Positions 1 to 64,000 of a stretch of DNA of 64,000 nucleotides are shown here, one piece after another. This DNA comes from Gaiellaceae bacterium (GTDB taxonomy: Bacteria > Actinomycetota > Thermoleophilia > Gaiellales > Gaiellaceae). Position 1 is the first letter of the stretch; every line of letters begins with the position of its first letter. The notes under the pieces are model-generated. The model saw nothing but the letters and a program-made list of their open reading frames with translations. It was not told where the DNA came from and searched no databases. The position numbers and the translations under genes were made by a program. The DNA is taken from the NCBI GenBank assembly GCA_030446625.1, contig JAUJMY010000001.1, forward strand, positions 25,191 through 89,190. Direction: 5' to 3'.

Positions 1-40
1 CGCTGACCCTACCAGCCACCTCCCGGCCTAGACTCGTGCC

Positions 41-877
41 GTGAGCGCCATCGCCGAGCTCGCCGAGGACCGAGTCGTCGAGGGCGTCTACGCGGTGGCG
101 CGGAAGCGGCGGCTGCGGACGCGGGGCGGCGCGCCGTACCTCGCGCTCGAGCTCGTCGACCCGAGCGGGCGCATCGAGGGACGCGTATGGCAGGACGTCG
201 ACCTCCTCGACACGCGCTTCGCGGAAGGTGACGCAGTGCGCGTGCTGGGCCGCGTCGAACGGTTCCGCGACCGCCTGCAGCTCGAGGTTCGCTCCGTGGA
301 GCCGGCGCCCGATGCCGACGCCGTCGAGCTCGCGCCCCGGCTCCACAGGGACGCCGACGAGCTCGAGGGCTTCCTCGACTTCCTCGTGGACGAGATCCGG
401 CACGACGGGCTGCGCGCGGCGGTCGACGCCGTCCTCGGCGACGCGACGCTGCGGCGGCGCCTGCGCGAGCTCCCAGCCGCTCCGGGCGGCCACCACGGCT
501 ATGCGGGCGGGCTGCTCGAGCACACCGTCGGCGCCGCGACCCTCTGCCGCGAGACCGCGCAGCTCCATCCGCGCCTGCGCGGCGACCTGCTGCTCGCGGC
601 GGCGCTGCTGCACGACGTCGGGCGGACGCTGGAGCTCGGGCGCGCACCCACGTTCGCCCCGACTCCGGAAGGGCGCCTGCTCGGCCACGTCCACCTCGGC
701 GTGCGGCTGATCGAGGAGCGCGCCGGCCACCTCGCCGCGGACGCGCGTGCCGAGCTCCTGCACGCGATCGCCTCGCACCACGACGCGCGCGCCGCGCAGA
801 CGGCCGAGGCGAGCGTGCTGTACCACGCGAACCAGCTCGACGCCGTCGCCGCGACGCGGCCGGTCCCGGACCGCTAG
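41..877 (+). CDS. HD-domain phosphohydrolase with N-terminal OB-fold, YhaM-like
   Basis: A 278-residue protein. The first ~85 residues look like an OB-fold nucleic-acid-binding domain; the rest carries HD-hydrolase metal motifs (HHGYAGGLLEHT near 150-162, LLHDVG near 190, GHVHLG near 215, SHHD near 246). This OB plus HD order is that of YhaM-type 3'-5' exoribonucleases, so an RNA- or DNA-trimming role is inferred. The GTG start lies six bases after TAGACT (29-34), a leaderless arrangement. The next gene begins directly after the stop. The exact substrate cannot be read from sequence. Confidence 0.75.
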   Translation: MSAIAELAEDRVVEGVYAVARKRRLRTRGGAPYLALELVDPSGRIEGRVWQDVDLLDTRFAEGDAVRVLGRVERFRDRLQLEVRSVEPAPDADAVELAPRLHRDADELEGFLDFLVDEIRHDGLRAAVDAVLGDATLRRRLRELPAAPGGHHGYAGGLLEHTVGAATLCRETAQLHPRLRGDLLLAAALLHDVGRTLELGRAPTFAPTPEGRLLGHVHLGVRLIEERAGHLAADARAELLHAIASHHDARAAQTAEASVLYHANQLDAVAATRPVPDR

Positions 878-1714
878 TTGCTCGCAGCGGTGCTCGCCCT
901 TGCGGCGAGCGTCTCGTGGGGAGTCGCCGACTTCCTCGGCGGCCTCAAGAGCCGCACGCTGCCGGTGCTCGTCGTCCTCGCGCTCGCGCAGCCCGTCGGT
1001 CTGCTCCTCGTCGGGATCGTCGTCGTCGCCGGCGGCGCGGGGACGCTGACGCGGGAGGCGCTGTGGGCGGTCCCGGCGGCGCTGCTCGCGACGGCGGGGA
1101 TCGCCGCGTTCTACCGCGGGATGGCGATCGGGACGATCAGCATCGTCGCGCCGATCGCCGCGTCCGGCGCCGCGATACCGGTCGTCGCCGGGGTCGCGCT
1201 CGGCGACCGCCCGGGCGCGCTTCAGCTGCTCGGCTTCCCGCTCGCCGTCGCGGGCGTCGTGCTCGCCTCGTACGAGACCGGAGGCGAGCTCGGCCGCGCG
1301 GGCGTCGCGGCGGGCGTCCCGTGGGCGCTGCTGGCGGCGATCGGCTTCGGCGGCTACTTCGTGCCGATGCACGAGGCGAGCGAGAGCGACTTCCTCTGGG
1401 CCGCGCTCGTCTTCAAGGCGTCCGTCGCCGGGCTCCTCGGCGCGGTTTACGCCGTCGTGCGCCCCGCCGCGTACCTCGGCCGCGCGAACCTGCTCACGAT
1501 CGTGGTCATCGCGATCTTCGACTCGGGCGGGAACCTGTTCTACGCCGCGTCCGCGAGCCTCGGCCTCGTCAGCGTCGTCTCGGTGCTCGCGTCGCTGTAC
1601 CCGGTGACGACGGTGGCGCTCGCATGGCTCTACCTGCGCGAAAGCGTCACCGCCGTTCAGCGCGTCGGCGTCATGACCGCCCTCGCCGGAGTCGTGCTCG
1701 TGACCGCAGGCTAG
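878..1714 (+). CDS. EamA/DMT-superfamily membrane transporter
   Basis: A 278-residue, very hydrophobic protein with about ten predicted membrane segments in two similar halves, as in EamA (drug/metabolite) exporters. Examples are the glycine-rich segments near residues 60-120 and the C-terminal VSVLASLYPVTTVALAWLYL stretch, which is typical of the second EamA repeat. It starts with TTG immediately after the upstream stop, so it is probably co-transcribed and translationally coupled. Its last bases overlap the end of the convergent ArsR-type gene by four bases. The substrate is unknown. Confidence 0.75.
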   Translation: MLAAVLALAASVSWGVADFLGGLKSRTLPVLVVLALAQPVGLLLVGIVVVAGGAGTLTREALWAVPAALLATAGIAAFYRGMAIGTISIVAPIAASGAAIPVVAGVALGDRPGALQLLGFPLAVAGVVLASYETGGELGRAGVAAGVPWALLAAIGFGGYFVPMHEASESDFLWAALVFKASVAGLLGAVYAVVRPAAYLGRANLLTIVVIAIFDSGGNLFYAASASLGLVSVVSVLASLYPVTTVALAWLYLRESVTAVQRVGVMTALAGVVLVTAG

Positions 1715-2040
1715 CCGAGCGCTGCGCGCAGCGCCGCGATCGCGTCGGGCACGAGCCGGTAGTACGCGTTCGTGCCGCGCCGGCTCGACTCGACGAGGCC
1801 GGCTTCGCGCAGAAGTCGCAGGTGGTGTGAGATCGTCGGCTGCGAGAGCTCGAACGCTCCCGTCAGGTCGCAGACGCAGACCTCGTTCGCGGCCGCGAGC
1901 CGGTTGACGATCGCGACGCGCGTCGGATCCGCGAGCGCCTTGAACCGCGCCGCGAGCTCGGTCCGCGCATGCTCGTCGAGCGGCGGGGTCTCGGGCCCGC
2001 AGCAGATCGTCGGCAGCACCGGAAGCGTCTTCATTGACAT
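1711..2040 (-). CDS. ArsR/SmtB-family metal-sensing repressor
   Basis: A 109-residue winged-helix repressor. The N-terminus holds a CC pair (residues 13-14); FKALADPTRVAIVNRL is the ArsR signature; CVCDLT in the alpha-3/recognition region carries the CxC thiol ligands typical of As(III)- or Cd/Pb-sensing members; SQPTISHHLRLLREAGLV is the recognition helix. The ATG at 2040 (or 2034) lies inside an inverted repeat (2032-2049), and TACATT sits five bases upstream of ATG 2040, so it probably represses its own leaderless transcript and the divergent cysteine-rich mini-gene. The inducing metal is inferred to be thiophilic only. Confidence 0.85.
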   Translation of the reverse strand: MSMKTLPVLPTICCGPETPPLDEHARTELAARFKALADPTRVAIVNRLAAANEVCVCDLTGAFELSQPTISHHLRLLREAGLVESSRRGTNAYYRLVPDAIAALRAALG

Positions 2041-2062
2041 CCATCAATGTAACACGTAGCGT
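2032..2062. promoter_or_regulatory. ArsR-type operator and divergent promoter
   Basis: CATTGA (2032-2037) and TCAATG (2044-2049) form a perfect inverted repeat with a six-base spacer, resembling ArsR/SmtB operators. On the plus strand TTGACA (2035-2040) is a consensus -35, followed after 16 bases by TAGCGT (2057-2062), a fair -10. On the minus strand TACATT (2051-2046) is a -10 for arsR. A bound repressor would cover both promoters. Confidence 0.65.
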
Positions 2063-2101
2063 CTTTTCCATCGAAGTGCGTCGATGAAGGGAGGTGCGGA
2101 C

Positions 2102-2152
2102 ATGGCCGGTTGCTGCGACTCCGGCTGCGGTTGCGGCTGCGACTGCTGCTGA
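2102..2152 (+). CDS. 16-residue cysteine-rich peptide, metallothionein-like candidate
   Basis: A short open frame encodes MAGCCDSGCGCGCDCC: seven cysteines in sixteen residues, in CC, CxC and CxxxC spacings suited to soft-metal thiolate binding. A near-perfect Shine-Dalgarno AAGGGAGGT (2087-2095) lies six bases before the ATG. It is the first gene on the transcript expected from the ArsR-controlled divergent promoter. Nothing else in the window has such composition. The metal-chelating or metal-scavenging role is an inference from composition and position; it could instead be a leader peptide that senses cysteine supply. A hairpin follows at 2162-2183. Confidence 0.5.
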   Translation: MAGCCDSGCGCGCDCC

Positions 2153-2161
2153 GGCACGGCT

Positions 2162-2183
2162 GCGGAGGAACCCGGGCCTCCGC
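2162..2183 (+). terminator. Hairpin after the cysteine-rich mini-gene
   Basis: GCGGAGG (2162-2168) pairs perfectly with CCTCCGC (2177-2183) across an eight-base loop. There is no T-tract, so it may be a weak terminator, an attenuator or an mRNA 3' stabiliser separating the mini-gene from the esterase. Confidence 0.3.
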
Positions 2184-2207
2184 GGCCGGCGTCGTAGGAT
2201 CGCGCGG

Positions 2208-3230
2208 ATGCTGCCGTGGTCCATCGAGTTCGCGGGCCGGCTCGAGGAGCTCGCGTTCGAAAGCGAAGCGCTGCGCGGGAACCGCCTCGGCGACCCGCAC
2301 GTGCGCCCGCTGTGGGTGTACCTGCCGCCGGGGTACGACGACGAGGCCGACCGGCGGTATCCGGCCGTCTACGTCATCCAGGGCTACACGGGGCAGCTCG
2401 ACATGTGGCGGAACCGCACCGCGTTCAGGAAGACGGTGCCGGAGCTGTTCGACCAGCTCTTCGCGCGGCGCGAGGCGCCGCCGTGCGTGATCGTCTTCGT
2501 CGACACGTGGACGTCGGTCGGCGGGAGCCAGTTCGTCGACTCGCCCGGCACGGGCCGCTACCACACCTACCTCTGCGACGAGCTCGTCCCGTTCGTCGAC
2601 GCGGGCTACCGCACGCTGCCCGCGCGCGAGCACCGCGGCATCGCCGGGAAGTCGAGCGGCGGCTACGGCGCCGCGCTGACGGCGATGCTGCGGCCGGACG
2701 TCTTCGGCGGCTTCGCGAGCCACGCCGGCGGCGGCCTGTTCGAGGTCTCGATCCGGCCGTTCTTCCGCGTTGCAGTGCGCGAGCTCCGAGAGCGCTACGG
2801 CGGCACGTTCGAGGGCTTCTTCGACGACTTCCGCTCGCGCCCCGCGTTCACACGCGAGACCGACATCCACCTCCTGCTCCAGTACGGGTTCGCGGCGGCG
2901 TACTCGGCCGACGCCGACGGCACCGTGCGGCTCCCGTACGACCTGCAGACGGCGGAGGTGATCCCGGACCTCTGGCAGCGCTGGCTCGAGTGGGACTATC
3001 CGACGCTCGTCCCGCGCCACGCGAACGCGCTGCGCTCGATGCGCGCGATCTACGTCGACTCCGGCACCCGCGACGAGTGGTACCTCGACCTGACTGCGCT
3101 CTGGCTCGAGCGCGAGCTGACGAACCTGCGCGTCCCTGACCTGCACGTCGAGCTCTTCGACACGACGCACGCCATGATCGAGTACCGCTACCCGATCGGG
3201 TTGCGTTACCTGGCGGAACGCCTCTCGTAG
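2208..3230 (+). CDS. Alpha/beta-hydrolase, putative esterase family (esterase D/Ag85-like)
   Basis: A 340-residue protein with the alpha/beta-hydrolase esterase layout: PLWVYLPPGYDDE strand, FVDTWTSVGGSQFVDS oxyanion region, nucleophile elbow GKSSGGYGA (Ser near 149), and a late DTTHAMIEYRYP segment that likely carries the catalytic His. The ATG at 2208 was chosen because TAGGAT (2195-2200) stands seven bases upstream, giving a leaderless start; an in-frame extension to 2094 would overlap the mini-gene and is low-complexity Ala/Arg. No signal peptide is seen. The 3' end overlaps the convergent cupin gene by 25 bases. The substrate is unknown. Confidence 0.75.
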   Translation: MLPWSIEFAGRLEELAFESEALRGNRLGDPHVRPLWVYLPPGYDDEADRRYPAVYVIQGYTGQLDMWRNRTAFRKTVPELFDQLFARREAPPCVIVFVDTWTSVGGSQFVDSPGTGRYHTYLCDELVPFVDAGYRTLPAREHRGIAGKSSGGYGAALTAMLRPDVFGGFASHAGGGLFEVSIRPFFRVAVRELRERYGGTFEGFFDDFRSRPAFTRETDIHLLLQYGFAAAYSADADGTVRLPYDLQTAEVIPDLWQRWLEWDYPTLVPRHANALRSMRAIYVDSGTRDEWYLDLTALWLERELTNLRVPDLHVELFDTTHAMIEYRYPIGLRYLAERLS

Positions 3231-3751
3231 GCGGGGAGCCCGCCCGGGTACGGCCCGAACCGGTATGCCCGCCCCGCGTACGCCTCGTCGCCGCTCGACG
3301 TCTCGTTCTCGACGCTCGCGCCGCGCTTGCGCGCGGTCTCGTCCACGGCGTAGACGAGCGACGACCCTTTCTGCCGGGGACCGCACGCGACGTAGACAAA
3401 CGGTGCGTCTCCGGCCGCAACGAGCACGTGCGGCGTCTCGGGTGGGCAGTGGAAGTAGTCCCACTGCCGCAGCGGTCGCTCCTGTCCCTCGACGATGACC
3501 AGTCCCTCGCCCGCGAGCACGAAGAAGCCCTCCTGCACTCCCTCCGCGTGGTACATCGACCCGGCTTCGCCCGGCTGGAGGACGTTGACGTTGAACCCCA
3601 TCGTCTCCCACTGGCGGCCGTTCTCGAAGAAGCAGCACGCGCCCATCCCCTCCGCGTGCATCCAGCGGCCGTCGCGGGCGTTGAGGACGAACCAGCCGTC
3701 GTCCTCGGGCGCGAGCCCGGCTTCGTCGCGCACGAGCTTCGCCTCCGGCAT
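3206..3751 (-). CDS. Cupin-domain protein
   Basis: A 181-residue protein with a single conserved beta-barrel: PGEAGSMYHAEGVQEGFFVLAGEGLVIVEGQERPL is split over cupin motif 1 (His near 68, Glu near 74) and DYFHCPPETPHVL forms motif 2. The family includes metal-dependent isomerases, oxygenases and sugar-binding proteins, so no reaction is assigned. Its ATG overlaps the stop of the upstream ychF-like gene by one base (ATGA type), indicating translational coupling. The 3' end runs into the convergent esterase. Confidence 0.75.
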   Translation of the reverse strand: MPEAKLVRDEAGLAPEDDGWFVLNARDGRWMHAEGMGACCFFENGRQWETMGFNVNVLQPGEAGSMYHAEGVQEGFFVLAGEGLVIVEGQERPLRQWDYFHCPPETPHVLVAAGDAPFVYVACGPRQKGSSLVYAVDETARKRGASVENETSSGDEAYAGRAYRFGPYPGGLPAYERRSAR

Positions 3752-4671
3752 CAGACGTTGAACCGGATGTTCAGCACGTCGCCATCCTGCACCTCGTATG
3801 CCTTCCCTTCAAGGCGCTCGTCGCCGTGGCGGCGCGCCTCGGCGTGCGAGCCGTGCCGGACGAGGTCTTGCCACTGGATCACCTCGCAGCGGATGAACCC
3901 GCGTGCGATGTCGGAGTGGATCGCGGCGGCCGCGTCGAGCGCGTTCTTGCCCCGGCGCAGCGTCCACGCGCGCGTCTCCTTCTCCCCGGCGGTGAAGAAG
4001 CTGAGCAGGTCGAGCGCGGCGAAGAGCCGCTGCGCGATCTCGCCGAGCGCCGACTCGCCGTCGCGGAACGCGGCCGCCTCGTCCTCGTCCAGCTCCGCGA
4101 GCTCGGCCTCGAGCTTCGCGTCGATCCCGTTCGGCCCGTTCTCGACCGCGAGCAGGGGCTTCGTCGTCAGCGGCTCGAGCTCGGGCGGGAGCCCGTCGCG
4201 GTAGTCGCGCAGCGGCGCTCCCCCCTCGAGGTGCTGGAGCACGCGCTCGAGCTGGGCGACCTCGTTCCGCAGCGCACGGTCACCCGACCTCGCCTGCTTC
4301 TGCACGCGCTCGAGGCGGCGCTCGACGTGGTCGCGATCGGCGACGAGGAGCTCGAGCTCGAGCGTCTCGAGGTCGGCGGCCGGGTCCGCGGCCGCCGAGT
4401 ACCCGTCGAGCACCGCGAGCAGCGCGTCGACCTGGCGGAGGTTCCCGAGCAGGGCCGGCCCCGTCCCCGGCACGTCGACGACGCGAACGGCTGCGGGCGT
4501 GATCTTTCGTGCCTTCACCACCGCCGCGACCCGCTCGAGCCGGTCGTCCGCGAGCGGCGCCATGCCGACGTTCTCCTTGCCGAAGCCGCCCCCGTCGGCG
4601 CGCGTGAGGGCGGTGAACAGGCTCGTCTTCCCGCACCCGGGCAGCCCGACGATCCCGACCGCGAGCGCCAC
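3751..4671 (-). CDS. YchF/Obg-type GTPase-like protein with TGS domain
   Basis: A 306-residue protein. The P-loop is GLPGCGKTS (residues 9-17), the G3 element DVPG near 66, followed by a coiled segment (residues 115-150). The C-terminus is clearly YchF-like: FFTAGEKETRAWTLRRG, AAIHSDIARGFIRCEV and VQDGDVLNIRFNV form the TGS/YchF C-domain. It is about 55 residues shorter than usual and lacks the KGASxGEGLGN loop after G3 and a recognisable NxxE G4 motif. It starts with GTG 18 bases after the sigma-factor gene and is probably co-transcribed with it. Nucleotide preference is uncertain. Confidence 0.8.
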   Translation of the reverse strand: MALAVGIVGLPGCGKTSLFTALTRADGGGFGKENVGMAPLADDRLERVAAVVKARKITPAAVRVVDVPGTGPALLGNLRQVDALLAVLDGYSAAADPAADLETLELELLVADRDHVERRLERVQKQARSGDRALRNEVAQLERVLQHLEGGAPLRDYRDGLPPELEPLTTKPLLAVENGPNGIDAKLEAELAELDEDEAAAFRDGESALGEIAQRLFAALDLLSFFTAGEKETRAWTLRRGKNALDAAAAIHSDIARGFIRCEVIQWQDLVRHGSHAEARRHGDERLEGKAYEVQDGDVLNIRFNV

Positions 4672-4689
4672 GCCGCCGAGCTCGCCGCG

Positions 4690-5286
4690 CTAGGCCGCGT
4701 CGGCGCCGGACGCGTCGCCGCCGATCTGCTTCTGCAGCGAGACGAGCGCCCGGTGCTGGAGCGACTTGATCGCGCCGTCGGTCTTCCCGAGGATCGTCGC
4801 GACCTCGCCGTTCGAGAAGTTGAACACGAACTTGAGCGTCAGCACCTGCTGCTGCTCGCCGGAGAGGCCTTCGATCAGCTCGAGCATGCTCTGGCGGCCG
4901 ATCGACTTCATCGCCTCGGATTCCGCGGACGGCTCCTCCTCGCCGTGCGGCTCCGGCACGTCCTCCTCCGGCTGCCAGCGCCGGTTCGCGCGGAAGTGGT
5001 CCATCGTGAGGTTGTGCGCGATCCGGAAGAGCCACGCCGAGAACGGAGCCGACTGCCAGCGGAAGCGACCGATCGACTCGAGCATCTTCAGGAAGGTCTG
5101 CGTCGTCAGATCCTCGGCGTCGTGGCGGTTGCCGACGCTCATGTGGAGATAGCTGTAGATCCGGTCGAAGTGGAGGAGGTAGAGCTCCTCGAGCGCATTC
5201 CGGTCGCCGGCCTGGGCGCGCTCCACGAGCTTCCGCACCTCCTCGGTGGGGGCGGACGCACGCGCCGCGGTCGTGCCTTCCGTCAT
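4690..5286 (-). CDS. Sigma-70 family RNA polymerase sigma factor (ECF-like)
   Basis: A 198-residue sigma factor with region 2 (ALEELYLLHFDRIYSYLH, then DAEDLTTQTFLKMLE and AWLFRIAHNLTMDHFR, residues 30-110) and region 4 (LSGEQQQVLTLKFVFNFSNGEVATILGKTDGAIKSLQHRAL, split here as the helix-turn-helix near 140-185). An acidic linker (EEDVPEPHGEEEP) joins them. No anti-sigma gene is adjacent; the neighbour downstream is the YchF-like GTPase. It starts at ATG 5286. The regulon cannot be inferred. Confidence 0.88.
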   Translation of the reverse strand: MTEGTTAARASAPTEEVRKLVERAQAGDRNALEELYLLHFDRIYSYLHMSVGNRHDAEDLTTQTFLKMLESIGRFRWQSAPFSAWLFRIAHNLTMDHFRANRRWQPEEDVPEPHGEEEPSAESEAMKSIGRQSMLELIEGLSGEQQQVLTLKFVFNFSNGEVATILGKTDGAIKSLQHRALVSLQKQIGGDASGADAA

Positions 5287-5337
5287 CGCGAAGACGATGC
5301 CCCGCAGGGCGCCGCGTGTAACGGAGACCGATGCGCG

Positions 5338-5565
5338 CTACGCGCCGAAGCCGACGCGGCTGTCGCGCGCGAAGCGCTTGACGTAGATGACGCGCTTCAA
5401 CGCGATCGCGTAGCTGCCGTCGTCCACCTCGAGCGAGACCGTGTCCTGCGTGGCCGACCCGAGCGCGCGCTCGAGCTCGTCCGCCTGCTCGTTCGAGACG
5501 AGCTCGCTCACCGTCTGCCCGCCGTCGAACGCGATCTCGATCCGGACGCGGTCGCCGTCAGCCAC
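5338..5565 (-). CDS. Small DUF3107-like protein
   Basis: A 75-residue protein that resembles the short actinobacterial DUF3107 family: RVRIEIAFDGGQTVSEL, then a helix (NEQADELERALG) and a closing strand KRVIYVKRF. It overlaps the end of the upstream epimerase gene by eight bases, so it is probably translated with it. The function of the family is unknown; assignment is by pattern only. Confidence 0.55.
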   Translation of the reverse strand: MADGDRVRIEIAFDGGQTVSELVSNEQADELERALGSATQDTVSLEVDDGSYAIALKRVIYVKRFARDSRVGFGA

Positions 5566-5962
5566 GCGCGACCACCTCGGAGAGGACGCCGTGCGCGGAG
5601 TCGGGGTGGATGAACGCGACCTCGAGCCCGAACAGGCCGGGACGCGGTTCCGCGTCGATCAACTCCGCGCCCTCGCGCGCCAGCTCGCCGAGCGTCGCGT
5701 CGAGGTCCGCGACCTCGTACGCGACGTGGTGCATCCCCGGGCCGCGCTTGCTCAGGAACCGCCCCACGGGCGTGTCCTCGGCGAGCGCGGCGAGCAGCTC
5801 GACACGGCCGTCGCCCACGAGGACAGCCGCGGCCTCGACACCCTGGTCCTCGACCGTCTCCCGGTGCTCGAGCTCGGCGCCGAACAGGCGTGCGTACGCC
5901 TCGAGCGCCGCGTCGAGGTCCTCGACGGCGACGCCCAGGTGGTGGATTCCGCGCGCCTCCAT
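5558..5962 (-). CDS. mce: Methylmalonyl-CoA epimerase (VOC superfamily)
   Basis: A 134-residue protein with paired betaalphabetabetabeta units. GIHHLGVAVEDLDAAL opens unit one and GPGMHHVAYEVADLDATL opens unit two; the metal ligands of the family are the His of IHHLG, the His of MHHVA and the Glu of GLEVAFIHP. It would interconvert (R)- and (S)-methylmalonyl-CoA in propionate metabolism. The ATG at 5962 lies nine bases after TAGCAT and 12 bases downstream of the DUF4097 gene. No mutase or carboxylase gene is nearby. Confidence 0.85.
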   Translation of the reverse strand: MEARGIHHLGVAVEDLDAALEAYARLFGAELEHRETVEDQGVEAAAVLVGDGRVELLAALAEDTPVGRFLSKRGPGMHHVAYEVADLDATLGELAREGAELIDAEPRPGLFGLEVAFIHPDSAHGVLSEVVARG

Positions 5963-5974
5963 GCGCGGCTGATG

Positions 5975-6811
5975 CTACCCGGCGACCTCCGCACCGGCGC
6001 CGGCGGCCGCGCCCGCCAATCCGGCTGCGCGCGAGACGCGGATGTCGCCGGAGACCGTCTTCGCACGGATCTCGACGACCTCACCGCGGCCCGCGGGCCC
6101 CTCGGCCGCGTCGAGCTCGCTCCTCGTGTCGCCGCTCAGCGAGCGGAGCTCGAGCCACACGTCGAGCCCCGGCCGGACCGCGATCTCGACCTCGCCCGAG
6201 ACGGACTTCGCCTCGACGGAGGCTGCGACGCTCCTCAGCCGCTGGTCGCCCGAGACGCTCTTGACGTCCAGCGCCGCTGCGGCCGCGCCGATCGTCACGT
6301 CGCCGGAGACGACGTGCACGCGTGCGACACCGGCGACCTCGCCGACGCGGACGTCGCCGGACGCGGTGTTGACGTCGGCGCGATCGGCGACGGACTCGAC
6401 CGTGACGTCGCCGCTCGCCGTCGCCACGCGCAGCGGCCCCCCGACCTGCGCGAGCCTGACGTCGCCCGACGCCGACTTCAGCTCGCAGGAGCCGAGGGTG
6501 CCGGCGGCACGAAGGTCGGCCGCGGCGACGCGCGCGCGGAGGTTCGTCCCTGCGGGGACGCGCGCCCGCACGGCGAACCTCCGTCCACGGCCGGCCGCAA
6601 AGCGCTGCTCCGGCACCTCGAGCGCGAGCACGTCGCCACGGCGCTCGACGACCACCTGGTCGACGAGGGCACGCGCCGCGTCGTCGAGCGGTTCGACCTC
6701 GACCTCGGCCTCGGCCTCGCCTGTTTGCTGCGCGTCGACGGCGATCGAGCCCGCCGCGAGGCGGACGTCGAGCGTGAGCAGCCCTGCTGCTGCGAACGTC
6801 TTCCTGATCAT
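5975..6811 (-). CDS. DUF4097-family beta-strand repeat protein
   Basis: A 278-residue protein of repeated short strands with the recurrent pattern SGDVRV/T (for example ASGDVTVESV, ASGDVRVGEV, VSGDVTIGAA, VSGDQRLRSV, VSGEVEIAV, VSGDIRVS), the hallmark of DUF4097 beta-helix-like proteins. No signal peptide or membrane segment is evident. A strong Shine-Dalgarno AGGAGAGGAAG precedes the ATG. It is the third gene of an operon after two ribbon-helix-helix proteins, an association that is common in actinobacteria. The role is unknown; such domains may sense or scaffold envelope stress components. Confidence 0.8.
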   Translation of the reverse strand: MIRKTFAAAGLLTLDVRLAAGSIAVDAQQTGEAEAEVEVEPLDDAARALVDQVVVERRGDVLALEVPEQRFAAGRGRRFAVRARVPAGTNLRARVAAADLRAAGTLGSCELKSASGDVRLAQVGGPLRVATASGDVTVESVADRADVNTASGDVRVGEVAGVARVHVVSGDVTIGAAAAALDVKSVSGDQRLRSVAASVEAKSVSGEVEIAVRPGLDVWLELRSLSGDTRSELDAAEGPAGRGEVVEIRAKTVSGDIRVSRAAGLAGAAAGAGAEVAG

Positions 6812-6830
6812 CTTCCTCTCCTTTGGCTGG

Positions 6831-7058
6831 CTACGCGCGGACGCGCGGGTCGACGCTGCGCGCGAGCGCCCGAGCCACCCACGCCTCGACGGACACGCCG
6901 GCGAGCGCGGCAGACGCCTCGACGCCGCCCTTGAGCGACCGCGGAAGGCGCAGCGTCACCCGCGCCCGCTGCTCGAGCGGCATCGCTGCGCGTACAGCGG
7001 GGCGCGCCGCGTACTCGCGCCAGTAGTAGTGGTCGAGGGGCGAGGGACAGACGGACAT
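6831..7058 (-). CDS. Ribbon-helix-helix DNA-binding protein (HicB/CopG-like)
   Basis: A 75-residue protein. RVTLRLPRSLKGGVEASAALAGVSVEAWVARAL is split across the RHH beta-strand and two helices; an N-terminal SPLDHYYWREYAA tail precedes it. The ATG at 7058 is preceded by AGGAGA six bases upstream. It lies 11 bases after the first RHH gene and 19 bases before the DUF4097 gene. It resembles the C-terminal half of its upstream neighbour, so the two may form hetero- or homodimers on the operator at 7530-7548. Confidence 0.7.
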   Translation of the reverse strand: MSVCPSPLDHYYWREYAARPAVRAAMPLEQRARVTLRLPRSLKGGVEASAALAGVSVEAWVARALARSVDPRVRA

Positions 7059-7069
7059 CGGATCTCCTC

Positions 7070-7516
7070 TCAGCTGCGGGCGTACCCGGTGTAGCCCCGC
7101 GGGGGGCGAGGTCGGCGCTCGATGCTCCGCGCGATCGCATGCACGAGCCATGCGTTGACGGACAGGCCATTGCGCCCGGCCGCTTCCTCGACGCGGCTCT
7201 TGAGCTGCTCCGGCAGCCTGAGCGTGATCCGCGCCGAGAACGCGTCCTCGGGGGCGGGCGCCGGCTCCGCGGGCTCGTCGTGGACGAGCACGAGCGACGG
7301 CTCCCCGCCGGCGAGCGTCACGTCGACGCGGCCGTCGTGAAGCTGCGCACTGAGCTCCGCGGCGGCGTCGGAGATCGCCTCGAGCAGGCGCAAGCGCAGC
7401 GCGGGCGCGAGGGCGGCAGCGATCCGCTGCACCAGCTCGGACTCCTCCTGCGAGCCCGCGGCGGCGACCGAGGCGAGGTCCGCCTGGAGCGCGTCGAGAT
7501 AGACGGCCAACTGCAC
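7070..7516 (-). CDS. Ribbon-helix-helix regulator with N-terminal extension
   Basis: A 148-residue protein: an alpha-helical N-terminal half (residues 1-60, probably dimerisation), a short beta segment (DGRVDVTLAGGEPSLVLV), an acidic Pro linker and a C-terminal RHH domain (ARITLRLPEQLKSRVEEA and GLSVNAWLVHAIARSI). The GTG at 7516 lies nine bases after CATGAT, so the mRNA is probably leaderless. Its promoter holds a perfect inverted repeat, which suggests autoregulation. Although HicB-like, no HicA toxin gene is adjacent. Confidence 0.72.
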   Translation of the reverse strand: MQLAVYLDALQADLASVAAAGSQEESELVQRIAAALAPALRLRLLEAISDAAAELSAQLHDGRVDVTLAGGEPSLVLVHDEPAEPAPAPEDAFSARITLRLPEQLKSRVEEAAGRNGLSVNAWLVHAIARSIERRPRPPRGYTGYARS

Positions 7517-7525
7517 GATGACACC

Positions 7526-7554
7526 ATCATGACATCAATGTGATGTCACGTCAA
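7526..7554 (-). promoter_or_regulatory. Promoter and operator of the RHH-RHH-DUF4097 operon
   Basis: On the minus strand TTGACG (7554-7549) and CATGAT (7531-7526) form a -35/-10 pair with a 17-base spacer. The spacer contains the inverted repeat TGACATCA-ATG-TGATGTCA (7530-7548), with 8-bp perfect arms and a 3-bp centre. A further TGACACCA half-site lies at 7519-7526. The arrangement is that of a repressor site blocking RNA polymerase. Confidence 0.7.
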
Positions 7555-7607
7555 GGCAGGGCGACCCCCGCTCGCTGCCTGCGCGCCGCGGCGCCCCGCA
7601 GCGAGCG

Positions 7608-9131
7608 CTACTCCGCCCGACGCGGCATCGCGCGCACGACCCCGACCGTCTCGCTCGCGCGCGACTCCGGCTCGACGTCGCCCAGGATCGCCTCGAGCTC
7701 CTCCTGCAGCAGCGTCTCCTTCTCGAGCAGCGCAGCCGCGACGCGGTCCAGCGGCGCGCGGTGCTTCGAGAGCAGACGCAGCGCCTCCTGGAAGGCGCCG
7801 TCCGTCAGACGCGCCTGCTCGCTGTCGCGCACCCGCTTCGTCTCCTCCGACAGCGCGTAGTTGTCGGCGCGCATCGTCCGCGAGACCACACCTTCCGACA
7901 TGCCGTACTCGAAGACCATCGAGCGCGCGAGCTCCGTCACTCGCTCTAGGTCGTTCGCGGCGCCGTTCGTCACGCGCCCGAAGACGATCTGCTCGGCAGC
8001 GCGGCCCGCGAGGTAGATCTTCATCATGTCGATCAGCTCCTCGCGGGTGTGCATGTAGCGGTCCTCGCTCGGCATGTTCAGCGTGTACCCGAGCGCCTGT
8101 CCGCGCGAGACGATCGTCGCCTTCTGCACCGGCATCGTGTCGCCCATCAGGTGGGACATCACCGCGTGTCCGGCCTCGTGGTAGGCGAGGATCCGCTTCT
8201 CCTTCTCGGTCACGACCTTGCGCTGCTGGAGTCCGGCCACGACGCGTTCCATGGCGACGTCGAAGTCGGACATGCGGATGTGCTGAAGCTCGTGACGCCC
8301 CGCGTTGATCGCGGCCTCGTTCGCGACGTTGGCGAGATCGGCGCCCGTCAGCCCCGACGTCTGCCGCGCGACCCGCTCGAGGTCGACGTCGGCGGCGAGT
8401 GGCTTGCCGCGCGTGTGTACGCGGAGGATCGCCTCACGCCCCGCGACGTCGGGCGGGGCGACGTGCACCTGGCGGTCGAAGCGACCCGGGCGAAGAAGCG
8501 CGGGGTCGAGATCCTGAAGCCGGTTCGACGCCGCCATCACGACGACCTGATCGGACGGCGCGAAGCCGTCGAGCTCGACGAGCAACTGGTTCAAGGTCTG
8601 GTCCTGCTCGCGATTGAACCCGTGGCCCGTTCGCGCGGCGCCGACGGCGTCGAGCTCGTCGATGAAGACGATCGACGGCGCGTGCTTCCGCGCCTCGTCG
8701 AAGAGCTTCCGGATCCGCGCCGCACCCAGGCCGGCGAACATCTCGACGAACGCCGCCGCGCTCTGCGAGTAGAACCGGGCACCCGACTCGTTCGCGAGCG
8801 CCTTCGCGAGCATGGTCTTGCCCGTCCCGGGGGGCCCGTAGAACAGGATCCCCTTCGGGACACGTGCGCCGAGGCGCTCGAAGCGGTCCGGGTCGCGGAG
8901 GAAGTCCGAGACCTCGCGCAGCTCCTCCTTCGCCTCCTCGACGCCCGCGACGTCGCTCCACGTCACGCGCGACGTCGACGTCTCGGTCTTCGCCGGCGTC
9001 ACGCGCGGCATGAGCTGGATCGTGCGCCAGAGCAGGTAGACCATCGCGAGCAGGAGCACGCAGAGCAGGAGCGGGAGCCAGTACTCGGCCCCGTCGCGGA
9101 TCGCGTGCAGCCACTCGACGGGATTGGACAT
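7608..9131 (-). CDS. FtsH-type AAA+ zinc metalloprotease lacking the extracytoplasmic domain
   Basis: A 507-residue protein with one N-terminal membrane segment (LPLLLCVLLLAMVYLLW), an AAA module (GPPGTGKT Walker A near 95, FIDELDAVG Walker B, LRPGRFDR second region of homology) and an M41 protease module (HEAGH near 316, third ligand region NGAANDLE). FtsH normally has two membrane segments flanking a periplasmic domain; here only one is present and the protein is ~130 residues shorter. The pore motif reads FAG instead of FVG. Start 9131 is favoured because GATACT lies six bases upstream; an ATG at 9152 is also possible. Confidence 0.85.
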   Translation of the reverse strand: MSNPVEWLHAIRDGAEYWLPLLLCVLLLAMVYLLWRTIQLMPRVTPAKTETSTSRVTWSDVAGVEEAKEELREVSDFLRDPDRFERLGARVPKGILFYGPPGTGKTMLAKALANESGARFYSQSAAAFVEMFAGLGAARIRKLFDEARKHAPSIVFIDELDAVGAARTGHGFNREQDQTLNQLLVELDGFAPSDQVVVMAASNRLQDLDPALLRPGRFDRQVHVAPPDVAGREAILRVHTRGKPLAADVDLERVARQTSGLTGADLANVANEAAINAGRHELQHIRMSDFDVAMERVVAGLQQRKVVTEKEKRILAYHEAGHAVMSHLMGDTMPVQKATIVSRGQALGYTLNMPSEDRYMHTREELIDMMKIYLAGRAAEQIVFGRVTNGAANDLERVTELARSMVFEYGMSEGVVSRTMRADNYALSEETKRVRDSEQARLTDGAFQEALRLLSKHRAPLDRVAAALLEKETLLQEELEAILGDVEPESRASETVGVVRAMPRRAE

Positions 9132-9161
9132 CACCCGAGTATCTACGGTCATGGTCGCCCG

Positions 9162-9716
9162 CTAAACCGCACGGACGCCGACGATTGCGGCCATCTCCGG
9201 CGAGAGCGTCACCTCGACCGCTGCCAGATCGGCCCGGCGCAGCCAGAACGAGCGCACCGGATCGCCTTCCACGGAGCGCCCCGGCGCGAGGTCGTCCATG
9301 ACGATCGTGCCGCCCGGTGCCAGCAGGCCGAACACCTGCTCGCCGTCGCGCTCCGGGTGCTGCTTGCCGCCGCCGTCGTAGAAGAGGAGGTCGAACGGCG
9401 CCTCCGCCGGCATAACGTCGTGCCAGTCGCCGACGAACACGCGGACGTTGCCGTCGCCCGAGAACAGGCTGCGGGCGGACGCGGCGAGACGCTCGTCGAG
9501 CTCGACCGTGACGAACGGCACCGACGGTGGCAGCGCGGCGACGATCCAGGCGGCGCCCACGCCCGTGCCGGTGCCGATCTCGCCGACGCGCGCGCGCCCG
9601 CGTTGTGCGGCGAGAGCGTGCAGGAGCCTCCCGACCTCGGGAACGGACGACTTCTCGAAGCCGAGCGCTCGCGCCGCGTCCGTCGCGCGGCGGACGAGCG
9701 GCGGGACGTCAGGCAA
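9162..9716 (-). CDS. Class I SAM-dependent O-methyltransferase family protein
   Basis: A 184-residue protein with Rossmann motif I VGEIGTGTGVGAAWI (near 43-57), motif II FVTVELDE and motif III FDLLFYDGGG. Such small COMT-like proteins methylate catechol-type or CoA-ester substrates; the acceptor is unknown. It starts with TTG, overlapping the stop of the upstream nicotinamidase-like gene by eight bases, so it is likely coupled to the NAD-salvage group. Confidence 0.72.
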   Translation of the reverse strand: MPDVPPLVRRATDAARALGFEKSSVPEVGRLLHALAAQRGRARVGEIGTGTGVGAAWIVAALPPSVPFVTVELDERLAASARSLFSGDGNVRVFVGDWHDVMPAEAPFDLLFYDGGGKQHPERDGEQVFGLLAPGGTIVMDDLAPGRSVEGDPVRSFWLRRADLAAVEVTLSPEMAAIVGVRAV

Positions 9717-10338
9717 GCGACGAGACGACGTCGTCGACGCTCGCGAACTCGACGCCGCGCTCGCGCCAGACGGCCGTACAGCTCGTGACGCGCGCGTCGT
9801 CGAGCCCGCGCGCCGCGTCCTCGACGAACCGCACCCGGCGCCCGCGCTGGAGCAGCCCGAGGATCGCGGCGTCGTCGCAGACGTCGGTCGCGACGCCGAA
9901 CACGATCACCTCGTCCGGGTCGAGCGCGTCGAGCAAAGGGTCGGCGTTCGGGTTCGTGAAGACGTTGAAGTTCTTCTTCAGCAACAGGATCTCGCGCCGC
10001 CCCTCCACGAGCTCCGGGACGAGCCCCGGCGGAAAGGGGACGTGCGAGAGCGGCAGCGGATCCTCCTGCTTCGTCTCCGCGACCTTCTCGGCGCCGGTCG
10101 TCCCGCGCAGGCAGTGCGGCGGGTAGGTGTTCAGGAAGTCCGGCTCGTCGGAGATCTCGGGGTCGGTCAGCTCGTGGTCGTCCGCGGAGGCGACGTGCAC
10201 GATGCCGGCCGCGCGCGCCGCCTCGACGAGGCGCTGCGCCGCGCCGAGCGTCTCCTCCGCTCCGGGCACGTACAGCTTGCCGTGCGGGAGCATGAAGTCG
10301 ACCTGCGTGTCGACGTCCCAGAGGATTCGCTCCGCCAC
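9709..10338 (-). CDS. Cysteine hydrolase of the isochorismatase/nicotinamidase family
   Basis: A 209-residue protein. ILWDVDTQVDFM carries the catalytic Asp, a Lys lies in REILLLKKNFNVF and the nucleophile Cys in GVATDVCDDAA, giving the Asp-Lys-Cys triad of the family. Its position directly downstream of nicotinate phosphoribosyltransferase and a NUDIX gene supports nicotinamidase (PncA) activity, feeding nicotinate to the salvage route. The GTG at 10338 was chosen over longer starts because homology begins there and AAGG precedes it. Confidence 0.7.
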   Translation of the reverse strand: MAERILWDVDTQVDFMLPHGKLYVPGAEETLGAAQRLVEAARAAGIVHVASADDHELTDPEISDEPDFLNTYPPHCLRGTTGAEKVAETKQEDPLPLSHVPFPPGLVPELVEGRREILLLKKNFNVFTNPNADPLLDALDPDEVIVFGVATDVCDDAAILGLLQRGRRVRFVEDAARGLDDARVTSCTAVWRERGVEFASVDDVVSSLA

Positions 10339-10348
10339 GGCTGACCTT

Positions 10349-10798
10349 CTACCAGGCGAGCGGGGCGAGTGGCTCGTACCGCTTCGGCAGCCACTCGACC
10401 GCGCGAACGACGCCGCGGTTGCCCGCGGCGGCATCGGGAACCGCGGCCGCAACGATGTTGGTCATCGGCGTCGGCAGGTCGTGCGGATCTGCCCACGCCA
10501 CCGCGGTGATCTCGTCGCCTTCGGCCGCAGACGGTTCACCAGCACTCCATTCGCAGCGGAACGCGTACACGTCGAACGCCTCTGCGCCGTACATGCGATA
10601 CAGGCCGATGATCTCGATCGGCGAGACATCGACGCCCGTCTCCTCGAGTGCCTCCCGCACCGCGGCCTCGTGCGGGAGCTCGCCCCGCTCGATCCGGCCT
10701 CCCGGGAGGCTCCACCGGCGCCGACCGTATCCCTCACGGACGAGGAGGACGCGGCCGTCGTCGTCGAAGATCACGGCGCCGGCACCCGCGACGGCCAC
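10349..10798 (-). CDS. NUDIX hydrolase
   Basis: A 149-residue protein with a complete Nudix box GGRIERGELPHEAAVREALEETGV, split here as G(x5)E near 39-44 and REALEETGV near 54-62. The GTG overlaps the stop of the upstream phosphoribosyltransferase gene. Context suggests a pyrophosphatase acting on NAD-related or ADP-ribose-type compounds, but the substrate is not fixed by sequence. Confidence 0.8.
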   Translation of the reverse strand: MAVAGAGAVIFDDDGRVLLVREGYGRRRWSLPGGRIERGELPHEAAVREALEETGVDVSPIEIIGLYRMYGAEAFDVYAFRCEWSAGEPSAAEGDEITAVAWADPHDLPTPMTNIVAAAVPDAAAGNRGVVRAVEWLPKRYEPLAPLAW

Positions 10799-11853
10799 TA
10801 CTCGACCAAGTCCAATCGAGAGTTCGGCCGGTAACGCCGACCGACCTTTGCGGACGGGCGGCCGTCCGTCAGCACGACGTCCGCGGTGTAGTCGTTGTCA
10901 CCGCGGATCAGCGACGACCCGACGCCGTACGAGTCCACGGGGACGCCGCGCCCCTCGAAGGTGCGGATCTTGTCGGCGGTGAACCCGCCGGACGCGACGA
11001 TCCTGACGCGCTCGAAGCCGTCGGCGTCCAGCGCCTCGCGGACCTTCCAGACGAGGCGTTCGTTGACGCCGCGCGGGTCGAACTCGCCCATCTCGTCCCA
11101 GAGCGAGCGGTCGACGAGCTGCCCCGACGTGTCGAGCCGGACGCCCCAGAGCCTGCCGCCGAGAGCGCGCGCCACGTCGAGCGCCGTCCGGACCGAGTCG
11201 TTCTCGAAGTCGACGAGGACGACGAGCCGCGATTCGGGCGGGCAGTGCTCCGCGAACTTCGTCGCCGCGAGGACGGTGTTGCCGCCGTACGAGGCGATGA
11301 GCGCGTGCGGCACCGTGCCGATCCCGCGCCCGCCCCACCACGACGCCTGGGCGTCGGAGGTGACGCCGATGTCGATCCCGAGCGTGGCGCCCGCAACGTG
11401 CGCCGCGTACCCGTCGCCCGTCTGGACGCGGTGGTGGTCGTGCCGCGCCGGCATGAAGATGATCGGCTTCCCGTTCGCCGCCTCGACGACGCGGCGGACG
11501 TTCGTCGAGATCACCGTGCGCCGCGCGAGCACGCCCAGGTACACCGTCTCGAGGTGCGCGAACAGCGTGTAGTCGCCCTCGATCGCCAGCACCGTCTCCC
11601 AGGGCGAGATCGCGTCCCCTTCGTAGAGCGCATGCACCGTGAGCGCCTCCCAGTCGGCGGCGCACAGCTTCAGGATCGCGACCGCTTCGTCGATCCCGCC
11701 GAGGATCGCGTCCTTGCGCTGAAAGACCTGCATCAGGACGCGCGGGTGGCGGCCGTCGGCCAGGAGCACCTCGCGCGTGCGGTTGAAGTACGCGTCGGTG
11801 TAGTAGCCCTCGCGCATCTTCTCGACCGGGAGGTCGAAGATCTCCGGCCGCAG
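10798..11853 (-). CDS. pncB: Nicotinate phosphoribosyltransferase
   Basis: A 351-residue protein when started at CTG 11853. FDLPVEKMREGYYTDAYF at the N-terminus, the STNVRRVVEAANGKP segment, SDAQASWWGGRGIGTVPHAL and IVASGGFTADKIRTF match the nicotinate phosphoribosyltransferase family that makes nicotinate mononucleotide. The first ATG (11817) would delete the conserved FDLPVEK stretch; no ATG, GTG or TTG lies just upstream in frame. CTG 11853 has AGGA eight bases before it and TAGGAC seven bases before it. It heads the NUDIX and nicotinamidase-like genes. Confidence 0.85.
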   Translation of the reverse strand: MRPEIFDLPVEKMREGYYTDAYFNRTREVLLADGRHPRVLMQVFQRKDAILGGIDEAVAILKLCAADWEALTVHALYEGDAISPWETVLAIEGDYTLFAHLETVYLGVLARRTVISTNVRRVVEAANGKPIIFMPARHDHHRVQTGDGYAAHVAGATLGIDIGVTSDAQASWWGGRGIGTVPHALIASYGGNTVLAATKFAEHCPPESRLVVLVDFENDSVRTALDVARALGGRLWGVRLDTSGQLVDRSLWDEMGEFDPRGVNERLVWKVREALDADGFERVRIVASGGFTADKIRTFEGRGVPVDSYGVGSSLIRGDNDYTADVVLTDGRPSAKVGRRYRPNSRLDLVE

Positions 11854-11863
11854 CCGGGACGTC

Positions 11864-12664
11864 CTAGCGCGAACCGCCGTCGCGCTCTCCCTCCTCGAGG
11901 CGCAGGCATGCCCGCAGCGCCGCCTCGGCCACCTCCAGCTGCTCCCGCGTCGGCTCGTCCGTCGCCAGACGGTGCTGGAGCTCGTGCCCAGGCTTCGCGA
12001 GGGCCCTCGACAACGGGTGCCCGGGATTGCGCGTCATCCAGCCGAAGAGCTCGGTCGACGCTGCGACGGCGCCGAGCGTCGCGGCGACACGCGCGGGTGC
12101 GCGCAGGTGCGCGGGCGCGCGAGCCGCGAGCGCGTTCCCGACCGCGGTCGCTCCGAGCAGTGGGCCGAGCAGGTGGGTCCCGCAGCGCTCGTGCTCCTTC
12201 GCCCGCCGCTCGCCGTGCTCGTAGCTCCCGATCGAGACGTGCTCCGCGCCGTGGTAGGCGGCGAGCTCGCCGCCGCGGAGCGCGAGCGCGGCGGGCGCGA
12301 GGGAGAGCAGGCCGCTCACGAGCTCCTGTGCGGCCGGGCCGACGCGGTCGGAACGACGGACGAGGCGGACGGCGACGCTCGCCCCCGCCATCGCGGCGAG
12401 CACCTGCGGCCGCTCGAACGGGAGCTTCGCAGCGGGCATTCGCCGGCGAACCTGCGGGAGCAGGGCGAACACTTCGAGTAGTCGCGCGGGCCCGCGCAGC
12501 AGCGGGTTCGCGACGTCACGGGCGCGGAAGCGCTTCGGCTCGGCCGCGACCTCGAGCCGCCCGTCCGGAAGCCGCACCGCGCAGGCCCAGGCCGTCGGCC
12601 CGTGGACGAGGACTCCGTTCGGCAGCGCCATCCCGCCGAGCCGGATCTTCTCCTCCGAGGCCAC
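11864..12664 (-). CDS. DUF1385 family membrane-associated protein (YqhQ-like)
   Basis: A 266-residue protein carrying the DUF1385 signatures: GGMALPNGVLVHGP near 10-23, AYHGAEHVSIGSYEHGE near 155, HERCGTHLLG near 178 and the closing PGHELQHRLATDEPT. The conserved His/Glu/Cys residues suggest metal binding. Hydrophobic stretches are present but short. The GTG is six bases after TAACCT (12676-12671), a leaderless start. The family's function is not established. Confidence 0.8.
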   Translation of the reverse strand: MASEEKIRLGGMALPNGVLVHGPTAWACAVRLPDGRLEVAAEPKRFRARDVANPLLRGPARLLEVFALLPQVRRRMPAAKLPFERPQVLAAMAGASVAVRLVRRSDRVGPAAQELVSGLLSLAPAALALRGGELAAYHGAEHVSIGSYEHGERRAKEHERCGTHLLGPLLGATAVGNALAARAPAHLRAPARVAATLGAVAASTELFGWMTRNPGHPLSRALAKPGHELQHRLATDEPTREQLEVAEAALRACLRLEEGERDGGSR

Positions 12665-12673
12665 ATCGCGAGG

Positions 12674-13537
12674 TTATCGACTCGGAGTCGAATTCCGCAA
12701 ACCGGCTCGTGCGGCCGCGCGCAGCGCCGCCTGCAGAGCGGTCGCCGCTGCACCGGGGCTGCCGTCGCCGACCCGCTCGCCGTCGAGCTCGACGATCGGC
12801 AGGAGCTCGCGCACGGACGACGACGTGAACGCCTCGTCCGCGGCGGCGAGCTCCGCGAGCGCGAACCGACCCTCCGCGACGCGGTAGCCGCTGCGCGGCG
12901 CGAGCTCGAGCAGCGTCGCGCGCGTCACGCCCGCGAGGATCCCGAGGTCGACGCTCGGGGTGTAGAGGCCCTCGTGACGGCGCCACCAGACGTTCGTCAC
13001 CGGCCCCTCGAGCACCGTCCCGTCGTCGGTGACGAAGATCGCGTCGTCCGCGCCCCGCCGGCGCGCCTCCGTCTCGGCCGCGACGTTGATCGCGTAGCTC
13101 GTCGACTTCACGCCGCCGAGCAGCCACGGCGCCTCCGCGCGCACGCCGAGGAGCGAGACCGTCCGGATGCCGCGCGTTCGCACCTCCTCGAGGCGGGGCG
13201 GAAGAGCGCTGACGAGCGCGAGCGCGAGCGGTCGGCCGCCCTCGCGCCCCGCCGTCCAGAGCAGGCGGAGGACCGCGTCCGGCGCCGCTGCGCCGGCCAC
13301 GGCCTCCGCCGCGAGCGAGGCGAACGAGTGCGAGTCGGGCGGCGCGAGGCCGATCCGCGCGGACGAAGCGGCGAGCCGCTCGAGATGCTCCTCCAGCTTG
13401 AACGGCGTGCCGTCGTAGACACGGAGCGTCTCGAACGCGGCGCGCCCTCGCAGCACCGCCTCGTCGTCGGCGTGCAGCACCGGCGTGTCCGGATCGACGA
13501 CACCGCGCCCGTCTACGGCGAGCGCGAGCAGGCTCAT
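12674..13537 (-). CDS. pabC: Aminodeoxychorismate lyase (class IV aminotransferase fold)
   Basis: A 287-residue PLP protein. FETLRVYDGTPFKLEEHLERL is interrupted at the fold-type IV N-domain; the PLP lysine lies in GGVKSTSYAINV, and EGPVTNVWW and AGVTRATLLELA are family motifs. Its ATG overlaps the pabB stop (ATGA), so it most likely completes para-aminobenzoate synthesis by cleaving aminodeoxychorismate. A branched-chain or D-amino acid aminotransferase would look similar, but context favours PabC. Confidence 0.82.
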   Translation of the reverse strand: MSLLALAVDGRGVVDPDTPVLHADDEAVLRGRAAFETLRVYDGTPFKLEEHLERLAASSARIGLAPPDSHSFASLAAEAVAGAAAPDAVLRLLWTAGREGGRPLALALVSALPPRLEEVRTRGIRTVSLLGVRAEAPWLLGGVKSTSYAINVAAETEARRRGADDAIFVTDDGTVLEGPVTNVWWRRHEGLYTPSVDLGILAGVTRATLLELAPRSGYRVAEGRFALAELAAADEAFTSSSVRELLPIVELDGERVGDGSPGAAATALQAALRAAARAGLRNSTPSR

Positions 13538-14586
13538 GCGACGGGCACCGGCGCGGGTGCGCCGAGCGCGGCGAGGAGGGGGCGCGCCTTCACCCACGAC
13601 TCCTCGATCTCCTCCTCCGGGTCGGAGTCCCAGACGATGCCGCCGCCCACCCAGAGGTGGACTCGCCCGTCGGCGACGGCGAACGTCCGGATCGTCAGTG
13701 CGAGCTCGAGGTCGCCGTTCGGATAGACCCGGCCGAGCGCGCCCATCGAGGCGCCGCGTCCGACGGGCTCGAGGCGCGCGATGTGGTCGAGCGCCGAGAT
13801 CTTCGGCGCTCCGGTGACGGACCCCCCGGGGAACACGGCCGCGAGAAGCTCGGCGAGCGTCGCGTCGCGCCGGAGTCGGCCCTCGACCGTGCTGACGAGG
13901 TGCGTCACGCCCGCGAGCTCGCGCTCGGCCATCAGCTCCGGCCAGCGGACGCTTCCCGGCTCGCAGACCCGCGAGAGGTCGTTCCGTTCGAGGTCGACGA
14001 TCATCACGTGCTCCGCGGCGTCCTTCTCGGCCTCGGCGAGGTCGTCCGCGCCCAGCGGCCGCGTGCCCTTGATCGGCATCGTGACGACGCGGTCGCCGCG
14101 CCGGCGCAGGAAGAGCTCGGGAGACGCGGAGACGATCGCCCAGCCCTCGGTGACGAACGGCTCCGGGTGGAGCGGGCGCAGGGGCGCGAGGCGCGCGGCG
14201 AGGCCGCACGGGTCGCCGCGGAACGGAGCCGACAGGTGCTGGACGAGGTTCACCTGGTAGACGTCGCCTCGGGCGATCGCCTCCCGGACGGCGTCGACGG
14301 CCGAGGCGTGCTCCGCGTCCGTCCACGTGCGCTGCCAGTCGCCGACGGCGTACAGGCCCGGTGAGGGGGCGCGCTCGCCGGCGGCCCGCACGCTGCACGC
14401 GAGCAGCGGCAGCCGGCAGGGCTCGGGGGGCGGCGGCGCGGAGCTGCGGCGGAGCGGCCCCGAGAGGCCGTACGCGAGGAAGACGTCCGCGACGAGGCCC
14501 GCGCCGCCGCCCTCGAAGAAGCCGTGCGCGCGCAGATGCTCCTCGAGCGCGGCGAACGATCCGTCCCGCTCCCAGACCTCGAGCAC
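13534..14586 (-). CDS. pabB: Aminodeoxychorismate synthase component I
   Basis: A 350-residue chorismate-binding enzyme. PIKGTRP (near 172) with Lys is the signature that separates aminodeoxychorismate synthase from anthranilate synthase; GSVTGAPKISALDHIARLE and VGGGIVWDSDPEEE are further active-site motifs. The N-terminal domain is short compared with the usual 450 residues. The GTG lies six bases after TAGCGT (14598-14593). No pabA amidotransferase is adjacent. It makes aminodeoxychorismate for folate. Confidence 0.88.
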   Translation of the reverse strand: MLEVWERDGSFAALEEHLRAHGFFEGGGAGLVADVFLAYGLSGPLRRSSAPPPPEPCRLPLLACSVRAAGERAPSPGLYAVGDWQRTWTDAEHASAVDAVREAIARGDVYQVNLVQHLSAPFRGDPCGLAARLAPLRPLHPEPFVTEGWAIVSASPELFLRRRGDRVVTMPIKGTRPLGADDLAEAEKDAAEHVMIVDLERNDLSRVCEPGSVRWPELMAERELAGVTHLVSTVEGRLRRDATLAELLAAVFPGGSVTGAPKISALDHIARLEPVGRGASMGALGRVYPNGDLELALTIRTFAVADGRVHLWVGGGIVWDSDPEEEIEESWVKARPLLAALGAPAPVPVA

Positions 14587-14619
14587 GCGCCTACGCTAGC
14601 GCGCACGGCGCGGCCGGGA

Positions 14620-15930
14620 CTACGTCGAGAGCGAGCCGATCGCGCGCCCGGCGTGGCGCAGGAAGTCGACGCCGAGCTCGAGGTCCTCGACGTGGATCCG
14701 CTCGTCCGCGGAGTGGATCAGCAGCGCGGCGAGCTCCGCGTCCATCGTCCGCATCGGGAAGAAGCCGTACGCGACGGTGCCGAACGCCTCCCGCATCCAG
14801 TGGCTGTCGGTGAAGCCCGGGACCACGACGGGCGCGGCCTCGGCACCCGGCTCCAGGTCGCGCACGAACGACGCGACGGCGTCCCACAGCGGCGTCCCGA
14901 GCGGTGAGCGCGTGCCGCCGTGTCCCTCGGTCCAGTCGAGCTCGTACGTCCCGTCCCCGAGGACGTCTCGCACGAGCGGCTCGACCTCCGCCTGGGTCTG
15001 GCCCGGAAGCAGGCGACAGTCGACCGTGACCTCGCAGAGGGCGGGGATGACGTTGCGCTTGTGCGACGCCTCGATCATCGTCGGCGAGAGCGTGTACGCG
15101 AGCAGCGGCTCGACGAACGTACGCGCGAGCGGGTGCAGGGACTCGACGCGCGCGACCGCCTCCTCCGGTGGAGGTACGTCGCCGTTCGTCAGAACGCCGA
15201 GGAGCGCCTCGACCTCCGGCTCGTAGCGCGGCGCCGGGCGGTGCTCGGCGAGTCGCTGGATCAGCCGCGAGGCCTTCACGAGCGCGTTGTCCGCGATCCC
15301 GGGCATCGACGCATGGCCGCTCCGGCCGTGGACGCGCAGCGTGAACGGGGAGCTCATCTTCTCGGCCGCAGCGCACAGGTAGAGCGGTCGGCCGCCGACG
15401 ACGATGCGGTCACCGGCGCCCTCGTTCAGCGAGTACTCGGCGCGCACGGCCTCAGGGTGCTCGCGGACGAGCCACTGGAGGCCGAAGTCGACGCCGACCT
15501 CCTCGTCCGCGGTGGCGAGGAAGATCAGGTCGCCGTTCGGCCGGAACCCCTCGCGCGCGAGCGACGCGATCGCGACGGCGCTCGCCGCGACCTGCCCCTT
15601 CATGTCGAGCGCGCCGCGGCCCCAGATCTCGTCGTCGCGAAGCTCCCCCGACCACGGGTCGAGCTGCCACTCGCGCGGGTCGGCGAGGACCGTGTCCGTG
15701 TGCGAAAGGAGCGCGAGGCGCGGGCCGCCGCCGCGGCCGCGGCGCAGCGCGACCACGTTCGCGCGTTCCGGCACCTTCGCGTACAGCTCCACCTCGACGC
15801 CGCTCTCGGTCAGGTAGTCGCGCAGCAGCTCGGCGGCGCGCGTCTCGTGCCCGGGCGGATTGACCGTGTCGACGCGGATCAGCTTCTGGAGCAGCTCCGT
15901 CGCCTCGTCGCGCAGCGACACGACCGCCAT
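14620..15930 (-). CDS. M20-family metallopeptidase/deacylase
   Basis: A 436-residue protein with the M20 metal motifs: LLSHTDTV (His and Asp), GRGALDMKGQ (bridging Asp), ATADEEVG (catalytic Glu pair) and a dimerisation-domain GRSGHASMP. A late His lies in IHSADERIHVED. Members hydrolyse N-acyl amino acids or dipeptides. The ATG overlaps the stop of the upstream methyltransferase (ATGA), forming a coupled chain with tryptophan dioxygenase, so an N-acyl or formyl amino-acid substrate is plausible but unproven. Confidence 0.82.
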   Translation of the reverse strand: MAVVSLRDEATELLQKLIRVDTVNPPGHETRAAELLRDYLTESGVEVELYAKVPERANVVALRRGRGGGPRLALLSHTDTVLADPREWQLDPWSGELRDDEIWGRGALDMKGQVAASAVAIASLAREGFRPNGDLIFLATADEEVGVDFGLQWLVREHPEAVRAEYSLNEGAGDRIVVGGRPLYLCAAAEKMSSPFTLRVHGRSGHASMPGIADNALVKASRLIQRLAEHRPAPRYEPEVEALLGVLTNGDVPPPEEAVARVESLHPLARTFVEPLLAYTLSPTMIEASHKRNVIPALCEVTVDCRLLPGQTQAEVEPLVRDVLGDGTYELDWTEGHGGTRSPLGTPLWDAVASFVRDLEPGAEAAPVVVPGFTDSHWMREAFGTVAYGFFPMRTMDAELAALLIHSADERIHVEDLELGVDFLRHAGRAIGSLST

Positions 15931-16670
15931 CAGCGCCGGCTCCCCACGACGAGGACGTAGCTCGTCGGCCGCTCGCGCCACACCCCGAAATGCTCTTCGA
16001 GACGGCGCCTGAGTTCCGCGACACGCTCGTCCGTGAGCCGCGCCACAACCTCCCGCAGCGGCGCGGAGCGCGCGACCGCGTCGTCCCAGTCGAGCTCCTC
16101 GCCGCCACCCTCGTGCGGCGGCGCCGGACGCAACTGCGCCTCGACCTCGAATGCGTCGCCGAGCAGCTCGTCGACCCGGCGCGCGAAGTTCGCGGGGTGG
16201 TCGCCGCCCCGGCCGCCGTAGTCGCGCAGGAGCGTGAACATTCCGGCCGTTCGCGAGTCCGGCGGCATCAGCGTCAAGCCGAGGCGGCCTCCGGGGCGGC
16301 AGACGCGGGCGAGCTCGCGCGCGGCGCGCGCGTGGTCGGGCGCGAACATGACGCCGAAAGCCGAGAGCACGACGTCGAACGACGCCTCCGCGTACGGCAG
16401 GGCCTGCGCGTCGCCGACGTCGAAGCGGATGTCGAGCCCCTCCTCGCGGGCGCGCTCCCGCGCGCGCGCGACGCCGTCGGCGGCGATGTCGACGCCGCCG
16501 ACCGTCGCACCGGTTCGGGCGGCGAGGAGCGCGAGCGCGCCCGAGCCGGTCCCGACGTCGAGCACGCGCTCGCCGGCCTGCGGCCGGACGAGCTCGATGA
16601 GCGACGCCTGCGATCCCGCGTTCCCCCGCTCGAGCCGTTCCCACGGCCACGACTGCGTCGTCGCGCTCAC
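15930..16670 (-). CDS. Class I SAM-dependent methyltransferase
   Basis: A 246-residue methyltransferase with motif I VLDVGTGSGALALLAA (near 37-52), acidic GGVDIAADG and post-motif SFDVVLSAFGVMFAPD. It belongs to the UbiE/Methyltransf_11 type; the acceptor is unknown. Its GTG overlaps the stop of the tryptophan dioxygenase gene (GTGA), and its own stop overlaps the M20 peptidase start, so the three genes are probably translated as one unit. Confidence 0.78.
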   Translation of the reverse strand: MSATTQSWPWERLERGNAGSQASLIELVRPQAGERVLDVGTGSGALALLAARTGATVGGVDIAADGVARARERAREEGLDIRFDVGDAQALPYAEASFDVVLSAFGVMFAPDHARAARELARVCRPGGRLGLTLMPPDSRTAGMFTLLRDYGGRGGDHPANFARRVDELLGDAFEVEAQLRPAPPHEGGGEELDWDDAVARSAPLREVVARLTDERVAELRRRLEEHFGVWRERPTSYVLVVGSRR

Positions 16671-17443
16671 GCGTCGTCCCGCTTCGCGAGCGCGGTCAGC
16701 TTGTTCCGCACCTCCCACAGCTCGGGGTAGAACGACGTGTGGATCAGACGCCCGAGCACCTCCACCGGCGTCCCCTGCGTGCCGACGACCTGGTCGCCGA
16801 TGATCCGGGCGACGACCTTGTAGTGCCGGATGCGCCACGTCGTCAGCCGCTCGTCCCACTCCGTCAGCGCCTCCGCGAGCTGGTACAGCTCATCGTGCTC
16901 GCGCCCGCGGACGTAGAGCGTCACGAGGTCGAGGCCGCGCTCGCGGAGGATGGCGTGGAGCTCCTGCGCGAGGGCCGGCGCGACCCGCCGCGCCTCGCGG
17001 AAGCCGGGCGAGTCGAAGCCGCTGCCGTGGCCGAGCACGCGCCGCACCTCCTGGTACTCCCACGGCGACATCTGCTCGAGCATGTCGAGCTGCGCCGTGA
17101 TCAGCTGCACGCAGAGCGACGCGCGCCGAAGCAGCCGAAGCGCCGGCGCGAGCTCGCGCGCCCGGAGGTGCTCGACGGCGGCTTCGACCTCGTTCCAGGC
17201 GAGCTTGAGCCAGAGCTCGGAGGACTGGTGCACTGTCTGGAAGAGGAGCTCGTCTCGGTGCGCCCGCTCGGCGGGTGGCTTCTGGAGCGCGAGCAGCTCG
17301 TCGGTGCGGAGATAGCGCTCGTAGTCGCTCGCGCCGCGCCCGGGAAGGACAGGCTGCGAGTAGTCGGCGTCGCCCGGACCGCCGTCGTCGTGGCCCGAGC
17401 CGTGACCCGGGAGCGTCGCCTCGGCAGTGTCCTCGACGGCCAC
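16667..17443 (-). CDS. kynA: Tryptophan 2,3-dioxygenase
   Basis: A 258-residue heme protein. LLFQTVHQSSELWLKL (near 67-82) holds the family His and Glu-Leu-Trp core, SPWEYQEVRRVLGHGSGFDSPGF gives the substrate pocket in split form, and TSFYPELWEVRNKL closes the protein; a heme-ligand His is in WRIRHYKV. It opens the indole ring of tryptophan. No kynurenine formamidase or kynureninase gene is next to it. The GTG lies six bases after TATGCT (17455-17450), a leaderless start divergent from rarA. Confidence 0.88.
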   Translation of the reverse strand: MAVEDTAEATLPGHGSGHDDGGPGDADYSQPVLPGRGASDYERYLRTDELLALQKPPAERAHRDELLFQTVHQSSELWLKLAWNEVEAAVEHLRARELAPALRLLRRASLCVQLITAQLDMLEQMSPWEYQEVRRVLGHGSGFDSPGFREARRVAPALAQELHAILRERGLDLVTLYVRGREHDELYQLAEALTEWDERLTTWRIRHYKVVARIIGDQVVGTQGTPVEVLGRLIHTSFYPELWEVRNKLTALAKRDDA

Positions 17444-17449
17444 GCGCGG

Positions 17450-17457
17450 AGCATACT
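17450..17457. promoter_or_regulatory. Overlapping divergent -10 elements (kynA and rarA)
   Basis: AGCATACT holds two -10 elements on opposite strands: TATGCT (minus, 17455-17450) for kynA and CATACT (plus, 17452-17457) for rarA. Each is exactly six bases from its start codon, and four base pairs are shared. Confidence 0.55.
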
Positions 17458-17463
17458 TCGCCC

Positions 17464-18726
17464 ATGGGCGACCTCTTCTCGGACGCGGCGCGGGAGCGGG
17501 CGGACGAGGTGGCGCCCCTCGCGCTCCGGCTCCGGCCGCGCACGCTCGACGACTTCGTCGGGCAGCGCCACATCCTCGCCGAGGGCTCGGCGCTGCGGTT
17601 GGCGATCGAGGAGGACCGCGTGCGCTCGTCGATCTTCTACGGCCCGCCGGGCAGCGGGAAGACGACGCTCGCGCGGATCGTCGCGAACATGACCGGCGCG
17701 GAGTTCGAGGAGCTCTCCGCGGTCTCCGCGACCGTGGCCGACGTCCGGGGCGTGCTCGCGCGGGCACGCGAACGCCTCGGCTCGAACGGCACCCGGACGA
17801 TCCTCTTCCTCGACGAGATCCACCGCTTCAACAAGGCGCAGCAGGACGCGCTCCTGCCCGCGGTCGAGGAGGGGCTCGTGACGCTGCTCGGCGCGACGAC
17901 GGAGAACCCGTACTTCGAGGTCAACTCGGCCTTGCTCTCGCGCGCGCAGGTGTACGAGCTCGAGCCGCACGGCGAGGACGACCTCGTTGGGCTAGTCGCA
18001 CGGGGGGCAGCGGAGCTCGGGGCTGACGTCGCACCCGAGCTGGCGCGCCTGGTCGCGGTCCGCGCCGGCGGCGACGCGCGGAACGCGCTGAACATCCTCG
18101 AGCTCGCGTGGGAGACCGCGCGGGCCGAGGGGGCGGCGCTCGACGAGCGGCACGTGGAGGACGCGGCGCGGAAGCGCCCGCTCGTGTACGACAAGGCGGG
18201 TGACCAGCACTACGACTTCACCTCCGCCTTCATCAAGTCGATGCGCGGGTCGGACGCGGACGCGGCGGTCTTCTACCTCGCGGCGATGCTCGAGGGCGGC
18301 GAGGACGCGCGCTTCATCGCGCGGCGGATGATCGTGCTCGCGTCCGAGGACGTCGGGAACGCCGACCCGCGCGCGCTGCTCGTCGCGGTCGCGGCAGCAC
18401 AGGCCGTGGAGCACGTGGGGCTACCGGAGGCGCGCCTGAACCTCGCGCAGGCGGCGATCTACCTCGCGCGCGCGCCGAAGTCGAACGCGAGCTACCGCGC
18501 GCTCGGCGCCGCTACGAAGGACGTGCGGGAACGCGGCAACCTCCGCCCGCCGAAGGCGCTTCGCCAGGGCGGCTACTACGGGCGCAAGCTCGGACACGGC
18601 GAGGGGTACGTCTACCCGCACGACGATCCCGCCGGCTTCGAGATCGACCACCTGCCGGACGAACTGAAGGGGTCGCGCTACTACACGCCGTCGGGCAGCG
18701 GCGAGGAAACCGCGCAGGAGCGCTAG
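17464..18726 (+). CDS. rarA: Replication-associated recombination protein A (RarA/MgsA)
   Basis: A 420-residue AAA+ ATPase of the clamp-loader group: RPRTLDDFVGQRHIL at the start, Walker A YGPPGSGKTT near 60, Walker B FLDEIHRFNKAQQDALL near 118, sensor-1 GATTENPYFEVN and the C-terminal tetramerisation part (KSNASYRALGAA, GYYGRKLGHGEGYVYPHDD). It acts at stalled replication forks. The ATG at 17464 lies six bases after CATACT; the start codons of rarA and kynA are only 20 bases apart. Confidence 0.93.
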   Translation: MGDLFSDAARERADEVAPLALRLRPRTLDDFVGQRHILAEGSALRLAIEEDRVRSSIFYGPPGSGKTTLARIVANMTGAEFEELSAVSATVADVRGVLARARERLGSNGTRTILFLDEIHRFNKAQQDALLPAVEEGLVTLLGATTENPYFEVNSALLSRAQVYELEPHGEDDLVGLVARGAAELGADVAPELARLVAVRAGGDARNALNILELAWETARAEGAALDERHVEDAARKRPLVYDKAGDQHYDFTSAFIKSMRGSDADAAVFYLAAMLEGGEDARFIARRMIVLASEDVGNADPRALLVAVAAAQAVEHVGLPEARLNLAQAAIYLARAPKSNASYRALGAATKDVRERGNLRPPKALRQGGYYGRKLGHGEGYVYPHDDPAGFEIDHLPDELKGSRYYTPSGSGEETAQER

Positions 18727-18887
18727 AGCAGCGGTTGCGCGATCGCGTGCTCGAAGAGCTCCGGCGAGAACGGCTTCGGGAGCACGCGGTAGTCGAGGTC
18801 GCGGCGGTGTGCCTTCGCGTCGTACGAGCGCAACCCCGCGTCGTCCTCGACGACGAGGGTCCGCAGTGGCGGTGCGGCCGTTCCCAC
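18723..18887 (-). pseudogene. Small open frame resembling a shrunken receiver domain
   Basis: A 54-codon frame from GTG 18887. The segment LRTLVVEDDAGLRS looks like the first strand and acidic pocket of a response-regulator receiver, and YRVLPKPFSPELFEHAI looks like its last strand and helix with the conserved Lys; the middle, including the phospho-Asp strand, is missing. It sits in the same reading frame just after the arginase stop. It may be a degraded regulator or a genuine mini-protein. Start and function are uncertain. Confidence 0.35.
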
Positions 18888-18941
18888 GCGCGCACGCTCT
18901 GCCTGTGTGGCACGCGGCGCGACCCCCGGCCGAGGGATCGC

Positions 18942-19856
18942 CTAGAGGATCCGCGCCCCGAGCGCGCTCGCGACGAGCTCGACCGCGAGCTTCGCCGTCT
19001 CGTTCTCGCGGTCGAGAATCGGGTTCACCTCCACGACGTCGAGCGACCTCGCGAGTCCGGACTCTGCGACGAGCTCGAGCGCCAGGTGCGCCTCGCGGTA
19101 CGAGAAGCCGCCGCGAACGGGCGTCCCCACGCCGGGCGCGACGCCGGGATCGAGCACGTCCATGTCGAGCGAGACGTGGACGAAGCCCGGCCCGGCGACG
19201 TGTGCGAGCGCCTCGCGCACCGACCGCTCGACGCCGATCCGGTCGACGTCGCTCATCGTGTAGACGCGCGCGTCCATCCGGCGGAGGAGCTCGCGCTCGC
19301 CCTCGTCGAGGGAGCGGACGCCGACGAGCGCGACGCGGCCGGCCTCGACGGCGGGAAGGGGCCAGCCGTCGCCGGCGAAGCCGTCGCCCGCGAGCCCGAG
19401 CGCCGCGGCGAGCACCATCCCGTGGACGTTCCCGCTCGGCGACGTCTGCGGCGTGTTCAGGTCGCCGTGGGCGTCGATCCAGAGCACGCCGCCGCGGCCG
19501 TTCACGGACGCAAGCGCGGGCAGGGTCCCCAGCGAGACGGAGTGGTCGCCGCCGAGCACGAGCGGGAGCAGCCCGTCGCGCAGCGCATCCGAGACACGCT
19601 CCGCGATGCGGCTGCAGGTCAGGCGGATCTCGGGCAGGTATCGCGCGTGCTCGTCGCCGATGTCGAGCGCCTCCAGGACCGGCGTCTCGACGTTGCCGAG
19701 GTCGACGCAGCGGCGGCCGAGCCGCTCCAGCCGGGCGTCGAGGCCGGCGTAGCGGATCGCCGACGGGCCCATGTCCACGCCGCGCCGCCCCTGGCCGAGA
19801 TCGAGCGCGGCGCCGATGACCGCCACGGCGCGGTCGTCTGTCGCCTGCGCACCCAC
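18942..19856 (-). CDS. rocF: Arginase (ureohydrolase family)
   Basis: A 304-residue protein with the three ureohydrolase manganese motifs: GGDHSVSLG (near 101), WIDAHGDLNTPQTSPSGNVHG (split: DAHGDLN near 126 and NVHG) and SLDMDVLDPGVAPGVGTP (Asp ligands near 229-231). NVHGM fits arginases rather than agmatinases. It yields ornithine and urea from arginine. The GTG lies six bases after TAGCCT (19868-19863). No urease or ornithine aminotransferase gene is nearby. Confidence 0.88.
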   Translation of the reverse strand: MGAQATDDRAVAVIGAALDLGQGRRGVDMGPSAIRYAGLDARLERLGRRCVDLGNVETPVLEALDIGDEHARYLPEIRLTCSRIAERVSDALRDGLLPLVLGGDHSVSLGTLPALASVNGRGGVLWIDAHGDLNTPQTSPSGNVHGMVLAAALGLAGDGFAGDGWPLPAVEAGRVALVGVRSLDEGERELLRRMDARVYTMSDVDRIGVERSVREALAHVAGPGFVHVSLDMDVLDPGVAPGVGTPVRGGFSYREAHLALELVAESGLARSLDVVEVNPILDRENETAKLAVELVASALGARIL

Positions 19857-19884
19857 GGGCTGAGGCTAGCGAGCGGCGACGGAG

Positions 19885-19957
19885 TGGCGAGGGCCGGACT
19901 TGAACCGGCGACACCACGGTTTTCAGCCGTGTGCTCTACCAACTGAGCTACCTCGCC
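19885..19957 (-). tRNA. tRNA-Phe (GAA)
   Basis: A full cloverleaf on the minus strand: acceptor GGCGAGG pairs with CCTCGCC, D-arm GCTC/GAGC, anticodon stem CACGG/CCGTG with loop CTGAAAA (anticodon GAA) and T-arm GCCGG/CCGGC. The discriminator is A and CCA is not encoded. TACACT lies ten bases upstream of the 5' end as a likely -10. Confidence 0.95.
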
Positions 19958-19991
19958 GCGGGCGCGTAGTGTAGCCGCGCCCCTGCGCGCG

Positions 19992-20807
19992 TCACGGCAG
20001 GTCGAGGTGAATCCGCACCGGCTGCCCCGGTGCAGCCGCGAACATCTCGGCCGCGCTGCCGCCGTTGATCGCGACCGCGATGTTGCGATACGCGTCCTCG
20101 TAGAGGATCAGGTCGCCCCGGCGCGCGTCGCCGAACGTTCGCGCCGCGAGCGCGTAGTAGCGCTCGCCGCCGAGCTCGAGCTCGACTTTCGTCCCTGGGA
20201 CGACGCCGACGCGCTCGAGATGCTCGCGCGTGAGGTTGAGTTGCATGTTCCCGAAGGCGTCGACGTACAGCACGGCCGCGCCGATCCACGTCGCCTCGAT
20301 CTCGGGATCCGGCAGGTCGAGCCGTACGAGCGCGTCGGGGTCGAGCGGCGGCCCGAGCTCCTCCAGCGGCACGCCGAGCGCGAGGTGCGCGGCGGCGGGT
20401 GCGAACAGGTCGCGGCCGTGGAACGTGCGCGAGACGAACGGGAGCGCGTACGCCGGGTTCGCCAGCTCGTGCGCGCGCTCGATCCTGCCGCTCCGCTCCG
20501 CCGCGGGAACGAGGAGCCCGTTGTCGGGCCCGACGTACAGCCGGCCCTCGGCGTCGCGCAGCGCGACCGCGCGACGGCTGCCCCCGACGCCGGGGTCGAC
20601 GACGGCGAGGTGGACGCCGGCCGGCATGTACGGAAGCGTGTTCGCGAGCAGGAGCGCGCCCTGCAGGACGGCGTGCGGCGGCACCCCGTGCGTGATGTCG
20701 ATGATCTGCGCCTCGGGTGCGATGCGCTTGATCACCCCGTGACAGGTGCCGACGAAGTCGTCCTGGAGCCCGAAGTCCGTCAGGAACGTGATGAACGGCG
20801 GCGGCAC
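19992..20807 (-). CDS. SAM hydroxide adenosyltransferase (DUF62 family)
   Basis: A 271-residue protein of the fluorinase/DUF62 fold. FITFLTDFGLQDDFVG at the N-terminus holds the conserved Asp residues, VVDPGVGGSRRAV and YVGPDNGLL are family signatures, SRTFHGRDLFAPAAAHLA contains the conserved His/Arg, and YVDAFGNMQLN begins the C-domain. The family hydrolyses S-adenosylmethionine to adenosine and methionine; the physiological reason is unclear. The GTG lies six bases after TAACCT (20819-20814). Confidence 0.85.
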   Translation of the reverse strand: MPPPFITFLTDFGLQDDFVGTCHGVIKRIAPEAQIIDITHGVPPHAVLQGALLLANTLPYMPAGVHLAVVDPGVGGSRRAVALRDAEGRLYVGPDNGLLVPAAERSGRIERAHELANPAYALPFVSRTFHGRDLFAPAAAHLALGVPLEELGPPLDPDALVRLDLPDPEIEATWIGAAVLYVDAFGNMQLNLTREHLERVGVVPGTKVELELGGERYYALAARTFGDARRGDLILYEDAYRNIAVAINGGSAAEMFAAAPGQPVRIHLDLP

Positions 20808-20816
20808 GGCGCGAGG

Positions 20817-21455
20817 TTAACGAGCGGCCCGAGCCACGGCTGCGACGAGCCCCGAGACGTCGTGCGTCGTGGCCTCCGCGACGACCTCGAGTCCCGCCGC
20901 ACGCGCCGCCTCGGTGGTCTGCGGGCCGATCGACACGGCCGGAATCGCCCGCTCGACGCGTGCCAGCGCGCGAGCCGCGGACGGCGACGCGAGGACGACG
21001 AGATCGGCGTCGAGCGGCGGACGCAGGTCGAGCGGTCGTGTGCGGTAGAGAGGAACGAAGTCGGCCGCGAGCTCCTCGACGAGGAGCCGCCGCGCACCCT
21101 CGGCCGCAGCGACGAGGACGCGGCCGGCCGGGTGCGGGAACTCGGCCAGGAGCCCCTCCTGGGTCGAGGTGCGCGCGACGAGCGCCGCGCGCACTCCTCG
21201 CCGCGCGAGCGCCTCGGCCGTCGCGCGGCCGATCGCGGCGACGCGAGGCAGCGGCCCGCGCGCGCGTCGCAGGAGTTGCTCGGCGCCGTTCGCGCTCGTG
21301 ACGACGATCCAGTCGTACCCGCCGACGTCGATCGGGTCGGGCGGGAGCGGCTCGATCGCGATCAGCGGCCGCTCGACGACGTCGTGGCCGAGCTCGCGCA
21401 GGCGCGCCGCGAGCGCGGCCGCCTGCGCCTCCGGCCGCGTGACGAGGATCCTCAC
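20817..21455 (-). CDS. hemD: Uroporphyrinogen-III synthase
   Basis: A 212-residue protein with the weakly conserved two-domain HemD layout: RILVTRPEAQAAALAARL start, WIVVTSANGAEQLL near 50, then VLVAAAEGARRLLVEELA, VVLASPSAARAL and ISIGPQTTEAARAAGL-like segment near the end (reads VSIGPQTTEAARAAGL). It would cyclise hydroxymethylbilane. GTG 21455 is preferred over TTG 21485 because the family sequence begins there. It follows hemC after 139 bases in which no gene was recognised. Confidence 0.82.
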   Translation of the reverse strand: MRILVTRPEAQAAALAARLRELGHDVVERPLIAIEPLPPDPIDVGGYDWIVVTSANGAEQLLRRARGPLPRVAAIGRATAEALARRGVRAALVARTSTQEGLLAEFPHPAGRVLVAAAEGARRLLVEELAADFVPLYRTRPLDLRPPLDADLVVLASPSAARALARVERAIPAVSIGPQTTEAARAAGLEVVAEATTHDVSGLVAAVARAAR

Positions 21456-21594
21456 GCGCGGCGCGCCGCCACGTCGATTCCCCAACCGCCCCCAGGGGTC
21501 CCCCGCGACCCCTTCGGGCAGCGTATCGCCGAAGGTCGGACGCGTGGGTGCCGCGTTCGTGCCGCAATCGTGAAATGCGCTCCCGCGCCGGCCG

Positions 21595-22422
21595 TCACGC
21601 CGGCCGAAGGAACGGCGCCAGCTCAGCCGCCACGGCGTCGGCGTCGCCCGAGCGCTTCTCGATCCAGGCGCCGTCCGGATCCGCCACGAGCGCGGTCAGC
21701 CTCGAGCCGTCGTGGTGCGCAGCGACGGGCGCCAGGCAGCCCCCGCCGACGCGCGCCACGCACGCGCGCTCCGCTTCGACGCGGACGCGGGTCTCGGCGT
21801 CGTCCAACGCGGCGACGAGCTCCTCCTCGCCCTCGCGCACCTGGAGCGCGAGGGCGCCCTGTCCGGCTTCCGGCAACAGCTCCTCCACCTCGAAGCGGTG
21901 GCCGATCTCGCCCTCGAGACCGAGGCGCTCGAGCCCGCACGCGGCGAGCACGATCGCGTCGAGTCCGCGCTCGCGCCGCTTCCGCAGCCGCGTGTCCACG
22001 TTTCCGCGCAGCGGCTCGATCGAGAGGGTCGGCTCGAGGGCGAGGAGCTGTGCCCGCCGCCGGACCGAGGCAGTCCCGATCCGCATGTTCGGCCGCACCT
22101 CCGACGCGCCGCAGAGCGCGTCGCGCGGATCATCCCGCGGCGGGTACGCGCCCACGGCGAGCCCCTCGACCGCGGTCGACGTCATGTCCTTCGCCGAGTG
22201 CACGGCGACGTCGATGCGCCCGGCGATGAGCGCCTCCTCCAGCTCCTTCACGAAGACGCCGCGCTCGCCGATCTCGCCGAACGGCTTCGTCCGGTCACGA
22301 TCGCCGGCCGTCGTCATCGGGACGAGCGCGATCTCGATCCCCGGGCGGCGCAGCCCCGCGACCGCGAGCTCCGCCTGGGTGAGCGCGAGCCTACTGCCGC
22401 GGGAACCGACGCGGATGAGCAC
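21595..22422 (-). CDS. hemC: Porphobilinogen deaminase (hydroxymethylbilane synthase)
   Basis: A 275-residue protein, slightly short for the family (~310). RVGSRGSRLALTQAELA opens it, VHSAKDM contains the catalytic Asp, IGTASVRRRAQLL and PLRGNVDTRLRK bind substrate, and the dipyrromethane-cofactor Cys lies in VGGGCLAPVAAH. It condenses four porphobilinogens. It starts with GTG and is separated from hemA by 126 bases with no recognised feature. Confidence 0.9.
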   Translation of the reverse strand: MLIRVGSRGSRLALTQAELAVAGLRRPGIEIALVPMTTAGDRDRTKPFGEIGERGVFVKELEEALIAGRIDVAVHSAKDMTSTAVEGLAVGAYPPRDDPRDALCGASEVRPNMRIGTASVRRRAQLLALEPTLSIEPLRGNVDTRLRKRRERGLDAIVLAACGLERLGLEGEIGHRFEVEELLPEAGQGALALQVREGEEELVAALDDAETRVRVEAERACVARVGGGCLAPVAAHHDGSRLTALVADPDGAWIEKRSGDADAVAAELAPFLRPA

Positions 22423-22548
22423 GGCAGCGGCGGTGGCCGACTCCGGGCCTCGTGTGGCCGCAGAGGCCCCTCTCGCGCGGGCGCACGCGGACGAACGCCG
22501 TCGGTGCCTGCAAGGGCAGCGGGCGCCCGGTCAGCGACGGAAGCGTCG

Positions 22549-23805
22549 TCACCGCTCCTCCTCGCCGAGCCCGAACAGGTGCCGCACGGCGTCAGCATAG
22601 ACCACCCCGTCGGCGGTCACGGCGGCCTGCTTCATCCGCACCGTCGGCAGGTGCAGGAGCTTGTTGAGGATCTGCGCGGTCGCGGACTCGACCGCCCGCC
22701 GCTCCGCGTCCGACAGTCGCCCCAGACGCCCCTCGAGCTTGGCCAGCTCGCCCGCGCGGATCTCCTCCGCGCGCGCCCGCAGCGACGCGATAGCGGGGAC
22801 GACGTCGAGCGACGCGTGCCACGCGCGGAAGCGATCCGCCTCCGCCGCCACGATCGCCTCTGCACGCTCCGCCTCGCGGCGGCGCCCGGCGAGGCTCTCG
22901 GCGACGACCTGCTCCAGGTCGTCGATGTCGTACAGGAAGCAGCCGTCGAGCTCGTGGATCGCCGGGTCGAGGTCGCGCGGCACCGCGAGGTCGATCAGGA
23001 AGAGGGGTCGCCCCTTCCGTGCGGGCAGCGCGGCCGCCACGTCGTCGCGCCCGACGACGAAGCCGGGAGCCGAGGTCGACGAGACGACGACGTCCGCCCG
23101 CTCCAGCTCCGGCCGGATCTCGTCCAGCTGGAGCGGCTGGGCGCCGAACCGCTCCGCGAGCTCCGCGGCTCGGTCGGGGCTGCGGTTTGCGACGAACGAG
23201 ATCCGCGCGCCGCGCGAGAGAAGATTCCGGGCCGCGAGATCGCTGACCTTGCCGGCGCCGACGAGGAGGATCCGCCGCCCGTCGAGCTCGCCGAAGACCT
23301 GTTGCGCGAGCGCCGCCGCAGCCGCCGAGACGGACGCCGGACTCTCGGCGATCGCCGTGTGCGTGCGCGCCTTCTTCCCGGCGTGGAGCGCCTGGCGGAA
23401 GAGACGGTCGAGCAGAGTCCCCGGCGCGCCGCGCTCGTAGGCCGCCCGCACTTGGCCGAGGATCTCGCCCTCGCCCGGGACCATCGAGTCCAGCCCCGCC
23501 GCGACGCGGAAGAGGTGGAGCGCGGCGGCCTCGTCCCGTAGCCGGTAGAGCGCCGGCGAGAGCTGCTGCGACTCGAGGCCCGACAGCGCGTCCAGCGCCT
23601 CCGCAGCCTGCGCCTTGGCCGACGCGGGGTCGGCGTGCGCGAGGTAGAGCTCCGTCCGGTTGCAGGTGGAGAGGCACACCGCTTCCGCGCCGTCGACGGC
23701 GAGCGCCCGGGCGAGCGCGGCCGCGCCGTCGGCGTCGAGCGCGACACGCTCGCGCAGCTCGACGGGCGCGCGGTGGTGCGAGATCCCGACGAGGCCGAGC
23801 CTCAT
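22549..23805 (-). CDS. hemA: Glutamyl-tRNA reductase
   Basis: A 418-residue protein: GISHHRAPVELRERVAL, the catalytic Cys in CLSTCNRTELYL (near 48), SMVPGEGEILGQVR, the NADPH-binding VGAGKVSDLAARNL and LFLIDLAVPRDLDP, and a C-terminal dimerisation domain with LNKLLHLPTVRMK. It commits glutamyl-tRNA to tetrapyrrole synthesis by the C5 route. The ATG overlaps the stop of the upstream cytochrome-assembly gene (ATGA). Confidence 0.93.
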   Translation of the reverse strand: MRLGLVGISHHRAPVELRERVALDADGAAALARALAVDGAEAVCLSTCNRTELYLAHADPASAKAQAAEALDALSGLESQQLSPALYRLRDEAAALHLFRVAAGLDSMVPGEGEILGQVRAAYERGAPGTLLDRLFRQALHAGKKARTHTAIAESPASVSAAAAALAQQVFGELDGRRILLVGAGKVSDLAARNLLSRGARISFVANRSPDRAAELAERFGAQPLQLDEIRPELERADVVVSSTSAPGFVVGRDDVAAALPARKGRPLFLIDLAVPRDLDPAIHELDGCFLYDIDDLEQVVAESLAGRRREAERAEAIVAAEADRFRAWHASLDVVPAIASLRARAEEIRAGELAKLEGRLGRLSDAERRAVESATAQILNKLLHLPTVRMKQAAVTADGVVYADAVRHLFGLGEEER

Positions 23806-24575
23806 GCGAAGTGCGTGATCGGGAGCACGAGAACGACGAGCGCGAATCCGGCCAGGGAGACGTGGGCGGCACGACGCCCGTGCAGCCCCGCGCGCGAACG
23901 CAGAAGGACGAAGAGCGCATAGACGAGCCACGCGGCGAGCGTCGCGGCCATCGCGGCGTCGAAGCGGCCCCCGTCGCGGGCGAGGCTGACGACGCCGAGG
24001 GCGATCGCGAGCGTCAGCGCGCCGAACGAGACCGTCAACGAGCGCGCCGCGAGCCGGTCGAGTGTCTCGAGCGGTGGCACGCGCAGGCGCAGGATCCGCG
24101 GCTCGCGCCGCTTGAGGCCGCGCTCGTGCCAGAGGAAGAACGCGGACAACCCGGCCGCGAGGGTGAAGCCGGCGAACGCCGCGAGCATCACGGCCACATG
24201 GAGCGCGAGCAGTGTCCCGGGGTGGTCGCCACGAGCGGCGAAGCCGCCGCCGACGTACGCGAGCGCGAGCAGCACTGCGGCGAGCGGCATCACGGCGAGC
24301 CCGAGCAGCCGGAAGCGCGGACGGCACCCCCAGATCAGGTACGCGGCGACGACGAGCCACGCGAAGAGGTTGAGCGCGCCGCCCCAGCTCGACCACGGGA
24401 AGCCGTCGGCTCGGGCGCCCTGCGTCGCGAGCAGCGCCGTCTGGAGCAGCCAGCCGACGCGCACGCCCCAGATCGCGAGCCGCCCCGCGAACCCCGGCCG
24501 GCGCGCCTCGGCACCGTACGCGACGGCCGCCTCGCCGTACGCGAGCAGCGCCGGCCAGAAGAGGAGCTCAGCCAC
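23802..24575 (-). CDS. Cytochrome c assembly protein, CcsA/HemX-like
   Basis: A 257-residue integral membrane protein with about eight hydrophobic segments. It has the CcsA-family aromatic patch WSSWGGALNLFAWLVVAAYLIW (read in two parts), a conserved His in LALHVAVMLAAFAGF and a C-terminal ITHFA. Its location between ccmC/ccmD-like genes and hemA suits a heme-handling role (HemX-type or CcsA-type). GTG 24575 overlaps the upstream ccmD-like gene by eight bases. Confidence 0.75.
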   Translation of the reverse strand: MAELLFWPALLAYGEAAVAYGAEARRPGFAGRLAIWGVRVGWLLQTALLATQGARADGFPWSSWGGALNLFAWLVVAAYLIWGCRPRFRLLGLAVMPLAAVLLALAYVGGGFAARGDHPGTLLALHVAVMLAAFAGFTLAAGLSAFFLWHERGLKRREPRILRLRVPPLETLDRLAARSLTVSFGALTLAIALGVVSLARDGGRFDAAMAATLAAWLVYALFVLLRSRAGLHGRRAAHVSLAGFALVVLVLPITHFA

Positions 24576-24726
24576 CCGCCGGCCTCCGGCCGCGGGCGAG
24601 CTGCGCGAGCTCGTCGAGCTCGCGCTCCATCCGCGCGAGCTTCAGCGCGATGATCGCCACGTACGCGAGCACCGCCCCGAGTACGACCGCGTACGCCGCC
24701 GCGAGGTACTTCTCCCCGGCGCTCAT
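24568..24726 (-). CDS. CcmD-like small membrane protein
   Basis: A 52-residue protein with one membrane helix (YAVVLGAVLAYVAIIAL) followed by a basic/acidic helix ARMERELDELAQL, as in CcmD, which helps release heme-loaded CcmE from the CcmABC complex. The ATG overlaps the ccmC stop (ATGA). No ccmE gene was seen in the window. Confidence 0.65.
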   Translation of the reverse strand: MSAGEKYLAAAYAVVLGAVLAYVAIIALKLARMERELDELAQLARGRRPAGG

Positions 24727-25427
24727 GCCAGCAGCTCGCGCAGCTCGAGCAGGCGCTCGTCGAGGCGCTTGCCGGTGAGCTCGTTCGAGTAGAGCGCGCC
24801 CGCGAGCGCGAGCGTGCCTGCGAGGCAGACGAGGAACGTCGCGAACATGCTGCCCGCCATCTGCGGGCCCTCGCGCGTGAACACGACGGGATGGATGAAG
24901 TTCTCCGCGAGCCGGATCGCGAGGAAGCTGACCGGGATCAGCACGACGCCGAAGAGCGCGTAGACGGCGGAGAGGTTCGCGCGCGCCGGCCCCGCGTCGA
25001 CCGAGAAGCGGAGCATGAAGTACGCCGAGTAGAAGAGGAACAGGATCAGGAAGAGCACGAGCTGGCGCTCGCCCCAGCTCCACCAGACGCCCCACGAGAT
25101 CTTCGCCCAGATCGACCCGGTTACGAGCGTGAGCAGTCCGAAGATCGTGCCCATGTGGATCGCCGTGTAGCTCTCGAGGTCGTACCGCTCACCGCGCGTC
25201 CACAGGTGACGCAGCGCCTTCCACGCGCCCCAGCCGAAGCACGCATACGCGGTCAGCGCGACCGGGACGTGGATGTAGAAGATGCGCTGGCTGATGCCCT
25301 GGTCGGCGTCCTCGGGCGCCCACAGGAGCGCCAGCGCGACTCCGCCGCCGAGGAGCAGCACGGACGCGCAGGCGAACAAGAAGCCCCTGCTATTCAACGA
25401 CGACGTACTCAAAGGTGGCCCAGGCAA
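24723..25427 (-). CDS. ccmC: Heme exporter subunit CcmC-like
   Basis: A 234-residue protein with six membrane segments. FYIHVPVALTAY carries the first axial His and the tryptophan-rich loop WGVWWSWGERQLVLFLIL corresponds to the WWD heme motif, although the usual WDxRL reads WGERQ. HPVVFTREGPQM carries the second conserved His. It belongs to the system I apparatus with ccmA and ccmB upstream. It starts with TTG and overlaps the end of ccmB by 38 bases. Confidence 0.82.
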   Translation of the reverse strand: MPGPPLSTSSLNSRGFLFACASVLLLGGGVALALLWAPEDADQGISQRIFYIHVPVALTAYACFGWGAWKALRHLWTRGERYDLESYTAIHMGTIFGLLTLVTGSIWAKISWGVWWSWGERQLVLFLILFLFYSAYFMLRFSVDAGPARANLSAVYALFGVVLIPVSFLAIRLAENFIHPVVFTREGPQMAGSMFATFLVCLAGTLALAGALYSNELTGKRLDERLLELRELLA

Positions 25428-26031
25428 GTATCGCGAATACGAGGTCGTAGAGCGCGAGGAAGCCGAGGTACCGCCCGGCGTCCTCCGCCACCGTCGCCCC
25501 GACGCCTCCGACGACGATCGGAAGCGCCAGCGGGAGGAAGAGCAGCGGCAGCAGGAGCTCGCGCGCGCGCGCCGCGACGGCCATCGCGGCGAGCAGCGTC
25601 CCGACCGCGCAGATCCCGACGTTGGCGAGCGCGACCGCGGCGATCGTCTGGCCGCTCAGCGGCTCGAAGAAGAGCGCGAACGCGGGCAGCGCCACGAGCT
25701 CGACGAGGACGAGGAACGCGAGCGTCGCGAGGAGCTTCCCCAGCCAGATCGCGCTCCGGTCGCACGGGGCGAGCACGAGCCCGTCCAGCACGCCCTGCTC
25801 GCGCTCCGGCACGAAGGCGCGCCCGAGCCCGAGCAGCGCCGTGAACAGGATCGCGACCCAGAGCAGGCCGGCCGCGGCGTCGCTCTGCTCGCCGGTGAGC
25901 GCGAAGCGGAACGCAACGAGCATCGCGACGACGAAGAGCAGCATCGCGGGCAGCGTCTCGCGGCCGCGGAGCTCGAGCAGGAGGTCCTTGCGCGCGAGCG
26001 CCGCCACGTCACGTGCATACGCAAGTAACAA
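25390..26031 (-). CDS. ccmB: Heme exporter subunit CcmB-like
   Basis: A 213-residue membrane protein with about six segments. It begins with the family pattern ARKDLLLELRGRETL and has FVPEREQGVLDGLVLAP near 80, both typical of CcmB permeases. The best start is TTG 26031, four bases after the ccmA stop; GTG 26007 is an alternative. The start lies within a 19-bp palindrome (26023-26041), which thus provides both the ccmA stop and the ccmB start. It pairs with CcmA as an ABC transporter. Confidence 0.8.
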   Translation of the reverse strand: MLLAYARDVAALARKDLLLELRGRETLPAMLLFVVAMLVAFRFALTGEQSDAAAGLLWVAILFTALLGLGRAFVPEREQGVLDGLVLAPCDRSAIWLGKLLATLAFLVLVELVALPAFALFFEPLSGQTIAAVALANVGICAVGTLLAAMAVAARARELLLPLLFLPLALPIVVGGVGATVAEDAGRYLGFLALYDLVFAILAWATFEYVVVE

Positions 26032-26041
26032 AGTGTTACTT
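26023..26041. repeat. AT-rich palindrome at the ccmA/ccmB junction
   Basis: AAGTAACA (26023-26030) and TGTTACTT (26034-26041) are perfect inverted arms around AAG. The 22 bases 26025-26046 match 54377-54398 inside rsmG at 19 positions, all but the 3-base centre. It stands out as AT-rich in a ~70% GC setting. Confidence 0.7.
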
Positions 26042-26629
26042 GGCTCCTGCGAGCGCCACGTGTTCCGGCGCGAGCGGGGCGAGGCGGGCGGGGTCGTGTG
26101 TCGCGACGAGGAACGCCCGCTCCCCGCGCAGCTCGACGAGCTCCCGATCGAGCAGCGCTGCGCCGTCGGCGTCGAGCGCGTTGAACGGCTCGTCCAGCAG
26201 CAGGAGGTCGGGCTCGTGGAGGAGCGTGCGGCAAAGCGCAAGGCGCTGGAGCATCCCGCGCGAGAACGCGCCGGCGCGCTCGTGACGCGCGTCCCAGAGG
26301 CCGAAGCGCTCCAGCAGCATCCCGATGCGCTCGCGCCGCTCGGGCACGCGGTAGAGCCGGCCGTAGAGGTCGAGATTCTCGAGCGCCGTGAGCTCGCGAT
26401 AGACGAGCGCCTCGTGGCCGAGGTAGCCGATCCGGCCGCGCTCGACTCCCAACTCGAGCTCGCCGCTCGTCGGCGCGGCGAGCCCGGCGCACAGCCGCAG
26501 CAGCGTCGTCTTCCCGGACCCGTTCGGTCCCGTCACGACGGCGAAGCCGCCCCGCTCGACGTCGAGCTCGACGTCGCGGAGCACACGCTTCGACCCGAAG
26601 CGCTTCTCGAGCGCGCGCGCGCGGATCAC
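26036..26629 (-). CDS. ccmA: Heme exporter ATP-binding subunit CcmA
   Basis: A 197-residue ABC ATPase: Walker A GPNGSGKTTLLR near 34, Q-loop replaced by LGHEALVYRELTALENL (CcmA-type), signature AFSRGMLQRLALCRTLL near 118, Walker B LLLLDEPFNALD and switch VATHD. It energises CcmB/CcmC in heme export for cytochrome c maturation. The GTG lies six bases after TAGACT (26641-26636), so the whole ccm-hem operon probably starts as a leaderless mRNA here. Confidence 0.88.
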   Translation of the reverse strand: MIRARALEKRFGSKRVLRDVELDVERGGFAVVTGPNGSGKTTLLRLCAGLAAPTSGELELGVERGRIGYLGHEALVYRELTALENLDLYGRLYRVPERRERIGMLLERFGLWDARHERAGAFSRGMLQRLALCRTLLHEPDLLLLDEPFNALDADGAALLDRELVELRGERAFLVATHDPARLAPLAPEHVALAGAK

Positions 26630-26682
26630 GTCGTCAGTCTAGGGAGGTGACGGCACGGGGCGCGGCGGCGTATCTTCAGCGC

Positions 26683-27994
26683 ATGGCACGCGCAGCCGCG
26701 TTGTCGTTCGTGCTCGTCGCAACCGTCCTCGCGGCTCGCGTCGAACCCGCCGCGGCCTGCTCGTGCGCCGGCATCGACCCGCGAGCGGCGCTGGCGCGCG
26801 CAGACGCCGCGTTCGTCGGCGTCCTCGTGGACAAGCGCCTGAAGTCGCCGCCGCTGCGCTCGACCGCCGACGCCGCGGTCTACACCTTTCGCGTCGAGAC
26901 GGCGATCAAGGGGCGGCTGCCGGCGCGGATCGAGGTCGAGAGTGCCGAGAGCGGCGCGTCCTGCGGGCTGGAGGCGGAGCCGGGCGTCCCGATCGGCCTC
27001 TTCCTCGACCGGCGCGGCGGTGTCTGGCGCTCGAGCCTCTGCCTCCAGATCTCGCCGGCGGAGCTCCGCCGCGCCGCCCGCCCGCTGCCGGCGCCGGCGG
27101 GTTCGGGCCGCCCCGCAGTCGTCGTCGGCGGCAGCTTCGCGCCCGCGCGGACGATCGCGCTCGACAGGAACGGGCGCACGCTCGCCTACGGCCTCGGGCG
27201 CGGGGAGAGCGTGGCGCTGTCGGTCTGCCCGGGGGGACGGCAGCTCGCGGAGCTCGTCCGCGACGAGCAGCGACTCCTTGTCGCGGTGCGAGCGCTCCCG
27301 CGGCTCCGTCGCGTCGGCGAGACCGCCGTCCCGAGGTCGCTCGTTCCGCGTACGGCCTATCCGACGGCGATCTCGTGCCGGGACGCGAACGCGAGCGAGT
27401 TGCTCATCTTCGCGGCCGGCGAAGCTCGAAGCGTCGTCGTCCGCCTCCGACACGGGCGCTTCGAAGCCGTCCATCGTGGAGGTCGGGCGCTCGGCGCCGC
27501 CGTCGGGAGCAGGTACGCGTACCTCAACACGCCACGCTCGCTCGAACGCCTCGACCTGCGCACGAGGAGGGCCGCGATCGCGCGGGTACCGCGCGTGGAC
27601 GGCTTCGCGCTCAGCCCGGACGGGCGCAGGCTCGCCGGGATCACCGACGCGGCGAGGCCCGGGAGTTGATCGTCGTCGACGCGAGGACTCGGTTTGTCCG
27701 GCGCCTCCCGCTCGACCCCGGCTCCTACGCGCTCGCCTGGCTCGACGGCGCGCGCGTGGCGGTGCTGCCGCGCCTGCCGGAAGCACGCGTCCGGGTCGTC
27801 GGCCCCGGCCTCCGATCGGCGACGGACCCGCGGCGTGGAACGCGCCGCTCGCGGTCGCGCGCGGCGGCTTCCTGCATGGGATCGCGCCCGACGGGCAGGT
27901 GCGCGTCGCGCGGGTGCCGCGCGGCCGCGTCCTCACGCGCCCGCCGCTCCCGTCGCGTGTCGCGTCGGCAATCGCGGCCGTCCCGCGCGGCTAG
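26683..27994 (+). pseudogene. Secreted protein with N-terminal CSC motif, disrupted by two frameshifts
   Basis: The frame from ATG 26683 (six bases after TATCTT) has a signal peptide (AALSFVLVATVLAARV...AAACSC), a CSCAG start of the mature part as in TIMP/NTR-like proteins, and about 325 residues ending SPDGRRLAGITDAA before a premature stop at 27667-27669. Homologous-looking sequence continues in a second frame (ELIVVDARTRFVRRLPLDPG, about 27665-27815) and then a third (WNAPLAVARGGFLHGIAPDG, to stop 27994), with beta-propeller-like repeats. Two single-base losses near 27640-27665 and 27805-27825 would explain it. It may be an assembly error. Confidence 0.6.
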
Positions 27995-28851
27995 AAGGCG
28001 TCGACGAGCACGAAGGCGAGCAGCACGATGCTGATCACGCCGTTGACCGTGAAGAAGGCCGTGTCGAGCCGGCGCAGATCGCCCGGCCGGACGATCGCGT
28101 GCTCGTAGAGGAGGAGCAGCGCGACGACGCCGAGCCCGACCCAGTACGCGAGGCCCAGGCCGAGACCGGCCCCTGCGACCGCGAGCAGCGCGAGCGTCGC
28201 GACGTGGAGGGCGCGCGCGCCCCAGAACGTCGCTTCGACGCCGAAGCGCGTCGCCCACGAGTGCAGCCCCGCCGCGCGGTCGTGGGCGAGGTCGAAGAGC
28301 GAGTAGAAGAGGTCGAAACCCGCGACCCAGAGGGCGACTGCGACGCCGATGCACCACGCCTCCCACGGCAGCTCGCCGGTCAGCGCCAGCCACGCCGCGA
28401 GCGGCGCCAGCCCGAGCGACGCGCCGAGCCAGAGGTGGCAGACCCACGTGAAGCGCTTCAGGTACGGGTACACGACGAAGAGCGCGACGGGGATCGGCCA
28501 GAGCCAGCGCACGATCGAGTGGAGCTGCCAGACGGCGCCGACGAAGAGCGCGAGAGACGCGACGCAGAGCCCTACGACCTGGCTCCGGGAGAGCGCGCCG
28601 CGCGGCAGCTCCCGGGTGGCCGTCCGTGGATTGCGCGCGTCGAGCTCGGCGTCGACGAGCCGGTTCAGCGCCATCGCGAGCGTGCGCGCCGCGACCATCG
28701 CCACGGTGATCCAGAAGAGGCCGCGCGCGCCGGGGTCGCCGTCCGTGGCGAGGACAGCGCCCACGTATGCGAACGGGAGCGCGAAGACGGTGTGCTCGAG
28801 CTTGACGAGCGACGCCAGGCGCCTCGGCAGTCCGACCGCCGTCGCGGTCAT
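27991..28851 (-). CDS. UbiA-family polyprenyltransferase
   Basis: A 286-residue membrane protein with about eight helices. The two Asp-rich prenyl-diphosphate motifs are ALNRLVDAELDARNPRT (near 62) and DLFYSLFDLAHDRAAGL (near 199). Residues fit the 4-hydroxybenzoate/MqnP-type group used in ubiquinone or futalosine-route menaquinone synthesis; an actinobacterium would be expected to make menaquinone. The ATG overlaps the stop of the mog gene (ATGA). Confidence 0.8.
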   Translation of the reverse strand: MTATAVGLPRRLASLVKLEHTVFALPFAYVGAVLATDGDPGARGLFWITVAMVAARTLAMALNRLVDAELDARNPRTATRELPRGALSRSQVVGLCVASLALFVGAVWQLHSIVRWLWPIPVALFVVYPYLKRFTWVCHLWLGASLGLAPLAAWLALTGELPWEAWCIGVAVALWVAGFDLFYSLFDLAHDRAAGLHSWATRFGVEATFWGARALHVATLALLAVAGAGLGLGLAYWVGLGVVALLLLYEHAIVRPGDLRRLDTAFFTVNGVISIVLLAFVLVDAF

Positions 28852-29327
28852 GTCTGCGCGTGCCGGCTCGGCTGGCCCGCGACGAGCTCGAGCGCGTGCT
28901 CCAGCGCGGGCTCGAGCACGGCGAACCCGTCGCGGCAGCCGCCGGTCGACCCGGGCAGGTTGACGACCAGCGTCTCGCCGCGGATCCCGGCGACGCCGCG
29001 CGAGAGCAGACCGTGCGGCGTCTTCGCCGCCGCGTCCGCGCGGATCGCCTCCGCGATCCCCGGCGCCGGGCGGTCGAGGACCTCGAGGGTCGCCTCGGGC
29101 GTGACGTCGCGCGGGGCGACGCCGGTGCCGCCGGTCGTCAGGACGAGCCGCGCGTCCTTGGCGAGCGCGGCGATCCCGTCCGCGACGGCCGGCCGCTCGT
29201 CCGGGACGACGGCGCGCGTCACGTCGTAGCCGCGCTCGTCGAGCAAGCGCGCGAGGAGGTCGCCGCTCTCGTCCTCGCGCTCGCCGCGGAAGACGCCGTC
29301 GGAGACCGTCAGCACCCCGGCCTTCAC
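28848..29327 (-). CDS. mog: Molybdopterin adenylyltransferase-type protein (MogA/MoaB)
   Basis: A 159-residue protein with the MoCF fold: VLTVSDGVFRGEREDESG at the N-terminus, LVLTTGGTGVAPRDVTPEAT near 61 and VVNLPGSTGGCRDGF near 121. It adenylates molybdopterin before metal insertion. GTG overlaps the moaC stop (GTGA). moeA lies 10 kb away and completes the same pathway. Confidence 0.87.
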   Translation of the reverse strand: MKAGVLTVSDGVFRGEREDESGDLLARLLDERGYDVTRAVVPDERPAVADGIAALAKDARLVLTTGGTGVAPRDVTPEATLEVLDRPAPGIAEAIRADAAAKTPHGLLSRGVAGIRGETLVVNLPGSTGGCRDGFAVLEPALEHALELVAGQPSRHAQT

Positions 29328-29770
29328 GAGGGCTCCTTCACCTTCTCCACCAGACGAACCGCCGAGACCGTCATGTCCGCGTCGATCGCCTTGGCCATGT
29401 CGTAGACGGTCAGGGCGGCGATCGTGGCCGCGACGAGCGCCTCCATCTCCACGCCGGTCTGCGCGGTCGTCTCGGCCGTGGCGCGTATCGCGACGGCATC
29501 GTCTGCGACCTCCAGCGCGACGTCGACGTGCGTCAGGGGAAGCGGGTGGCAGAGCGGGATCAGGTCGCTCGTCCGCTTCGCGGCCATGATCCCTGCGAGC
29601 TGCGCGGTCGCCAGCGCGTCGCCCTTCGGCAGCTCCCGCAGGCGGCGCGCCGTCTCCGGAGCCATCCGCAGCGTCGCCTCCGCCCGGGCGCGCCGACGCG
29701 ATGGTGGCTTGCCGCCGACGTCGACCATCCGCACGGCTCCGGACGCGTCGACGTGCGACAGCTCGCTCAC
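29324..29770 (-). CDS. moaC: Cyclic pyranopterin monophosphate synthase
   Basis: A 148-residue protein: SHVDASGAVRMVDVGGKP at the start, GDALATAQLAGIMAAKRTSDLIPLCHPLPL (in two parts, near 52-82), and the catalytic end GVEMEALVAATIAALTVYDMAKAID in split form. It makes cyclic pyranopterin monophosphate for molybdenum cofactor. The GTG lies seven bases after TACGAT (29783-29778). moaA was not seen in the window. Confidence 0.9.
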   Translation of the reverse strand: MSELSHVDASGAVRMVDVGGKPPSRRRARAEATLRMAPETARRLRELPKGDALATAQLAGIMAAKRTSDLIPLCHPLPLTHVDVALEVADDAVAIRATAETTAQTGVEMEALVAATIAALTVYDMAKAIDADMTVSAVRLVEKVKEPS

Positions 29771-29789
29771 GTACGCGATCGTAGCCCCG

Positions 29790-31253
29790 TCAGCTCGGCG
29801 CGCCCGCGCGGTCGAAGTCCGCGAGCTGCGCGTCGATCCAGACTTCGAGGTCGTTCCGGCGCACGTGGGCGCGGATCGCGTCGAGCCGCGCGCGGCGCTC
29901 TTCCGGAGGGAGCTCGAGCGCGGCGTGGATCGCGTTCGCCTGGCCGACCAGGTCGAACGGGTTGACCGAGATCGCCCACTCCGCCAGCTCCTCGTGCACG
30001 CCCGCATTCTCGGACAGGACGAGCACGCCGTCGCGCTCGTTGACGAGGGGCGCCTCCTTCGCGACGAGGTTGAGCCCGTCGAAGATCGCGTTCACGAGCA
30101 GGACGTCGAACTGCTTGTAAGCCGCGACCGCCTGCGGGAAGTCGTCGCGGATCTGGAGGTCGATCGGGGTCCAGCCGAGGCGCTGGAAGCGGTCGTTCAC
30201 CTGCCGTGCCGTCCGCTGGATCGCGCCGAGGTACTCGGAGTACTCCGGGATGTCCTGCCGCGACGGGTCGAGCAGCGCGAGCATCGCGACGCGGCCGTGC
30301 ATCTCGGGGTGGGCGTCGAGGTAGAGCTCGAACGCGCGGAAGCCGCGGACGACGTTCTTCGACGGGTCCGTGCGGTCGACGCGGACGATCAGCTTCTCGG
30401 GCCGTCGCGCGGCGATCTCCCGCTCCGCGGCGAGGACGGCGTCGCTCGCCGCGAGCTCGTCGAACTCCTGCGGGTCGACGGAGATCGCGTGACTCGTGAC
30501 GAGCGTGCGGCGTCCGTCGAGCAGGAGCGCGCCGCCCGGGTCGTCGCAGGACGCCCCGGCCACCTGCTCGCACGAGCGGAGGAAGTTCCGGGCCCAGCGC
30601 GACGTGTGGAACCCGACGACGTCGTTCGCGAGCAGGCTCTCGTGCACGACGCGCCGCAGCGCCTCGGGCAGGACGTGCCAGTAGTCCGGCTGCGGCCACG
30701 GCACGTGGACGAAGTGCGCGAGCTGCGCGTCCGGCCGCGCCTCTCGGACCATTTGCGGCGCGAGGTAGAGGTGGTAGTCGTGGAAGAAGACCGTCGCGCC
30801 CGGCCGCGCTTCGAGCTCCGCAAGCACGGCCTCCGCGAAGTTCCGGTTCACGCGCGCGTAGCCCTCGTGCCACGCGTGGTGCAGTCCGGGATCGGCGCTC
30901 GGCGCCGCCGCGAGCGGCCAGAGGTAGTGCTGGAGGAACCACAGCACCGGGTTCGAGACGACGTTGTAGAACCAGTCGTAGGCGATCGCGTCGTGCGCGA
31001 CGAGGCGCAGGCGGTACGGCGAGCCGTCACGCGCCGTCTCGTCGACCGCGCCGTCGCCCGCGTCGGCCGCCACCGCGCGGTCCTCCTCGCTGATCGCGCT
31101 CGCGATCCACGTCACGTCGTGGTGCGAGACGAGGCTCCGGAGCGCGGTCACGAGGCCGCCGCCGCCGCGCCGCGCGCCGCGCGCGCCGGCCGCGTCGCGC
31201 GTGAAGCCGACTGGTCCGCGGTTGGAGACGACGATGATCTGGCGCCGGCTCAT
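29790..31253 (-). CDS. otsA: Trehalose-6-phosphate synthase (GT20)
   Basis: A 487-residue GT20 enzyme: VVSNRGPVGF near 8, DWFYNVVSNPVLWFLQHYLWP and FHDYHLYLAPQM near 155 for the acceptor site, VRVDRTDPSKNVVRGFRAFE for the nucleotide-sugar site, and DVLLVNAIFDGLNLVAKEAP with SENAGVHEEL near the C-terminus. It joins UDP/GDP-glucose to glucose-6-phosphate. No otsB phosphatase gene is adjacent. TACGCT lies ten bases before the ATG. Confidence 0.88.
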   Translation of the reverse strand: MSRRQIIVVSNRGPVGFTRDAAGARGARRGGGGLVTALRSLVSHHDVTWIASAISEEDRAVAADAGDGAVDETARDGSPYRLRLVAHDAIAYDWFYNVVSNPVLWFLQHYLWPLAAAPSADPGLHHAWHEGYARVNRNFAEAVLAELEARPGATVFFHDYHLYLAPQMVREARPDAQLAHFVHVPWPQPDYWHVLPEALRRVVHESLLANDVVGFHTSRWARNFLRSCEQVAGASCDDPGGALLLDGRRTLVTSHAISVDPQEFDELAASDAVLAAEREIAARRPEKLIVRVDRTDPSKNVVRGFRAFELYLDAHPEMHGRVAMLALLDPSRQDIPEYSEYLGAIQRTARQVNDRFQRLGWTPIDLQIRDDFPQAVAAYKQFDVLLVNAIFDGLNLVAKEAPLVNERDGVLVLSENAGVHEELAEWAISVNPFDLVGQANAIHAALELPPEERRARLDAIRAHVRRNDLEVWIDAQLADFDRAGAPS

Positions 31254-31284
31254 GGCGCGGCGCAGCGTACTGCCGTCAGGTCGC

Positions 31285-32559
31285 CTAGGCCGCGACGCTG
31301 GCGAGCTCGACGCCCGCGGTCTCGTTCCCGAGCTGGCGGTTGAAGAGTGCGAGCCAGTCGCGCAGCAGGCGCGGCGTGAGGAAGTTCCGGCGCACCGCCT
31401 CCTTCCCCTTCAGCGCGCGCACACGCGCCTCCGTCGGATCGCGCAGGGCCTCGATGCACGCGTCGGCGCACTCGTCCGGCGACTCCACCAGCCACCCCGT
31501 CTGCCCGTCCTCGATCTGGACGACGATCCCGCCCACGCGCCCGGCGACGGTCGGCCGGGCCTTCCAGAGCGCCTCGGAGACCGTGAGGCCGAAGCCCTCT
31601 TTGATCGACTTCTGGATCACCGCGGCCGAGTGCACCTGGAACGCGTTCACCTCGACCGAGCCGACGTTGTTCAGGTTCGAGAGGATGAAGATGTCGGGGT
31701 CGTTGTCAGCATAGGCAACGGTCTTGTTGTAGAAGTCCCAGCCCTCGGGGTCGTCGTGAGCCATCGAGCCGACGAGCGCGAGCTGCACCTCCGGGAACCG
31801 GTCCTTGACGCCGCGGTACGCGTCGATCACCCCGAGCGGGTCCTTCCACGGGTCGAAGCGCGACACCTGGGTCAGCAGCGGCCGCTCGACGTCGATCCCG
31901 AACTGGTCGACGATGTAGGCCGCGTCCTCGGGCGAAAGGGCCATGTTCTTCGGCGCGAGCGGGTCGATCGCCGGCGGCCAGATGAAGCACTCGGGCAGGT
32001 TCCGCGCGTCCGGGACGTACTCGCGCATGTGGAAGATCGCGGCGTCGTAGTGGGAGATCGACGGGAGCAGGAAGTTGAAGACGTCCCAGTTCGGCGTCGA
32101 GAAGTCGATGTGCCCGCGCCACGTCCACTTCGCCTGCGAGTCCGGGAAGTGGTCGATCATCGAGACGGGCTGCGGGTCGTGCACGACGACGAAGTCGTAG
32201 TCGTCGTCGAACTCGGCCGCGTTCTGCGCGTTGTAGCGCATGAAGATCTGCTCCTGCTCCGCGGTCAGGCCCTGCGGATTGCCCTGGAGCGCGTTGTGGA
32301 TCGTCTTCGTGACGTTGAAGAACTCGTCCTGTCCCTGGATGATCCGCCACTCGACGTCGAGGCCGGCGTCCGCCATCAGCGGGATCAGCGTGTAGTTGAT
32401 CTCCGCGACACCGCCTCCGAACGCGGTCGCCGAGAGATGGACGACGCGCTTGCCGGCGAGCGGCTCCGCGAGGCGGCGGATCTCCTCCATGAGCCCGCGC
32501 GTCGCGATCGTCGCGTAGTCGCCCAGCGACTTGTGACCGACGTTGACGACCGGGAGCAT
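31285..32559 (-). CDS. GT4 glycosyltransferase, trehalose synthase (TreT-like)
   Basis: A 424-residue GT-B protein. HLSATAFGGGVAEINYTLIP is the TreT-type N-terminal pattern (HxNxTxxGGGVAE), VVHDPQPVSMI near 120, IDFSTPNWDVFNFLLP, and the C-terminal donor site QVSRFDPWKDPLGVIDAY with SIKEGFGLTVSEALWKARPTV (conserved Glu pair region). The family joins NDP-glucose and glucose directly to trehalose. ATG 32559 fits homologues; GTG 32601 is an alternative. It lies 31 bases upstream of otsA. Confidence 0.78.
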   Translation of the reverse strand: MLPVVNVGHKSLGDYATIATRGLMEEIRRLAEPLAGKRVVHLSATAFGGGVAEINYTLIPLMADAGLDVEWRIIQGQDEFFNVTKTIHNALQGNPQGLTAEQEQIFMRYNAQNAAEFDDDYDFVVVHDPQPVSMIDHFPDSQAKWTWRGHIDFSTPNWDVFNFLLPSISHYDAAIFHMREYVPDARNLPECFIWPPAIDPLAPKNMALSPEDAAYIVDQFGIDVERPLLTQVSRFDPWKDPLGVIDAYRGVKDRFPEVQLALVGSMAHDDPEGWDFYNKTVAYADNDPDIFILSNLNNVGSVEVNAFQVHSAAVIQKSIKEGFGLTVSEALWKARPTVAGRVGGIVVQIEDGQTGWLVESPDECADACIEALRDPTEARVRALKGKEAVRRNFLTPRLLRDWLALFNRQLGNETAGVELASVAA

Positions 32560-32642
32560 GTGGTAGGAGTCGCAGCCGCTTGAGGGTCGACCGCGCCGCA
32601 CGATACCGGGAGCGCTCGACGCCGCACCCGCCGCCGGCGCGG

Positions 32643-33059
32643 CTAGCGCAAAAGCTTTACGAACCGCAGACGCGAGCCCTGTCCGTTCTCGCGGGGTCCG
32701 ATCTCGAGCTCGTCCGCGATCGACTCGATGATCGCGATCCCGAGGCCTCCCTCGCTCAGCTCGGCATCGCCCGGCCCGCGCTCCGAGAAGTCGAAGCCCC
32801 CGCCGTTGTCGGCGACCTCGATCACCAGCCGGTCCGGCTGCAGGTCGTAGACGATCTCGACCACGCCTTGTCCGTTGGGGTATGCGTGGCGGACGGAGTT
32901 CGAGCAGGCCTCGGTCAGCGCCAGCTTCAGGTCGGCAAGGTTCTCGTGCGAGAGCTCGCGCAGGCGTGAGAGCCCCGTGAGGGCGAGGCGCCCCAGCGTG
33001 ATGTACTCCGCCTTAGCAGGGATGGTCAGTCGGATCGCATGCTCGCCGGCGACGCCCAC
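32643..33059 (-). CDS. RsbW-like serine kinase/anti-sigma ATP-binding protein
   Basis: A 138-residue HATPase domain: N-box LKLALTEACSNSVRHAYP near 43-60, G1 box VADNGGGFD near 82 and G2 box EGGLGIAIIESIADEL near 102. Such proteins phosphorylate anti-anti-sigma factors or bind sigma factors. No STAS partner or sigma gene is adjacent; the nearest sigma gene in the window is 28 kb away. It starts with GTG. The partner is unknown. Confidence 0.8.
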   Translation of the reverse strand: MGVAGEHAIRLTIPAKAEYITLGRLALTGLSRLRELSHENLADLKLALTEACSNSVRHAYPNGQGVVEIVYDLQPDRLVIEVADNGGGFDFSERGPGDAELSEGGLGIAIIESIADELEIGPRENGQGSRLRFVKLLR

Positions 33060-33118
33060 TACGCGGACGTTGCCCGTCTCCCGCTGCTTCTAATCGGGAA
33101 AGTGCGGGTTCTTTCGCG

Positions 33119-34333
33119 TCACGACGGGTCGTCCGGGCGCTCGGCGAGCCGGACGGGCACGTTCAGGCGCTGCGCGCCGCGCACGATGGTGAACGTCGCC
33201 ACCTGGCCCGGGTGGAGCCGGCCCGTGACGATCCGCACGAGATCGGCGCCGCTGCGGACGCGGCGGCCGTCGATCGCGACGACGACATCGCCGCCGGTCG
33301 TCAGCTCGCGCCCCTCGAGCTCGACCGTCTTCGAGCCGCCCCGCAGGCCCGCCCGCCGCGCCGGGCCCGGCTTCACGTCGACGATCAGCGCGCCGCGCGA
33401 CGCGGCGTACCCGAGGCGGCGCGCGATGCCCGGCGTCAGGTCGTCGGTCGTGATCCCCACGTACGCGTACGGCACCCGCCCGCTCTCGATCAGCTGGCGC
33501 ATCGAGCGGCGCGCCGCGTTGATCGGCACCGCGAAGCCGACCCCCTCGGCCGTGCCCGACGTGCTCCTGATCTGGGCGTTGATGCCGATCACGCGCCCGC
33601 GCGCGTCGAACAGCGGCCCGCCCGAGTTCCCGCGGTTGATGGGCGCGTCGATCTGGATCGCGTCGATGATGTCGTACGGCTCCGCTGTCAGCGAGTCGAT
33701 CGCGCGTCCCGTAGCGGAGACGACGCCGACGGAGAGCGAGCTCTGCTCGCCGAACGGGCTTCCGATCGCCGCCACGGGCTCGCCGACGACGACCCGCGAC
33801 GAGTCGCCGAGCGGGAGGGGCGTCAGCGGGTGCCGCTTCGGGTCGACACGCAGCACGCCGACGTCGACGTAGACGTCCCAGCCGACGAGCTCGGCCGGCA
33901 CGCGCTCTCCGTCCGTGAACTCGACGAACAGCCGCGCAGCCGGGCGCACGTCGGCGCCGGGGCGCTCGCCCGCGTCGGTCACGACGTGCGCGTTCGTCAG
34001 CACGTAGCCGTCGCCCGAGACGACGAAGCCCGACCCCTGCGCTGCCTGCCCGTCCTGCGCATGCTCGCCGAACAGCGCGTACACGGTGACGACGCCGGGC
34101 GCGCGCGCCGCGTACAGGCGCGCGGGATCGAAGCCGTTGCCGGTGAGCGGTGCTGCGGGCGCGGCGACCGCCCGAGGCTCGTCGACGTCGGCAGGCACCG
34201 CGGCCGGCTCGACGACGACCGTCTCCGTCCGGGGCTCGCCGATCCACCCCGCGGCCGCTCCGACCGCGAGGACGGCGACCCCGCCCAGAACGGCCGAGAC
34301 GAGGGCGACGACGGCGAGGGCGGTCGGGCGCAT
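33119..34333 (-). CDS. HtrA-type serine protease with PDZ domain
   Basis: A 404-residue S1C protease: an N-terminal membrane anchor (residues 5-30), a Pro/Ala linker, a trypsin-like domain with His116 (TNAHVVTD), Asp157 (VYVDVGVL) and Ser237 (RGNSGGP), and a C-terminal PDZ domain (YVGITTDDLTP onward). It probably degrades or refolds damaged proteins outside the membrane. It follows the two-component system on the same strand after 55 bases, which suggests that the system controls it. Confidence 0.9.
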   Translation of the reverse strand: MRPTALAVVALVSAVLGGVAVLAVGAAAGWIGEPRTETVVVEPAAVPADVDEPRAVAAPAAPLTGNGFDPARLYAARAPGVVTVYALFGEHAQDGQAAQGSGFVVSGDGYVLTNAHVVTDAGERPGADVRPAARLFVEFTDGERVPAELVGWDVYVDVGVLRVDPKRHPLTPLPLGDSSRVVVGEPVAAIGSPFGEQSSLSVGVVSATGRAIDSLTAEPYDIIDAIQIDAPINRGNSGGPLFDARGRVIGINAQIRSTSGTAEGVGFAVPINAARRSMRQLIESGRVPYAYVGITTDDLTPGIARRLGYAASRGALIVDVKPGPARRAGLRGGSKTVELEGRELTTGGDVVVAIDGRRVRSGADLVRIVTGRLHPGQVATFTIVRGAQRLNVPVRLAERPDDPS

Positions 34334-34362
34334 CGAGCGGCGTACTGTAGCCCCGCCGCCTC

Positions 34363-34378
34363 GTTTTCACGTGAAAGC
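34363..34378. promoter_or_regulatory. parS-like centromere site
   Basis: The 16 bases contain the perfect 12-bp palindrome TTTCACGTGAAA (34365-34376). The extended GTTTTCACGTGAAAGC matches the bacterial parS consensus GTTTCACGTGAAAC at 12 of 14 core positions. It lies in the gap between htrA and the histidine kinase gene, about 18 kb from parAB. Confidence 0.6.
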
Positions 34379-34388
34379 GCGGCCGCGC

Positions 34389-35801
34389 TCAGGCGAGTGC
34401 GTGCTCCGCGACGGGTCGCGCCGTCGCGGCGGGGAGGATCACGCGGAACGACGTCCCGCCGCGGCTCGACGCGACCTCGAGCGTGCCGCCCATCAGCTGC
34501 GCGAGCTCGCGCGCGATCGCGAGCCCCAGCCCGCTGCCGGAGGCGCGACCGCCGTCCACGCGGTAGAAGCGGTCGAACACGTGCGGCAGGTGCTCGGCCG
34601 TAATCCCCGGCCCCTCGTCCTCGACGGCCAAAACGGCCGAACCCTGCTCGCGCGCGACCCGAAGCCGGATCGGCGTGCCCGCGGGCGTGTGGCAGAGCGC
34701 GTTCTCGACGAGGATGCGGCCGATCTGGAGCGCGCGCTGCTCGTCCGCCAGAGCGGCGGCGGCGGCGCCGTCCTCGACCGCGAGGTCGTGCGCCGTCGTG
34801 CGGGCGAGCGCCGCGAACTCCTCCACGAGCACCTCGGCGACCCGCTCCAGATCGACACGCTCGCGCTCGACGTGCAGCCGTCCGGCGTCGAGGCGCGAGA
34901 GGTCGAGGAGGTCGGTCGCGAGCCGCGTCAGGCGCTCGACCTGCTCCTGCATGGTCACGAGGAACTCGCGCCGCGTCTGCTCGTCGAGCTCCTCGTCTGC
35001 GAGCAGCTCGAGGAAGCCGCCGAGCGAGAAGATCGGCGTGCGCAGCTCGTGCGAGGCGTTCGCGATGAACTCGCGCCGTGCGTGCTCGAGCTGCGCGAGC
35101 CGGCCGCGCATGCGCTCGAACGCCCGCGCCAGCTCGCCGACCTCGTCGCGTCCGTGGTCGACGACGGGCTCGTCCAGCTCGCCGCCGGCGATGCGCTCCG
35201 CGGCGCGCTCGAGGCGCCGGAGCCGCCGCGCGAAGAGCGACGCGCCCCCGAACCCGAGCGCGAGCGCGACGAGCACGCCGCCGGCGCCGGCGACGAGCAA
35301 CCGGCGCGAGACGAGCTTCACGTTCGCGAGCGTGTCGTCGAGCGATGCGGAGAACAGGAGCACGGCCGTGCGACCCGTGTCGTCGGGCACGGGATACGCG
35401 ACCTCTGCGAGGCGCAGCCCGTCCCGCTCGACGGTTCCGCGGGCCGGCGCGTACGTCAGCGCGGCCTCCAAGCCGATCTCGTCGTCGGCGACGTCCGCGT
35501 CGCGGCCACGCTGCTCTCGCGCCGCGAGCGGGTGGTAGAGGGCGACGCGCGCGTTCGTCGCGTCCTCGGCCTCGCGCAGGTACGCGTCGAGCACCGCCTC
35601 GCCGCCGAAGCCACCGATCGAGAGGTACGGGAAGCGCGAGGCGACGACGGCCGAGGTACGCGAGAGCTGATCGAGCTTCGCGTCGACGAGGTTCCGCTCC
35701 AGCCGCGGGACGACGATCAGGTAGACGACGCCGAGCGCGACCGCGACGACGAGCGACAGCGCGAGGCTGAGACGCGCGCCGACGCCGCGGATGGCGCTCA
35801 T
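34389..35801 (-). CDS. Sensor histidine kinase
   Basis: A 470-residue kinase: first membrane helix (residues 10-30), an external sensor of ~130 residues, a second helix (near 180-200), a HAMP domain (RRLERAAERIAGGELDEPV), DHp with FIANASHELRTPIFSLGG (phospho-His near 252), and the HATPase with N-box ILVENALCHTP, G1 VEDEGPGI and G2 GSGLGLAIARELA. The ATG overlaps the stop of the response-regulator gene (ATGA). The signal is unknown; the HtrA gene downstream hints at envelope stress. Confidence 0.9.
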   Translation of the reverse strand: MSAIRGVGARLSLALSLVVAVALGVVYLIVVPRLERNLVDAKLDQLSRTSAVVASRFPYLSIGGFGGEAVLDAYLREAEDATNARVALYHPLAAREQRGRDADVADDEIGLEAALTYAPARGTVERDGLRLAEVAYPVPDDTGRTAVLLFSASLDDTLANVKLVSRRLLVAGAGGVLVALALGFGGASLFARRLRRLERAAERIAGGELDEPVVDHGRDEVGELARAFERMRGRLAQLEHARREFIANASHELRTPIFSLGGFLELLADEELDEQTRREFLVTMQEQVERLTRLATDLLDLSRLDAGRLHVERERVDLERVAEVLVEEFAALARTTAHDLAVEDGAAAAALADEQRALQIGRILVENALCHTPAGTPIRLRVAREQGSAVLAVEDEGPGITAEHLPHVFDRFYRVDGGRASGSGLGLAIARELAQLMGGTLEVASSRGGTSFRVILPAATARPVAEHALA

Positions 35802-36496
35802 ACGTCGCGGAAGCGGTAGCCGACGCCGCGCACGGTGAAGATCAGCTCCGGGGTGGCGGGGTCGCGCTCGAGCTTCTCGCGCAGGTGGCGGACGTGGACG
35901 TCGATCGTCCGCGGCTCGCGGTACTGCGAGCCGCCCCAGAGCGCCTCGAGCAGGCTCTGGCGCGAGAAGACACGCCCGGGGTTCGCCGCCAGGGCGCGCA
36001 GCAGCTCGAACTCGACGTACGTCAGCTGAACCGGCTTGCCACCCGCGCTCACGACGCGGCGCCCGACGTCGATCCGCACGCTGTCGGCCTCGATCACCTC
36101 CGGCTCCGCGCCCTCGCGACGCGGGGCGGCGGCGCGGCGCAGGAGCGCGCGGACCCGGCTCCGGAACTCGCGGATCGAGAACGGCTTCGTGATGTAGTCG
36201 TCCGCCCCGAGCTCGAGCCCGAGGACCTTGTCGAGCTCGTCGTCGCGCGCCGTGAGCATGATGATCGGCACGGAGCTGTGCGCGCGCAGCCGCTTGCACA
36301 CCTCGAGCCCGTCCACGCGCGGCAGCATCAGGTCGAGGACCACCAGGTCGACGCGGTCGTCCGCGAAGCGAGCGAGCGCCTCCTCGCCGTCGCGGGCCTG
36401 CAGCACGCGGAACCCGTCGCGCTCCAACGGGTACGTGAGCAGCTTCTGGACGGAGTCCTCGTCGTCGACGAGGAGGATGGTCGAGGCGTCGTGCAT
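35798..36496 (-). CDS. OmpR/PhoB-family response regulator
   Basis: A 232-residue regulator: receiver with acidic pair DDED near 11, phospho-Asp in LVVLDLMLP (near 54), Thr in IIMLTARDD and Lys in DYITKPFSIREF; the winged-helix DNA-binding domain ends TIDVHVRHLREKLE and FTVRGVGYRF. It is the partner of the kinase that follows. The leader to the divergent M28 gene contains TATAGT (36544-36539), a likely -10 on the minus strand. Confidence 0.92.
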   Translation of the reverse strand: MHDASTILLVDDEDSVQKLLTYPLERDGFRVLQARDGEEALARFADDRVDLVVLDLMLPRVDGLEVCKRLRAHSSVPIIMLTARDDELDKVLGLELGADDYITKPFSIREFRSRVRALLRRAAAPRREGAEPEVIEADSVRIDVGRRVVSAGGKPVQLTYVEFELLRALAANPGRVFSRQSLLEALWGGSQYREPRTIDVHVRHLREKLERDPATPELIFTVRGVGYRFRDV

Positions 36497-36553
36497 GGGC
36501 GAAGCGTGCCTGCCGGGCCGTCGTTTCGTCCCTGTCCCTACTATAGCCGTGCC

Positions 36554-38440
36554 ATGTCGACCCCCCCGCCCCGTCCTGAGCGGCGACGGACGCGGCGCGG
36601 CTCGCTCGAGCGCCCGGTCAACGGACGGATGTATCGCGGGACGTGGCTGCTCGTCGGACTCCCGTTGCTCGTCGCGGCGTTCAGCGTCTCGAGCCCCGAG
36701 CCGCTCCCGGCTCCGGCGCTCCCACCCGCGTTCGACGCCGGCTCCGCGCGCCTGCTCGCGGCGGAGCTCGCGACCGACTACCCGGACCGCTCCCCCGGCG
36801 CGCCGGGATCGCTCGGCGCCGCGTCGTGGTGGTCACGGCAGATGCGCTCGTACGGCTTCGAGGTGCAGGACCAGCCGTTCCACGCGACGATCCCCGGTCG
36901 CGGGCGCGTGCGACTGCGGAACCTGATCGCCACCGTGCCAGGCCGCGCGCCGGAGACGATCGTCGTGCTCGCCCACCGCGACAACGTCGGAACGAGCGAG
37001 GGCGCGAACGACAACGCGTCGGGCACCGCCGTCCTCGTGGAGCTTGCGCGCGCGTACGCCGAGGTCCCCGGGACGACGGCCGCGAGGCGCGTCAAGCCCG
37101 CGCACACGATCGCCTTCGTGTCGAGCGACGGCGGCGCGTGGGGCGCGCTCGGCGCCGCTCATCTCGCACGCCAGCGGGTGTACGGCGAGCGCGTCGTCGC
37201 CGTCGTCGGCATCGACGCCGCCGCGGGGCGCGGCACGCCCCGAATCGTCTTCGCCGGCGACGGTCCGCGCTCGGGATCGCCGGTTCTCCTGCGCACTGCG
37301 TCGCGCCGCGTGCTCGAGCAGGCGAGGGAGGAGCCGGCCCGCGCGAGCGCGCTGCGGCAGCTCCTCGACCTCGCGTTCCCGTTCAGCCTGCACGAGCAGG
37401 CCCCGTTCGTCGCCCGCGGCGTCCCGGCCGTGACGCTGACCACGTCGGGCGAGCGGCCTCCGCCGGCGTTCGTCGACACCGCGGCCGCGCTCGACCGGCG
37501 CCGGCTCGGCGAGGTCGGGCGCGCGGCGCAGGCGCTCGTCGCGTCGGTCGACGAGGGGCTCGCGCTCAGAGGTGGCGAGGCCGGGTTCATCTACCTCGGC
37601 TCGCGCCTCGTCCTCGGCTGGGCCGTGCAACTCGTCCTGATCGCGTGCCTCCTACCGTTCCTCGCCGCGGCGGTCGACCTCTTCGCTCGCTGCCGGCGCA
37701 GGCGCGTCTCGCTCGCGCCGGCGCTGCGCAGCTACCGCAGCCGCGCCCTCTTCTGGCTCTTCGGCGGCGCGGTCTTCGGAGCGCTGGCGGTGCTCGGCGC
37801 ATGGCCCGACGGAGACCCGCGCCCGCTCGCGCCCGACAGCGAAGCCGCCACCTCGTGGCCGCTGCTCGGTATCGCGGGCCTAGGCCTCGTCTCGGCGTGC
37901 GCGTGGCTCGTCGTGCGCGACCGGCTGCTGCCGCGGCGGCCGGTGACGTCGCCCGACGAGCTCGCCGGGTACACCGCGGCGCTGCTCGTCCTGGCGGTGC
38001 TCTCGCTGGTGGTCGTGGCGACGAACCCCTACGCGCTGCTGCTGCTCCTGCCGTCGCTGCACGCGTGGCTCTGGCTCCCGCAAGTGCGAGGGCACGCGGC
38101 CTGGGCCCGCGCCGCCGTCTTCGCCCTCGGGCTCGTCGGGCCGCTGCTCCTGCTCGCGTCGTTCGCGCTCCGCTTCGACCTCGGCTTCGACGCGCCGTGG
38201 TACCTCGCGGCGCTCGTCGGAGTCGGCTACGTCCCCGCGACGAGCGTGCTGGTCTTCCTCCTCTGGGCGGCGGCGGCCGCGCAGCTCGCGGCACTCACCG
38301 CGGGCCGGTACGCGCCGTATCCCGATGTCGACGAGCGCCGGCCGCGCGGCGTCCTCCGCGAGCTCGCGGGGCGGACCGTCGCGACGGCGCGCGCGCGACG
38401 GCGCGCATCGCTCGGAGAGGCCGAGGCGTTGCAGAGTTGA
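36554..38440 (+). CDS. M28-family zinc aminopeptidase with C-terminal membrane domain
   Basis: A 628-residue protein. One N-terminal membrane anchor (residues 30-45) precedes an M28 domain: VLAHRDNVGTSEGANDNASGTA supplies His and Asp ligands (near 137-158), FVSSDGGAWGALGA stands where a Glu ligand is usual, and PFSLHEQAPFVARGVPAVTL near 275 supplies the last His. Seven or so membrane segments follow (residues 345-590). TACTAT (36539-36544) lies nine bases before the ATG. The usual AHxD reads AHRD and the catalytic EE pair is replaced by SSDGG, so activity is uncertain. Confidence 0.75.
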   Translation: MSTPPPRPERRRTRRGSLERPVNGRMYRGTWLLVGLPLLVAAFSVSSPEPLPAPALPPAFDAGSARLLAAELATDYPDRSPGAPGSLGAASWWSRQMRSYGFEVQDQPFHATIPGRGRVRLRNLIATVPGRAPETIVVLAHRDNVGTSEGANDNASGTAVLVELARAYAEVPGTTAARRVKPAHTIAFVSSDGGAWGALGAAHLARQRVYGERVVAVVGIDAAAGRGTPRIVFAGDGPRSGSPVLLRTASRRVLEQAREEPARASALRQLLDLAFPFSLHEQAPFVARGVPAVTLTTSGERPPPAFVDTAAALDRRRLGEVGRAAQALVASVDEGLALRGGEAGFIYLGSRLVLGWAVQLVLIACLLPFLAAAVDLFARCRRRRVSLAPALRSYRSRALFWLFGGAVFGALAVLGAWPDGDPRPLAPDSEAATSWPLLGIAGLGLVSACAWLVVRDRLLPRRPVTSPDELAGYTAALLVLAVLSLVVVATNPYALLLLLPSLHAWLWLPQVRGHAAWARAAVFALGLVGPLLLLASFALRFDLGFDAPWYLAALVGVGYVPATSVLVFLLWAAAAAQLAALTAGRYAPYPDVDERRPRGVLRELAGRTVATARARRRASLGEAEALQS

Positions 38441-39186
38441 TGCGACGGCTCGCTCGCCATCTCGGCACGCTCCTGATCGTGGCCGGCGCGGGGACGCTGC
38501 TGTGGGCGCTCTCCGTCTGGCAGTGGCAGGGCCCGTTCACGTACGTCTACACGCGGCTCGAGCAGCGCGAGCTCGCGGCGAGGTACGAGCAGCGCCTGGC
38601 CGCGTTCGACCGTCGTGCCGCCGGCGCGTCGCTCGTGGCCGCGCGGCGGCAGATCCGCCTCGACGCCCGGCGGTACCGGGCGAGCCTCGGGCGCGCGGAG
38701 GCCGTCGGCCGCCTCTCGATCCCGCGGCTCGGGCTCGACGTCGTGCTCGTGAACGGGACCGACCCGCAGTCGCTGAAACGTGGTCCCGGTCGCTACGCCG
38801 GCTCGCGACTCGACCTCGACAACCTGCGCGGGCAGCCGCCGGCCGCGTTCGTCCCGGGCGAGGGGCGAGCTCGTGTACGTCGCCGGCCACCGCACCACGT
38901 ACTGCGCGCCGTTCTCGCGGATCGACCGGCTGCGGCGCGGCGACCGCGTCACGGTGGAGCTTCCGTACGCCACGTTCGAGTACCGGATCGCCGGCCACAG
39001 GATCGTGCCCTCGCACCGGTTCGAGATGCTGCGCTCGCGCGGGCGCGAGCTGCTCGCCCTCCAGGCGTGCCATCCGCGCTTCTCCGCCTCGCACCGCTAC
39101 ATCGCCTACGCGGAGGCGGTCCGCGTGACGCCTCCGCGCGGGAGGGCGATCACGCTCGCCCCCGGGCGCCCGAGCCCGAGGCCTAG
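38440..39186 (+). pseudogene. Class E-like sortase with frameshift
   Basis: The ATG overlaps the stop of the M28 gene (ATGA). An N-terminal membrane anchor (LLIVAGAGTLLWALSVW), GRLSIPRLGLDVVLVNGTD and KRGPGRYAG are sortase features in the first frame. After VPGEG the catalytic part continues one frame over: VAGHRTTYCAPFSRIDRLRRG (catalytic His) and LLALQACHPRFSASHRY (catalytic Cys and Arg). One extra G in GAGGGGCGAG (38869-38878) explains the shift; a second shift near 39160-39170 is needed to reach the stop at 39186. It may be an assembly error. Confidence 0.65.
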
Positions 39187-40388
39187 CGGACGTCGAGGTA
39201 GCGCACGCTCGCGCCCGCCGCGAGCTCACCCTCGCCGCGCGGTACGAGCACGAGCGCCGACGCGCGCGCCGCGCGGACGATCATGTGCGACTCCTGCCCC
39301 TCGAGCGGCTGGAGCAGGACCTCGCCATCGTCGCGGTGCTCGACGACGGCGCGGACGAGCTGGTCGCGCTCGGGCATCCGTCGCACCGCGCTCCGCAGCC
39401 GCCCGCGCGCGTAGCGCGGCAGCGGCTCGGCGGCGCCCTGCAGCGCGAGCATGGCGGGGCGCACGAAGAGCTCGAAGCCGACGAGCACCGAGACGGGGTT
39501 GCCGGGAAGGCCGAAGACGAGCGTCGCGCCGCGGACGCCGAACGAGAGCGGCTTCCCCGGCCTGACGGCGACGCCCCAGAAGACCTCCTCGACGCCGAGC
39601 TCCGCCTCGATCCCGCGCACGAGGTCGTGCGGGCCGACGGAGACGCCGCCGGAGGTGACGAGCACGTCGCTCTCGAGACCGCGCTCGAGCGCGGCGCGGT
39701 GTCGCTCCTCCTCGTCCTCGACGGGGGCGAGGCGGTCCACGGCGGCGCCCGCGTCGGCGAGCGCGGCTGCGAGCAGGAAGCTGTTCGCCTCGTAGATCTC
39801 GCCGGGGCGCAGGACGTCGCCCGGCGGCCGGAGCTCCGTTCCCGTCGCGAGGATCGCCGCCCGAGGAGGGCGGGCGCACGCGACCGTCGCGACGCCTGCC
39901 GCGGCGAGCGCGGCGAGCTGCGGCGGCCCCAGGCGCGTGCCCGCCGGGGCGACGACGGCGCCGGCGTGGGCGTCGCCGCCCGCCGGCCGGACGTTCTCGC
40001 CCGGAGGAATACCCGTAGCCACGTCGATGCTGTTGTCATCTCCGACAACATACTCGACGGGGACGACGGCGTCGGCGCCGCCGGGAACCACGCCGCCGGT
40101 CGCGACGGCGATCGCCTCACCCGGACCGAGCTCGCGGGCGACGGGACGGCCTGCGGCGACGCGCGCGACGACGCGCAGCCGCCCCGGGACGTCGGCCGCA
40201 CGCACTGCGTAGCCGTCCATGGCCGAGCTCGCGAACGGCGGCAGGTCGACCCGCGCGCTCGCCGGCTCCGCGAGCACGCGCCCGGCAGCGCGCCCGAGCG
40301 GAACCTCCTCCGCCGGAAGCGGCCGCACCCGCTCGAGGATCCGCGCTTGCGCCTCTTCGATCGTCAGCAACGGGCGCACCTCCTGCAT
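39183..40388 (-). CDS. moeA: Molybdopterin molybdenumtransferase
   Basis: A 401-residue MoeA: PPFASSAMDGYAVRAAD near 50, AIAVATGGVVPGGADAVVPVE in split form near 92, the MoCF domain AILATGTELRPPGD and VLVTSGGVSVGPHDLV (near 255), and VFGLPGNPVSVLVGFELFVRP near 317. It inserts molybdate into adenylated molybdopterin. A palindrome (40031-40050) lies within the codons for VVGDDN. The gene is divergent from the GT2 gene with starts 11 bases apart. Confidence 0.92.
   Translation of the reverse strand: MQEVRPLLTIEEAQARILERVRPLPAEEVPLGRAAGRVLAEPASARVDLPPFASSAMDGYAVRAADVPGRLRVVARVAAGRPVARELGPGEAIAVATGGVVPGGADAVVPVEYVVGDDNSIDVATGIPPGENVRPAGGDAHAGAVVAPAGTRLGPPQLAALAAAGVATVACARPPRAAILATGTELRPPGDVLRPGEIYEANSFLLAAALADAGAAVDRLAPVEDEEERHRAALERGLESDVLVTSGGVSVGPHDLVRGIEAELGVEEVFWGVAVRPGKPLSFGVRGATLVFGLPGNPVSVLVGFELFVRPAMLALQGAAEPLPRYARGRLRSAVRRMPERDQLVRAVVEHRDDGEVLLQPLEGQESHMIVRAARASALVLVPRGEGELAAGASVRYLDVR
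40031..40050. repeat. In-gene palindrome within moeA
   Basis: TGTTGTC (40031-40037) and GACAACA (40044-40050) are perfect 7-bp arms around ATCTCC. The codons used are AT-rich compared with the rest of moeA. A close imperfect copy of the same 7-6-7 layout occurs at 31701-31720 in the TreT-like gene. Confidence 0.5.
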
Positions 40389-40399
40389 ACGCTATCCCC

Positions 40400-41338
40400 G
40401 TGCTCTCGATCGTCATCCCGGCCCACGACGAGGAACGGAGCCTGCCGCTCCTGGTCGACGAGCTCCGCCGCACGCTCGACGCGCTCGGGCAGCCGTGGGA
40501 GGTCCTCGTCGTGGACGACGGCTCGACGGACGGCACGTTCGCGGCGCTGACCCGGCTCCACGACGCAGACGACTCGATCCGCGTCGTCCGCTTGCGACGG
40601 AACTTCGGCAAGGCGGCCGCGCTCGCCGCCGGGTTCGAGCACGCGCGCGGCGACGTGATCGTCACGATGGACGGCGACGGCCAGGACGACCCGGCCGAGA
40701 TCCCGCGCCTACTCGCGAAGCTCGACGAGGGCTTCGACCTCGTTTCGGGCTGGAAGGCGCGGCGCCGCGACCCGCTCTCGCGCCGCCTCCTCTCGAGGAT
40801 CTTCAACGGCGTGACGAGCCGCGTCTCGGGGCTGCGGCTGCACGACTTCAACTGCGGCCTCAAGGCGTACCGCGCCGAGGTCGTCCGCGGCCTGAACCTG
40901 TACGGGGAGCTGCACCGCTTCATCCCGGTCCTCGCGCACCAGGAGGGCTACCGCGTCTCGGAGCTCGTCGTCAACCACCGCGCGCGAGAGCACGGGCGCT
41001 CGCGCTACGGGCTCGAGCGCTACCTGCGCGGCTTCCTCGACCTGCTCACGGTGACGTTCATGGGGCGCTACCGCCACCGCCCGCTCCACCTCTTCGGCGG
41101 GCTCGGGCTCGTGCTCGGGGCGATCGGCTCGGGCGTGCTCGTGTACATGGCGATCCTGAAGGCGCTTGGCGAGGCGATCGGGCACCGCCCGCTGCTCACG
41201 CTCGGCGTCCTCCTCGTCGTCGTGGGGCTCCAGCTCTTCTCGCTCGGGCTCGTGAGTGAGCTGATCACGAGCCACCACGAGCAACGCACGCGCGCCCGCG
41301 AGCGTGGGCGTGCGCACGTCGACGAGATCCTGTCCTGA
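40400..41338 (+). CDS. GT2 polyprenyl-phosphate glycosyltransferase
   Basis: A 312-residue protein with a GT-A domain (SIVIPAHDEERSLPLLVDEL, VVDDGSTDGTF, VTMDGDGQDDPAEIP with the DxD-like metal site) and two C-terminal membrane helices (near 230-250 and 265-285). This is the dolichol/undecaprenyl-phosphate mannosyl- or glucosyltransferase layout (DPM1/GtrB-like), so it probably makes a lipid-linked sugar donor for the GT-C genes downstream. The GTG lies six bases after TACGCT (40388-40393). Confidence 0.85.
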   Translation: MLSIVIPAHDEERSLPLLVDELRRTLDALGQPWEVLVVDDGSTDGTFAALTRLHDADDSIRVVRLRRNFGKAAALAAGFEHARGDVIVTMDGDGQDDPAEIPRLLAKLDEGFDLVSGWKARRRDPLSRRLLSRIFNGVTSRVSGLRLHDFNCGLKAYRAEVVRGLNLYGELHRFIPVLAHQEGYRVSELVVNHRAREHGRSRYGLERYLRGFLDLLTVTFMGRYRHRPLHLFGGLGLVLGAIGSGVLVYMAILKALGEAIGHRPLLTLGVLLVVVGLQLFSLGLVSELITSHHEQRTRARERGRAHVDEILS

Positions 41339-41363
41339 GGCGCCGCTTGCGGTGCCGACTTCA

Positions 41364-41388
41364 GGACGTGCGCTTCACGCGCACGTCC
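41364..41388 (+). terminator. Strong hairpin between the GT2 and GT4 genes
   Basis: GGACGTGCGC (41364-41373) and GCGCACGTCC (41379-41388) form a perfect 10-bp stem with a TTCAC loop; TTCA and TGAA outside it can also pair. There is no T-tract. It probably ends or stabilises the GT2 transcript. Confidence 0.45.
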
Positions 41389-41430
41389 GTCTGAAATGGC
41401 CGCACGAGCGCCCACGAGTCGGAGTCGGCG

Positions 41431-42486
41431 CTGAGAGTCCTCTACTTCGGGACGTACGCGCGGCGCTACCCCCGCAACGCGCAGGTGATCTCCGCGCTGC
41501 GGCGCGCCGGCGTCGACGTCGTCGAGCGGCACGAGCCCGTGTGGGACGAGCGCGACAACTGGCGCGCGGGGACGCGCTCGCTGCTCCGGCTCGCCCGCGC
41601 GCAGGCACGGCTCGTGCGGCGTGTCGACGGCCGCTTCGACACCGTCGTCGTCGGGTATCCGGGCCACCTCGACGTTCCCGCGGCGCGACGCCAGGCGCGC
41701 GGCGCGCCGGTCGCGTTCAACCCGCTCGTGTCGCTGTGGGACACGCTCGTCGAGGACCGTCGGCGCTTCCGGGCCGCGAGCGCGGCCGCGCGGGCGCTGC
41801 GAGCGCTCGACCGCGCCGCGCTGCGCGCCGCGGACGTCGTCGTCGCCGACACCGAGGCGCACGCGGCGTTCCTCGCGGAGCTCGGCGGCCTCCCGCGCGA
41901 GCGCGTCGCGTCGATCTTCGTCGGCGCGGAGGAGCGCGTGTTCGCACCCGGTTGGGCGCCGCGCCGACCGCCGCTCTTCGTCGGGAAGCTGATTCCCCTG
42001 CACGGCCTCGAGACGATTCTCGAAGCCGCACGTCTCGCGCCCGACGTCGAGCTCCGGGTGATCGGCAGCGGCCAGCTCGACGCGCTCCTGGAGCGCCGCC
42101 CGCCGAACGTGGAGTGGGTGCGGTGGGTCGCGTACGAGCGGCTGGGCGACGAGCTGCGGAGCGCCGCGTGCGCGCTCGGGATCTTCGGGACGTCCGCGAA
42201 GGCCACACGCGTGATCCCGAACAAGGTGTTCCAGGCACTCGCGTGCGCGACGCCGCTCGTCACCGCCGACACGCCGGCCGCGCGGGAGCTGCTCGTCGAC
42301 GGGGAGAGCGCGCTGCTCGTTCCGGCGGGCGACCCCGAGGCGCTGGCGCGGGCGCTGCGACGGCTGACGACCGAGCGCGACCTCGCTGCGCGCCTCAGCG
42401 CGGGGGGGCACGCGGCGTACCGCGCGCGCGCGAGCGAGGACGTTCTCGGCGCCGAGTGGCGCGCCCTGCTCGAGCGGCTGCTCTAG
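41431..42486 (+). CDS. GT4-family glycosyltransferase
   Basis: A 351-residue GT-B enzyme when started at CTG 41431: RVLYFGTYARRYPRNAQVI at the N-terminus is the usual beginning of this group. The C-domain has PLFVGKLIPLHGLETILEAA, VRWVAYERLGDEL and VIPNKVFQALACATPLVTADTPAARELL. GTG 41485 would remove the first strand; no ATG, GTG or TTG occurs between the upstream stop (41392-41394) and 41485. GGAG stands six bases before the CTG. The acceptor is unknown. Confidence 0.8.
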   Translation: MRVLYFGTYARRYPRNAQVISALRRAGVDVVERHEPVWDERDNWRAGTRSLLRLARAQARLVRRVDGRFDTVVVGYPGHLDVPAARRQARGAPVAFNPLVSLWDTLVEDRRRFRAASAAARALRALDRAALRAADVVVADTEAHAAFLAELGGLPRERVASIFVGAEERVFAPGWAPRRPPLFVGKLIPLHGLETILEAARLAPDVELRVIGSGQLDALLERRPPNVEWVRWVAYERLGDELRSAACALGIFGTSAKATRVIPNKVFQALACATPLVTADTPAARELLVDGESALLVPAGDPEALARALRRLTTERDLAARLSAGGHAAYRARASEDVLGAEWRALLERLL

Positions 42487-42495
42487 GCTCCGGCC

Positions 42496-43923
42496 GTGCT
42501 GCGCCGACTGCGCCCGCAGCCGCTCCTGTCGCTCGCCGTCTCCGCGTTCGCGCTCGGCTTCGGCGCGCTCTCGATGCTGCGGCACGCCTCCTTCGAGACG
42601 GGGCGATTCGACCTCGGGAACATGGCCCAGGCCGTGTGGTCGACCTCGCACGGTCGACCGCTCGAGGCGACGAGCCTCGGCGGCGAGCAGTTCGTCCGCC
42701 TGGGCGCGCACTTCGACCCGATCCTCGCCCTCTTCGCGCCGCTCTGGTGGCTGTGGCCGAGCCCGAACCTCCTCCTGGCCGTCCAGGCGGCCGCCACGGC
42801 GCTCGGCGCGCTGCCCGTGTTCTGGCTCGCGCGGAAGCACCTCGGCTCGGAGCGCGTGGCACTGGGACTCGCGCTCGCGTACCTCCTCTCGCCGGCGCTG
42901 CACTGGCAGACCCTCAGCGAGTTCCATCCCGTCGCGCTCGCGACGCCGTTCCTGCTCTTCGCGATCTGGTACCTCGACGAGCAGCGGATGGTTCCGTTCC
43001 TGGTCTTCGCCCTGCTCGCGGTCGCGACGAAGGAGCACGTCGGGCTTGCCGTCGCCGGGCTCGGCGCCTGGTACGCGCTCTCGCGACGGCAGTGGCGCGC
43101 GGGCGCGCTCGCCGCGGCGGGCGGCGTCGCGGTGTCCGCGCTCGCGCTCGGCCTCGTCATCCCGCACTTCAGCCCCGAGGGCGCGTCGAGCTTCTACGGG
43201 CGGTACGCCCACGTCGGCGGCAGCGCGGGCGGCGTCGCGCGGACGCTGCTCGAGGAGCCCGCAACCGTCGCGCGCGCGCTGACGGAGCAGCGCGACGCCG
43301 CGTTCCTGCTGCAGCTCCTCCTGCCCGTGCTCGGCGCCTGCCTCGCCGCGCCGCTGCTGCTCGCCGCCGCGCTACCCGAGCTCCTGCTCAACCTGCTCTC
43401 CGCGACACGGACGCAGACGTCGATCCACTTCCACTACTCGGCCGCCACGCTGCCGTTCGTGTACGCAGGCGCGGTGCTCGGCGTCGCTCGGCTCGCGCGA
43501 GGGCGACCCCGTGTGGCCGAGCGCGCGGCCGGAGCCCTCGTCGCGGTGTCGCTCGCCGCCGGGTACGCACTCGGCCCGCTCCCGGTGTGGGCCGCGTTCC
43601 CGGGAGCCGAGCGTCTCGCCACCGGCACCTTCGACGTCAGCGCGCACGACCGCGCGGCCCTGCGCGCGACGGAGCTGGTTCCCGACTCGGCCGTCGTCAG
43701 CACGTCCAACTCGCTCGGCGGGCACCTCTCGGAGCGCCGCCGGATCCTGAGCTTCCCGTACCTGCACGACGCGGAGTGGGTGGCCGTCGACGAGACCGAG
43801 CCCGGGTACTCCGACCGGATCGCGCCGCTGCCCCACGCGGCCGCGATCGCGCGCCTCCGCCGCGACGACGCGTGGCGGCTCGTCTTCTCGGAGGACGGCG
43901 TGCTCGTGTTCCGGCGCCGGTAG
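42496..43923 (+). CDS. DUF2079 multispanning membrane protein (GT-C-like)
   Basis: A 475-residue protein with about ten membrane segments. FETGRFDLGNMAQAVWSTSHGRPL near 35-58 and AHFDPILALFAPLWWLWP are DUF2079 signatures; the fold resembles GT-C glycosyltransferases that use lipid-linked sugars. A soluble C-terminal tail (DSAVVSTSNSLGGHLSERR) follows. The GTG lies six bases after TAGGCT (42484-42489), whose TAG is also the stop of the GT4 gene. Confidence 0.8.
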   Translation: MLRRLRPQPLLSLAVSAFALGFGALSMLRHASFETGRFDLGNMAQAVWSTSHGRPLEATSLGGEQFVRLGAHFDPILALFAPLWWLWPSPNLLLAVQAAATALGALPVFWLARKHLGSERVALGLALAYLLSPALHWQTLSEFHPVALATPFLLFAIWYLDEQRMVPFLVFALLAVATKEHVGLAVAGLGAWYALSRRQWRAGALAAAGGVAVSALALGLVIPHFSPEGASSFYGRYAHVGGSAGGVARTLLEEPATVARALTEQRDAAFLLQLLLPVLGACLAAPLLLAAALPELLLNLLSATRTQTSIHFHYSAATLPFVYAGAVLGVARLARGRPRVAERAAGALVAVSLAAGYALGPLPVWAAFPGAERLATGTFDVSAHDRAALRATELVPDSAVVSTSNSLGGHLSERRRILSFPYLHDAEWVAVDETEPGYSDRIAPLPHAAAIARLRRDDAWRLVFSEDGVLVFRRR

Positions 43924-43948
43924 CGCGGGTGCGCGCGGCGTGGCCGTG

Positions 43949-45166
43949 TCAGATCGGGACCGTCTGCGGCAGGAGGTACGCGCACAGCGCGAACCCGAGC
44001 CACTGCGCCGGGCGATCGTCCTCCGCGGCCGCGAGCGGAACTGTCCACGCCGTGTACCACGGCGCGAGGTACGGCACCGCGAGCAGGAGCAGCGCCGCCG
44101 CGAGCCCGAGACGCGCGCGGCCGCGCCACGCCTCGCGCAGCAGCCACACGTACGCCGCGACGAACGCGAGCGCAAGCGTGGCCGTCGCGACGCCGTCGGG
44201 GATCCCGAGCGCGCTCAGGCGGCTGGGGAGCGCGAACCGAGTCTCGCCGTTCGCGTTTCGCGCGAGCGACGCGAAGGCGCCGATCCAGTCGAACCCGTAG
44301 CGCCACGTGGCGGCCCCCACAAGCAGAGTGGCCGTCACGGCGAAGCCGAGGTGGCCGACGCGGCGCCCACTCGCGCGAGCCTCGAGTGCGCGGAGCGGCA
44401 GGAAGAGGAGCGGCACCCACTTCACGAGGGCCGCGGCGGCCCACGCGGCGCCCGCGAGCTGGCGCCGTCCGACGGCGCCGAGCGCGAGCGCGGCGAGGAC
44501 GAGCAGCGCGATCCACGCGTCGTTGTGCCCGCCCCCGCCGAAGTGCAGGGCGAGCACCGGGTTCCAGCCGACGAACGCGAGCGCGAACGCCGGGCGGCGC
44601 GAGAGGCGCGCGGCGAGTCCCGCAGCCGCGACGATCGCCGCCGCCGCGAGGGTCTTGAACAGCCACGCCGCCGCGGAGGGCGACGTGCCCGCCGCGAGCG
44701 CGAGCGGCTCCGTGGCGAGCGTGAACGCGGGCCCGTACACGGAGGTCGTGTCGCGCCAGGCCGCACCCACGTGTGGAAAGGCGGGGTCGCCCGCGTACGC
44801 GCTCGGCGGATCCGCGTACGGATTCCCGCCGTGCACGGCCGCGATCCGGCCGTAGTCCCAGTACGTCCACGCGTCGGTCGAGAGGAGGAGCGGCGCGCCG
44901 AGCGGGGCGAGTTGGATCGCGACGGCGAGCGCGGCGACGACGGCGAGCCGCGGCGCGGCGCCGCGCAGCGCGAGCAGGCCGGCGCCGTACGCGGCAAGCG
45001 CGCCCGCGGCGCACGCGAGGAAGAGCCACGCCCAGCGCTCGTCGCCGTCCGGCCGCCCACCCTCGACGGGCTCGAGCGCCGAATCCGCCGGCCACGCCGC
45101 CGCGACGCACGCGACCACGAGGGCGAGCGCGGCGACGCCTGCGGCCGCCGCGGCGCGGCCGCGCAC
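43949..45166 (-). CDS. GT-C-type mannosyltransferase-like membrane protein
   Basis: A 405-residue membrane protein with ten or more helices. STDAWTYWDYGRIAAVHGGNPY near 95-116 carries the acidic motif of the first external loop in GT-C enzymes such as actinobacterial alpha-1,6-mannosyltransferases; VYGPAFTL and FGGGGHNDAWI follow, and PYLAPWYTAW closes. It is convergent with the DUF2079 gene and its GTG overlaps the stop of the PBP gene. The glycan made is unknown. Confidence 0.75.
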   Translation of the reverse strand: MRGRAAAAAGVAALALVVACVAAAWPADSALEPVEGGRPDGDERWAWLFLACAAGALAAYGAGLLALRGAAPRLAVVAALAVAIQLAPLGAPLLLSTDAWTYWDYGRIAAVHGGNPYADPPSAYAGDPAFPHVGAAWRDTTSVYGPAFTLATEPLALAAGTSPSAAAWLFKTLAAAAIVAAAGLAARLSRRPAFALAFVGWNPVLALHFGGGGHNDAWIALLVLAALALGAVGRRQLAGAAWAAAALVKWVPLLFLPLRALEARASGRRVGHLGFAVTATLLVGAATWRYGFDWIGAFASLARNANGETRFALPSRLSALGIPDGVATATLALAFVAAYVWLLREAWRGRARLGLAAALLLLAVPYLAPWYTAWTVPLAAAEDDRPAQWLGFALCAYLLPQTVPI

Positions 45167-47457
45167 TACGGCGAGATGGGAGGTTCCGGCGGAGGCACGG
45201 GCTCAGCGGGAGGCGGCGGAGGAGGAGGCGGAGGTGCGGGAGCGGGTGCGGGTGCGGGGGCCGGTGCGGGGGCCGGTGCGGGTGCGGGGGTCGGCTTCGG
45301 GGTCGGCGCGGGGGGCGGCTCCGAGGTGCCGCCGCCGCTCGACGGGCCCGAGTCGTAGCCGCCGCTGTAGCCGCTGCTGTAGCCGTCGTGGTCGTCGTCG
45401 GACGTCGAGTAGCCGCCCGACATCGCGTACCGGCCGCGGAAGGAGATCCAGTTCGGCCAGTCGGACGGCAACCGCCACGAGAGCACGGGTGCCGGCGAGA
45501 GCGCCTCGCGCATGAACTTGCCCCAGATCTCGGCCGGGAACGTGCCGCCGGCGACCCTGATCCCGTGGACGCTCGTCATCGGCACCTGCGCGCGCGGGTA
45601 GCCCACCCACACCGTCGTCGTCAGGTTCGGCGTGTAGCCGCAGAACCATGCGTCGGTGTGGTTGTCGGTCGTGCCCGTCTTGCCCGCCGCCGGGCGTCCG
45701 ATGACGGCGTTCGGCCACCCGGTGCCCGAGTGGATGTTGCGCTCGAGGATCTTCGTCACCTCGTACGCGACGCCATCCGGGATCGCCCGCTCCCGCTTCA
45801 CCTCGCCCCAGCTCCGATCGACCTTGCCGTCGGCGAACACGACCTTCTTGATCGCGCGCGGCCGCGAGTAGATCCCGCCCGCGGCGAGCGTCGCGTAGGC
45901 CGACGCCATCTCGAGCGGCGAGACCTCCGCGGAGCCGAGCCCGAGGGAAGGCACGTAGGCGCCGTCCTTCGTCTTGAGCGACGAGCGGATGCCGAGCTTG
46001 CGGGCCATCGCGGCGACCTTGGCCGGCCCGACGTCGAGCGTCAGCCGCGCGTACACCGTGTTGTCCGAGCGCAGCGTCGCGTTGGCGATGGAGGTCGTCC
46101 CGATGTAGCTCTCGTCATAGGTCTCCGGGCACCACGCCGTCGGCGGCTCGTCGTCGCACGAGCCCTCGGGGTCGGTGCTGTACCGGAACGGCGCCGAGAG
46201 GTAGTACGTCGACTCCGGGTTGATCCCCTCGGCGACCGCGGCCGCGAGCACGAACGTCTTGAACGTCGATCCGGCCTGGCGCCTCGCCTGCGACGCGAGG
46301 TTGAACTGGTTCCCCTTCTTGCCGGGCGTCTCCGCGGCCATCGCGCGGATCGCGCCGTTCCGGGGGTCGATCGAGACGAGCGCGGCAGCGGGGTCGTTCT
46401 TGTACGGGAACGTGCTCTTGATCGAGTGCCCGGCGATCTTCTGGAGGCGCGGGTCGATCGTCGTGTGGACGCGAAGCCCGCCGGAGCGGACGGTCTCGGC
46501 GCCGTACTCCTCGATCAGCGCGTCGCGGACGAAGCCGAAGAAGTACTGCTCCTTGATCTCCTTGTACAGCTTCCCCGCCTTCAGCCGCAGTGGCTGCGCG
46601 GCGGCGCGCGCGTACTGCTTCTGCGTGATCGCGCCCGTCGCGACCATCGCGCGCAGCACGCCGTTGCGCCGGATCAGCGCTGCGGTCGGGTTCCTGAACG
46701 GGTCGTAGCGCGACGGCGCCTGCGGCAGCCCCGCGAGGAGGGCCGACTGCACGAGATCGAGCCGGCGCGCGCTCTTCGAGAAGTACGTCTGCGCCGCGGC
46801 CTCGACGCCGTACGCCTGGCTGCCGTAGTACACGGCGTTCAGGTACGCGCCGAGGATCCAGTCCTTCGTGTGCGTCCGGTTCAGCTTGATCGCGAGGCAC
46901 GCTTCCTTGACCTTCCGCTCGACGGTGCGCTCGCGCGAGACGTTCTTGTAGAGGTTCCGGACGAGCTGCTGCGTGATCGTCGAGCCGCCCTGCACGACCT
47001 TCCCGGCGCGGATGTCCTCGATCAGCGCGCGCGCGATGCCCTCCGCGTCGATGCCGCCGTGCTGGTAGAAGCGCCGGTCCTCGATCGCGATCGTGGCCTT
47101 CGGGAGCCAGCGGCTCATCCTGCGGAGCCCTACCGGCTGGCGGTTCTTCTCGGCCGGGATCGACCCGAGGACGTCGCCGTTCCTCGCGTAGACGAACGAG
47201 TTCTCGCCGATGCGCGCCGGCGTCAGCGCGTCGAGGTCGCAGTTGGAGCCGAGCGTGGCCGCGCCCGTGAACGTTCCCGCGGCGAGGACGGCCGCAGCCG
47301 AGACGACGATCGCCGCCGCGAGTGCGAAGCGCGGCCGGCGCGTGACGCGGGAGCGCCGCCGGTGACGACGCCGGCGCGGGTGGAGATCGTCTGCGGCGCG
47401 AGAGCGGGCGCGGGCGGGCGGGCGTGGCCCTCCGCCGCGCGGAGGCGGGGGCGTCAC
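45166..47457 (-). CDS. Class A penicillin-binding protein (PBP1-type)
   Basis: A 763-residue bifunctional cell-wall synthase: membrane anchor near 45-65, GT51 domain ([14 protein letters not shown] catalytic Glu near 127, [26 protein letters not shown]) and transpeptidase domain with Sxx[16 protein letters not shown] and KTG in [10 protein letters not shown]. It ends in a Ser/Gly/Tyr stretch and a long Pro-Ala tail. GTG overlaps the mscS stop by GTGA, so synthesis is coupled to the channel. Confidence 0.9.
45233..45300 (+). repeat. Hexanucleotide-like repeat encoding the Pro-Ala tail
   Basis: Tandem units close to GGTGCG and GGGGCC run through this segment and encode alternating Ala-Pro residues at the C-terminus of the penicillin-binding protein. 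Such tracts can vary in length and are prone to assembly error. Confidence 0.7.
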
Positions 47458-48176
47458 GCGAACACGCCCTCGGCGCGCAGCCGCTCGTGGGCGCGCAGCC
47501 GAAGCTCACGCTCGAGCCGGGCGGCCGCCTCCTCGTCGGAGGCGTGCGCGCGCAGCGTGATCGTCGCGTCGGCGCCGAGCTCGCTCACGAAGACCTCGAC
47601 GCCGTCGTCCGCGGCGGTCTCGCGCCTCAACAGGTCCACGACGGGGCCGAGCTCGTGGCTGAGTGGTACCTGCAAAGTGACCTCGGCGACTTTCTCTCGG
47701 CTGACGATCGTGGAGTTGCGGATCGTATCCGAGGCGAGCTTCTCGTTCGGGATCACGAGCCGCGAGCGGTCGTCGAGGCGGATGAACGTGTACGTGAGGC
47801 CGATCTCCTCGACGACACCGGCGTCCTCGCCGACCTCGACGCGGTCGCCGATCCGGAGCGGCTGCGAGAGCGCGATCAGGATCCCCGCCACCGCGTTCGC
47901 GAGCGTCCGCTGCGCGGCGAACCCGACGACGAGCGCGACGACCGCGGAGGAGGCGAGGATGCCGCCGGCAATCGCGCGCACGGGCGGAATCGTGAGCAGC
48001 GCGGAGAGGACGCCCACGGCCACGATCGCCGTCGTTGCCGTCCGGCGCAGCACGCGGTAACGCGTCGCCGTCTCCGGGGCGAGCTGCCGGCGCGCGATCG
48101 CGCGGTCGACGACCTGCGCCGCGGCGAGCGCGACGAGAATCACGACTGCGACGACGCTGGCGCGCTCCCAGGACAT
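47454..48176 (-). CDS. MscS-family small mechanosensitive channel
   Basis: A 240-residue protein: one N-terminal helix, two more hydrophobic helices and the pore helix [36 protein letters not shown] in split form (TM3 near 76-108), then the beta domain [28 protein letters not shown], characteristic of MscS. It relieves osmotic pressure. Coupled to the downstream cell-wall synthase by overlapping codons. Confidence 0.88.
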
Positions 48177-48226
48177 GCCGTCGTCTATTCGACGGGCGGG
48201 CGGCGGCTCCTTAGCGGCTCCGTATC

Positions 48227-49480
48227 ATGCTCGGCGTCGTGAGCGTCGGCGAACGCCTTCGGGAGGCACGCGCTCCGACCACGCGGCTCGACCTGCGCCT
48301 CACGCGGAGCCCCGCGCTCGAGATCTTCGTCTGGAGCCGGCTCGCGATCTGGGCCGGCGCGCTGCTCGCGTTCACGTGGTTCGAGCCCAACCGCCACCCG
48401 AACGCCGAGCGCTGGGACAACGAGTTCCTGCACGACGTCGGCTGGGTCGTCGACATCTGGGCGCGCTGGGACAGCGGCTGGTTCCTCCAGATCGCCGAGC
48501 ACGGCTACGCGTCGGATCCCTCGCGCGCGCCCGCGTTCTTCCCCGCGTACCCCGCTCTCGTCGGGCTGCTCGGGCGCGTCCTCGGCGGACACTTCCTGGT
48601 CGCCGGCGTGATCGTCTCGCTCGTCGCGGGGCTGCTCGCGTTCGTCCTCCTCTACCGGCTCGCCGAGCAGCGCGTCGGCGCGGACGCAGCGCGCCGCGCG
48701 GTCGTCTACCTCGCCCTCTTCCCGGCCGCGCTCTTCCTCCAGGCGGTCTACAGCGAGTCGCTCTTCCTGCTCTCCGCGGTCGCGGCCTTCCTGTTCGCGG
48801 AGCGCGGTCGCTGGTTGCACGCGGCGGGGGCGGCGGCGGTAGCGCTCCTCACGCGACCCGTCGCGATCGCGCTCCTGCCCGCGCTCGCGCTCCTCGCCTG
48901 GCGCTCGCCGCGGCGGCGCTCGGCGCTCGCGCGGCTCGCGCTCGCACCCGCGAGCTTCCTCCTCTACCCGCTCCTCCTCTGGCAGCAGGTGGGGGATCCG
49001 CTCGCGTTCGCGCGTGCACAGGACGAGTGGCACCGGTCGCTCTCGCCGCTCGGGCCGCTCGGCGGCGCGTGGCACGGCCTCGAGGCAGCCGTCGCCGGGA
49101 TCCGGCAGCTCGTCGCCGGCACGGGCGGTCGCGTCTACTGGCCGATCGAAGACGCCGACCCGATGCACGCCGCCGCCGTCAACATCAGCGCGTTCGCCTT
49201 CCTGCTCCTCTTCGCCGCGCTCACGTTCGTCGCCTGGCGACGGCTCGGAGCGCCCTACGGGGTCTATGCGGCGCTCGCGCTCGCGATTCCGCTCAGCCTG
49301 CCGAGCGAGCGCTGGCCGCTGCTCTCCCTCCCGCGCTTCGGGCTGGTCGCGTTCCCGCTCTTCCTCGCGCTGGCGGTCGTCGCGCGGAGCCAGCGCGCGA
49401 GCACCGCAGTCGTCGGCGTCAGCTCGCTGCTGCTCGGGATCGCCGTCGTGCAATGGGCGCTCTGGCAATGGGTCGCCTGA
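48227..49480 (+). CDS. PIG-V-like integral membrane glycosyltransferase
   Basis: A 417-residue protein with about nine membrane segments. DIWARWDSGWFLQIAEHGY near 76-94 matches the W(x)RWDSxxYxxIAxxGY loop of PIG-V/GT76-type mannosyltransferases, and AFFPAYPALVGLLGR follows it. It likely transfers a sugar from a lipid carrier at the outer membrane face. ATG 48227 overlaps TATCAT (48223-48228); GTG 48239, ten bases further on, is a possible leaderless start. Confidence 0.78.
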   Translation: MLGVVSVGERLREARAPTTRLDLRLTRSPALEIFVWSRLAIWAGALLAFTWFEPNRHPNAERWDNEFLHDVGWVVDIWARWDSGWFLQIAEHGYASDPSRAPAFFPAYPALVGLLGRVLGGHFLVAGVIVSLVAGLLAFVLLYRLAEQRVGADAARRAVVYLALFPAALFLQAVYSESLFLLSAVAAFLFAERGRWLHAAGAAAVALLTRPVAIALLPALALLAWRSPRRRSALARLALAPASFLLYPLLLWQQVGDPLAFARAQDEWHRSLSPLGPLGGAWHGLEAAVAGIRQLVAGTGGRVYWPIEDADPMHAAAVNISAFAFLLLFAALTFVAWRRLGAPYGVYAALALAIPLSLPSERWPLLSLPRFGLVAFPLFLALAVVARSQRASTAVVGVSSLLLGIAVVQWALWQWVA

Positions 49481-50064
49481 GCGAGCTCGACGCGGTGACG
49501 CTCGACGCGTACGGCACGCTCCTCGAGCTCCGCGGCCCCGTCGGCTCGCTCGCGCGCCTGCTTCCGGAGCACGACCCGGCGGAGGTCGAGCGCGCGTTCC
49601 GCGCCGAAGTCGAGTACTACGTCCCGCGCTCGCACCACGGCCGGGACGGCGCCAGCCTCGCGCGGCTCCAGCGCGAGTGCGCGGACGTGTTCAACGACGC
49701 GCTCGGCTCGTCGCTCTCGCCGGAGGAGTACGTCGCGGCGCTCGAGTACGAGTTCCTGCCCGGCGCGCTGGAGACGGTCGCGGCGCTCAGCGCGCGCGGG
49801 CTCTCGCTCGCGATCGTGGCCAACTGGGACATCGGCCTCGTCGACCGGCTGGCGCCGCTCGGGATCCCGGTCTGCACATCCGCCGAGGCGGGCGCGCCGA
49901 AGCCCGACCCGGCCCCGTTCCAGCTCGCCCTCGAGCGGCTCGGGGTCCGGCCCGAGCGCACGCTCCACATCGGCGACAGCCGCGCGGACGCGGACGGCGC
50001 GGCGGCGGCGAACCTCCACTTCGCGTGGGCGCCCGTCGCGGAGGCGGTGGCCCAGTGGACGTGA
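49468..50064 (+). CDS. HAD-superfamily hydrolase
   Basis: A 198-residue HAD protein: motif I DAVTLDAYGTLLEL (Asp nucleophile near 8-12), motif II SLAIVANWD (with N/D), Lys in EAGAPKPDPAPF and motif IV HIGDSRADADGAAAA. The cap is helical (subfamily IA). It overlaps the end of the PIG-V-like gene by 13 bases. Substrate unknown; small phosphate esters are usual. Confidence 0.8.
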   Translation: MGRLSELDAVTLDAYGTLLELRGPVGSLARLLPEHDPAEVERAFRAEVEYYVPRSHHGRDGASLARLQRECADVFNDALGSSLSPEEYVAALEYEFLPGALETVAALSARGLSLAIVANWDIGLVDRLAPLGIPVCTSAEAGAPKPDPAPFQLALERLGVRPERTLHIGDSRADADGAAAANLHFAWAPVAEAVAQWT

Positions 50065-50750
50065 GCGCGGCCGAGACGGGGGGCGCGCGCAGCAACGCGC
50101 GGCTCGCCGCCTGGCTCGCGCTCGTGGGGACGCTCGCGATCGCCGGCTACGCGCTGCGCTTCACGGCGGACGCGCCCCCGGACCGGAACGTGTTCTACAA
50201 GTGGTCGACCGTCGGAGGCGCGCTCTTCCAGTTCGGCTTCATCCTCGGGATCGTGCTGCTGATCGCGGTCGCCGGGCCGGCTCGCGAACTGCTCGCCCTC
50301 CGCCGGCCGCGAAGCTGGAGCCGGGCCGCCGCGCTCGCCGCGGGACTCTTCGTGGCGACGTTCGTCGTCGCCGCGGCGCTCGACCCGATCCTGCACGCGG
50401 GCGACGAGCAGGGTCTGACGCCGACGGAATGGGACCCGACGCGCGCGCTCCCCTTCGCCGCCAACTTCGTGCTCGTCGCCGCGTTCGTCCCCGTCGTCGA
50501 GGAGCTCGCGTTCCGCGGGCTCGGCTTCTCCCTGCTCGAGCGGTTCGGACAGCCGGTCGCGATCTTCGCCGTGGGCGTCCTCTTCGGGCTCGCGCACGGA
50601 CTCCTCGCGGCGCTGCCGATCCTGGTCTTCTTCGGCGTCGGCCTCGCGTGGCTGCGCGCGCGGACGGACAGCGTCTACCCGTGCATCCTCCTGCACGGGG
50701 TCTTCAACGGCGTGTCGCTCCTCGCCGCCGTCACCGTCGCCGGAGCCTGA
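50061..50750 (+). CDS. CPBP-family intramembrane metalloprotease
   Basis: A 229-residue membrane protein. VPVVEELAFRGLGFSLLE carries the EExxxR motif, GVLFGLAHGLLAALPILVFFGVGLAW (split) carries FxxxH, and YPCILLHGVFNGVSLL carries HxxxN, the three CPBP/Abi motifs. GTG 50061 overlaps the HAD stop (GTGA). The substrate is unknown. Confidence 0.85.
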   Translation: MSAAETGGARSNARLAAWLALVGTLAIAGYALRFTADAPPDRNVFYKWSTVGGALFQFGFILGIVLLIAVAGPARELLALRRPRSWSRAAALAAGLFVATFVVAAALDPILHAGDEQGLTPTEWDPTRALPFAANFVLVAAFVPVVEELAFRGLGFSLLERFGQPVAIFAVGVLFGLAHGLLAALPILVFFGVGLAWLRARTDSVYPCILLHGVFNGVSLLAAVTVAGA

Positions 50751-50751
50751 G

Positions 50752-51216
50752 CTGCGGGCCGCGGCCGCCGTCGCGCTCGTCGTGCTGCTCGCGGCGGGGT
50801 GGCTCGGCTACGACCGCGTGTACGGGCGCGGCGACGACCGGCCGCTCGCGTGGCGCGACCACACGGCCGCGCTCGGCGCGCCGGCGTTCCGCCGCGCGGC
50901 TGCAGGAGCGTTCTCGAGCCGTCGCGACCTCGCCGTGTTCCTCGACCGCGAGGTGCGCGGGCGCGTGCCGCCCCTCCCGCGGCTCGACTTCGCCCGCCGG
51001 GTCGCACTCCTCGCGACCGCAGGCCCGCGCTCGAGCACCGGCTACGCCGTCGAGATCGTCTGCGTCGTCGAGCAGCGGCGACGGGTCGTCGTGCGCGTGC
51101 GGGAGCGGGCGCCGGGCGCCGCGAGCGCGGTCGTGCCTCGTGTCACGTATCCGTTCCGGCTGTTGACCGCGCCGGACACGGGAAAGCCCGTCGAGTTCGT
51201 GTGGGAGGGGCGCTGA
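50752..51216 (+). CDS. Secreted or anchored PrcB-domain-like protein
   Basis: With CTG 50752 the protein has 154 residues and a clear signal/anchor helix (RAAAAVALVVLLAAGWLGY); GTG 50782 would cut it. The C-terminal part (PRLDFARRVALLATAGPRSS, TGYAVEIVCV, RVRERAPGAA) resembles the PrcB C-terminal domain of protease-associated proteins. GGAG lies six bases before the CTG, just after the CPBP protease stop. It may be a lipoprotein-like partner of that protease, but this is only positional. Confidence 0.55.
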   Translation: MRAAAAVALVVLLAAGWLGYDRVYGRGDDRPLAWRDHTAALGAPAFRRAAAGAFSSRRDLAVFLDREVRGRVPPLPRLDFARRVALLATAGPRSSTGYAVEIVCVVEQRRRVVVRVRERAPGAASAVVPRVTYPFRLLTAPDTGKPVEFVWEGR

Positions 51217-51224
51217 GGCGGACG

Positions 51225-51722
51225 CTAACGCTCTTCGTCCTCGACCGCGAACTCGTCCGGCGTCACGTCGTCGAGGAAGCGCTTGAACTCCGCCACCATC
51301 TCCTCCTCGTTGACGTCGCCATCCTCGAACTCGATCGCCGACTCCTCGATCACGTCGTCGGCGGCGAAGATCGGCGCGTCGGCGCGAATCGCGAGCGCGA
51401 TCGCGTCCGAGGGTCGCGAGTCGATCTCGACCTCGGAGCCGTCCTGCTGGACGGTGATCTGCGCGTAGAAGGTGTTCTCGCGCAGCTCCGTGACCGTGAT
51501 CCGGACGACGTGCGCCTGCAGCGAGCCGAGGATCTCGGTCACGAGGTCGTGCGTCATCGGCCTCGGCGTGCTCGCCCCCTGCAGCTTCATCAGGATCGCC
51601 GCGGCCTCGGGGTGGCCGATCCAGATCGGGAGGAACTTGTTCCCGTCGGCGGTCTTGAGGAGCACGATCGGCTGCTTTCCGACCAGGTCGAAGCTGACGC
51701 CGTAGATGACCATCTCGTGCAT
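51225..51722 (-). CDS. Bifunctional nuclease family protein (BFN/DUF151)
   Basis: A 165-residue protein: VVLLKTADGNKFLPIWIGHPEAAAI-type opening (here PIVLLKTADGNKFLPIWIG), MTHDLVTEIL near 56, and DSRPSDAIALAIRADAPIF near 100, all typical of the BFN domain; an acidic tail follows. The family has reported RNase/DNase activity in plants and bacteria. It has a leader of about 20 bases with a strong GGAGGGGGT seven bases before the ATG and TAGAAT (51753-51748) as -10. Confidence 0.85.
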   Translation of the reverse strand: MHEMVIYGVSFDLVGKQPIVLLKTADGNKFLPIWIGHPEAAAILMKLQGASTPRPMTHDLVTEILGSLQAHVVRITVTELRENTFYAQITVQQDGSEVEIDSRPSDAIALAIRADAPIFAADDVIEESAIEFEDGDVNEEEMVAEFKRFLDDVTPDEFAVEDEER

Positions 51723-51750
51723 TGGCAGACCCCCTCCGGGTCAGCCCATT

Positions 51751-51936
51751 CTAGCTCAGGCCCTCTTCCTCAAACCTCGGCGGCTCGCGCTCCTCGACCT
51801 CTTCGAGCGGCACCTCGAAGCGCTCGTGCGTCTCCGCATCCTCGAGCTGGGCGCGTCGCCGCGAGACGCTCATGGGGTCGAGCCCGCGCAGGTAGCAGGC
51901 GCGCCCGTGATAGGTGACGAGGTCTCCGATTCGCAT
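51751..51936 (-). CDS. Small conserved-looking hypothetical protein
   Basis: A 61-residue acidic protein: MRIGDLVTYHGRACYLRGLD looks like a small beta-barrel/SH3-like start, followed by a Glu-rich tail (FEVPLEEVEEREPPRFEEE). It lies just upstream of the BFN gene and its TAG overlaps the BFN -10. No recognised family; no strong ribosome site. Confidence 0.5.
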   Translation of the reverse strand: MRIGDLVTYHGRACYLRGLDPMSVSRRRAQLEDAETHERFEVPLEEVEEREPPRFEEEGLS

Positions 51937-51939
51937 CGC

Positions 51940-52095
51940 CGCAGGTGGTGCGCGGGCCTCCGCGTGCCCGCGTTCCGGATATCGGCGAACGCAGCCTCGG
52001 CGTCGATACCTCGGTCGAGCGTCACCTGAACGAGCATCGCGCGAAGCGCTCCGTAACCGCAGGCGGCGAGCAGGCGTTCCAGTGAGGAAATGCTC
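51940..52095 (-). pseudogene. Possible remnant of an HTH/XRE-type regulator
   Basis: On the minus strand, one frame reads HDPSISSLERLLAACGY, a pattern common at the end of XRE helix-turn-helix domains, followed by DRGIDAEAAFADIRNAG. No HTH core lies upstream and no good start exists. It may be a decayed regulator or chance. Confidence 0.2.
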
Positions 52096-52338
52096 GGGTC
52101 GTGGCTCCAGGACCTCGAATCGCTCGAGGCGATCTCGCAGAACGACAGCGCCCGGCGCATCTTCTTGAAGATGGCTGCGATGTCGCAGGCGGGGACGATG
52201 GGCAACTTCCTCGTCGAGCTCGCCGACGACGACGAGGTGGACGAGGACACGAAAGGCACGCTCGCCGAGCTCGCGCACGACCGCGGCTTCCTGCTCGCCG
52301 TCGAGGACTACCTCCGGCGCACGCAGCGCCTCCACTAG
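52090..52338 (+). CDS. Small hypothetical protein
   Basis: An 82-residue, mostly helical acidic protein (SWLQDLESLEAIS, FLVELADDDEVDEDTKGTLAELAHD, AVEDYLRRTQRL). GAGGA lies very close to the ATG. The codon use fits the genome, and it lies just upstream of tRNA-Ile. No family recognised. Confidence 0.5.
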   Translation: MLGSWLQDLESLEAISQNDSARRIFLKMAAMSQAGTMGNFLVELADDDEVDEDTKGTLAELAHDRGFLLAVEDYLRRTQRLH

Positions 52339-52384
52339 GCGCCGGACGCACCCTGCACGAGAGCGGCTAGAATCCGCCGCCCGC

Positions 52385-52458
<74 letters not shown>

Positions 52459-52471
52459 TCTCGCGCTGCGT

Positions 52472-53328
52472 CTACGGCGCCGCGCGCTCGAGCGCCTCGA
52501 CGAGCTCGGCGAGGTCGTGCTCGTCGGCGAACGGCAGCTCGAGCCGCGTCGCCGTCACCTTCGCCTGGCGTCCCGTCAGCCGCTCCGCCGCCGCCCGGGC
52601 GCGAGCGGCGAGATCCGGGTCGACCCGCGCGTGCCGCGGCTTGCGCGGTCGCGTCTGCGCTCCCGCCCAGCGTGCGGCGCGCTCGGCGGCGCGCACCGAG
52701 AGACCTTCGCGCACGATCCGCTGCGCGAGCCGGCGGCGCTCCTCGTGACCGGGCACGGCCAGAACCGCTCGCGCGTGGCCCTCGCTCAGCTGCCCGCGCT
52801 CGAGCAGCCCCAGCACGTCCTGCGGCAGCTCGAGCAGCCGGACGCGGTTCGAAACCGACGGCTTGGAACGGCCGACGCGATCCGCGACCTCGCCGAGCGC
52901 GAGCCCGAACTCGTCGAGCAGCACCGCGTACGCGCGCGCCTCCTCCAGCGGCGAGAGCTGCTCGCGAGCGACGTTCTCGACGAGCGCGAGCAGGAGCGAG
53001 TTCCGGTCGTCGGCCTCGCGCACGAGCGCGGGCACCGCGGGCACGCCCGCCTCGCGCGCCGCCCGCCAGCGCCGCTCGCCGGCGATGAGCTCGAAGCCTC
53101 CGGCCGCGCGCGGCCGCACGACGACCGGCTGGAGCACGCCCTGCGCGCGAATCGAGTCGGCGAGCCCGGACGTGGCCTCGGCCTCGAACCGGCGGCGCGG
53201 CTGGCGCGCGTTCGGATGGATCTCGTCGACGGGAACCTGGATCAGCTCCGGCGCGTCGCTCGCGCCGCCGACGAGCACCTCGAGCCCGCGTCCGAGGCCC
53301 CTGCGGCCGCTCGGCACCGGAAGCTCGC

Positions 53329-53332
<4 letters not shown>
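52472..53332 (-). CDS. parB: Chromosome partitioning protein ParB
   Basis: A 286-residue ParB: GRRGLGRGLEVLVGG start, the ParB/Srx CTPase part (PVDEIHPNARQPRRRF, LADSIRAQGVLQPVVVRP, ELIAGERRWRAAREAG with the GERRxRA motif), the HTH region LGLALGEVADRVGRSKPSVSNRVRLLELP (split) near 135-165 and a C-terminal dimerisation part. GTG overlaps the parA stop (GTGA). It should bind parS; a parS-like site is at 34363-34378. Confidence 0.95.
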
Positions 53333-54105
<773 letters not shown>

Positions 54106-54118
54106 CGTACGAGCGTAG

Positions 54119-54709
54119 TCAGGCGAGAGGACGTTTCCTGGCGACCCCGACGCGTCGCGGGAACCCCGGCGGCGTCGGCCCGAGCTTCCGCAGGACGAAG
54201 AAGCCCGGCGGCGCGTCGGCCGGCTCCGCGTTCAGCCGCTCGGCCACGCGCGCGACGCGATCGTGCTCGGCCGAGGAGCCGACCCACAGGATCGCCGCAC
54301 CGCCCGGTCGCACGAGGGGCAGGCACCACTCGGCGGCAACGGGCGGCGGGGCGAGCGCCTTCGCGACCGCGACCTCGTAACAGTCTGTTACTTGGCTCTC
54401 GGCACGGCCCCAGATCACGCGCAGGTTCGAAAAGTCGTCCGTCCAGCGCTCGAGGAAGTCGCACTTGCGCCGTTTCGCCTCGAGCAGCGTCACCTCCCAG
54501 TCCGGGAGGGCAGCCGCGAGCGGGATCCCGGGCGCGCCGCCGCCGGAGCCGACGTCGACGACGGGGCCGCCGAAGCCGCGCACGAGCTCGAGCCCCCGCA
54601 GCGAGTCGTCGAGCAGCACGCGCCGCGCCTCGTCGGCGTCGCGCAGGGCCGTCAGACCGGGCGTCCGGAGCAGCGCGGAGAGCCAGCGCTCGAGCCGCGC
54701 GTCACCCAC
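54119..54709 (-). CDS. rsmG: 16S rRNA (guanine-527-N7)-methyltransferase RsmG
   Basis: A 196-residue methyltransferase: SLRGLELVRGFGGPVVDVGSGGGAPGIPLA is split over motif I (near 48-64), LLEAKRRKCDFLERW binds SAM, and AVAKALAPPPVAAEWCLPLVRPGG is the substrate part. A short AT-rich palindromic stretch encodes SQVTDCYE (54375-54398 region) where other RsmG sequences vary. GTG overlaps the jag stop by eight bases. Confidence 0.9.
   Translation of the reverse strand: MGDARLERWLSALLRTPGLTALRDADEARRVLLDDSLRGLELVRGFGGPVVDVGSGGGAPGIPLAAALPDWEVTLLEAKRRKCDFLERWTDDFSNLRVIWGRAESQVTDCYEVAVAKALAPPPVAAEWCLPLVRPGGAAILWVGSSAEHDRVARVAERLNAEPADAPPGFFVLRKLGPTPPGFPRRVGVARKRPLA
54377..54398. repeat. Copy of the dispersed AT-rich palindrome, inside rsmG
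   Basis: GTAACA (54377-54382), GTC, then TGTTAC (54386-54391) and TTGGCTC. Nineteen of 22 bases match 26025-26046; only the three central bases differ. It is read in frame in rsmG as QVTDCY. Confidence 0.7.
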
Positions 54710-55388
54710 CCGCGGGCGAGACGACGACGAAGCGGTTCGGCTCCGTCCCCTCGCTCGTCGTCTCCACGCCGGGGAAGTCCTTGAGGCGCACGTGGACGAC
54801 CTTGCGCTCCACGGCCGTCATCGGCTCGAGCTCCGCCCGCTCCCCGGTCGAGGCGACACGCTCCGCCGTTCGGACCGCGAGCGACTCGAGCGTCGCGCGC
54901 CGGCGCTCGCGGTATCCCGCGGCGTCGACCACGACGTCCTTCGACCGCTCCGGTTCGCGGCGGGCCGCGATCGCGTTCACGAGGTACTGGATCGCGTCGA
55001 TCGTCTGCCCGTGCTTGCCGATCAGGACGCCGAGGTCGCGGCCGGAGCACGACGCGAGGACGGCGTCCTCCCGCTCCTCGATGTCGATCCGGCAGTCGAC
55101 GCCGATCTCGTGCGTGACTCGCTCGAGGACGGCGCGCACCTGCCCGGCGAGCGCGCTCTCGTCGCGCCCGGGCGCGGCGGCCGGCACGCCGGCGTCCTGC
55201 GCCACGATGGCGACGACCCGAGCCGGCTCGAACCCCACGCCGAGAAGACCGCGCTCCCCCTCGGACACGACCTGGAAGCGCACCGCGTCCTTGTCCAGCT
55301 GCGGGCGCCGCCGCTCGAGCTCGCGCAGCGCGTTCCACTTGGCCTCGCCAACCGTTTCCCCGGTCGCCTCGACCTGGAGCTCGGTCAC
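54702..55388 (-). CDS. jag: Jag/KhpB RNA-binding protein
   Basis: A 228-residue protein: N-terminal Jag domain (VEATGETVGEAKWNALREL, VVSEGERGLLGVGFEPARV), a linker, a KH domain (GRDLGVLIGKHGQTIDAIQYLVN near 128) and an R3H domain (ATLESLAVRTAERV, MTAVERKVVHVRLKD). It binds RNA and often accompanies yidC. GTG overlaps the yidC stop (GTGA). Confidence 0.92.
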   Translation of the reverse strand: MTELQVEATGETVGEAKWNALRELERRRPQLDKDAVRFQVVSEGERGLLGVGFEPARVVAIVAQDAGVPAAAPGRDESALAGQVRAVLERVTHEIGVDCRIDIEEREDAVLASCSGRDLGVLIGKHGQTIDAIQYLVNAIAARREPERSKDVVVDAAGYRERRRATLESLAVRTAERVASTGERAELEPMTAVERKVVHVRLKDFPGVETTSEGTEPNRFVVVSPAGG

Positions 55389-56236
55389 CGCCGCGCCTTC
55401 TTCTTCCGCTTCACCCGCCGCGGCTGCGTCGTCGTGGTAGCGGCGGGCTCCGGCTTGGGGCCCGGCGGCTGTCGCTTCGCGCCGTTCCCGGAGTCGCCGC
55501 CCGGCCGCGGCTCGACCCGGGAGGAGCGCTTCGGAGCCGGTTCCGGCTTCGGGACGAGCTGCCGCGTGACGAGTCCCTGCCCGACCGTCCAGAGGTTCGT
55601 CGTCATCCAGTACATGAGCAGCCCGACCGGGAAGACGGTGCTGCCCGGCGGATCGAGGATGAACGGGATGAAGACGATCGGGAGCACGAGCAGCATGATC
55701 CGCTGCGCGCCCTGCATCGTCGTCGACATGAAGTAGCCCGACGCGAGCTGGCTCAGGACGTAGACCGCGAGCAGCAGGTAGCCCGACCAGTGCTCCGGGA
55801 TCGACGCGGTGATGTTCGGGACGATCCCGAGCCAGCCGAGGTGGGTCTCGCCGCGGCCGGCGATCTCGGTCTCGAAGTCGCGGAGGACGAAGTAGAGGGC
55901 GAAGAAGACAGGGATCTGCGCGAGCGTCGGCAGGCACGAGGCCGCCGGGTTGATCTGGTTCTCCTTGTAGAACGCCATCAGCGCCTCGTTCTGCTTCTGG
56001 CGGTCGCCCTTGTACTTCTGCTGGATCGCCTTCATCTCCGGCGCGTGCGCCTGGAGGTTCTGCATGGAGTGGATCTGCCGCACGGCGAGCGGGACGAGCA
56101 GCATCCGCACGATCAGCGTCAGCACGACGACGGCCCACGCCCACGGGAGGCCGACGGGTCCGTGCAGCCACTTCAGCGCGGCGGTGAGGATGTCCTCGAG
56201 CGGCGTGAGCGGGTTCGCGGCGAGCAGCCCGATCAC
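55385..56236 (-). CDS. yidC: Membrane protein insertase YidC/Oxa1
   Basis: A 283-residue Oxa1-type insertase with five hydrophobic segments: HGPVGLPWAWAVVVLTLIVRMLLVPL carries the conserved Arg (near 47) in split form, MKAIQQKYKGDRQKQNEALM is the cytosolic helical hairpin, and ASCLPTLAQIPVFFALYFVLRD follows. A basic tail (PRRVKRKKKARR) may bind ribosomes. GTG overlaps the yidD stop (GTGA). Confidence 0.93.
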   Translation of the reverse strand: MIGLLAANPLTPLEDILTAALKWLHGPVGLPWAWAVVVLTLIVRMLLVPLAVRQIHSMQNLQAHAPEMKAIQQKYKGDRQKQNEALMAFYKENQINPAASCLPTLAQIPVFFALYFVLRDFETEIAGRGETHLGWLGIVPNITASIPEHWSGYLLLAVYVLSQLASGYFMSTTMQGAQRIMLLVLPIVFIPFILDPPGSTVFPVGLLMYWMTTNLWTVGQGLVTRQLVPKPEPAPKRSSRVEPRPGGDSGNGAKRQPPGPKPEPAATTTTQPRRVKRKKKARR

Positions 56237-56463
56237 GCGAAGAGCCTCTGGTCCTCGACGCGGTCGACGCCGCCGTGGCTCCACGGGTTGCAGCGCAGCA
56301 GCCGCCAGCCGGCGAGCACGGACCCGCGCAGGAAGCCGTGAGAGCGCAGCGCGTCCAGCGCGTATTGCGAGCAGCTCGGGTGGTACTTGCACGTGTTCGC
56401 CGGCAGGAGCGGGCTGACGACACGCCGGTAGACCCGCACGAGGGCGATCGCGAGGTGCTTCAT
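56233..56463 (-). CDS. yidD: Membrane protein insertion efficiency factor YidD
   Basis: A 76-residue protein: ALVRVYRRVVSPLLPANTCKYHPSCSQYALDAL with the conserved Cys residues (here in two parts, near 8-37) and LLRCNPWSHGGVDRV. The ATG overlaps the rnpA stop (ATGA). Confidence 0.93.
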   Translation of the reverse strand: MKHLAIALVRVYRRVVSPLLPANTCKYHPSCSQYALDALRSHGFLRGSVLAGWRLLRCNPWSHGGVDRVEDQRLFA

Positions 56464-56810
56464 CGGGCGCGCGCCTTCGCGAGGACCTCGGCGACGCGCT
56501 CGCGCAGCCACTCGAACCCGCGTGCCTCCGCCGCCTCGGCGAGGCCCGGGCGCGCGATCAGCACGTAGTCGTGGCCGGCCCGGACGTCGTCGAGCTGCGC
56601 GCGCCACGCCTCTCGCAGCTGGCGCTTGACGCGGTTGCGGACGACCGCTCCGCCGGTTCCCTTCGGCACCGCGAGCCCGAGCCTCGCGTCGCCTTCGGCC
56701 TCGTCGCGCGGGAACCAGTAGAGGACGAGGAAGCGCGTCGAGACGGAGCGGCCGTGGCGGTAGACGGCGTCGAAGTCCCGCGAGCGCGACAGTCGGTTGC
56801 GGCGCTGCAC
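56460..56810 (-). CDS. rnpA: Ribonuclease P protein component
   Basis: A 116-residue protein: RNRLSRSRDFDAVYRHGRSV opens it, LGLAVPKGTGGAVVRNRVKRQLREAWR (split near 45-72) is the RNR RNA-binding signature, and DYVLIARPGLA follows. GTG 56810 fits the family start, 14 bases after rpmH. Together with RNase P RNA it trims tRNA 5' ends. Confidence 0.92.
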   Translation of the reverse strand: MQRRNRLSRSRDFDAVYRHGRSVSTRFLVLYWFPRDEAEGDARLGLAVPKGTGGAVVRNRVKRQLREAWRAQLDDVRAGHDYVLIARPGLAEAAEARGFEWLRERVAEVLAKARAR

Positions 56811-56824
56811 GTGCGCGGACGGAG

Positions 56825-56959
56825 CTACGCGGAGAGCCGCTTCCGGCCCTTCGCGCGGCGGCGCTTGAGGATCGCGCGGCCCGCGCGGGTCGCCATCCGG
56901 GCACGGAAGCCGTGCTTGCGCTTCCGCCGGCGCACGTTGGGCTGGTAGGTCCGCTTCAT
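56825..56959 (-). CDS. rpmH: 50S ribosomal protein L34
   Basis: A 44-residue basic protein with the full L34 pattern [18 protein letters not shown] and [19 protein letters not shown]. It starts at ATG 56959 and opens the rpmH-rnpA-yidD-yidC-jag-rsmG operon, transcribed away from the origin. Confidence 0.97.
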
Positions 56960-57266
56960 GCCTGAGGAGAGGGAAAACGAGGCCGCGGGGGCGGCGCGGA
57001 GGAGTATAGACGAGGGCTCTCGAGTGCCCGTTTTCCACAGGCCGGGAGGCGGTCGCTCGCGTGGCCGCAGCCGTGTCACTGCGCCGAAAGCAGGCGCTTC
57101 GAAAGGAGTCTTCCCCGGTTCCGTCCACACCTGTGGAGAAAGAAGGCGCCGCCGCGAACGTCCTGCAAATGGCGAGGTTTTTGTGCTACAGGCACGGCCG
57201 TCGGCGGCGATTGTCGGGCCCGAAACACGCTGCTATGCTCGCCCCTTTCCCGGGCCCGGCGGAGGA
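56960..57266. other. rpmH-dnaA intergenic region with DnaA boxes and dnaA promoter
   Basis: About 300 bases without a gene. It holds TTTTCCACA (57031-57039), CCGTCCACA (57121-57129) and TGTGGAGAA (57132-57140, reverse of TTCTCCACA), all close to DnaA boxes, plus GAGGTTTTT (57174-57182). These features suit DnaA autoregulation or part of the replication origin. Confidence 0.6.
57211..57239 (+). promoter_or_regulatory. dnaA promoter
   Basis: TTGTCG (57211-57216) and TATGCT (57234-57239, preceded by TGC, extended -10) are separated by 17 bases. The start of dnaA lies 39 bases further on, so this mRNA has a leader. Confidence 0.6.
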
Positions 57267-57278
57267 GTGGAGCGGCGC

Positions 57279-58616
57279 TTGAACCACCCTGAGGAGCTGA
57301 CTGTCGAGAGCCTGTGGAGCGAGGTCTCGGGGCGGCTCGAAGGGGCGTTGAACGAGACGACCTACGGCACGTGGTTCTCGGGCGCGGAGGGAGCCGAGCT
57401 CACCGACGACGCCTTCGTCCTCGCCGTCCCCAACAACTTCACGCGCGAGTGGATCGAGGGCCACTTCCTCGACCTGATCCGCGCGATCGCCCGCGACGTC
57501 TCCGGCCACGAGCGGCGCGTCCAGCTCACCGTGCGCGACGAGCCCGCGCCGGACAGCGCGACGGTCGAGCTCCCGCGCCGCGGCGAGGCCGGACTCAACC
57601 CGAAGTACACGTTCGACCTGTTCGTGATCGGATCGTCGAACCGATTCGCGCACGCGGCCGCGCTCGCGGTCGCCGAGGCGCCGGCGCAGGCGTACAACCC
57701 GCTCTTCATCTACGGCGGGACGGGGCTCGGCAAGACGCACCTGATGCAGGCGATCGCGCAGTACGTCGGCGAGCACTCCGGCGAGCTCGCGGTGCGCTAC
57801 GTGACGAGCGAGACGTTCATGAACGACTTCATCAACTCGCTGCGCGACAAGCGGATCGAGGGCTTCAAGCAGCGCTACCGCACCTACGACCTGCTGCTCG
57901 TGGACGACATCCAGTTCTTCGAGAACAAGGAGCGGATCCAGGAGGAGTTCTTCCACACCTTCAACTCGCTGTACGAGGGCGGAAGCCAGATCGTGATCTC
58001 CTCCGACCGCCCGCCGCGCGAGATCTCGACGCTCGAGGAGCGGCTGCGCTCGCGCTTCGAGTGGGGGCTGATCACGGACATCCAGCCGCCCGACCTCGAG
58101 ACGCGGATCGCGATCCTGCGCAAGAAGGTGAAGACGGACGAGATCGACATCCCGGACCCCGAGGTGATGACCTTCATCGCGAGCCGGATCTCCTCCAACA
58201 TCCGCGAGCTCGAGGGGGCGCTGACGCGCGTCGTCGCGTTCTCCTCGCTCACCGGCCGGCCGATGACGGTCGAGCTCGCGCAGGACGTGTTGAGGGACGT
58301 CTTCCCGCAGGGCGAGGCGGCGCAGGTCTCGATCAAGCGGATCCAGGAGGCGGTCTCGAGCCGCTTCGGCCTGTCCCTCTCGGAGCTCACGGGCGACCGG
58401 CGGTCGCAGAACATCGTCTACCCGCGGCAGGTCGCGATGTACCTCTCGCGCGAGCTGACCGACTCGTCGCTGCCGAAGATCGGCAAGGAGTTCGGCGGAC
58501 GCGACCACACGACCGTGATCCACGCGACGTCGAAGATCGCGCGCATGATCAAGGAAGACAGGTCTGTGTACAACCTCGTGCAAGAGCTCACGGCGCGCAT
58601 CAAGCAGGTGCGCTGA
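57279..58616 (+). CDS. dnaA: Chromosomal replication initiator DnaA
   Basis: A 445-residue initiator: domain I (LWSEVSGRLEGALNETTYGTWF), a very short linker, AAA+ domain (NPLFIYGGTGLGKTHLMQAI near 140-158, LLLVDDIQFF near 205, sensor SSDRPPREI) and domain IV with the box-binding signature GGRDHTTVIHATSKI near 405. TTG 57279 has GGAGGAG 11 bases upstream; GTG 57267 in the same frame is the alternative. Domain II is almost absent compared with other actinobacteria. Confidence 0.95.
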   Translation: MNHPEELTVESLWSEVSGRLEGALNETTYGTWFSGAEGAELTDDAFVLAVPNNFTREWIEGHFLDLIRAIARDVSGHERRVQLTVRDEPAPDSATVELPRRGEAGLNPKYTFDLFVIGSSNRFAHAAALAVAEAPAQAYNPLFIYGGTGLGKTHLMQAIAQYVGEHSGELAVRYVTSETFMNDFINSLRDKRIEGFKQRYRTYDLLLVDDIQFFENKERIQEEFFHTFNSLYEGGSQIVISSDRPPREISTLEERLRSRFEWGLITDIQPPDLETRIAILRKKVKTDEIDIPDPEVMTFIASRISSNIRELEGALTRVVAFSSLTGRPMTVELAQDVLRDVFPQGEAAQVSIKRIQEAVSSRFGLSLSELTGDRRSQNIVYPRQVAMYLSRELTDSSLPKIGKEFGGRDHTTVIHATSKIARMIKEDRSVYNLVQELTARIKQVR

Positions 58617-58773
58617 ATCTGTGGACGGCGCGCGACGACGTCTCCGGCGCCTGTGCGCGAGCGAGAGTTCTCCCCCGCCACCGTCCACCGCGGATCCCGT
58701 GTGCTGGAGCCGCAGCGGGACGTCTTCCCCGTCGTCCACACTCCCTATGACTACGACGAGAGGTTTTTAAAAG
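58617..58773. other. dnaA-dnaN intergenic region, candidate oriC
   Basis: It carries TGTGGACGG (58620-58628, reverse of CCGTCCACA), CCGTCCACC (58681-58689) and TCGTCCACA (58732-58740), then the AT-rich GAGGTTTTTAAAAG (58760-58773) before dnaN. The dnaA-dnaN gap is the usual actinobacterial origin. GAGGTTTTT also occurs at 57174-57182. Confidence 0.6.
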
Positions 58774-59901
58774 ATGATCGAGACAGACATCGTGGTCGGA
58801 TCGGGCCTGAAGCTCACCTGCTCTCGCGAGGAGCTCACGCAGCGCCTCGGCGTCGTCGCGCGCGCCGTCTCCACGCGCACGGCCGTCCAGGTGCTGCTCG
58901 GCGTGCTGCTGCGCGCCGAGGAAGGCCGCTTGCACCTCGCCGCGACGGACATGGAGCTCTCGCTCCGCACGTCGCTCGACGCCGAGGTCCAGGGCGAGGG
59001 GGCGGTCGTCGTCCCCGGGCGCCTCCTCGTCGACCTCGCGCGCCTGCTTCCCGCCGGCGAGGTCTCGATCGAGCACCGCGCGGAGGAGGGCTCCGTTCGG
59101 ATCGAGTGCGGCCCCGCGAGCTACCGGCTGCACACGTACAGCGTGGAGGACTTCCCGCGCCTGCCGGACGTGGATGCGCTTCAGACGTTCGCCGTCGACC
59201 GCCAGCCGCTGCTCGACACGGTCGCCCGCGTCTCGCGCTCCGCGTCCCGCGACGAGTCGCGACCCGTCCTGACCGGGATCCTCGTGCGCTTCGAGGGCGA
59301 CAAGCTCGTGATGGCTGCGACGGACTCGTATCGGCTGTCCGTCAAGGAGACGGCGCTGGCCGTCGAGGCCCCGCCGCTCGAGGCGATCATCCCGTCGCGC
59401 GCGCTCGGCGAGCTCGCGCGCGTCACGGACGGCGACACGATCGAGATCGGCGTGCACGAGAACCAGGTCGTCTTCTCGTCCGGCGGCGTCGCGCTCACGA
59501 CGCGCCGGATTGACGGCCAGTTCCCGAACTACAAGCAGCTGCTTCCGGAGACCTTCGAGCACGAGGTCGTCCTGCCGCGCGCCGAGCTCCTGGACGTCGT
59601 GCGCCGGACGGCCGTGCTGGCGCAGCGCAACTCGCCGATCCAGCTCGAGTTCGCCGAGGGAGCGCTGACCTTCTTCACGCGCACGCAGGATGTGGGCGAG
59701 GCGCGCGAGGCGCTCCCGGTGCCGTTCACGGGTGAACGCTTCGAGATCGGCTTCAACGCCGACTTCCTGCGCGAGGGGCTCGAGGCGATGGCCTCGGACG
59801 AGGCCACGATCAAGCTAATCAGCCCGCTTCGGCCCGCGGTGCTCGAGGGCGGCGAGGACGATCCGACGTACCTGATCATGCCGATCCGCCTCCCGGGCTG
59901 A
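58774..59901 (+). CDS. dnaN: DNA polymerase III beta clamp
   Basis: A 375-residue clamp with three similar domains: LTCSREELTQRLGVVARAV at the start, ATDMELSLRT, FPRLPDVDALQTFAVDRQPL, AATDSYRLSVKE, and the terminal LISPLRPAVLEGGEDDPTYLIMPIRLP (split) with the peptide-binding pocket MPIRL. AGAGG lies ten bases before the ATG. Confidence 0.96.
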   Translation: MIETDIVVGSGLKLTCSREELTQRLGVVARAVSTRTAVQVLLGVLLRAEEGRLHLAATDMELSLRTSLDAEVQGEGAVVVPGRLLVDLARLLPAGEVSIEHRAEEGSVRIECGPASYRLHTYSVEDFPRLPDVDALQTFAVDRQPLLDTVARVSRSASRDESRPVLTGILVRFEGDKLVMAATDSYRLSVKETALAVEAPPLEAIIPSRALGELARVTDGDTIEIGVHENQVVFSSGGVALTTRRIDGQFPNYKQLLPETFEHEVVLPRAELLDVVRRTAVLAQRNSPIQLEFAEGALTFFTRTQDVGEAREALPVPFTGERFEIGFNADFLREGLEAMASDEATIKLISPLRPAVLEGGEDDPTYLIMPIRLPG

Positions 59902-60962
59902 TCGTCGAGAGCGTCTCGCTCCGCGACTACCGCTCGTACGCGCGGCTCGACCTCGACCTCGAGCCGGGGCTTGTGCTCGCTGTCGGTCCGAACGGCGCCG
60001 GGAAGACGAACCTGCTCGAGTCGCTGCACCTGGGAACGCAGGGCTTCTCGCCGCGCACCCGCTCCGACGCGCAGCTGATCCGCTTCGGCGAGCGCGCGTC
60101 GCGCGTCGCCGTCCGCGGGCGGCGAGCCGGCGGCGCCCCGATCGAGATCGAACTCGTGCTCGGCGCCGCCGACGGCCGCCGGGCGCGCGTGAACGGTGCG
60201 CCGCTGCGCGCGGCCGAACAGCTCCGCGCCGAGGTCGCGACGCTCGTCTTCACGCCCGACCGGCTCGCGGTCGTGAAGGGCGGACCGGCGGTCAGGCGCT
60301 CGTACCTCGACCGCGCGCTCGCCCGTCTCTACCCCGCGCGTGCCGGTCTCTCCACCTCGTACGCGGCCGCGGTCGGGCAGCGGAACGCCGCGCTGCGCAG
60401 GGTCGCGCTCGGCTTCTCCACCCGCGACGCGCTCGAGCCGTGGACGGAGAGCGTCGCGGGCCTCGGCGCGGAGCTCGTGGCCGCCCGGACCGACGCCGTG
60501 GCGCTGCTGACGCCCGTGTTCGCGGAGCGGGCGCGGGAGCTGGGGCTTCCGGACGCGGCGCTCGCCTACGCCGCGGAACCGCCGACGGTCGGGTCCCTCT
60601 CGACGCGGCTCGAGCGCGACCTCGAGCGTGGCACCACCGGCGCCGGGCCGCACCTCGACGACGTCGGGATCGCGTCGGGGACGCGCGAGCTTCGCACGTA
60701 CGGCTCGCAGGGGGAGCAGCGGCTGGCGGTGCTGTCGCTCCTGCTCGCCGAGGCGGAGCTGATCGCCGAGCGGACCGGCGCGCCGCCGCTCCTGCTCCTC
60801 GACGACGTCCTCTCGGAGCTCGACCCGCAGCGCCGGCGCGTGCTCGCCGAGCGCGTCGCGAGCCGCGGCCAGACGCTGGTCACGTCGACGACCGCGGCGG
60901 CTCTGCCGACGCAGCCGGACCAGCTGCTCGAGGTGGTTCCGGGGGAGGTGCGGGTCGCGTGA
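59898..60962 (+). CDS. recF: DNA replication and repair protein RecF
   Basis: A 354-residue SMC-like ATPase: IVESVSLRDYRSYARLDLDL, Walker A GPNGAGKTNLLESL near 30-43, RSYLDRALARLYP near 134, signature TYGSQGEQRLAVLSLLLAEA and Walker B LLLLDDVLSELDPQRR near 295. CTG 59898 overlaps the dnaN stop (CTGA) and gives the full N-terminus; the first standard start, GTG 59973, would delete the first strand before Walker A. Confidence 0.92.
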   Translation: MIVESVSLRDYRSYARLDLDLEPGLVLAVGPNGAGKTNLLESLHLGTQGFSPRTRSDAQLIRFGERASRVAVRGRRAGGAPIEIELVLGAADGRRARVNGAPLRAAEQLRAEVATLVFTPDRLAVVKGGPAVRRSYLDRALARLYPARAGLSTSYAAAVGQRNAALRRVALGFSTRDALEPWTESVAGLGAELVAARTDAVALLTPVFAERARELGLPDAALAYAAEPPTVGSLSTRLERDLERGTTGAGPHLDDVGIASGTRELRTYGSQGEQRLAVLSLLLAEAELIAERTGAPPLLLLDDVLSELDPQRRRVLAERVASRGQTLVTSTTAAALPTQPDQLLEVVPGEVRVA

Positions 60963-61426
60963 CGGAGCGCATCGGGGACGCCGTCCGGCGCGAGCTCGGC
61001 CGGTTCGGACCAGCGGCCGCCGGAATGACGGCGCTCGTCGACGTCTGGCCGGGCGTCGTGGGCGCCGGGATCGCGCGCAACGCGTGGCCGGCGCGGATCT
61101 CCCGCGACGGCACGCTGCACGTCAACGCCGACTCGTCCGCCTGGGCGTTCGAGCTCGCGCAGCTCGCGCCGACGATCCTCGAGCGGCTCCGCGCCGCGCT
61201 CGGGAGCGAGGCCCCGCGTGCCCTCCGGTTCGCCGTCGGCCGCCTGCCCGAGACCGCCGCCGGCGAGGCTGCCGAGGGTGCGCGCGAGCCCGTCCGAGCC
61301 GGCCCCGCGGAACGCGCCCGCGCCGCGGAGCTGACGGCGGAGATCGACGACGACGAGCTGCGCGCGCTCGTCGCGCGAGCGGCGGCGGCGAGCCTCGCGC
61401 GACCGCCTGACGACCACCGCTTCTGA
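60959..61426 (+). CDS. DciA-like DUF721 protein
   Basis: A 155-residue protein with the DUF721/DciA core: WPGVVGAGIARNAWPARISRDGTLHVNADSSAWAFELAQL (in parts near 29-68) followed by a variable tail. DciA-type proteins help load replicative helicase. GTG overlaps the recF stop (GTGA), and the gene lies between recF and gyrB as in other actinobacteria. Confidence 0.8.
   Translation: MTERIGDAVRRELGRFGPAAAGMTALVDVWPGVVGAGIARNAWPARISRDGTLHVNADSSAWAFELAQLAPTILERLRAALGSEAPRALRFAVGRLPETAAGEAAEGAREPVRAGPAERARAAELTAEIDDDELRALVARAAAASLARPPDDHRF

Positions 61427-64000
<2,574 letters not shown>

Follow-up and report, generated by a model that had tools for sequence, protein, structure and literature searches.

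A thiol chelator peptide is a known kind of molecule. The bacterial metallothioneins (SmtA/BmtA and the mycobacterial MymT) are small, Cys-rich and devoid of aromatic residues, and SmtA is regulated by the ArsR-family repressor SmtB. Phytochelatins are short repeated-Cys peptides that chelate Cd and As(III) (PMC9917255), and tetracysteine tags (CCPGCC) are engineered sequences that bind organic biarsenicals (PMC3665623). The peptides that we describe here have 13–24 aa (9–24 aa when finds outside the family are counted), are not expected to fold and lie in arsenic loci, whereas bacterial metallothioneins have about 50 aa or more; and they are encoded as ORFs under purifying selection, whereas phytochelatins are made by enzymes from glutathione. 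With the tetracysteine tags they share paired vicinal Cys residues around a short turn, and outside the family CCPPGCC and CCPSGCC occur, but the exact tag CCPGCC was not seen among them and binding of free arsenite has not been shown. What is new is their size, their encoding by a gene and their place in arsenic loci; the open-access papers searched do not describe such peptides from ars loci, and we found no match at E<=1 in Pfam/NCBIfam for five peptides of 20–24 aa, and no match in the PDB for the one peptide compared, short queries having little power in both searches. We propose that the peptide is probably an ArsR-controlled, ribosomally made and arsenite-sequestering micropeptide, in effect a miniature metallothionein, its binding of metal being inferred.

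The gene was found in a stretch of 64,000 nucleotides analysed as a whole (the window), from an assembly of 2.7 Mb in 33 contigs. The features that matter here are as follows.

1711..2034 (alternative start 2040), minus strand: arsR, an ArsR/SmtB repressor with N-terminal CC and CVC, from profile matches
2033..2048, no strand assigned: palindrome O1, ATTGA-CATCCA-TCAAT, ArsR-type, at the arsR start, from sequence
2069..2086, no strand assigned: palindrome O2, CATCGA-AGTGCG-TCGATG, ArsR-type, directly 5' of the peptide Shine–Dalgarno sequence, from sequence
2087..2095, plus strand: Shine–Dalgarno sequence AAGGGAGGT, 6 nt before the ATG
2102..2152, plus strand: peptide ORF MAGCCDSGCGCGCDCC, 16 aa, 7 Cys, stop TGA
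2154..2190, plus strand: G+C-rich hairpin 3' of the peptide stop, -28.2 kcal/mol, terminator-like without a T run
2208..3230, plus strand: putative esterase (PF00756), the next downstream gene in the window
3751..4671, minus strand: YchF-like GTPase (PF06071), in most relatives adjacent to the peptide gene and convergent with it

The preliminary description had read 2102–2152 as a 16-residue peptide with seven Cys behind a well-spaced Shine–Dalgarno sequence, and had credited the repressor with CC and CxC thiol motifs; translation to MAGCCDSGCGCGCDCC and a stop, the spacing of AAGGGAGGT, and the CC and CVC of ArsR bear this out. It had also placed a promoter beneath an ArsR-type inverted repeat, and of this the repeats are present, two in number, but a sigma-70 scan gave no promoter at threshold; a peptide promoter can be deduced from the operators and the spacer, but has not been shown. 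The hairpin after the stop recurs in the sister loci L007 and L033, and other strong hairpins occur in many of the remaining loci; no T-tailed terminator was found behind the peptide gene, and no known RNA element was matched in Rfam at 1700–2400.

The window ArsR matches HTH_5 at 1.2e-17 and HTH_metalloreg (NF033788) at 3e-30 in a profile search, and its start at 2034 is likelier than that at 2040 because relatives conserve the MK start. Cys13, Cys14, Cys55 and Cys57 are invariant in 21 aligned homologues. CgArsR binds arsenite via Cys15–Cys16–Cys55 (PMC11868830), and by layout only the window protein would appear to have an arsenite-type site of the same sort (Cys13, Cys14 and Cys55). An O1-like site is present in 35 of 36 peptide loci and a strict O2 in 24, being missing from the other 12; a strict O2 also stands in both loci where arsM (L022) or arsI/cadI (L041) takes the place of the peptide, and in none of nine loci without an ars gene at the divergent position. 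Such tracking of the divergent ars gene by O2 is the outcome predicted by ArsR control of the divergent transcript. Control of the peptide gene by ArsR is therefore supported as far as conserved palindromes can support it, and binding of ArsR at O1 and O2 is inferred from them. Tail-to-tail arsR pairs, with a diverged second copy, were seen in L027 (G081) and L031 (G071).

ArsR-type proteins occur, at a loose threshold, in 100 of 103 family genomes. We inspected 48 orthologous loci (ArsR score of at least 105 bits, window included), and 37 of them carry a tiny Cys-rich ORF divergent from arsR at the peptide position. The encoded peptides start at ATG (31), GTG (5) or TTG (1), and the 36 loci whose upstream sequence is complete all have GGAG 4–10 nt 5' of it. 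Cys accounts for 41% of residues; F, W and Y are absent from all 37 peptides, large hydrophobic and aromatic residues as a whole are nearly missing (there is one Ile), 33 peptides end in CC, and 23 contain two CC pairs separated by 1 to 4 residues (e.g. CCPDGCC, CCPAGCC). The peptide, acidic and about 40% Cys, is likely disordered. Across 13 close pairs, which are not fully independent, pS was 0.35 vs a pN of 0.076 (pN/pS ~0.2), and at 80 aligned Cys positions the codon was identical in 69, synonymous (TGC/TGT) in 10 and lost in one. Such an ORF was found in 36/36 tested peptide regions vs 0/3600 dinucleotide shuffles and 0/36 reverse strands. Judged from these comparisons alone, the peptide gene is real and is most simply read as being under selection for the protein it encodes, and the peptide sequence varies while its Cys residues stay; actual translation is inferred. 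Gene finders probably overlook the gene because it is very small.

These results also bear on the wider claims of the preliminary description, which would have fallen had no frame or start been conserved at orthologous arsR loci; the frame, the start region, the Shine–Dalgarno sequence and the high Cys content are kept in the 37 loci, and the short Cys-rich frames divergent from arsR that it had proposed to look for in relatives were found, with 13–24 codons and 5–9 Cys. As to a conserved Cys pattern, the high Cys content, the Cys pairs, the CC end and purifying selection on Cys hold, but the exact pattern is not conserved. Its suggestion that the system may be widespread is upheld inside the family, with only a sparser recurrence in other Actinomycetota families.

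The neighbourhoods of the peptide gene are conserved with arsenic genes, namely arsC, arsM, arsI/cadI and an aquaporin gene, and the position of the peptide is taken by arsM in L022 and by arsI/cadI in L041. The precise position that the peptide gene occupies in relatives is filled in L214 (3151–3930) and L022 by a gene for an ArsM extended at its N-terminus by a Cys-rich segment (GCGCSADDCAENGCC). Of the 103 family genomes, 16 encode Acr3 and 87 do not; it occurs in one of 37 peptide genomes (G085) vs seven of 11 orthologue genomes without the peptide. This contrast gives a Fisher p of 3e-5 by genome, and is not significant by genus (p = 0.19), so that it is partly due to relatedness. For ArsB there were only a few weak matches, none among the 37 peptide genomes and one in G066, which has one of the outside layouts; the pump survey covered Acr3 and ArsB and no other efflux families. 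Arsenite made by ArsC in the absence of Acr3 and ArsB demands another handling route, which fits a sequestering peptide.

Pattern scans for a Shine–Dalgarno sequence, start, CC and stop in 103 family, 399 class and approximately 400 phylum genomes (overlapping sets), with frames judged by eye and most matches discarded as out-of-frame Leu codons, added 11 Actinomycetota genomes whose tiny Cys peptides are arranged differently from the main layout. Ten of the 11 have them at arsenic loci (arsR, arsM, arsI/cadI, aquaporin or arsC) and one behind a MerR gene. Since the patterns required a CC end, that end is not independent evidence in these peptides, which are arranged as follows.

L206: arsR divergent from MAASCCDESCCPEGCC
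L207: arsM-arsR divergent from MRIDGPCCPPGCC
L208: arsR divergent from MNEGCCPSGCC
L209: arsR, an arsM-arsN2 fusion, MCPCGCGCC
L210: arsR then MTDPCCGGDPGCC
L211: aquaporin then MQLDCCDECGGDDCC, arsR divergent
L212 and L213 (one genome): arsR-arsM-MTPVSECDCGGACC
L216: MCEECPPGCCGPGCC divergent from arsR
L218: MDPDCCPPGCC divergent from arsR
L229 (also L226): ArsI/CadI then MMRSGCCDEGCCEPGCC, divergent from arsR
L228: MerR-family gene, then MMSSVPCDCPPECCPPDCC and MTDGGCPCCGCPCGDCGGSGSR

Identities as ArsM (NF008823), ArsI/CadI (NF041414) or MIP exceed curated cut-offs in L207, L212, L214, L041, L229 and L211; the ArsM of L209 and the regulator of L228 fall below the cut-off, their best matches being ArsM and MerR-group models. 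The L209 ArsM (4356–5516) is fused to an ArsN2-like acetyltransferase, and its CC end lies directly 5' of the MCPCGCGCC ORF. In a poorly resolved tree of 177 ArsRs, nine changes of the peptide label are required, at least four of them forced by supported branches, and the association therefore covers several ArsR lineages. Strict and relaxed scans of 80 named arsR loci, chiefly from Streptomyces, Mycobacterium and their relatives, and of 40 loci at class level were positive only in clade members, G066 and Jiangella muralis, which indicates a layout that is clade-rich and not universal. In the cultured strain J. muralis DSM 45357 (L094, 3566–3900), which suits experimental work, arsR is divergent from an ORF of roughly 65 codons that holds two CC motifs (MDPYLPETMAAERRRD...) and is followed by MDCCDDQITDCCDETGCC. 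Plasmid ArsR matches were less than 60% identical, and a candidate in Mycolicibacterium (L123, MTASTPSPATANCCCPRCC) was discarded, as it sits within a larger gene.

We are close to certain of the gene and of its arsenic context; sequestration of arsenite as its function we regard as probable. We suggest that, without arsenic, ArsR at O1 and O2 would keep arsR and the divergently transcribed peptide gene silent. Arsenite, arising from ArsC-reduced arsenate or from uptake, would bind the ArsR cysteines and open the promoter, so that the peptide would be made in quantity; its vicinal Cys pairs and C-terminal CC would chelate arsenite as As(III) thiolates, and may thus buffer cytoplasmic arsenite where the Acr3/ArsB pumps are missing. 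Induction, the identity and binding of the metal, and protection are all inferred, and ‘metallothionein-like’ is likewise an inference. Points against sequestration are the rarity of Acr3 in the family as a whole, the few peptides that hold just 4 or 5 Cys, the 12 loci without a strict O2 and the want of a T-tailed terminator.

It is formally possible, though in our judgement unlikely, that the peptide handles arsenic as a partner and not as a sink, as a thiol chaperone or redox partner that passes As(III) to ArsM/ArsI or thiols to ArsC. The gene often adjoins arsC, arsM or arsI/cadI, the peptide closes an arsR-arsM operon in L209 and L212 whose ArsM likewise ends in CC, and in L022 the ArsM with the Cys-rich N-terminus replaces it; against this, most peptide loci lack arsM, no more than 18 of 37 have a recognisable arsC, and the sequence is too variable for a fixed protein–protein contact. 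We also doubt, rather strongly, that the micropeptide serves soft metals at large (Cd, Zn, Hg, Cu, Sb) and is not specialised for arsenic. Thiol clusters do bind many soft metals, Cd sensors occur among ArsR-family repressors, and the tandem pair of L228 follows a MerR-family gene, so that the metal may not always be arsenic; but arsenic-type genes (ArsR, ArsC, ArsM or ArsI/CadI) are present at the orthologous loci and at ten of the 11 outside ones. Both a handling role with ArsM/ArsC and a broader soft-metal role remain open. In L228 (1830–2500, G601) the regulator has a MerR-type dyad promoter, and the tandem tiny ORFs behind it are possibly a second, MerR-controlled group of micro-chelators.

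Polycysteine attenuators exist in mycobacteria (Canestrari 2020, as cited in PMC9094748), and a Cys-rich leader peptide, on whose Cys codons ribosomes stall to control a downstream gene, could look much like the window ORF, with its runs of CC codons and a co-directional gene some 56 nt on, beyond a hairpin. The mycobacterial ORFs are likewise very short, with runs of Cys codons, and from Actinomycetota, but they precede operons that they control and are leaderless according to the title of Canestrari 2020, whereas the ars-locus peptides have a Shine–Dalgarno sequence (in 36/36 testable loci) and usually no downstream gene. Of 36 loci, 32 have an antiparallel gene after the peptide and four a co-directional one (the window and three unrelated cases, with unrelated genes), one further locus being a contig end; in other arrangements the peptide gene closes its operon. 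We therefore argue for a free-standing gene, and reject the attenuator as a general function; it is largely refuted and highly improbable. Usually a YchF-like GTPase gene comes next, its end facing the peptide gene, and the stop codons overlap in about 10 loci; in the window the esterase and a cupin gene stand between, and the esterase is probably unrelated, since other peptide loci have none at that place. Neighbour counts are approximate because genes were called by codon position, and the YchF assignment is itself profile-based. The window YchF-like GTPase is divergent (193 bits vs a TIGR00092 cut-off of 279), yet throughout the family it stays next to the ars locus. A chance ORF, for which only the fit of the Cys codon TGC to G+C-rich DNA and the very short frame would speak, is contradicted by conservation, by selection on Cys and by the shuffles, and we reject it as next to impossible.

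Finally, we see it as an evenly balanced question whether these peptides (9–24 aa, vicinal Cys pairs, CC end) are a class of encoded arsenic-binding micropeptides unknown to date, recurring in Actinomycetota arsenic loci, able to replace efflux pumps and forming a natural counterpart of the engineered tetracysteine–arsenic pair. Whether bacteria have dedicated arsenic-binding peptides is now directly testable with a synthetic peptide, and the peptides supply short sequences, candidates for arsenic binding, that could be of use in sensors and in water treatment. If the proposal is true, some 16 codons suffice to encode a minimal chelator, gene callers can overlook such a gene across a whole bacterial group, and these genes would rank with the smallest protein-coding genes for which comparative evidence is strong and a function can be guessed. 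It would also mean an unrecognised branch of bacterial arsenic resistance that works by sequestration rather than by efflux or methylation.
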